A stretch of 21,914 nt of DNA from positions 1-21,914 of IMG/VR virus record IMGVR_UViG_3300027976_001848; one strand, given 5' to 3'. Below the pieces are notes generated by a model, which saw only the letters and a list, made by a program, of their open reading frames with translations, was not told the origin of the DNA and ran no database searches. Shown here in pieces: positions 1-21,914 of this stretch. The stretch's first letter is position 1, and each line of letters opens with the position of its first letter. The position numbers were made by a program, and so were the translations under genes. The stretch comes from a virus.

Positions 1-276
1 GGTTAGCTCATCTAGCCATTCCCGCTGCTCAGGAGACAACTTGCCTATTTCCTTCTTGAGTTCCATACAAACAAAACCTAACTCTGGATGGACCAAAGCC
101 ATATCAGGAAACCCTCGCGCTGCCGTATCGCCAACAAAAACTCCGGGCTGAACTTGCCTACGCGAGTCGTGGAAGTGCGCCACCCGCCAACCGTACAGGC
201 GAGCCAAGGCAATAAGCCTGCTCTGTAATTGCTTTTCCGATACAACACGAAAAGCTTTCTGTTCTGAACTCAACAA
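1..276 (-). CDS. VRR-NUC domain nuclease, C-terminus cut by window edge
   Basis: This is the N-terminal part of a small VRR-NUC (PD-(D/E)XK superfamily) protein; the frame is still open at base 1. Visible in order are a helical start (SEKQLQSRLIALARLYGWRV), the segment GFPDMALVHPEL with the catalytic-type Asp, and FVCMELKKEIGKLSPEQREW, which carries the E-x-K pair followed by the G-K-L-S-P-E-Q-R-x-W signature. Stand-alone VRR-NUC proteins are common in phages and are thought to act as structure-specific or Holliday-junction-type nucleases; that role here comes from the family. No ATG is in frame. TTG at 274-276 is chosen because a GGGGAAG-like ribosome site lies about 10 bases upstream and the upstream gene stops at 284. 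It is the last gene seen of the DNA-metabolism run. Confidence 0.85.
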   Translation of the reverse strand, partial: MLSSEQKAFRVVSEKQLQSRLIALARLYGWRVAHFHDSRRQVQPGVFVGDTAARGFPDMALVHPELGFVCMELKKEIGKLSPEQREWLDELT

Positions 277-283
277 CCCGCTT

Positions 284-493
284 CTACTTCCCCGAAGATA
301 AAGATACAAGCATCTCTACAGCCTGTTCTTTACTGAAAGACACGTTACAACAATCTGACGCTACGGTGCCTAGAACCGAACCTTCAACCCCGTAAAGCAG
401 CGGTGACGGCAAAGCCAGAATTAGGCCACGATCTTCGCTTACAGCGTCCTCTATAGCCTCATCCAAAGAAGGTGGAGCGATACGAAACCTCAT
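284..493 (-). CDS. Hypothetical 69-aa protein
   Basis: I do not recognise this small acidic protein. It has an ATG start that overlaps the stop of the upstream gene as ATGA, and no separate Shine-Dalgarno, so translation is probably coupled. The sequence has an acidic N-terminal helix region (DEAIEDAVSEDRG), a central hydrophobic stretch (LILALPSPLLYGVEG) and a pair of adjacent cysteines. There is no signal peptide or clear membrane segment. It sits tightly between a 64-aa gene and the VRR-NUC gene, which supports its being real rather than a chance frame. Confidence 0.55.
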   Translation of the reverse strand: MRFRIAPPSLDEAIEDAVSEDRGLILALPSPLLYGVEGSVLGTVASDCCNVSFSKEQAVEMLVSLSSGK

Positions 494-684
494 AACGCTA
501 GGCGTCTAAAGTTGTTCGCCTTGACCTTGACACAAAGGGATTTACCGGCGACGGCAGCAGTAAGCCTTGTTGGGCAGATACCGCTTTTGACAATTCTGGA
601 ACCAGACCAAACAACCCAGCACCAGCGGTGCGGTCCTTGCCGCTTCACGTCAGACCACACCCGGTCAATTATCAAATCACTCAT
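490..684 (-). CDS. Hypothetical 64-aa basic protein
   Basis: This is a small basic protein of unknown function that starts MSDLIIDRVWSDVKRQG. The frame extends to 717, but the ATG at 684 is preferred because GGGAGAG lies at ideal spacing before it, whereas the longer form has no ribosome site. It contains a Trp-rich centre (RWCWVVWSGSR) and two cysteines in KSGICP and GKSLCVKVK, suggesting a small folded beta domain. Its stop overlaps the next start as ATGA, so it is probably co-transcribed with that gene. Confidence 0.6.
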   Translation of the reverse strand: MSDLIIDRVWSDVKRQGPHRWCWVVWSGSRIVKSGICPTRLTAAVAGKSLCVKVKANNFRRLAL

Positions 685-763
685 ATCGTTTATCTCTCCC
701 ATTCTTACAAACATCAATCAATCCCCGACTAAAGCAGTAGGGAATAGGATTGTTAATAACAAT

Positions 764-1624
764 TCATGTTGCTGCCAACTCCCAAGCCGGAGCGGTCTTC
801 TTCAATTTTCCTGCCGATCTACGCTGCTTAACCTCGGCTAAGCCCTCAGCGCATTCACCCACGAAGGGACACCACCCACAGAGAGGGCCGACGGATGGGG
901 GAAATGAATCATCCTCCAAGGCACGCTCAATACTGGCCCAGACACCCTTCAGCGTGTCCACAGCGGACCAAACAGATTCCGCAGTCACATCCGTAGCGAT
1001 TGTCTCCGAGAACGAAGTAAACAACAACCTGCCCTCATCTGGTCTTTTACCGTCAACTTCTTCAACAAGCGCAGCGTAGATGTTGAGTTGCTGCAACTTA
1101 GAACCAACAAACCAAGGGCTAGGAACCTTTCCGGTTTTATAGTCAACGATGACAATGCCGCCGAGCCTGCTGCGATCTAACCGATCAACAATTCCTCTGA
1201 CCGGCACGCCTTCAAGTGTTGCTGAGATGAAACGTTCCGTCGCGATAACCTCAACTTGTTCAGGGTTCTCCATTTGGAAGTAGCCGACGACAGATGACCA
1301 AGCACGCCTTCTGAACGCTTTGTCCTCAACGAAGCTTGTCTCAGCTACCCAATTGACCCATTCTGTTGAAGAAGAAAACTCCGCCCAAGAATCTCTTGCA
1401 ACCTTGCGAGCGATCTCAATAACTCTGTCTTCCATCGGGTATTGCATCAGGTTTTCAAGAGTGAGATGAACGAAAGTTCCAAGCAGTGCTGCTTCTCCAG
1501 TCCCGCCGGATCTCCCCATCATTTTTTCTTCATAAAACTTCCGAGGGCATTGCTCCCAAAGTTGAACGCTTGAGGGTGAAAGACCTTGAATCTTATTCAT
1601 CGGTAAACACTGTATGCCTTCCAT
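764..1624 (-). CDS. Cas4/RecB-like Fe-S PD-(D/E)XK exonuclease
   Basis: A 286-aa nuclease of the RecB/Cas4/AddB type, probably acting on DNA ends during recombination or replication. In order I see CPRKF with Cys26, GTFVH with the conserved His53, Glu130 in ATERF, Asp147 in GIVDRLD, the catalytic core VDYKTGK (Asp161, Lys163), and QLNIY (QxxxY, 179-183). The C-terminal cluster is CGWCPFVGEC (Cys249, 252, 258). Cys26 plus the three C-terminal cysteines match the 4Fe-4S ligand pattern of Cas4/AddB nucleases, and all expected catalytic residues are present, so the enzyme looks intact. There are no cas genes nearby. Two starts are possible, Met1 or Met9 (MNKIQGLSPSS); neither has a strong ribosome site, and Met9 fits the family's usual N-terminus. 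Confidence 0.88.
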   Translation of the reverse strand: MEGIQCLPMNKIQGLSPSSVQLWEQCPRKFYEEKMMGRSGGTGEAALLGTFVHLTLENLMQYPMEDRVIEIARKVARDSWAEFSSSTEWVNWVAETSFVEDKAFRRRAWSSVVGYFQMENPEQVEVIATERFISATLEGVPVRGIVDRLDRSRLGGIVIVDYKTGKVPSPWFVGSKLQQLNIYAALVEEVDGKRPDEGRLLFTSFSETIATDVTAESVWSAVDTLKGVWASIERALEDDSFPPSVGPLCGWCPFVGECAEGLAEVKQRRSAGKLKKTAPAWELAAT

Positions 1625-1664
1625 GTTTGACTTTGAGACTACAAGCTAGAAGTTTGCAGGCCGA

Positions 1665-2159
1665 TCAGAACGGCTCCTCATTGTCATACGCGTCTTCTCT
1701 TTGAGGAGGACGACCGCTTGAAGCGTTGCCTCTTCCACGATCCTGACCGCGACCACGATCACCGTTCCGACTGCTGTCATCGCGCCCACGATCATCGTTG
1801 CGCGCAACTTTAGAAACCTCAACCGTCGCCCAACGTGTCGTAGCGGCAACCTCATCAGCAACAACACCAACCTTCGATCGCTTCTCACCCGTCTTCTTAT
1901 CTTCCCACCGGGAATGCTCCAACCGCCCCGACACTAGAACCCGGTCACCCTTGCGGAAAGATTCAACTACGTTCTCAGCGGTTTCTTTCCAACAAGTAAC
2001 GTCGAAAAAGTTTGGTTCTTCTTCCCACTCGCCATCTTTCTGAAACCGACGGTTCCAAGCCAACCCGAACCTCGTCACTGAAAGACCCGATGGGGTTATC
2101 TGCAACTCTGGGTCTGCCGTCACATTTCCTACCAAAGTAACTTCATTTCCTGCTGCCAT
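1665..2159 (-). CDS. ssb: Single-stranded DNA-binding protein
   Basis: A 164-aa SSB with an OB fold and an acidic tip. The N-terminus (NEVTLVGNVTADPEL) has the classic SSB strand order, followed by GLAWNRRF, FFDVTCWKETAENV, KGDRVLVSGRLEHSRWEDK and the strand GVVADEVAATTRW. Residues of about 115-155 form a flexible linker rich in Gly, Arg, Asp and Ser. The C-terminus ends DNEEPF, the acidic-plus-Phe tip that in bacterial SSBs recruits partner proteins. AAAGAAG lies before the ATG. The length is typical. It is encoded between a HIRAN-domain gene and the Cas4-like nuclease, consistent with a phage replication and recombination cassette. Confidence 0.95.
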   Translation of the reverse strand: MAAGNEVTLVGNVTADPELQITPSGLSVTRFGLAWNRRFQKDGEWEEEPNFFDVTCWKETAENVVESFRKGDRVLVSGRLEHSRWEDKKTGEKRSKVGVVADEVAATTRWATVEVSKVARNDDRGRDDSSRNGDRGRGQDRGRGNASSGRPPQREDAYDNEEPF

Positions 2160-2174
2160 ATGATTCTTCTTTCA

Positions 2175-2582
2175 CTATGCGGCGGCTTGAGCCATCCGCT
2201 CCAATAAAACTTCAACACCCGGAAGGTCAGGGTTTTCGTCCGAGACAAGCACAGATAGAACCCTTGACTCCCAAACATCACCACGGTCTAAAGACGGAGA
2301 AAGTTTCTCCGCAAGCAGTCTTGGAACATGACCGATCATTGATCGCCTTCCAAGTAGTGGGATGTGAACCTCTATAGCGTTGCGGTCAAACTCGTTTTCT
2401 GGGTTACGAATAAGAACAACATCAACAGGCCGGTCAACTGCGTCAGAAGACCAACCCAATGCGTCCACTTGTGCTTCAGTCACAAGTAGTTCCAGAGACT
2501 GAACATTCGTAGGGTACGCATCAATAAAGGTCAAACCAACGACCTTGAACTCAACGCGCTTACCCATTACGCCTCGAACCAT
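2175..2582 (-). CDS. HIRAN-domain protein
   Basis: A stand-alone HIRAN domain of about 130 aa. The recognisable core is VVLIRNPENEFDRNAIEV followed by GRRSMIGHVPRLLAEKL, which matches the HIRAN pattern of Glu/Asn-rich turn, D-x-N-A-I and G-(Y/H)-(V/I)-P-x-x-x-A. HIRAN domains bind single-stranded 3' DNA ends in HLTF-type helicases and occur alone in phages and bacteria, where they are thought to sense damaged or stalled DNA; the role here is inferred. ATG at 2582 gives MVRGVMGK. The internal ATG at 2567 forms a TAATG junction with the upstream stop and has GAGG just before it, so the shorter 130-aa form is quite possible. SSB follows directly. Confidence 0.85.
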   Translation of the reverse strand: MVRGVMGKRVEFKVVGLTFIDAYPTNVQSLELLVTEAQVDALGWSSDAVDRPVDVVLIRNPENEFDRNAIEVHIPLLGRRSMIGHVPRLLAEKLSPSLDRGDVWESRVLSVLVSDENPDLPGVEVLLERMAQAAA

Positions 2583-3229
2583 CCAATGATTGCTTCCGCT
2601 TGGTCAGCGGTCACAAATGCCAGATCGTTAGCGCCGAGCGTCTTCGCAAAAGCCTGAAACACTTTGACTTCTTTGGCATCAAGGCTTTCGACGAGCATCG
2701 CAATTTGATCTACTTGCTCGTCGCTTGCAAGGACATCAAACTCGCCGTCATCAGTACTTACTTGTTCGTCCGATGCGACACCTGCATTCGATAACGCTAT
2801 CTGCATTGGATCGGAGTTCGGTGAAGCATCAATTGAATTGGCCGATGGCAAAGCGTGCTGGATGGTTCCTGCACGAATTGCAGCTATCTCCGCATCACGT
2901 TGTCGCCACAGAACGAGTGCTTTCAGGTCTTTGAGATCGTCAGGATACCCTGCACGCTTTAATGCCCGCCCGAGAGTCTTGGTACATAGAATGTTCCAAT
3001 CGTCTGGTGTCCCACCGGCAGGAACTGGTTTCCACGCGGTCACGTCGGCTCTCACTCTTGGGAACTTGATAGTCGCTAAGCAGAACTGTTTGTCTGAACC
3101 AAACTGATCGGGAACGCCTATCTCGGAACCCGTGGCTAACTTGAAATCGTATGTTGCTCCGGGGTGGTCATCTAATAAGAGACCCAGCCTGAGTCCGGGG
3201 GAAGCATAAAATTCACTTATTGCTGGCAT
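2567..3229 (-). CDS. 220-aa protein, possible recombination accessory factor
   Basis: I do not recognise this as a named family with certainty. The N-terminal half (about 1-115) contains WNILCTKTLGRALKRAGYPD and LKALVLWRQRDAEI, resembling the T-K-x-L-G-R-A-L-x-x-A-G stretch of several phage single-strand-annealing or recombination-associated proteins. A low-complexity linker (about 120-170, rich in Ser, Asp, Ala) leads to a C-terminal helical module, DEQVDQIAMLVESL and FVTADQAEAIIGWF, similar to short helical tails found on such phage proteins. It is the first gene after a promoter-like region and lies upstream of HIRAN, SSB and the Cas4-like nuclease, so a DNA-recombination role is a reasonable inference and nothing more. 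Confidence 0.7.
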   Translation of the reverse strand: MPAISEFYASPGLRLGLLLDDHPGATYDFKLATGSEIGVPDQFGSDKQFCLATIKFPRVRADVTAWKPVPAGGTPDDWNILCTKTLGRALKRAGYPDDLKDLKALVLWRQRDAEIAAIRAGTIQHALPSANSIDASPNSDPMQIALSNAGVASDEQVSTDDGEFDVLASDEQVDQIAMLVESLDAKEVKVFQAFAKTLGANDLAFVTADQAEAIIGWFEA

Positions 3230-3253
3230 ACAAACCTCGCTCTAGTAGTTCCA

Positions 3254-3304
3254 TGTACAACAAGTACAGTAGTGGGAGGTATAGACACCATCTACCACTA
3301 GATG
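3254..3304. promoter_or_regulatory. Intergenic region with two inverted repeats
   Basis: The 108-base gap 3230-3337 is one of the few non-coding gaps in the left arm. It holds TGTAC-AACAA-GTACA (3254-3268) and CATCTA-CCAC-TAGATG (3289-3304), both perfect dyads, upstream of the 220-aa gene. A TTGCAC (minus strand, near 3331) and A/T-rich hexamers such as TACTAT follow but with poor spacing. It could be an operator/promoter for the HIRAN-SSB cassette; no T-tract supports a terminator. Confidence 0.35.
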
Positions 3305-3337
3305 TAGGTGTAATAGTATTTTGTTAACCGTGCAAGG

Positions 3338-3550
3338 CTAGAGCGCAACTCGGCGTGTCTCTACTTTGCTACCATATTTGTCAGCAAAAACTCGGGCCTC
3401 GCGTAGCGTCAGAAACTCCGATTCTTCGCCAGTTACAGACACAACAAACTTCATTTTGGAACGCTGAACCCCGCGTTGAGACGGTGCAGAATGGCCGTCC
3501 GAACGTGGGGTGGTCGTTCCACCCTGCCTTTTACCGCAACCGCAGCCCAT
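3338..3550 (-). CDS. Small CxCG protein, copy 2
   Basis: A 70-aa protein that starts MGCGCGKRQGG and ends with a compact domain KFVVSVTGEESEFLTLREAR...YGSKVETRR. The CGCGK N-terminus and TLREAR segment are shared with the gene immediately upstream, so the two are diverged paralogues. Small CxCG proteins with this layout are frequent in actinobacterial phages and have no established function; the cysteines could bind a metal. ATG at 3550 is chosen because it overlaps the upstream stop as TGATG; a TTG one codon earlier is also in frame. The middle (about 12-30) is a Ser/Thr/Pro linker. Confidence 0.7.
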   Translation of the reverse strand: MGCGCGKRQGGTTTPRSDGHSAPSQRGVQRSKMKFVVSVTGEESEFLTLREARVFADKYGSKVETRRVAL

Positions 3551-3792
3551 CAAACAACCGGCTCTCTGTCAGGTTCATTCCTGCCTTCGACCATCCACCC
3601 GGCACCTTTTTGCCGTTGAGCGTGCTGACGCGCTTCGCGTAAGGTGTAGAAGCGTTGAGTTTGTAGACCCGAGTCTTGAGGTGCGACGGAATAGAACCAG
3701 ACATGATCGGTGTTTATTCTTCCCGTAATAAGCGGTGCCGACCTTTGCCCAATGATCTTAGGAAGTCGTTTGTTCCCACAGTTGCAAGCCAT
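3550..3792 (-). CDS. Small CxCG protein, copy 1
   Basis: An 80-aa protein that starts MACNCGNKRLPK and carries VWFYSVAPQDSGLQTQRFYT followed by LREARQHAQR. It shares the C-x-C-G-x-K N-terminus, the short beta domain and the TLREAR motif with the next gene and overlaps it by the TGATG junction. Function is unknown. AAGG lies upstream of the ATG at slightly long spacing. The upstream gene stops at 3817, leaving 24 bases, so this pair is probably part of the same transcript. Confidence 0.7.
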   Translation of the reverse strand: MACNCGNKRLPKIIGQRSAPLITGRINTDHVWFYSVAPQDSGLQTQRFYTLREARQHAQRQKGAGWMVEGRNEPDREPVV

Positions 3793-3816
3793 GCAATCAC
3801 ATTACCTTGAGTACGT

Positions 3817-4317
3817 TCAAGCGGTGGGTGAAGCAGTGTTATTGGGTTCTTGCATTGAACACCTGCCTGCAAACATGTAGACCTTTTCTCCACGCGCAAG
3901 CCGATGCCGATTTAAGTACATACTTTTAGCTTTTCCGGTGGCAACGAAACACGCTGCGGGTCCATCCTCGTTGTCCATAATTATCGGTAGCCGGAGGTGG
4001 TCGTCAGGTAGATGCTTTTCTAGCCACAAACGCGCTCGTTCAGCCCTGCGCCGATCTTCCTTGTCCCACGCCATATCGCTGAGCGCTTCCATGCCGTCGA
4101 GTATGTCGTAGACGCAAGGTACAACTTGAGATACGAGAACCCTAGAAGGGAGATTTATTATGATGTAGCCCGGTTTCTCTGCGATGGTTCCACTGTCATT
4201 ATGTCGTCCGTGCTCTTTTCGCGAATTGCTAATAGCCCGAGTAAAGCCACGCGCTGGAACCTTGCCGTGACCCAAAGCTTCGACGAAGTGTTTATCTCTG
4301 AAATGGATGTGCGTCAC
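3817..4317 (-). CDS. Hypothetical 166-aa protein
   Basis: I do not recognise this protein. It starts with GTG, which overlaps the stop of the HTH gene as TAGTG, with only a weak AAGAG upstream, suggesting translational coupling. The N-terminal 45 residues are His/Arg/Lys-rich (RDKHFVEALGHGKVPARG). The middle has a hydrophobic strand region (GYIIINLPSRVLVSQVVPCV) and a charged helix with KEDRRRAERARLWLEKHLPD. The C-terminal third has LPIIMDNEDGPAACFVATGK and two Cys/Met-rich turns. There are no membrane segments. The consistent overlaps on both sides support it as a real gene. A later Met (MEALSDMAW) could be an alternative start. Confidence 0.6.
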   Translation of the reverse strand: MTHIHFRDKHFVEALGHGKVPARGFTRAISNSRKEHGRHNDSGTIAEKPGYIIINLPSRVLVSQVVPCVYDILDGMEALSDMAWDKEDRRRAERARLWLEKHLPDDHLRLPIIMDNEDGPAACFVATGKAKSMYLNRHRLARGEKVYMFAGRCSMQEPNNTASPTA

Positions 4318-4640
4318 TAAAACTCTTGGCTTTCAGCAACGATTTGTTCAACAAGGTCATTTTCAAGTTCAGCGATGACCGACTGCTCTAGTCTCGTGTA
4401 GTCGCCTTTGACGTTCAGCCATTCGTTGCCCCAGACGAGAATTGGATGCAGGCCGAGTGCGATTGCTGACTCATCTGCGCTGATCCACGGGATGGTTCGA
4501 TCTGCTGTTATCCATCTCGTGACGGCCCTCTGGGAATGGTTGACCATTCTCGCAAAGTCCTTCTGGGAGAATGTTGGATCGTCAGACATTGTTCTGGCTA
4601 TTTCCCAGAGTGGCTGTAGAGGTAGTGCGTTTCGAGTCAT
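4317..4640 (-). CDS. HTH DNA-binding protein
   Basis: A 107-aa protein with a central helix-turn-helix. Residues about 22-60 read PTFSQKDFARMVNHSQRAVT followed by RWITADRTIPWIS, the pattern of a Cro/C1-type HTH with recognition helix around SQRAVTRWI, then a hydrophobic ALGLHPILVWGNEWL segment. The C-terminus is an acidic amphipathic helix that may dimerise. The frame extends to 4682, but the ATG at 4640 has GAAGGA at ideal spacing and is preferred. A dyad-rich A/T segment lies directly upstream (4655-4681), suggesting autoregulation. It could be a repressor or a small phage regulator; no integrase is in view to prove lysogeny. Confidence 0.75.
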   Translation of the reverse strand: MTRNALPLQPLWEIARTMSDDPTFSQKDFARMVNHSQRAVTRWITADRTIPWISADESAIALGLHPILVWGNEWLNVKGDYTRLEQSVIAELENDLVEQIVAESQEF

Positions 4641-4654
4641 GTAGTAAATCCTTC

Positions 4655-4681
4655 TGTCAAATTGTTTTGTAGACAATGACA
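4655..4681. promoter_or_regulatory. Dyad-rich putative operator upstream of the HTH gene
   Basis: Nested dyads lie just before the HTH gene: outer arms TGTCA (4655-4659) and TGACA (4677-4681), and an inner TTGT-AG-ACAA (4667-4676). This sits between the ribosome site and candidate promoter hexamers such as TTGACT further upstream on the minus strand (about 4707-4712). The position suits an autoregulatory operator, but this is inference from position and symmetry alone. Confidence 0.35.
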
Positions 4682-4751
4682 CTACAGAATGGGTTTACTC
4701 ATTACAAGTCAATTGATAAACAATAATCCATTTGGACACGAATGTTGTGAG

Positions 4752-4958
4752 CTAGTCACAACCAACATGGGACGGGTCTGGTTTCTGGATCAAAGACCAG
4801 TCTTCACTCTCCAAGCACAGTGGGCAATGTTCCGCACACCACCAATGCCGAGTCCGACTACCAAACGTATCATGTGCACAATCACGCTCAAGGTCTTGCC
4901 CACAATGAGAACATTGCACTTCGCAAATATCCTCTTCGGGCACTAAAGAGCGAATCAC
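4752..4958 (-). CDS. Cys/His-rich zinc-ribbon-like protein
   Basis: A 68-aa protein with eight cysteines and several histidines. CEVQCSHCG (Cys12, 16, 19) and CAEHCPLC (Cys41, 45, 48) form two CxxC-type knuckles of a probable zinc ribbon, with WW just before the second. This suggests a structural zinc site used for nucleic-acid or protein contact; the exact role is unknown. It starts with GTG one base after the stop of the DUF1360-like gene, with no clear ribosome site, so it depends on coupling. The stop at 4752 is followed by a gap of about 110 bases before the HTH gene start. Confidence 0.6.
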   Translation of the reverse strand: MIRSLVPEEDICEVQCSHCGQDLERDCAHDTFGSRTRHWWCAEHCPLCLESEDWSLIQKPDPSHVGCD

Positions 4959-4959
4959 T

Positions 4960-5301
4960 TCAAGCGTTCATTCGTGAAGAAATGAAACCAGCGCCACCAG
5001 CAACAGCAAACGCAGACACCCAACCTTCAACGCCTAACTCCCACGGCCACACCCTCAACCAAAGACAAACCAGAACCCATGAGACGTGCATCCCAAGACA
5101 CCAGACGCAGGTCAGAAGATCGCCGACAAAGCCGCGAACCCAACTTCGGTTCACCCCGTCGGGTTCGTAGCAAAACGTGTCAAGACGTTGCGACATCTTC
5201 GACTCTGATTCCAGACTGAACCCGATCAACGAGTCACGCACGAAGAAACGTGTAATGCGATACGCGGCAAGAATTAGACCTGCATAGATTAGGGCCGTCA
5301 T
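4960..5301 (-). CDS. DUF1360-like membrane protein
   Basis: A 113-aa protein that starts MTALIYAGLILAAYRITRFF. This N-terminal hydrophobic helix with the Y-R-x-T-R motif, the following VRDSLIG, and the later GFVGDLLTCVWCLGMHVSW with its C-x-x-C pair match the DUF1360 family of small phage and bacterial membrane proteins. Two more hydrophobic segments follow (about 70-88 and 92-108). Function is unknown in the family. The frame extends upstream to 5454, but the ATG at 5301 overlaps the stop of the excisionase-like gene as ATGA and begins the conserved domain, so it is the likely start. It would sit in the host membrane. Confidence 0.75.
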   Translation of the reverse strand: MTALIYAGLILAAYRITRFFVRDSLIGFSLESESKMSQRLDTFCYEPDGVNRSWVRGFVGDLLTCVWCLGMHVSWVLVCLWLRVWPWELGVEGWVSAFAVAGGAGFISSRMNA

Positions 5302-5585
5302 AGTGATATTGGGCTTTGAGTAGTCTCGACGGTAGATTCTTTTACATTCTTGAGACCACGAGTTTCTCTGATCTCGGTTGTTGCCTCGCAATGCAGCGAA
5401 TTGGGCAGCCGACCCGTCAGGGCAGCCCATGTGATGATTGTGTCTCGGTCCCATGCACGCAATCCATTGATTGAGTCGTAGTCGGGATTGGGTAGCAGTT
5501 TACGAAAAAGCCAAGCGTGTGGAGTTCGCTTATCAACTTCGAGTAAAGGTGCAATTTCTCTTAGTCCTAGTATTTGGTTTTGCAT
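5298..5585 (-). CDS. Excisionase/MerR-like DNA-binding protein
   Basis: A 95-aa protein whose first about 65 residues form a winged-helix of the excisionase/AlpA/MerR type: LGLREIAPLLEVDKRTPHAW as the helix-turn-helix, then KLLPNPDYDSINGLRAWDRD forming the wing and TIITWAALTGRLP as the last helix. Such proteins act as recombination directionality factors or small transcription regulators. The C-terminus is a polar tail. AGAGG lies six bases before the ATG. It is the first gene of the minus-strand left arm and follows a perfect inverted repeat (5630-5649), consistent with self-regulation. No integrase is present in this window, so a pure regulator is equally possible. Confidence 0.75.
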   Translation of the reverse strand: MQNQILGLREIAPLLEVDKRTPHAWLFRKLLPNPDYDSINGLRAWDRDTIITWAALTGRLPNSLHCEATTEIRETRGLKNVKESTVETTQSPISL

Positions 5586-5629
5586 CTAGTACCTCTCGTG
5601 TGAGTCGTCTTTGACCAATAGTATCTCTT

Positions 5630-5649
5630 ACTACGACTGTAATCGTAGT
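5630..5649. promoter_or_regulatory. Perfect 7-bp inverted repeat, putative operator
   Basis: ACTACGA (5630-5636) and TCGTAGT (5643-5649) are exact reverse complements separated by CTGTAA. The site is 45 bases upstream of the excisionase-like gene, with a TACTAT-like -10 candidate on the minus strand at 5618-5623, so the repeat would overlap the -35 zone. No T-tract follows in either direction, which argues against a terminator. The rest of the gap 5586-5761 shows no clear gene apart from the short reading frame noted at 5724. Confidence 0.45.
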
Positions 5650-5761
5650 GCTACATGCGGACTCAAATCTGAATCTGCTAGCAGCTATTGCTAATATCTT
5701 TCATCTGTAGTAGCTTCGCATACATGAAGAAAATGTGTAGCACCCACCAAGAAGACATCTC

Positions 5762-5866
5762 ATGATAGCCACCTACGCTTGGAACGCGTTTGAGGCTATC
5801 AAATTCTGGATATGCCTCGGAGGAATGGCCGCCATACTCTCATGGCTCCTCACCCCAAAACGCTAA
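5762..5866 (+). CDS. Possible 34-aa single-pass membrane peptide
   Basis: A plus-strand reading frame for MIATYAWNAFEAIKFWICLG followed by GMAAILSWLLTPKR. It is almost entirely hydrophobic and would span the membrane once, ending in a basic tail. AAGAAG lies seven bases before the ATG. A 13-codon frame (5724-5765, starting MKKMCSTHQ) ends in an ATGA overlap with this start, which looks like a coupled leader, though it lacks a ribosome site of its own. It is the only plus-strand candidate in a minus-strand region, and it ends just where the operon terminator begins. It could be chance. Confidence 0.4.
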   Translation: MIATYAWNAFEAIKFWICLGGMAAILSWLLTPKR

Positions 5867-5892
5867 AAGGGATCGCACTGAGGCGACCCCTT
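5863..5892 (-). terminator. Rho-independent terminator of the minus structural operon
   Basis: Read on the minus strand, AAGGGGTCG (5892-5884) pairs with CGATCCCTT (5875-5867) across an 8-base loop, giving a 9-bp stem with a single G-T wobble, followed by TTTT and a second short T run. On the plus strand the wobble becomes an A-C mismatch, so the element is oriented for leftward transcription ending after the tail-tube gene that stops at 5944. Confidence 0.75.
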
Positions 5893-5943
5893 CTAGTTTG
5901 CATCAACGGGCAACTATTGCCGTAGTCTGCCGTCAAACACCAA

Positions 5944-6738
5944 TCAAGCAGAAGCCAAATCGGAAGGCATGTAAGCACAATCCTCAATTGGTGTCGGCAG
6001 CGAATCAACACAACGCCACGCTACAGGCCCACCGGATTGAATAGCCGCCTGATCCGACAGTGACCACGGATCAGCAGTTACACCAGCAGGAAGAAGCGTA
6101 GGAGCGGCACCCGTTGGATGACCCGCTGGATCACCAGAACCCGGCACCCAAGACGGGAAAGTTGCTCCCGGCATCGACGGGAACCAGCAAGGGTTGTTCT
6201 GAGCGTAACCCGAAAGGGTTAGTTCCAAAGCACCAATGGTGAAGTTCAGGCCGCCAGCAAGCTCCCAGTTTTTGGTGAGCGGGAAAACCCAGTGGATGTA
6301 CTGTGAAGAGTTCACACCATCAACAGAGCAGGAGTTCCCGGCGTTCTGTGACCACAACTCTAACGACTTAGACGATGAGCAAGGATCATCAAGGGAGTTG
6401 CGCATCGCAGCACCCAAGAAGTTGCCATCACCGTCGGTCAGCAGGGTTGCGTTAATCAGCATCTCGATAAGAGGTAGCGGAATGCCGCAAAGCTTTAACT
6501 CAACCGTGAATCCTTTAAGCCGGTCGCAGTCCTTGTTGCGGATACAAATCTCACCATTACCGTTTTTAGTGGTGATGTCTTCGCCGCCTTCGACATCAGG
6601 ACTCATGTTGAGTTCCATGAAACCGGAGGAAAGGACACGACTATTCAGTGTCAGCGGGTCAAGAACAACATCGTTGCTATCTTGCCGAGTAACACGAATT
6701 GCACATGCCTTGATTGACTTTGGGCAACAAATTGTCAT
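5944..6738 (-). CDS. Major tail (tube) protein, paralogue A
   Basis: A 264-aa virion protein, probably the tail tube. It starts MTICCPKSIKACAIRVTRQD and continues with GFMELNMSPDVEGGEDI, the tube-type core KGFTVELKLCGIPLPLIEML, QYIHWVFPLT, GGLNFTIGALELTLSGYAQN and a Pro-rich segment ending PSMPG. These segments are shared in order with the larger paralogue encoded two genes upstream. The placing of a conserved ELKLCG strand and GxxxLTLSGYA strand resembles actinophage major tail proteins; exact assignment is inference. AGGAGGG lies six bases before the ATG, the strongest ribosome site in this arm, suggesting high expression. It is the last gene before the terminator. Confidence 0.75.
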   Translation of the reverse strand: MTICCPKSIKACAIRVTRQDSNDVVLDPLTLNSRVLSSGFMELNMSPDVEGGEDITTKNGNGEICIRNKDCDRLKGFTVELKLCGIPLPLIEMLINATLLTDGDGNFLGAAMRNSLDDPCSSSKSLELWSQNAGNSCSVDGVNSSQYIHWVFPLTKNWELAGGLNFTIGALELTLSGYAQNNPCWFPSMPGATFPSWVPGSGDPAGHPTGAAPTLLPAGVTADPWSLSDQAAIQSGGPVAWRCVDSLPTPIEDCAYMPSDLASA

Positions 6739-6802
6739 TTCTGACCCTCCTAAGGATCGGACGTTGCGTAACAGTAATGCAGCCTACGCGTTACTGGAAG
6801 GA

Positions 6803-7396
6803 TTATGCTGATAGTGAAGCGATTAGACTTACGCGACCCTTACCAGAGGTTTCTGCTTTCAGAACTTGTTTCTTCAACGTAGGGTTGTTTTCAACGTACT
6901 CAAGAACCTCAGAAACGGTTAGTAGTGCAGGATCAACAATGTCGGCGACCTCGGTTGTTTCTTGCACAACGGGAGGGGTTACCGTCGCAGTACGTGTAAC
7001 AGATGCAGCAACTGATGCTAAACCTTCAACGGGCCGCACATTCCAAGGTTGTCCACCACGCGTAGTCTTCATTTTATCTCCAAACAATAAACCGTGTTTC
7101 TCAGTTGAAACACTGAAACCTTCAACAAAGTCTGCAACCACATTACCTTGAGAATTGCCGGGGACAACAATGGTCGCGTGAGGAAGCACAAACCTGACAA
7201 CGCTACCCGTACGGTTACTAAGTCGGCAGAATGCTTGTTCACCCATGATAGTGACATCGACACTGACGAGTGGACCCGTGACCGGCATTAAACGCTGGCC
7301 CAGAAGTTCACGCAACTCTGAGTCGTGACAAGGCTTGAGGTACTGACGAAACCACTCATGCTGCCGGTTCGATTTGAGGTACCGGAGAGCAATCAT
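6803..7396 (-). CDS. Structural-type protein between the tail-tube paralogues
   Basis: A 197-aa protein without a family I can name. Residues about 30-115 are beta-rich (VSVDVTIMGEQAFCRLSNRT, VVRFVLPHATIVVPGNSQGN). A Thr/Val-rich linker with paired VQETTEV follows, then a small helical C-terminal domain LTVSEVLEYVENNP...VLKAETSGKGRVSLI, similar to short helical modules found at the ends of phage head and tail proteins. The ATG at 7396 overlaps the upstream tail gene by 41 bases and has no ribosome site; Met37 (MPVTGPLVS) near 7288 is an alternative. Its place between the two tail-tube paralogues suggests a virion or tail-assembly role. Confidence 0.65.
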   Translation of the reverse strand: MIALRYLKSNRQHEWFRQYLKPCHDSELRELLGQRLMPVTGPLVSVDVTIMGEQAFCRLSNRTGSVVRFVLPHATIVVPGNSQGNVVADFVEGFSVSTEKHGLLFGDKMKTTRGGQPWNVRPVEGLASVAASVTRTATVTPPVVQETTEVADIVDPALLTVSEVLEYVENNPTLKKQVLKAETSGKGRVSLIASLSA

Positions 7397-8204
7397 TTAA
7401 CGCACCGGGCAGAGTGTCAACACATTTGTAAGCCACTGCTCCACCTGCCCGAATCTGCTGCATATCGGAAATCGTCCAACTATCAGCCACAACACCTGCC
7501 GGTAAAACGCACGGAGGTACACCACCAACGAACGGTTGAACAGACTGATAAGACGGAAAAGATGGGCCGGGCATCGAAGGATAAAACATCGGGTTCTTCT
7601 TCGCGTACCCTGACAAACTCAACTCGGTCGCACCGATATTAAAGTTTAGACCGCCAGACACGACCCAACGGTCTGTGTATGGCAGCACCCAATGGATGTA
7701 CTGGCCGAGAGTGTTCCCCGTCGCATCGCACGTTGTCGCAGCGTTTTTTGTCCACAAATCAATCATGAACGCAGTGCAGGAACCCCCGTTTTCCATATCG
7801 TTGTTGAACGGCCACCCAACTATGCTCACATCATCACCGTCGATATCAAGTAAAGCCCGGTTGTCTGCCATCCCGTTGAGAAGAAACATCGCGATCGTCG
7901 GCATTCCACACAGCTTTAACTCAAGTGTTAAACCTTTCATCTGGTCCGGCGGACGATGAATTACACCAATGCTATTCGCCGCAGGGTTCATCATCATTGT
8001 TTCGCTGCCCTGCTCGTAATCAGGGGAAAGGACAAGTTCTGAGAACCCGTTGGTCTGCCACCGTGACAGATCCACGGTCGGTGCAGGCGGAAACGGGATC
8101 AGCGCATCACCGGCAGAATGATCGCCGTAATACAAATCTAAAGGCGTGACACGAATCGCGAGCGCTTTAATTGACTTCGGGCAGCAATCAAACGTGACCG
8201 CCAC
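7356..8204 (-). CDS. Major tail (tube) protein, paralogue B
   Basis: A 282-aa paralogue of the tail-tube protein at 5944-6738. Shared blocks in the same order are CCPKSIKA-x-AIRVT, GF-x-EL with SPD-x-E-x-G, K/MKG-x-T-x-ELKLCG, QYIHWV-x-P-x-T, GGLNF-x-IGA-x-EL-x-LSGYA, NP...PSMPG...FPS, PAGV-x-AD-x-W, and CVD-x-LP. It has an extra Pro-rich insert near residue 45 (ALIPFPPAPTVDLSRW) and a longer centre. The frame extends to 8255, but GTG at 8204 lies two bases after the upstream stop and aligns with the start of paralogue A. Four conserved cysteines suggest disulfides or a bound metal. One copy may form the tube and the other a specialised section, or one may be a relic. Confidence 0.7.
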   Translation of the reverse strand: MAVTFDCCPKSIKALAIRVTPLDLYYGDHSAGDALIPFPPAPTVDLSRWQTNGFSELVLSPDYEQGSETMMMNPAANSIGVIHRPPDQMKGLTLELKLCGMPTIAMFLLNGMADNRALLDIDGDDVSIVGWPFNNDMENGGSCTAFMIDLWTKNAATTCDATGNTLGQYIHWVLPYTDRWVVSGGLNFNIGATELSLSGYAKKNPMFYPSMPGPSFPSYQSVQPFVGGVPPCVLPAGVVADSWTISDMQQIRAGGAVAYKCVDTLPGALNDCSPVPQIEPAA

Positions 8205-8206
8205 GA

Positions 8207-9460
8207 TCAGATCAGAGCTTCCTCGAAGTTCACCAGCACGGCAAACATGCAGCAACCGTCGGGGTTAACAGCCGCGGTACGCTCACCACGGTAAGTTACG
8301 GTGTTGGTCGCCCGGTCTAAAGCCTCAGCGATTGTCTCAGGGAAGATCATCGGCTCACCTAGCCTGACATCAACCATTCCGGTCGCATAAATCCATGCCT
8401 CACCGGCGGCAAGTTCATGAACCGCTGCGAAAGGTCCGACAGCCGGGTCGTAACCCGGACCGGAGACAACAATGTCGCCACGGCCACGGGTGAGTAAAAC
8501 ACCGTCGCCCTCGGTCCCACCGGGGCCAGAATCGTCGTCGATCAGATACCACTGTGCCATACGCTCAGCTACGACAGTCGGAGCGTGAATCATCCCTCTG
8601 CCGCCCGTGGCGCAACTACCAACAGCCTGCTCAAGCAAAGCCAGCCCTAACGCGACGTTCACCGCGACGGGTAGCGCCCAACCACCGGGGTTCACAATGT
8701 TCGCAGGAGGAGTCCAGAATCGGAGATTAATGTTAGCGACGTTTAACGCGCCGGACCAAAACTCGTTTTCGATTGCTTTGCCCGTACCCGCGGCCAACTG
8801 CCTCAACGCTTTGCCCGTGTAATCGTTTGCCTCAAACCCCCAAGAAGAACAGGTGTAAGGAACTTCAACGATAAACGGCTGGTAAATCAGTGGCCCTTGA
8901 TCGCCGTCATAATCTTTCTTCACATCGGGTGGGGAAAGCTCAGGGACACCCGGAATTTGTATCGGAGTGATTAGAATTGTGTCTCCGCCGGAACCGCCAG
9001 AAAGATCAACATCAGAGGGGATAAGGCCGCCGAGCGCGGCTTGAGAGTTTGTGGTAAGAACAATAACGAACGCGGCGATCTCCCCTGTTACAGGGTCGAT
9101 GCCGGAAGGCCCGCCAAGAACAACCAGTAGATCTACGGGGAAACCCGTTGAAAGGATCGCTGCGATGATCTCATCTGTTGTCGCGTTCCAAGGGATCGGA
9201 TCGGAAATTGTGCCGCCGTTCCCGGTGTTGTCCCACACCCAAGTACCTGCCGTAGCGTCAATCTGTAGTGTGATAATAAAGTTGTTTCCAGCGCCGCAAG
9301 GAATCCAAACCTCGGAGCTAACACAGTTCTCGGGTTGGAAGACAAACCCTGCTTCCCAGCGTGAGTCGGGTTCGACGACAATATTTGCCGAGTCTAAAAG
9401 GCCATGCAACGCGCGTTCTGTGGCGGGTGGGCGTACAACAGCTTCAGGTGAAATGCCCAC
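8207..9460 (-). CDS. Virion protein with inserted beta domain
   Basis: A 417-aa probable virion protein. GTG at 9460 is chosen because AGGAG lies seven bases upstream; the longer TTG form has none. Residues about 59-170 form an inserted module (FIITLQIDATAGTWVWDNTG, IPWNATTDEIIAAIL, VVLGGPSG) that also occurs in the plus-strand adaptor. Outside the insert are PFIVEVPYTCSSWGFEANDY, a helix KALRQLAAGTGKAIENEFWS, GRGMIHAPTVVAERMAQWY, VVSGPGYDP, EAWIYATGMVDVRLGEP, and a C-terminal NTVTYRGERT. This layout fits a capsid- or tail-associated shell-type protein of actinophages, but I cannot name it. It lies between the glycosyltransferases and the tail-tube genes. Confidence 0.65.
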   Translation of the reverse strand: MGISPEAVVRPPATERALHGLLDSANIVVEPDSRWEAGFVFQPENCVSSEVWIPCGAGNNFIITLQIDATAGTWVWDNTGNGGTISDPIPWNATTDEIIAAILSTGFPVDLLVVLGGPSGIDPVTGEIAAFVIVLTTNSQAALGGLIPSDVDLSGGSGGDTILITPIQIPGVPELSPPDVKKDYDGDQGPLIYQPFIVEVPYTCSSWGFEANDYTGKALRQLAAGTGKAIENEFWSGALNVANINLRFWTPPANIVNPGGWALPVAVNVALGLALLEQAVGSCATGGRGMIHAPTVVAERMAQWYLIDDDSGPGGTEGDGVLLTRGRGDIVVSGPGYDPAVGPFAAVHELAAGEAWIYATGMVDVRLGEPMIFPETIAEALDRATNTVTYRGERTAAVNPDGCCMFAVLVNFEEALI

Positions 9461-9546
9461 GGAGCAACTCCTACTAGGGGAACAGATTACCAACCATACT
9501 CGCAAAACTTGAGCTAACCGGGGAGAGTTAGGGCTTTACAAGTTCA

Positions 9547-10134
9547 TCACGCACCGTGGGAGTTGGCCCAATGGTGCGCACCGAACGTCCCCGGATGAAC
9601 CGTGTGATCCTCATCACGCCGATGTTTCTCATTCCAAAGGTAAGGCGAAAAAGACCGCGGCGGTAACAGCAGCACATCAGCTTTGTCACGAAAAAGGTCG
9701 TTCACAACCTTCGGCCCTGAATGCAAAGCACCTAACGGCAACCTCTCAATCGCCAAACTGATTGCTTCTCGCATCAGCCGATGCCCCGCGACAGCCCCTA
9801 AAACAGCGTCGTTTAACGACCACGGCGACTCCCAAGTCGCAAACACATCATACGGAAGCAACGAATCAAGCGGTCTGAACAACTCAACATCAGAATCCAA
9901 ATAGATCCCACCAAAATGCCATAACGCTTCCAAGCGGATCAGGCCCGCCATCTGCGCCCCCGAAGCACAATCCGCCCAGTGTGGGGAGGTGAGGGGAAAC
10001 TTTGCGGGATCTACAGGATCGCGGAATGTCACATAATCCCAATGCGGATGCAAACCGCACGCGCCACGCCAAAACGTTTCAGCCTCAAAAGAAGTCTCGG
10101 CAGGAACAGTCCGTATCAGTCGTGCAGGGATCAT
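9547..10134 (-). CDS. GT32-type glycosyltransferase
   Basis: A 195-aa glycosyltransferase with a GT-A fold similar to the GT32/OCH1 and capsular-sugar transferases. It begins IPARLIRTVPAETSFEAETF, followed by LIRLEALWHFGGIYLDSDVE, where the DSD at 80-82 is the metal- and nucleotide-sugar-binding DxD motif. A C-terminal PYLWNEKHRRDEDH...HHWANSHG segment matches the usual H-x-x-x-x-S/W ending. It would transfer a sugar from a nucleotide donor to an unknown acceptor in the cytoplasm. The start overlaps the stop of the upstream glycosyltransferase as ATGA, so the three genes are one unit. At 195 aa it is on the short side but appears complete. Confidence 0.88.
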   Translation of the reverse strand: MIPARLIRTVPAETSFEAETFWRGACGLHPHWDYVTFRDPVDPAKFPLTSPHWADCASGAQMAGLIRLEALWHFGGIYLDSDVELFRPLDSLLPYDVFATWESPWSLNDAVLGAVAGHRLMREAISLAIERLPLGALHSGPKVVNDLFRDKADVLLLPPRSFSPYLWNEKHRRDEDHTVHPGTFGAHHWANSHGA

Positions 10135-10732
10135 CGTTGAGCAATCAACTTTCGCATCGCAGTCGGGTTACTAACGGCACGCCAATACTCTCCCACCAAA
10201 TCACGGTTCGGTTGAGCGCATATACGCTCAGCGTCAGAATGCCACAAAGAAACTGCTAACCCCGGATGGCGTACAACCCCCACCAAACATTTTGCAACAG
10301 CAACAAGCTGATCGTCGTCGCCACCCCACCCGACGAACCGTTCGTCCTGACCCCCGACAGTCTCCCAAAATGTGGGGGTGACGACATGCACACCGCCGTT
10401 AGCTAACCCCGGCGGAGAATCTGTGCCAGCGTAGACACAGTTGTCAAATGGGATGTGAAGACGATGATCGCCTGCCTGAGCGATCGCAGCGGCTAGCGCC
10501 GACGGCGGGGGTAGCGTATCTGCATCAGAAATGATAATCACATCAGCGCCTAAACCCGCTGCGAGTTCAACTGCCGCATTGCGACACGCACCAAGGTTAA
10601 ACGGTTCATGATCTGTATCAACAGTCATAATCTGTGCCTCAGGGACATGCACCGCGTACCATGCCGCACAAGATGATACGCGGGGACGCGGGCTGTTCTA
10701 GCTCTCCACGGGATCATCACCGCGACGTTCAA
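10131..10732 (-). CDS. Galactosyltransferase-like GT-A enzyme, apparent frameshift
   Basis: A GT-A glycosyltransferase of about 200 aa split over two frames. The first part starts TTG at 10732, which overlaps the upstream stop as TTGA with GAGGG at good spacing, and reads MNVAVMIPWRARTARVPAYH then LVR. The second part, from about 10661, reads WYAVHVPEAQIMTVDTD and continues with FNLGACRNAAVELA, the DAD motif in VIIISDADTLPP, ANGGVHVV, and the acceptor-side motif GWGGDDDQL typical of galactosyl/N-acetylgalactosaminyl-transferase C-domains. Joining the frames needs a -1 shift (or one missing base) at 10661-10664. The downstream frame alone offers only a GTG at 10652 and would lack the first beta strand. 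Either a sequencing error, a recent mutation, or recoding; there is no classic slippery heptamer. Confidence 0.75.
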
Positions 10733-11670
10733 CGCTTCAGACCCTCAACAGATTTCACAAACAGCACAGCACCCTCATAGGAATCCAATTGAGCAACTCT
10801 TACCGATGCTTTGACACAAGCCGCAGACCATACGTCACCCTTGAGCAGGTGCCGCAAACCTTCGATCCAACCCTTAAAATTGTTTTGCTCCACAAAGACA
10901 CCCGCATCCCCCAAGGATTCTTTCAACCCCGGAGTCGGTGAAGCCATCACCGGGATACCGGAACACATCGCCTCAACACCAACCATCCCCCACGTCTCAG
11001 CCTTGGAAGGCATCAACAAGACGCGTGTTCGTGCGTACACGTCGTCACGCATGTTCTGCGTGCAGGCAACAACTTCAACGTTTCGCCCGACAACAGAACG
11101 CTGCGCACCATACCCGCCTTTCACTCCCAAAAACTGTACATCAGGCATGAAACGAACAAGTTTCTGAAACATGGCTACGCCTTTAGAATCAGAAAGATTA
11201 ACAAACGTAACCCTATCGCCCGGTGTTGTCTCAAAGGCTTGCCGATCAAATATGGGGTGAACAACAATATGCGGGCATCTGTGCCGGGCTATCAACGCTG
11301 ACGACTCAGAGTTGAAAACAAGTAGATCAGGCGGGGAGTCGCTCATCTGCCGGAGAGCATCGTGGCCTATCAGCCCGTGAACCATCCGCACCGACGGGAT
11401 GTTGTGATACACGGCAAGCCTATGAGCGTGACCCGAATCACCCAAGTGAGAGATAACAACATCAGCGCCCGCCACGGTTTCTTCCATGCGTTCCAAACCG
11501 GGAACAACGCGCACACCATCCAGAAGGTATTCCGGCCCGCCACTCATCACGGGGTTCGCGACAACATCATGCCCGGCAGCGTTCAACACTTTTAGAAACT
11601 CATGTGTAGATAGCCATGACCCAACCCGAGATTCCGGCGGATACATCGGCACTACAGCACCAATTCTCAT
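10729..11670 (-). CDS. GT4-family glycosyltransferase
   Basis: A 313-aa glycosyltransferase of GT-B fold. The N-terminal domain starts MRIGAVVPMYPPESRVGSWL, the usual GT4 opening with a glycine-rich loop. The C-terminal domain has VTFVNLSDSKGVAMFQKLVR and the donor-binding block LLMPSKAETWGMVGVEAMCS then GIPVMASPTPGLKESLG, which contains the E-x7-E pair (Glu225, Glu233) of retaining GT4 enzymes. It is the first of three overlapping glycosyltransferase genes inside a virion operon, which suggests a virion protein as acceptor, or a host surface sugar. The ribosome site is weak. A terminator lies 35 bases upstream, so it probably relies on readthrough or a weak promoter in that gap. Confidence 0.9.
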   Translation of the reverse strand: MRIGAVVPMYPPESRVGSWLSTHEFLKVLNAAGHDVVANPVMSGGPEYLLDGVRVVPGLERMEETVAGADVVISHLGDSGHAHRLAVYHNIPSVRMVHGLIGHDALRQMSDSPPDLLVFNSESSALIARHRCPHIVVHPIFDRQAFETTPGDRVTFVNLSDSKGVAMFQKLVRFMPDVQFLGVKGGYGAQRSVVGRNVEVVACTQNMRDDVYARTRVLLMPSKAETWGMVGVEAMCSGIPVMASPTPGLKESLGDAGVFVEQNNFKGWIEGLRHLLKGDVWSAACVKASVRVAQLDSYEGAVLFVKSVEGLKR

Positions 11671-11704
11671 CGGCTCATACTAACAAACAAACTAACTGTA
11701 AACG

Positions 11705-11732
11705 CGAAAAAGGGGCCGGTTTCCCGACCCCT
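11705..11732 (-). terminator. Terminator after the major capsid gene
   Basis: On the minus strand AGGGGTCGG (11732-11724) pairs with CCGGCCCCT (11719-11711) around a GAAA tetraloop, followed by TTTTT. The 9-bp stem has one G-T wobble, a stable GNRA loop and a T run, the hallmarks of an intrinsic terminator. It lies 24 bases after the capsid stop codon and would set capsid mRNA level above that of the downstream glycosyltransferase genes. The plus-strand version has a mismatch and no T run. Confidence 0.85.
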
Positions 11733-11756
11733 CCCATCGCTAAACGTTGCGCTTTG

Positions 11757-13562
11757 TTAAGCGCACACCAAAGGCGTAACAGCCTCAGGGCCGGTACCAT
11801 CAGGGCAAAGAGTGATCTCAAGACGGAGAGACTCCAAACCAACCTGACAAACCTGAACCCACTGCTCAGAGAAGATTTGCAGATCGTTAGTACCGTTAAG
11901 GATTGAATCCCGCACGATACCAACATCTAGAGTTCCACCATCAAGGCGAACATACGTTCCCGGAGCGAACATGTAACCAACAATTGAAGTTGGGAACGGG
12001 TTAATCACACCAGCACCTTGAATGTCATTGAATGCCTGACCAGCGCCCGTCGCCGAGTCGTAGTACCAAGCAACATCAAGATTCGCAGAAGCCAACCATG
12101 CGGTCACTTCAGACTCACCGGCGTTTAAGAAGTTCAACCCGAGCGCATGATCGTTTACCATGTCAACCTTGATAAACTCAACAGTCCAAGAAGGAAGCAT
12201 CACAGTCAACACAGAGTTGGTCGCCATGTGCTGACGGCGACGATAATTCGCTGCCGCAGCAAGGATTGTCTGTGTCACACCGCGAGTCGCACCATAAGCG
12301 GGTGCGGCTGTCACAGCGGTAGAAGTTGCGTCAATCGCATCCAGATAGAAGATTTCCTTAGTGGAAGTAAACGCCACCGCAAGGTCTTCAAGGAACGCAG
12401 CAACCTGCTCAGGGAACACCCGATAGTTGAGGTTGCCGAACTCCACACACTGAGAAACAGCGTCAACCAAGCATTCCTCAATCGGGGGACAATCAACATG
12501 CACGCAAGGCTTAGGCGCAGTCAAACCGCTAGCAGACCCATACCCGGCGGCATCTTCAGCTTCAGTTGTGACACGAACACCCGCAAGGGCATCGGTCCAA
12601 TCCGGCGGGGTAATAAAGCGGATACCGCCACGAGGTGCCTCAACTGACGGCAAAGTCTGCTCAACAGGATTCAGAGGCTCTGCCAGACGGAAGAACTCAT
12701 ACGAAGGCGGGATAGGTGCGCAGTTGCCACCAGAAGCGACAAGCGAAGTACGCTCACGAGTCGAAGCGGCCCACTCGGCACGCACAGTGTCAAACACTGA
12801 GAAGTTTTCCTCAGCGCCACCAGACACCTTATTGGGAAGATCCGACTGGGCAGTTGCAAGAACTACACGCTCGTAAGTGCCACTGGAGGCATTGTTCATG
12901 CCGTGACGTTTCTTGGTGATCGCCGTTGCAAGCTGCATACGATCTAGTGCTGTTCCCTCGCTAAGACCGGGGATCGCATTGGATGCGTGCAGGATTGCGC
13001 CCGATGGAGCGGAATCGGCCAGAGGTGTTACACCCTCTGGTATACGCCGGGTCAGTGCAGAACTGGCCTCGGCACCTGTAAGGGAATTGCTGTCTTCCAC
13101 TGTGACCTCCAAGGACAATTCAACGGTTTCTGTTTTTTCAACCTCTTCGACCAGAATGGTCTCAGCGGGTACTTCTTCTTCTACTTCTACTTCGGTTGCC
13201 AGTTCGACAACCTCGCTAGGAGCGTCATCCTCAGATGAAAGCTCGACAACGACCTCGGTTGACATAACCACTTCAGCCTCAATTGCGGTTTCAACAACCT
13301 CATCTGCAACTGGTTCGACGAAATGATCCATTGCAGCAGCAATCCGATCACTGCGATCTTGCAGTTGTGCTGACCGCGAGTCAAGTTCTTTGGCAATGCG
13401 ATCGTAATCGGCAACAAGTGCCTCGACCATAGCTAGCGCTTCGTCGGATGTGGCTGCATCGCCACCCATTGCTTCTGCTTCGGCACGAACACTCTCAGCG
13501 AGCGCCTTGAGATCAGCGTCGGCAATGGCTGTTAGGTCTTCAGGTACAACGATGTGATCCAA
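11757..13562 (-). CDS. Major capsid protein with N-terminal scaffold-like domain
   Basis: A 601-aa HK97-type capsid protein. Residues 1-80 are helical and coiled-coil-like (ADLKALAESVRAEAEAMGG, ADYDRIAKELDSRSAQLQDR), followed by an acidic Glu/Val-rich region (about 82-157) and a Ser/Thr/Pro stretch; together they resemble a fused scaffold or delta domain. From about 200 the shell domain includes RAEWAASTRERTSLV, PRGGIRFITPPDWTDALAGV, PEQVAAFLEDLAVAFTSTKE, NYRRRQHMATNSVLTVMLPS and a C-terminal beta region. Cys353, 358, 364 and 372 form a cysteine-rich loop. Start is TTG with GGAGGAG seven bases upstream. Identification rests on layout and on the shell-domain pattern, with no cleavage site identified. 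Confidence 0.8.
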   Translation of the reverse strand: MDHIVVPEDLTAIADADLKALAESVRAEAEAMGGDAATSDEALAMVEALVADYDRIAKELDSRSAQLQDRSDRIAAAMDHFVEPVADEVVETAIEAEVVMSTEVVVELSSEDDAPSEVVELATEVEVEEEVPAETILVEEVEKTETVELSLEVTVEDSNSLTGAEASSALTRRIPEGVTPLADSAPSGAILHASNAIPGLSEGTALDRMQLATAITKKRHGMNNASSGTYERVVLATAQSDLPNKVSGGAEENFSVFDTVRAEWAASTRERTSLVASGGNCAPIPPSYEFFRLAEPLNPVEQTLPSVEAPRGGIRFITPPDWTDALAGVRVTTEAEDAAGYGSASGLTAPKPCVHVDCPPIEECLVDAVSQCVEFGNLNYRVFPEQVAAFLEDLAVAFTSTKEIFYLDAIDATSTAVTAAPAYGATRGVTQTILAAAANYRRRQHMATNSVLTVMLPSWTVEFIKVDMVNDHALGLNFLNAGESEVTAWLASANLDVAWYYDSATGAGQAFNDIQGAGVINPFPTSIVGYMFAPGTYVRLDGGTLDVGIVRDSILNGTNDLQIFSEQWVQVCQVGLESLRLEITLCPDGTGPEAVTPLVCA

Positions 13563-13589
13563 TTTACAACTCCTCCAGCTTGAGCAGTT

Positions 13590-13648
13590 ATTATATTCTG
13601 CTCACCTATGGTCAACCCTTATGTGTCTGTTATAGAAACACAAGGGTT
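13590..13648 (-). promoter_or_regulatory. Capsid promoter with overlapping inverted repeat
   Basis: A perfect minus-strand TATAAT (13595-13590) lies 28 bases before the capsid start. TTGACC (13615-13610) is 14 bases upstream of it, closer than the usual 16-18. A long imperfect dyad, AACCCTT-AT-GTGT (13614-13626) with ACAC-AAGGGTT (13638-13648), covers the -35 zone, as expected for an operator. It may instead be a hairpin in the upstream transcript, but no T-tract follows. The gap 13563-13693 holds no gene. Confidence 0.55.
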
Positions 13649-13693
13649 ATTGATCGGATACCTTACGGCAGAAACGTCAAGTTACCGTGATAG

Positions 13694-14035
13694 TCACTCA
13701 ACACGTCTTTGAGCGCCGGGCGGCCGGGGCGGGGCTGGCGTTGATCTTCCCTCAACAAACTGTGACCCCGGCCACACGGATTGGCTGGTGCCATCCGTCG
13801 CAGGGCTACCTGACGGCATCTCTTCTTCAAGCCGTTTCAGTAAAACATCGACAGGTTCCCCGGTGATGGAACCGTAAATCGCTACTGCTCCGGCAACCCA
13901 TCCAGACAGTCGGTTGCGTTCATCATCTCTAGCGGTTACAGCTTCACGCCATGCTGAGCGGATGCGTGCAAGCGCAGCAGACCCGTCAGGTTTCTTCCCA
14001 CGGTTCTGCTTGTGCCGTGAGCTTTCGATACTCAA
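13694..14035 (-). CDS. Hypothetical protein with unusual start, follows WhiB
   Basis: I do not recognise this protein. Its conserved-looking core is PDGSAALARIRSAWREAVTA, DDERNRLSGWVAGAVAIYG and a helix EPVDVLLKRLEEEMP; the C-terminus is a disordered Pro/Gly/Arg tail. The start is unclear: the only ATG in frame (14140) lies 155 bases inside the WhiB gene, in its conserved region. TTG at 14035 still overlaps by 50 bases but has AAAGGA about 15 bases upstream; a CTG at 14047 has that same site at ideal spacing. The TTG is used here. It is 113 aa in this form. Its role next to WhiB and the capsid promoter is unknown. Confidence 0.45.
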   Translation of the reverse strand: MSIESSRHKQNRGKKPDGSAALARIRSAWREAVTARDDERNRLSGWVAGAVAIYGSITGEPVDVLLKRLEEEMPSGSPATDGTSQSVWPGSQFVEGRSTPAPPRPPGAQRRVE

Positions 14036-14324
14036 TACGATTTTCAGTTTGTATCCTTTCTCGTGCTGAGCGTTTTGCTGCCCGACGCATCTCTTTTCTT
14101 TGTCTCCCAGAAGTCCCGCCGTACACCCCGTCGTCCTCATCTATGTTCGCAGTCAAACATTCCTGTTGGACCTCACATTGCACACAGAACTGTTTGGCTC
14201 TTACAACATCTTGATACTGGCCTTGTTTTGGAAAGAACATACTAGGGGGTTTCCCCCGGCAACGTGCTTGGAGTTTCCAGTCATCCGGTTCTTTTACGAT
14301 GTGCTGAGGATAACAAAAGTTCAC
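13986..14324 (-). CDS. WhiB-family Fe-S transcription regulator
   Basis: A 112-aa WhiB-like protein. DWKLQARCRG carries the first cysteine (Cys22), then FCVQCEVQQECL supplies Cys47, Cys50 and Cys56 in the C-x2-C-x5-C spacing. The turn motif DDGVYGGTSGRQR (G-V-Y-G-G at 66-70) is the WhiB signature, followed by a basic Arg/Lys-rich tail for DNA contact. Such proteins bind a 4Fe-4S cluster and sigma factor; phage copies can reprogram host transcription. Start is GTG; ATG in another frame overlaps it as ATGTGA, and no strong ribosome site is seen, so leaderless translation is possible. It is divergent from the plus-strand structural arm and probably controls one or both arms. Confidence 0.93.
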   Translation of the reverse strand: MNFCYPQHIVKEPDDWKLQARCRGKPPSMFFPKQGQYQDVVRAKQFCVQCEVQQECLTANIDEDDGVYGGTSGRQRKEMRRAAKRSARERIQTENRIEYRKLTAQAEPWEET

Positions 14325-14385
14325 ATGGATGTTTCACTCATCGCTATCTAAATTTTGTTACATACCTTCGTCCATCTTGGGCCGT
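14325..14385. promoter_or_regulatory. Divergent intergenic region between the two arms
   Basis: This 61-base gap separates WhiB (minus) from the plus-strand structural arm, so both promoters must lie here or in coding sequence. It is A/T-rich in the middle (TCTAAATTTTGTTACAT, 14347-14363). TAGATA on the minus strand and TTGTTA on the plus strand resemble promoter hexamers, but no full -35/-10 pair at good spacing is evident. A mini frame MSETSM ends on the WhiB start. Confidence 0.35.
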
Positions 14386-14637
14386 ATGCTCAAATATATG
14401 CACGATGCACTAGAAGCGAAGAAAGATATGACTGCTTTAATGGCAGCAGTGTTGCTAAAAGATTGGGAGGGTCTTCTTCACTTGATCGGCGGTTTGAGTG
14501 AGAAGGAATCTAAGGCCGTCATAGTTTCGCTAACTGGGTTACTTGGTCAACTGGTATTTAACTTTGCCGCACATTCAGATGTTGACCCATTGGAGTTTTG
14601 GTTAGAAGCAATGGAAGGCACCCACTCAGAAGAATGA
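14386..14637 (+). CDS. Small helical hypothetical protein
   Basis: An 83-aa, mostly alpha-helical protein that opens the plus-strand arm: MLKYMHDALEAKKDMTALMA, DWEGLLHLIGGLSEKESKAV and GLLGQLVFNFAAHSDVDPLE. The amphipathic pattern and lack of a signal suggest a soluble helical bundle. The frame extends to 14329, but ATG at 14386 avoids overlap with WhiB; ATG at 14398 is also possible. No strong ribosome site is visible. I do not recognise it; it may be regulatory or an accessory of head-tail joining. Confidence 0.6.
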   Translation: MLKYMHDALEAKKDMTALMAAVLLKDWEGLLHLIGGLSEKESKAVIVSLTGLLGQLVFNFAAHSDVDPLEFWLEAMEGTHSEE

Positions 14638-14662
14638 GCGATGCAGCATGTAAGCTGAAATT

Positions 14663-15823
14663 GTGGCAGCGCCTCCTCCCCCCCCTTGTACTCAGTGGAC
14701 AACTGATGAGCAGGTTCGCGCCTGCTGCACGGGCCTAGACCCCGCGTTCGACCTGACTGAAGCAATCCAGTTCGCGTCAGAGATTCTGTTTAGATTGTCC
14801 GGGCGACGCTGGCCCGGAGAATGCACTCGCACAGTTTTTCCATGCGCCGGAGACAACTGCGGTTGCAACGCTGACACATGGTCTTGGTTTGCTTCATCCG
14901 GTTGGGGTTGGGCGTACGCTGGTTACCCTTCGTTGCCGTACATGGTCGCGGGCGGATGGGTCAACAAATGGCAGGGATGCCGTGGGGTTTGCCACTTGGA
15001 TTGTGTTGATCTTCCCGGTACGGTTGATGAGGTTACCGAGGTTTTGATTGATGGTGTGGTTTTAGACCCGTCGGCCTACAAGGTTGAGGCTTACAGGCGT
15101 GTGTGTCGCGTGGATGGCGGCCACTGGCCATGCTCTAATGATCTAGGCGCTGAGCAGTGCGCTCCGGGCGGCAACCAAGACCTTGGTATGAGCTTCACGG
15201 TTGACGCGACCGGCGGCTCTTGGATTCTCAGCATGGCCGATCCGGGTGGCGGTAGTACTGCTATCAGCGTCCCTTACGATGCTTCTGCTGCTGCGCTCTC
15301 AGCGCTAATCGAAGCGGCGGTTGGTGTTGGATCTGTTGTGGTTTCGGGCGGGCCGGGCGATGCCGGGGGAACTAACCCTTACTTAGTGCTATTTGATCCG
15401 GTGGTTATCGGTTACGTCCCGTCGGTTACCAGCACGTTTGGAGCGCTAATCGGAGGAACAGCACCTTCCTCGCAGACTATTTATCAGACAGGTTGCCTTG
15501 CTGGCACTGGAACATGGTCAATCACTTATGTTCAAGGATCACCACCCCCGCCGGGTGGGCAGATGGCAGCAGCAATCTTCGCTTGCCAGATCGCACTGAA
15601 CCAGTGTGGTGGCGATGGGTGCATACTCCCGCAACGGCTGAAACAAATCACTCGTGAAGGCGTTTCAATGGAGTTTGCAGACCCGCTGGTATTCCTCGAT
15701 AAGGGCCAAGTGGGGATTTATGAGGTTGACCTCTGGGTTAAGTCTGTTAATCCGGCTGGTCTGCAAAGAAGGGCAGCGGTATATCGGGCTGATGAGAAAA
15801 AGCGTCCGACGACGTGGACGTGA
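14663..15823 (+). CDS. Head-to-tail adaptor with inserted beta domain
   Basis: A 386-aa virion connector. The first part (FDLTEAIQFASEILFRLSGR, RWPGECTRTVFPC) and last part (YVQGSPPPPGGQMAAAIFAC, LPQRLKQITREGVSMEF, VGIYEVDLWVKSVNP) match the actinophage adaptor that binds the portal. Between them, residues about 172-268 are an inserted domain (MSFTVDATGGSWILSMADPG, ISVPYDASAAALSALIEAAV, VVVSGGPGD) homologous to the insert in the minus-strand virion protein at 8207-9460. There are 17 cysteines, many near the N-terminus, suggesting disulfides or metal binding. Start is GTG after a weak ribosome site; the N-terminus is a run of five prolines encoded by a C-rich tract. Confidence 0.82.
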   Translation: MAAPPPPPCTQWTTDEQVRACCTGLDPAFDLTEAIQFASEILFRLSGRRWPGECTRTVFPCAGDNCGCNADTWSWFASSGWGWAYAGYPSLPYMVAGGWVNKWQGCRGVCHLDCVDLPGTVDEVTEVLIDGVVLDPSAYKVEAYRRVCRVDGGHWPCSNDLGAEQCAPGGNQDLGMSFTVDATGGSWILSMADPGGGSTAISVPYDASAAALSALIEAAVGVGSVVVSGGPGDAGGTNPYLVLFDPVVIGYVPSVTSTFGALIGGTAPSSQTIYQTGCLAGTGTWSITYVQGSPPPPGGQMAAAIFACQIALNQCGGDGCILPQRLKQITREGVSMEFADPLVFLDKGQVGIYEVDLWVKSVNPAGLQRRAAVYRADEKKRPTTWT

Positions 15824-15826
15824 CTC

Positions 15827-16363
15827 GTGGCTTGTGACCTTACTGACCCGTCGTATCTTAATGAAGTCCTTCAGCTTGTTGTAGATGACCTGTGTGTCGC
15901 CTTGGGAGAATGCACTGTTGCAGGCGCTCCCAGATCTTGTTTCATTTCTTGGACAACGCCACCTGATGACTGCTGCGACTTTCTGGCAGTGTGGATGGAA
16001 GAGATTTTGCCAACAGTAAAGTTCCCGTCAGCAAATACTTCTGACCCCTTCCAGTGTGGTGTCTCACGAATGATGAGAGTGAAGGCCCGACTTGTCCGTC
16101 CTTGCTGGCCGGTTGTGAGGGATAATGCCAAGTCCCCATTTCCGCCAACCCCAGACATGCAAGCGGCATCTGAGGCTTTACTGATCGACGCTAATGTTGT
16201 CTGGTGCAGGCTTGTATCAGCATTTAATAACAACTTTTACAATGTCAACCAAAACGGTTGCCTTATGGCAATGATGGGAACTCTGAAACCCGATCCACCA
16301 AGAGGTGGATGTGCGGGATTCACTGCAACATGGCTCATGGAATTAGATAGCTGTCGCTGCTAA
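15827..16363 (+). CDS. Cys-rich neck (head-tail connector) protein
   Basis: A 178-aa protein with 13 cysteines, including DDCCDF, VSRMMRVKARLVRPCWPV, GGCAGFTATWLMELDSCRC. The pattern of a D-C-C segment, a strand ending R-P-C-x-P, a Pro-rich loop (FPPTPDMQAASEA) and a Cys-Arg-Cys tail fits small neck proteins found after the adaptor in actinophages. Whether it is the stopper or another connector cannot be decided from sequence alone. Start is GTG three bases after the adaptor stop, without a clear ribosome site. The stop overlaps the next start as TAATG. Confidence 0.75.
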   Translation: MACDLTDPSYLNEVLQLVVDDLCVALGECTVAGAPRSCFISWTTPPDDCCDFLAVWMEEILPTVKFPSANTSDPFQCGVSRMMRVKARLVRPCWPVVRDNAKSPFPPTPDMQAASEALLIDANVVWCRLVSAFNNNFYNVNQNGCLMAMMGTLKPDPPRGGCAGFTATWLMELDSCRC

Positions 16364-16770
16364 TGGCTGGTTTCATTCCGAACCCAGCGGGCCTAGCTGA
16401 ACTCCTTCAGTCTCCAACGGGTGCGGTCGGCATCTACATTTCTGCTCTGACTAAATCGGTAGAAGAACTAGCACAGGCGACATGTCCTACTGTGAGCGGT
16501 AGTTTGCGCGACTCAATCCAGTCGATTGTCACATCCCCACCCATCCGTGGCGAAGTGCGAGCGGGTGGGGATTCCGCACCATACGTCCTCGCAGTCCATG
16601 AAGGCTCTTTACCCCATGAGATTCTTCCAGTAAATGCCCCAATGCTCGTATTCCCTGACAGGGTAACAGGCGTCCTTCAGTACAGGTTGCGGGTATGGCA
16701 TCCGGGGACCAAATACCCACAGCCGTTTCTTTGGGACTCTCTGAAAACGGTTATTGCTGCAAAAGCGTGA
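16363..16770 (+). CDS. HK97 gp10-like neck/tail-terminator protein
   Basis: A 135-aa protein of the HK97 gp10 type. It has SGSLRDSIQSIVTSPPIRGE, then SAPYVLAVHEGSLPHEILPV, NAPMLVFPDRVTGVLQYRLR and the ending VWHPGTKYPQPFLWDSLKTV. The PH-x-I-x-P ... L-x-F ... HPG-T-K-x-x-PFL arrangement is diagnostic of gp10-like neck proteins. It probably joins the head connector to the tail. The start overlaps the preceding stop as TAATG, so it is translationally coupled. It is the usual length for the family. Confidence 0.88.
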   Translation: MAGFIPNPAGLAELLQSPTGAVGIYISALTKSVEELAQATCPTVSGSLRDSIQSIVTSPPIRGEVRAGGDSAPYVLAVHEGSLPHEILPVNAPMLVFPDRVTGVLQYRLRVWHPGTKYPQPFLWDSLKTVIAAKA

Positions 16771-16773
16771 TTA

Positions 16774-16806
16774 TTGCAGGCGTCCTGTTGTGCACTGTAG
16801 TACAAT
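16774..16806 (+). promoter_or_regulatory. Possible promoter before the tail assembly chaperone
   Basis: The 66-base gap before the chaperone contains TTGCAG (16774-16779) and TAGTAC (16798-16803) with an 18-base spacer, and a partly symmetric TTGT...ACAA (16789-16806). A good ribosome site (GAAAGGTG) follows just before the ATG at 16837. The -10 is weak, so readthrough from the neck genes is equally possible. Confidence 0.3.
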
Positions 16807-16836
16807 CCTCTCAACATAACGATTGAAAGGTGACGT

Positions 16837-17187
16837 ATGTCAGATACAACAGCAGTTGCTCCGATTGACCAGATTGAAGCTTTAGCCGCTGAAGCAGAGA
16901 AGAAGTCAGAGTCGATCAACGTGCGAGAAGAAACCTTTACGCTTGCTTCGCAGATTCCTGCGATTGTGATGTTGAAACTAACTGCTGCCGGGGATTCCAA
17001 AACCTCCCCATCACGGCAGATGGGTGCGATCCTCGACTTCTTGAACCACGCATTCATCTCTGACGATCGTGAGCGTTTCATGAACTTCCTAGAAGAAGCT
17101 GACCCGATCATAGATTTTGATGAATTAAATAAGATTCTTGAAGCTGCGACAGAGGTGATCGCCGCGCGCCCTACAGAGCAGTCGTAG
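16837..17187 (+). CDS. Tail assembly chaperone gpG
   Basis: A 116-aa helical, acidic protein just before the tape-measure gene, the usual place of gpG-type chaperones. It has a short Ala/Glu-rich N-terminus, a strand-like ETFTLASQIPAIVMLKLTAA and the helical GAILDFLNHAFISDDRERFM. It is expected to bind the tape-measure protein and keep it soluble during tail assembly, but is not in the mature virion. A good ribosome site (GAAAGGTG) precedes the ATG. A second open frame overlaps its end in the -1 frame and continues to the tape-measure gene, which is the classical gpG/gpGT layout. Confidence 0.88.
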   Translation: MSDTTAVAPIDQIEALAAEAEKKSESINVREETFTLASQIPAIVMLKLTAAGDSKTSPSRQMGAILDFLNHAFISDDRERFMNFLEEADPIIDFDELNKILEAATEVIAARPTEQS

Positions 17188-17519
17188 TCCTCAGTTCGTG
17201 GTGCAGTTACAATGCACTTGAGGTTGACGGCTGGCTCGTCGGGTCCGGTAGGCGTTTAGCAGAACTCTCCCTTGTGGAGATGTTGAACTTTGTTTATTCG
17301 CGTCTCGTGCAGGATGCTGATGAAGAAGGTCGCAAAAAAGTTGATCTTGCTCTCGCTGGACGATTAGGCGCTCATGGTGGTGAGATCATTGATGACCCGA
17401 TGCTTCCAGCTTCTATGCAGGGCATGGAGGCTCCTTCATGGTGGAATAGTGACCATGATGCTTTCGCAGATCAGCACACTTTTGATAACTCCGACACAAC
17501 CTTTCATGGGGTGACCTGA
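17142..17519 (+). CDS. gpGT extension of tail chaperone, -1 frame
   Basis: This frame is open from 17142 to a TGA at 17519 and is in the -1 frame relative to gpG, which stops at 17187. It has no good ATG; only a GTG at 17274 could start it separately. The protein reads YRAVVLSSWCSYNALEVDGW then RRLAELSLVEMLNFVYSRLV and ends in an acidic tail, the pattern expected of a T domain. A shift must occur within 17142-17187. A CCT codon (17170-17172) can slip back to CCC, but no canonical slippery heptamer is visible. A GTGCA/TGCAC hairpin (17201-17217) lies about 28 bases downstream. The stop overlaps the tape-measure start as TGATG. Confidence 0.8.
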   Translation, partial: SCDRGDRRAPYRAVVVLSSWCSYNALEVDGWLVGSGRRLAELSLVEMLNFVYSRLVQDADEEGRKKVDLALAGRLGAHGGEIIDDPMLPASMQGMEAPSWWNSDHDAFADQHTFDNSDTTFHGVT

Positions 17520-20500
17520 TGCCACAAATTGTTGGTACAGCAGTCATCGAGATCGTTGGTGACGCCTCAGCGTTCAACGCAACCCTTGCAGGTTTGGGTT
17601 CTAAAACTTCGGCTGCGATGGCTACAGGCATCGGTGGTTCTGCTGCATTAGCTGGTGGTCTTGGCAAAGTTTCGTCAAGTTTCACAGGTTTGGGAGCATC
17701 CGCTACAAGCATGGGTAAAGCCCTTGGCGGGTTTACTGTTGCGGCGGCCCTATTCGGCGTTCTAGGTGTCAAAGCTGTATATGACTTTGATACTTCGATG
17801 CGTCGCGTTGGTGCTGTTCTTGGGGCAAACAGGGAAGAGTTTGACAAACTCGATGCCGTTGCGCAGAAACTCGGTAGAGATACAGAGTTCACTGCCGCTC
17901 AAGCAGCGGACGGAATGGTAAAACTTGCTACAGCGGGCTTTAGCACTAACGAAATTCTTCAAGCCATTCCCGGTACGTTGCGGCTTGCTTCTGCTGGCCA
18001 ATTCGGTTTAGCTGAAGCAACGGGGATTGCTGCTGACACGCTGCGCTCGTTTGGGATGGTCGCAAGTGAAGTCGGTCGCGTCAATGACGTACTTGCTAAC
18101 ACTTTCGTAAGCAGCAACACAACGTTGCTTGATCTTGCTTACGCAATGAAATACGTGGCACCCGTTGCGGAAGCTTCAGGAGTTTCTTTCGAGGAAACAA
18201 CAGCAGCGTTGGGCCTTCTAGCCAATGCTGGACTGAAGGCTTCGCTAGGCGGTACTGCTCTTCGTGGCGCAATAGTCAAGCTGGAGAAACCGACAAAGCA
18301 GGGTGCTGAAGTCATTGACAGGCTTGGCATAGTAACCAAGGACTCTGCTGGGAAACTTCTACCACTTGAGAACATCATCGGTCAGTTAGAAAAAACGTCA
18401 TTTAGTACTGCTGACGCAATCACCGTCTTCGGGCAGCGCGCCGGTCCGGGCTTCTTGTCACTTGTAAGCGTCGGTTCTGAAGCTCTGCGCGAACTGACTC
18501 AGGCTAACAAGGAGGCCGGTAATGAGCTTAAGACCGCAACCAAGGAATTAGGATTAAATAAGGATCAGCAAGATAACTTACGATTTGCGTTCTTAAAGTC
18601 ATACGACACGGTTTCTAAGTTCAAGTTCAACATTGACGACACAACCTCAGTGCTAGCTGCGTTCGTCAAGCGTGGATTTAATGCGCAGCAAGCTCAGGAG
18701 AAGCTTGAAAAAGCAATGTCAGCGACAAAGAACAATGCAATTCTGCCGCTGATCGGTGCAACTCGTAGACTCAATGGCACGTTAGTTGACGCTGATGGCG
18801 ACGTTTTAAGCTTTCAATCGGTACTGAGGCTGCTTGAAGGTGCCGGGCTGACTTCGGCTCAAGCCTTAGACCTGTTCGGAGAATCTGGCGCTGCGTTGTT
18901 TGAGACGATGAAACTCCCGGCAAAGGAGATTTCTAATCTCAGCGATAAAATGGCGAATAGTGGGACCGCTGCTGAGATCGCAGCTAAACAGATGGAAGGT
19001 GTTAAGGGTGGACTCAAGAGGTTCACGTCATCCCTGCAAGGTATAGCTATCGTTGCTTTTGGCGGCAAAGACGGCATCATTAACAAACTTGCAGATGCCG
19101 CCGATGCTGTTGCAAGGTTCATGAACCGCATGATGGAGCAATCCCCCGGAGCGATAAAAGCAATCGTTGGGATTGTCTTCGCTCTAGGTGGCCTTGGTCT
19201 GGGTTTGAGAATTATGGGTAGCCTTCTCAAGGCATTCGGAGGACTCGTCAAGGTATTTCAGGTGCTCGCAACGAATCCCGCCATCCTCGGGTTCATTATA
19301 CTTGCTGGCGTACTGATCGGCGCTTACAAGTCGTCCGAGGACTTTCGTACCTCACTCAGAAGTCTCTTCGATCAAGTCAAGGAATTATTCAATGCAATAG
19401 GCGACTTGCTCTCACCTGCAATAGGCGCGGCAGGTGATGCCATGCAGGGTGCCAAAGATAAGACATCCGCTTTAAGCGATGCATTCAAGATTGTTGGCGA
19501 TACCATTTCTGACGTTATCAAGAAGATAGAGGTCAAGATATTTCAATTTAGGCTTGAAATGCAGAAGCTAACTCCTCAGCAAATTGAAACCATTAGAACA
19601 GCCTTTGATAATGCGAAGGATGCAATCAAGAAGTTCCTAATTGTTGCCGGTGGGCTTGCTGCGAGTTGGGCCGTAATCAGTGCCGTAATCTTTACTGTCA
19701 GTGTGATAATTGGAGCACTTACTACTCTATTCGGTTTTCTGTCTAGTCCCATCGTTCTGACAGTCGCTGCTATTGCTGGACTTATATTTGCCTTCAAGAC
19801 TCTATATGAACGTAGTGCGCCATTACGAGACTTTATTCAGGGTCTCAGCGACAAGTTTAAGGAGTTCACTACTGGCATAACTGTAGGTAAGGATCTTATC
19901 AAGGAAGGTATTACTCCGATAGAAAACTTTGGTGTCTCAATACGCGGTGCCTACGACACGATTATAGATAAGTTCCAAGAGTTCGCAACTGGTATTAGCA
20001 ATGGCAAGGACTTGATTAGGGAGGGAATAACACCACTAGAGGATTTTGGTGCTGCAATCCGCATAGTCTTCGACGCAGTCAAAGACATAACATTTACAGC
20101 AGTAATTGAAGGATTTAAGACCATAAAACAGCTCATTGAGGGTGACTTTGAGGGGGCATCTAAAACTGCTAGAGATGCTTTAGACATTCTCTATGACAAG
20201 ATCAGGGATCTACCTAGAGTCATCGGGGAAGTTGTATCTCAGGCTTTTGATTTTCTCGGAAATCTATCTGATAGTGGAGCACGTGTAACTGACTCGATCT
20301 ATACAACGCTTATTGGAGCAATATCTAATGTTCCGTCACTCCAACCGTACATAGAGAATTTGATTGACCCATTCGCCAAGGGAATTTTTAGCGCAATAAA
20401 AGCTAGCTTCGACAATTTCAGCGGCATAAGCGACATTATCAGTGGGATATTTACTCTTGATCCCGTAAAGATACAAGAGGGCATAGACAAGTCATTTGAG

Positions 20501-21914
20501 GCTATCGGCAACTTACTGAGTATTTCAATTCCCAGTATCGCAGCGTCCTTAGGCTATCTTTTCTCAACAATAATTCCTGTAGCGTTAGAGGATTTTAAGA
20601 AGCGAATCGAAAATGTTCCCTTTGTCGGCAAAATAGCAGAACTGATAATTATACAACTGCAAGGTATTTCTGAGGCGGCTGGTTCATTCTCAACCATCAT
20701 TGCTGGAATCTTTAATCTGGATGGTGGTCAGATTGCTTCGGGTTTTACAAATTTGTTCAACTCAATACTCACAACCGTAAAGACTGCCCTCCCAGCAGCC
20801 TTCGATGCCATAAAGCAACTCTTTAAGGACATCATACCGGGAACAATTGACGCTCTTATTCCGAAGATAGAGGATTTCCCGATCCTTGGCAGTTGGGGTG
20901 CATCCATCCTTACAACGATCAAGGGTGGCGCTCAGATTCTCGGCGGTTTAGGCGACATTATTGCTGGAATTTTCACATTCGACATGACAAAAATACTGGG
21001 TGGCTTCGATCGAATAGGGCAAGGTATCGCAACTTGGATAGTTGATCTACCTGCATTCCTTTTGGACTACGTTGCAGACATGGGTGAGGCATTTGCTGGG
21101 TTGATTGAGGGTGCTGCGGATTACATAGTCAAGGAAGCACCCAAGTTCTTCAAGAAACTTAAAGACCTCCCCGAGATCCTCGGCAATTTCATTGTTGGAC
21201 TATTTAAGCCCGGCAAGGGTGGGAAGGGTGGCAAGAAGAAAGATATGGCAGGTGAGGGCCTTATCGACGGTTTCAAGAGCTTCTTCTCAAGGCTTCCGGG
21301 CATCTTCATATCGCTCATGTACTCATCATTTAAGATAATCATTACCCTGATACCGGGCATTTTGGGAGTTCTCGCTGATTGGGGTCTTGACCTAATTAAA
21401 CTTCTGTTTAATGTCCTAAAAGGCATCGGTGGATGGCTCGTTACAAAACTGCCCCCATTACTTGTAGACGGAATAAAGCTAGCTTTCGACGCGGTTGTGC
21501 GCTTCGGACCGCTCATTTTGCTCAAGATAGTCAACTGGCTTATTGGCCTGCCCGCAATCATCTTCGGATTTCTTGGTGATCTAGGAGCTAAGCTTTTAGA
21601 GTGGGTTAAAGTCGCTTTTGATTGGATTGTTGAGAACGGCCCCATCATTTTGTTCTCTATTGGCGAATGGCTTGTTAGTTTGCCCGGTAAGATTCTTGGT
21701 TTTCTTGGTGATCTTGGCGGAACAATCCTCGGTTGGGTCAAGATGGCGTTCGATTGGATCGTTGAGAACGGCCCCGGAATCCTTTTAACTGTCGGCGAAT
21801 GGCTTATTAGTTTGCCCGGTAAGATTCTTGGTTTTCTCGGTGATCTTGGAGGAACAATCCTCGGTTGGGTTAAAGGAGCGTTTGACTGGATCGTTGAGAA
21901 CGGCCCCGGCATTC
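17519..21914 (+). CDS. Tape-measure protein, incomplete at right edge
   Basis: At least 1465 codons with no stop before the window ends. Residues about 1-350 contain the TP901-type core: AVYDFDTSMRRVGAVLGANR, AAQAADGMVKLATAGF, QFGLAEATGIAADTLRSFGM, GVSFEETTAALGLLANAGLK and a later FGQRAGPGFLSL. Long hydrophobic stretches (about 541-604, 703-763) match segments that insert into membranes during DNA injection. The second half is built from three repeat families, of 39, 87 and 44 aa. The ATG overlaps the gpGT stop as TGATG. The protein sets tail length; no lytic domain is seen in the visible part. The later half is more A/T-rich than the first by eye. Confidence 0.95.
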   Translation, partial: MPQIVGTAVIEIVGDASAFNATLAGLGSKTSAAMATGIGGSAALAGGLGKVSSSFTGLGASATSMGKALGGFTVAAALFGVLGVKAVYDFDTSMRRVGAVLGANREEFDKLDAVAQKLGRDTEFTAAQAADGMVKLATAGFSTNEILQAIPGTLRLASAGQFGLAEATGIAADTLRSFGMVASEVGRVNDVLANTFVSSNTTLLDLAYAMKYVAPVAEASGVSFEETTAALGLLANAGLKASLGGTALRGAIVKLEKPTKQGAEVIDRLGIVTKDSAGKLLPLENIIGQLEKTSFSTADAITVFGQRAGPGFLSLVSVGSEALRELTQANKEAGNELKTATKELGLNKDQQDNLRFAFLKSYDTVSKFKFNIDDTTSVLAAFVKRGFNAQQAQEKLEKAMSATKNNAILPLIGATRRLNGTLVDADGDVLSFQSVLRLLEGAGLTSAQALDLFGESGAALFETMKLPAKEISNLSDKMANSGTAAEIAAKQMEGVKGGLKRFTSSLQGIAIVAFGGKDGIINKLADAADAVARFMNRMMEQSPGAIKAIVGIVFALGGLGLGLRIMGSLLKAFGGLVKVFQVLATNPAILGFIILAGVLIGAYKSSEDFRTSLRSLFDQVKELFNAIGDLLSPAIGAAGDAMQGAKDKTSALSDAFKIVGDTISDVIKKIEVKIFQFRLEMQKLTPQQIETIRTAFDNAKDAIKKFLIVAGGLAASWAVISAVIFTVSVIIGALTTLFGFLSSPIVLTVAAIAGLIFAFKTLYERSAPLRDFIQGLSDKFKEFTTGITVGKDLIKEGITPIENFGVSIRGAYDTIIDKFQEFATGISNGKDLIREGITPLEDFGAAIRIVFDAVKDITFTAVIEGFKTIKQLIEGDFEGASKTARDALDILYDKIRDLPRVIGEVVSQAFDFLGNLSDSGARVTDSIYTTLIGAISNVPSLQPYIENLIDPFAKGIFSAIKASFDNFSGISDIISGIFTLDPVKIQEGIDKSFEAIGNLLSISIPSIAASLGYLFSTIIPVALEDFKKRIENVPFVGKIAELIIIQLQGISEAAGSFSTIIAGIFNLDGGQIASGFTNLFNSILTTVKTALPAAFDAIKQLFKDIIPGTIDALIPKIEDFPILGSWGASILTTIKGGAQILGGLGDIIAGIFTFDMTKILGGFDRIGQGIATWIVDLPAFLLDYVADMGEAFAGLIEGAADYIVKEAPKFFKKLKDLPEILGNFIVGLFKPGKGGKGGKKKDMAGEGLIDGFKSFFSRLPGIFISLMYSSFKIIITLIPGILGVLADWGLDLIKLLFNVLKGIGGWLVTKLPPLLVDGIKLAFDAVVRFGPLILLKIVNWLIGLPAIIFGFLGDLGAKLLEWVKVAFDWIVENGPIILFSIGEWLVSLPGKILGFLGDLGGTILGWVKMAFDWIVENGPGILLTVGEWLISLPGKILGFLGDLGGTILGWVKGAFDWIVENGPGI
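19850..20083 (+). repeat. Tandem 117-bp (39-aa) repeat in tape measure, two copies
   Basis: Two adjacent units, 19850-19966 and 19967-20083, encode DKFKEFTTGITVGKDLIKEG and DKFQEFATGISNGKDLIREG followed by ITP(I/L)E(N/D)FG. The spacing is exactly 117 bases. The units have diverged in sequence, so the duplication is old. Confidence 0.85.
20327..21133 (+). repeat. Tandem 87-aa repeat in tape measure, three copies
   Basis: Three units begin near 20327, 20612 and 20873 and share N/F-x-P...I-x-G-I-F-x-x-D-x-x-x-I-x-x-G. The anchor motifs ISGIFTLD, IAGIFNLD and IAGIFTFD start at 20438, 20699 and 20960, exactly 261 bases apart. The first unit carries about 8 extra residues before the anchor. DNA identity is low, so this is visible mainly at protein level. 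Confidence 0.75.
21485..21914 (+). repeat. Tandem 132-bp (44-aa) repeat in tape measure, three or more copies
   Basis: Units start at 21485, 21617, 21749 and 21881 with a strict 132-base period; the last is cut by the window edge. Each encodes FD-(W/A)-(I/V)-V-(E/R)-(N/F)-GP, W-L-(V/I)-x-LP, and G-F-L-GDLG-x-x-(I/L)-L-(G/E)-WVK. The third copy is nearly identical in DNA to the second, while the first is more diverged, suggesting recent growth at the 3' side. Confidence 0.92.

What the first reader, a model, noticed from the sequence alone, without database searches (positions are those of the whole stretch)
8981..15466. One beta-type domain inserted into two unrelated virion proteins on opposite strands
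The minus-strand virion protein (insert about 8981-9286) and the plus-strand adaptor (insert about 15176-15466) both carry a module of about 100 aa with T-x-DAT-(A/G)-G-(T/S)-W, a Gly-rich turn, (I/V)-P-(W/Y)-(N/D)-A-(T/S), an Ala-rich helix and V-V-x-GGP. In each host the flanking parts read as a normal protein without it, so it looks like a mobile decoration module displayed at both head and neck. I cannot name the family. It could bind host sugar or be an acceptor for the glycosyltransferases in the same arm; that is speculation.
Basis: partly seen in the sequence, partly recalled or inferred. Interest (0 to 1): 0.72.

Follow-up and report, generated by a model that had tools for sequence, protein, structure and literature searches.

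The report
Shared surface domain on phage head, neck
This actinobacterial phage carries the same roughly 105-residue surface domain spliced into a head-shell protein and into the ring protein that joins head to tail; the domain belongs to a common but unnamed phage family already solved on mycobacteriophage Bxb1, so the architecture is of a known kind, with two carriers that are new to me.

Summary
Two virion proteins, on opposite strands, carry homologous inserted domains of about 105 residues: window 8960-9286 (-) and 15173-15493 (+). Profile-profile comparison of the two module families gives 98% probability (E 2e-13; reversed controls under 1%). Relatives without the insert exist for both hosts, so it is a true insertion. 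The family is not new. It occurs on major tail proteins, sheaths, Dit/minor tail proteins, head decoration and major head proteins, and is solved three times on phage Bxb1 (tail-tip cage, capsid protein, tail tube); the adaptor module matches these at Z 9.4-11.5. What is added here: the host at 8207-9505 has the HK97 shell fold with the module in its E-loop, and a head-tail adaptor carries the module in a hairpin loop. The head insertion looks older. Between close relatives the adaptor module is 34% identical while its flanks are 90%, which fits wholesale exchange of the module. The likely role is weak attachment to host surface glycans, by analogy with phage Douge; this is inferred. The idea that it is a glycosyltransferase acceptor is not supported. 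'Opposite strands' reflects an inversion of the head block in this phage.

The parts
8210..9460 (-). HK97-fold head protein (PHROG_779 family, near the major head protein); probable GTG start at 9460; ORF as listed runs 8207-9505
   Evidence: PHROG_779 E 4.6e-25; AF2 model pLDDT 79; VIA-align Z 14.1 to encapsulin 6x8m, 13.8 to HK97 2frp_G
8960..9286 (-). Inserted beta-domain in the E-loop of the head protein (about residues 59-167 of the 417-aa protein)
   Evidence: Alignment A5: present in window, L010, L009, L012, L013, L038, L017, L039, L040; absent in L042-L053; strand order; HHalign
14663..15823 (+). Head-tail adaptor (PHROG_783)
   Evidence: PHROG_783 E 1.8e-53 in two stretches; 816 phage records match one or both flanks; adaptor core aligns to T5 and DT57C neck proteins, Z 7.4 and 6.9
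15173..15493 (+). Inserted beta-domain in the adaptor, in a hairpin loop between residues about 160 and 283, flanked by a conserved Cys pair (C166, C278)
   Evidence: Module pLDDT mostly 70-94; Z 11.5, rmsd 2.1 over 93 residues to Bxb1 tail-tip cage 9d93_Ma; family profile i-E 7.5e-9; empty sites in L017, L044, L045
11757..13562 (-). Major head protein (PHROG_777), context
9547..11670 (-). Three glycosyltransferase genes between the head genes, context
   Evidence: Pfam; conserved in L009-L016, not found in L017, L039, L040

Best explanation
A portable virion-surface beta-domain of the kind found on Bxb1 has been grafted into loops of two unrelated virion proteins: the E-loop of an HK97-fold shell protein and a hairpin loop of the head-tail adaptor ring. 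Shown by computation: common ancestry of the two modules, membership in the Bxb1-type family, insertion in both hosts, HK97 fold of the head host, and far greater divergence of the adaptor module than of its flanks. Inferred: that the modules point outward on the virion, that they bind host-surface glycans weakly and in many copies so that the particle is held at the cell while the tail tip finds its receptor, and that the module is exchanged as a unit when the host surface changes.
For: Homology: HHalign 98.0%, E 1.8e-13 between module families; each against 59 unrelated virion modules 98.8% and 98.4%; reversed controls under 1%. Family and fold: Bxb1 9d93_Ma, 9d9w MCP, 9d93_Ja MTP by sequence and, for the adaptor module, by structure, Z 11.5, 10.8 and 9.4. 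Predicted secondary structure of both modules runs in the same order: strands, a helix, then strands with a short helix. Insertion: relatives of both hosts without it. Promiscuity: 94 carrier ORFs on 80 viral contigs, assigned to major tail, sheath, minor tail, head decoration and major head families; about ten contigs carry it in two nearby virion proteins. Divergence: window versus L002 adaptor flanks 90-91% identical, module 34%; dN 0.08 versus 0.70; sharp borders. [quoted passage not shown]
Against: No binding data exist for this family that I could find. The Douge domains did not come up in the profile search of solved structures, so the glycan analogy is not homology. The head-protein module of the window is very divergent and could have lost any binding site. 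Exchange of the adaptor module is not proven: the module tree differs from the identity pattern of the flanks, but not significantly (AU p 0.16), so one burst of fast change remains possible. Orientation on the virion was not modelled.
Confidence: 0.5

Rival explanations
1. Structural role: the modules stabilise the particle, for example by bridging neighbouring shell subunits at the E-loop and by forming a collar where shell and adaptor ring meet.
For: E-loops are capsid contact sites in HK97-fold shells (general knowledge); in Bxb1 three such domains in the tail-tip protein shape the baseplate barrel (PMC13252515); a conserved Cys pair brackets the adaptor module.
Against: Most relatives of both hosts do without it; the adaptor module diverges far more than its flanks, unlike a conserved contact surface.
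Confidence: 0.25
2. Neutral or selfish decoration: the domain spreads by recombination between virion genes and is tolerated in exposed loops without a specific role.
For: Very wide and patchy distribution; the tail FN3 domain of SPP1 is not needed for infection (PMC8718954).
Against: The module is kept in every adaptor of the clade and in every head protein of nine lineages, and dN within the clade is far below dS.
Confidence: 0.15
3. Acceptor for glycosylation by the three neighbouring glycosyltransferases, which would mask the virion.
For: The three genes lie between the two head genes in this clade and match glycosyltransferase families.
Against: L017, L039 and L040 have the module, two of them in its canonical form, and no detectable relatives of these enzymes.
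Confidence: 0.08
4. Coincidence: two unrelated beta-rich inserts with similar motifs.
For: Direct BLASTP is weak.
Against: Profile, shuffle and structural evidence.
Confidence: 0.02

Closest known systems
Mycobacteriophage Bxb1 virion domains (PDB 9d93 tail-tip cage gp23, 9d9w/9d9x major capsid protein, 9d93/9d94/9d9l tail tube gp19)
   Same: Same family by sequence (E 2e-57, 1e-9, 1e-6) and the same fold as the adaptor module (Z 11.5, 10.8, 9.4); likewise one domain in several unrelated proteins of one virion.
   Different: In Bxb1 the carriers are capsid (C-terminal), tail tube (C-terminal) and tail-tip cage; here they are an HK97-fold E-loop and the head-tail adaptor, both internal insertions.
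Douge capsid and tail-tube Ig-like domains (PMC13033339)
   Same: Surface domains on two virion proteins of an actinobacterial phage; shown to bind host-surface glycans.
   Different: Not found by the module profile in PDB; homology not shown.
Promiscuous Ig-like domains of tailed phages (Fraser et al. 2006, as cited in PMC8718954 and PMC10684548)
   Same: Same way of being used: accessory beta-domains scattered over virion proteins and suspected of weak carbohydrate binding.
   Different: No Pfam family, Ig families included, matches the modules; the fold has an inner helix; Ig chains align only at Z about 4.
Family 2B encapsulins (9bhu, 9bje; PMC12407261)
   Same: HK97-fold shell protein with a foreign domain inserted in the E-loop, displayed outside, and the most variable part of the protein.
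   Different: The inserted domain is a cyclic-nucleotide-binding-like fold, not this one.
PHROG_783 head-tail adaptor
   Same: Flanks of the adaptor are ordinary members.
   Different: Members checked in known phages lack the insert.

Membership tests
Bxb1-type virion beta-domain family | Sequence profile match (TGGTF..(I/V)..YNATAAAVQ..L....V.VTGG) | tested here: met
   Adaptor module i-E 7.5e-9; head modules of L017, L040 4e-19, 1e-19; window head module only through its family
Bxb1-type virion beta-domain family | Same fold | tested here: met
   Adaptor module Z 11.5/10.8/9.4, rmsd 1.9-2.6; head module judged by strand order only
Bxb1-type virion beta-domain family | Sits on virion proteins as a separable domain | tested here: met
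   Relatives with and without it
Bxb1-type virion beta-domain family | Exposed on the particle surface | not testable with these tools
   No assembly model could be made
Phage Ig-like domains (Pfam Ig families) | Match to an Ig-like Pfam model | tested here: not met
   No Pfam hit for the window modules up to E 1, and for two relatives' modules up to E 10 only one sub-threshold DUF
HK97-fold shell proteins | N-arm, E-loop, spine helix, P and A domains | tested here: met
   Z 14.1 to 6x8m (235 residues, rmsd 4.4), 13.8 to 2frp_G (216 residues, rmsd 3.6)
HK97-fold shell proteins | Forms part of the capsid shell | not testable with these tools
   Gene lies near the major head protein in all relatives; needs virion proteomics or cryo-EM
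Head-tail adaptor PHROG_783 | Profile match over both halves | tested here: met
   E 1.8e-53, two stretches
Glycan-binding domain | Binding of host-surface glycans | not testable with these tools
   Analogy with Douge only

The most novel reading that the evidence does not exclude
The domain is an exchangeable attachment cassette: phages swap its alleles as a unit inside otherwise frozen neck and shell proteins, so that head and neck, not only the tail tip, follow changes of the host surface.
Probability: 0.25. Interest if true: 0.6.

Novelty: new variant of a known kind. Interest (0 to 1): 0.42.

Why it matters
It places a widespread, unnamed virion domain in two further sites, the neck ring and the E-loop of a shell protein, and gives natural with/without pairs for both. 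The 34% versus 90% contrast in the adaptor makes the old question of whether such decorations follow the host surface testable by comparison. It also suggests that PHROG_779, listed as unknown function, is an HK97-fold shell protein.

Tried and rejected
tblastn of either window module against phages found nothing up to E 10; the family appeared only when the L017 module was used. Pfam and PHROGs gave no hit for the window modules alone. A mixed alignment was too diverse for a collection scan. The tree of 79 modules groups the head and adaptor modules of this clade (99/96), which would suit a copy made inside one genome, but long branches are in play and the clade tests do not decide (p 0.48-0.70). 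Incongruence between adaptor module and flanks: not significant (p 0.16). PDB profile search with the head protein found only chance matches before the structural search settled its fold. Module as glycosyltransferase acceptor: rejected as main reading. The Bxb1 paper is not held, so its own wording was not read.

Full report
The two segments are real and homologous. The minus-strand protein (8207-9505) and the plus-strand protein (14663-15823) each carry about 105 extra residues with shared motifs. Direct comparison is weak, but comparison of the two module families by HHalign gives 98.0% and E 1.8e-13, and 91.7% with only the close head proteins; reversed profiles give under 1%. A profile made only from unrelated virion modules ranks these two ORFs first and second of 134 in the window, and none of 1000 shuffles of either reaches its score. 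The window's own head module is divergent (4.2 bits); its membership rests on relatives with the same insert at the same place, of which L017 and L040 are canonical.

Both are insertions. The adaptor matches PHROG_783 in two stretches, the second beginning at profile position 151, with the module between them. The two-piece matches that I checked among 816 phage records span about 95-135 residues less than the query, and L017, L044 and L045 read straight through the site. The head protein lacks the module in L042 to L053 and in known phages. The head insert is present in L017, L038, L039 and L040 and the adaptor insert is absent from L017, so the head insertion looks older. L068, at 57% identity, already has the adaptor insert.

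The hosts. The plus-strand host is a head-tail adaptor. The minus-strand host belongs to PHROG_779, of unknown function; its model (pLDDT 79) has the HK97 fold, with Z 14.1 to an encapsulin and 13.8 to HK97. The module lies before the spine helix and splits the E-loop (from the strand order and alignment; the exact docking was not inspected). That position has a precedent in Family 2B encapsulins (PMC12407261).

The family is known by structure if not by name. Profile search of PDB finds the Bxb1 tail-tip cage (several copies), capsid protein and tail tube, and the adaptor module superposes on them at Z 11.5, 10.8 and 9.4, rmsd 1.9-2.6 over 86-93 residues. Weaker similarity reaches sheath domains of Mu and Milano and flagellar cap domains. 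In phages it is found by tblastn in 506 records at a loose limit, in sheath, major tail, Dit and minor tail proteins. On 80 viral contigs it lies in 94 ORFs, 28 at the C terminus and 66 internal (a few are overlapping frames), assigned to major tail, sheath, minor tail, head decoration and major head families. PHROG_783 was not among the 25 of 37 families shown, so the adaptor is an unusual carrier, though not proven unique. The domain also occurs in large proteins of Planctomycetes, Chloroflexi and Solirubrobacter.

Evolution. Between the window and L002 the adaptor flanks are 90-91% identical and the module 34%; dN is 0.08 and 0.70, with sharp borders. Between L002 and L013 the two parts differ little in rate (flank 0.073, module 0.121). 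L068, with flanks at 62-71%, has a module 42% like the window's. Replacement of the module in one lineage is the simplest reading; a burst of change is not excluded (AU p 0.16). In the head protein the contrast is milder (62% versus 82-84% against L010).

Function. Isolated Ig-like domains of Douge capsid and tail tube bind the M. smegmatis surface and LAM/AM and alpha-glucan fragments (PMC13033339). The present family is not shown to be homologous to those, so attachment is an inference from place, likely copy number and divergence. A structural role is the main rival. The glycosyltransferase idea is weak because the module occurs without them.

Strands. In L009, L010, L013 and L016 the order WhiB, MCP, glycosyltransferases, head protein, tail proteins, adaptor lies on one strand; in the window the WhiB-to-tail block is inverted, with a break near 14324/14329, also seen in a second contig with 100% identity (L001/L018).

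Noticed in passing
window 5944-14324: The block from WhiB to the second major tail protein is inverted relative to close relatives, which encode it on the same strand as the adaptor.
   Followed up: partly
L017:13627-15483: The adaptor of this relative lacks the module but carries an intein (Hint, LAGLIDADG) at residues about 61-404, with Cys at both splice borders.
   Followed up: partly
window 8210-9460: PHROG_779 (unknown function) has an HK97 fold, so phages of this type may have two HK97-fold shell proteins.
   Followed up: partly
L021:9557-10702, L046, L047, L050: Adaptors of another actinophage group have a different C-terminal extension of about 125 residues.
   Followed up: no
L070-L084: The same domain occurs in bacterial genomes, including proteins of 1300-3400 residues in Planctomycetes, Chloroflexi and Solirubrobacter.
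   Followed up: no
window 13986-14324: WhiB family regulator (Pfam E 1.7e-16), pointing to an actinobacterial host.
   Followed up: no
window 5944-6738 and 7356-8255: Two genes of the same major tail protein family (PHROG_792) with one ORF between them; kept in relatives.
   Followed up: no
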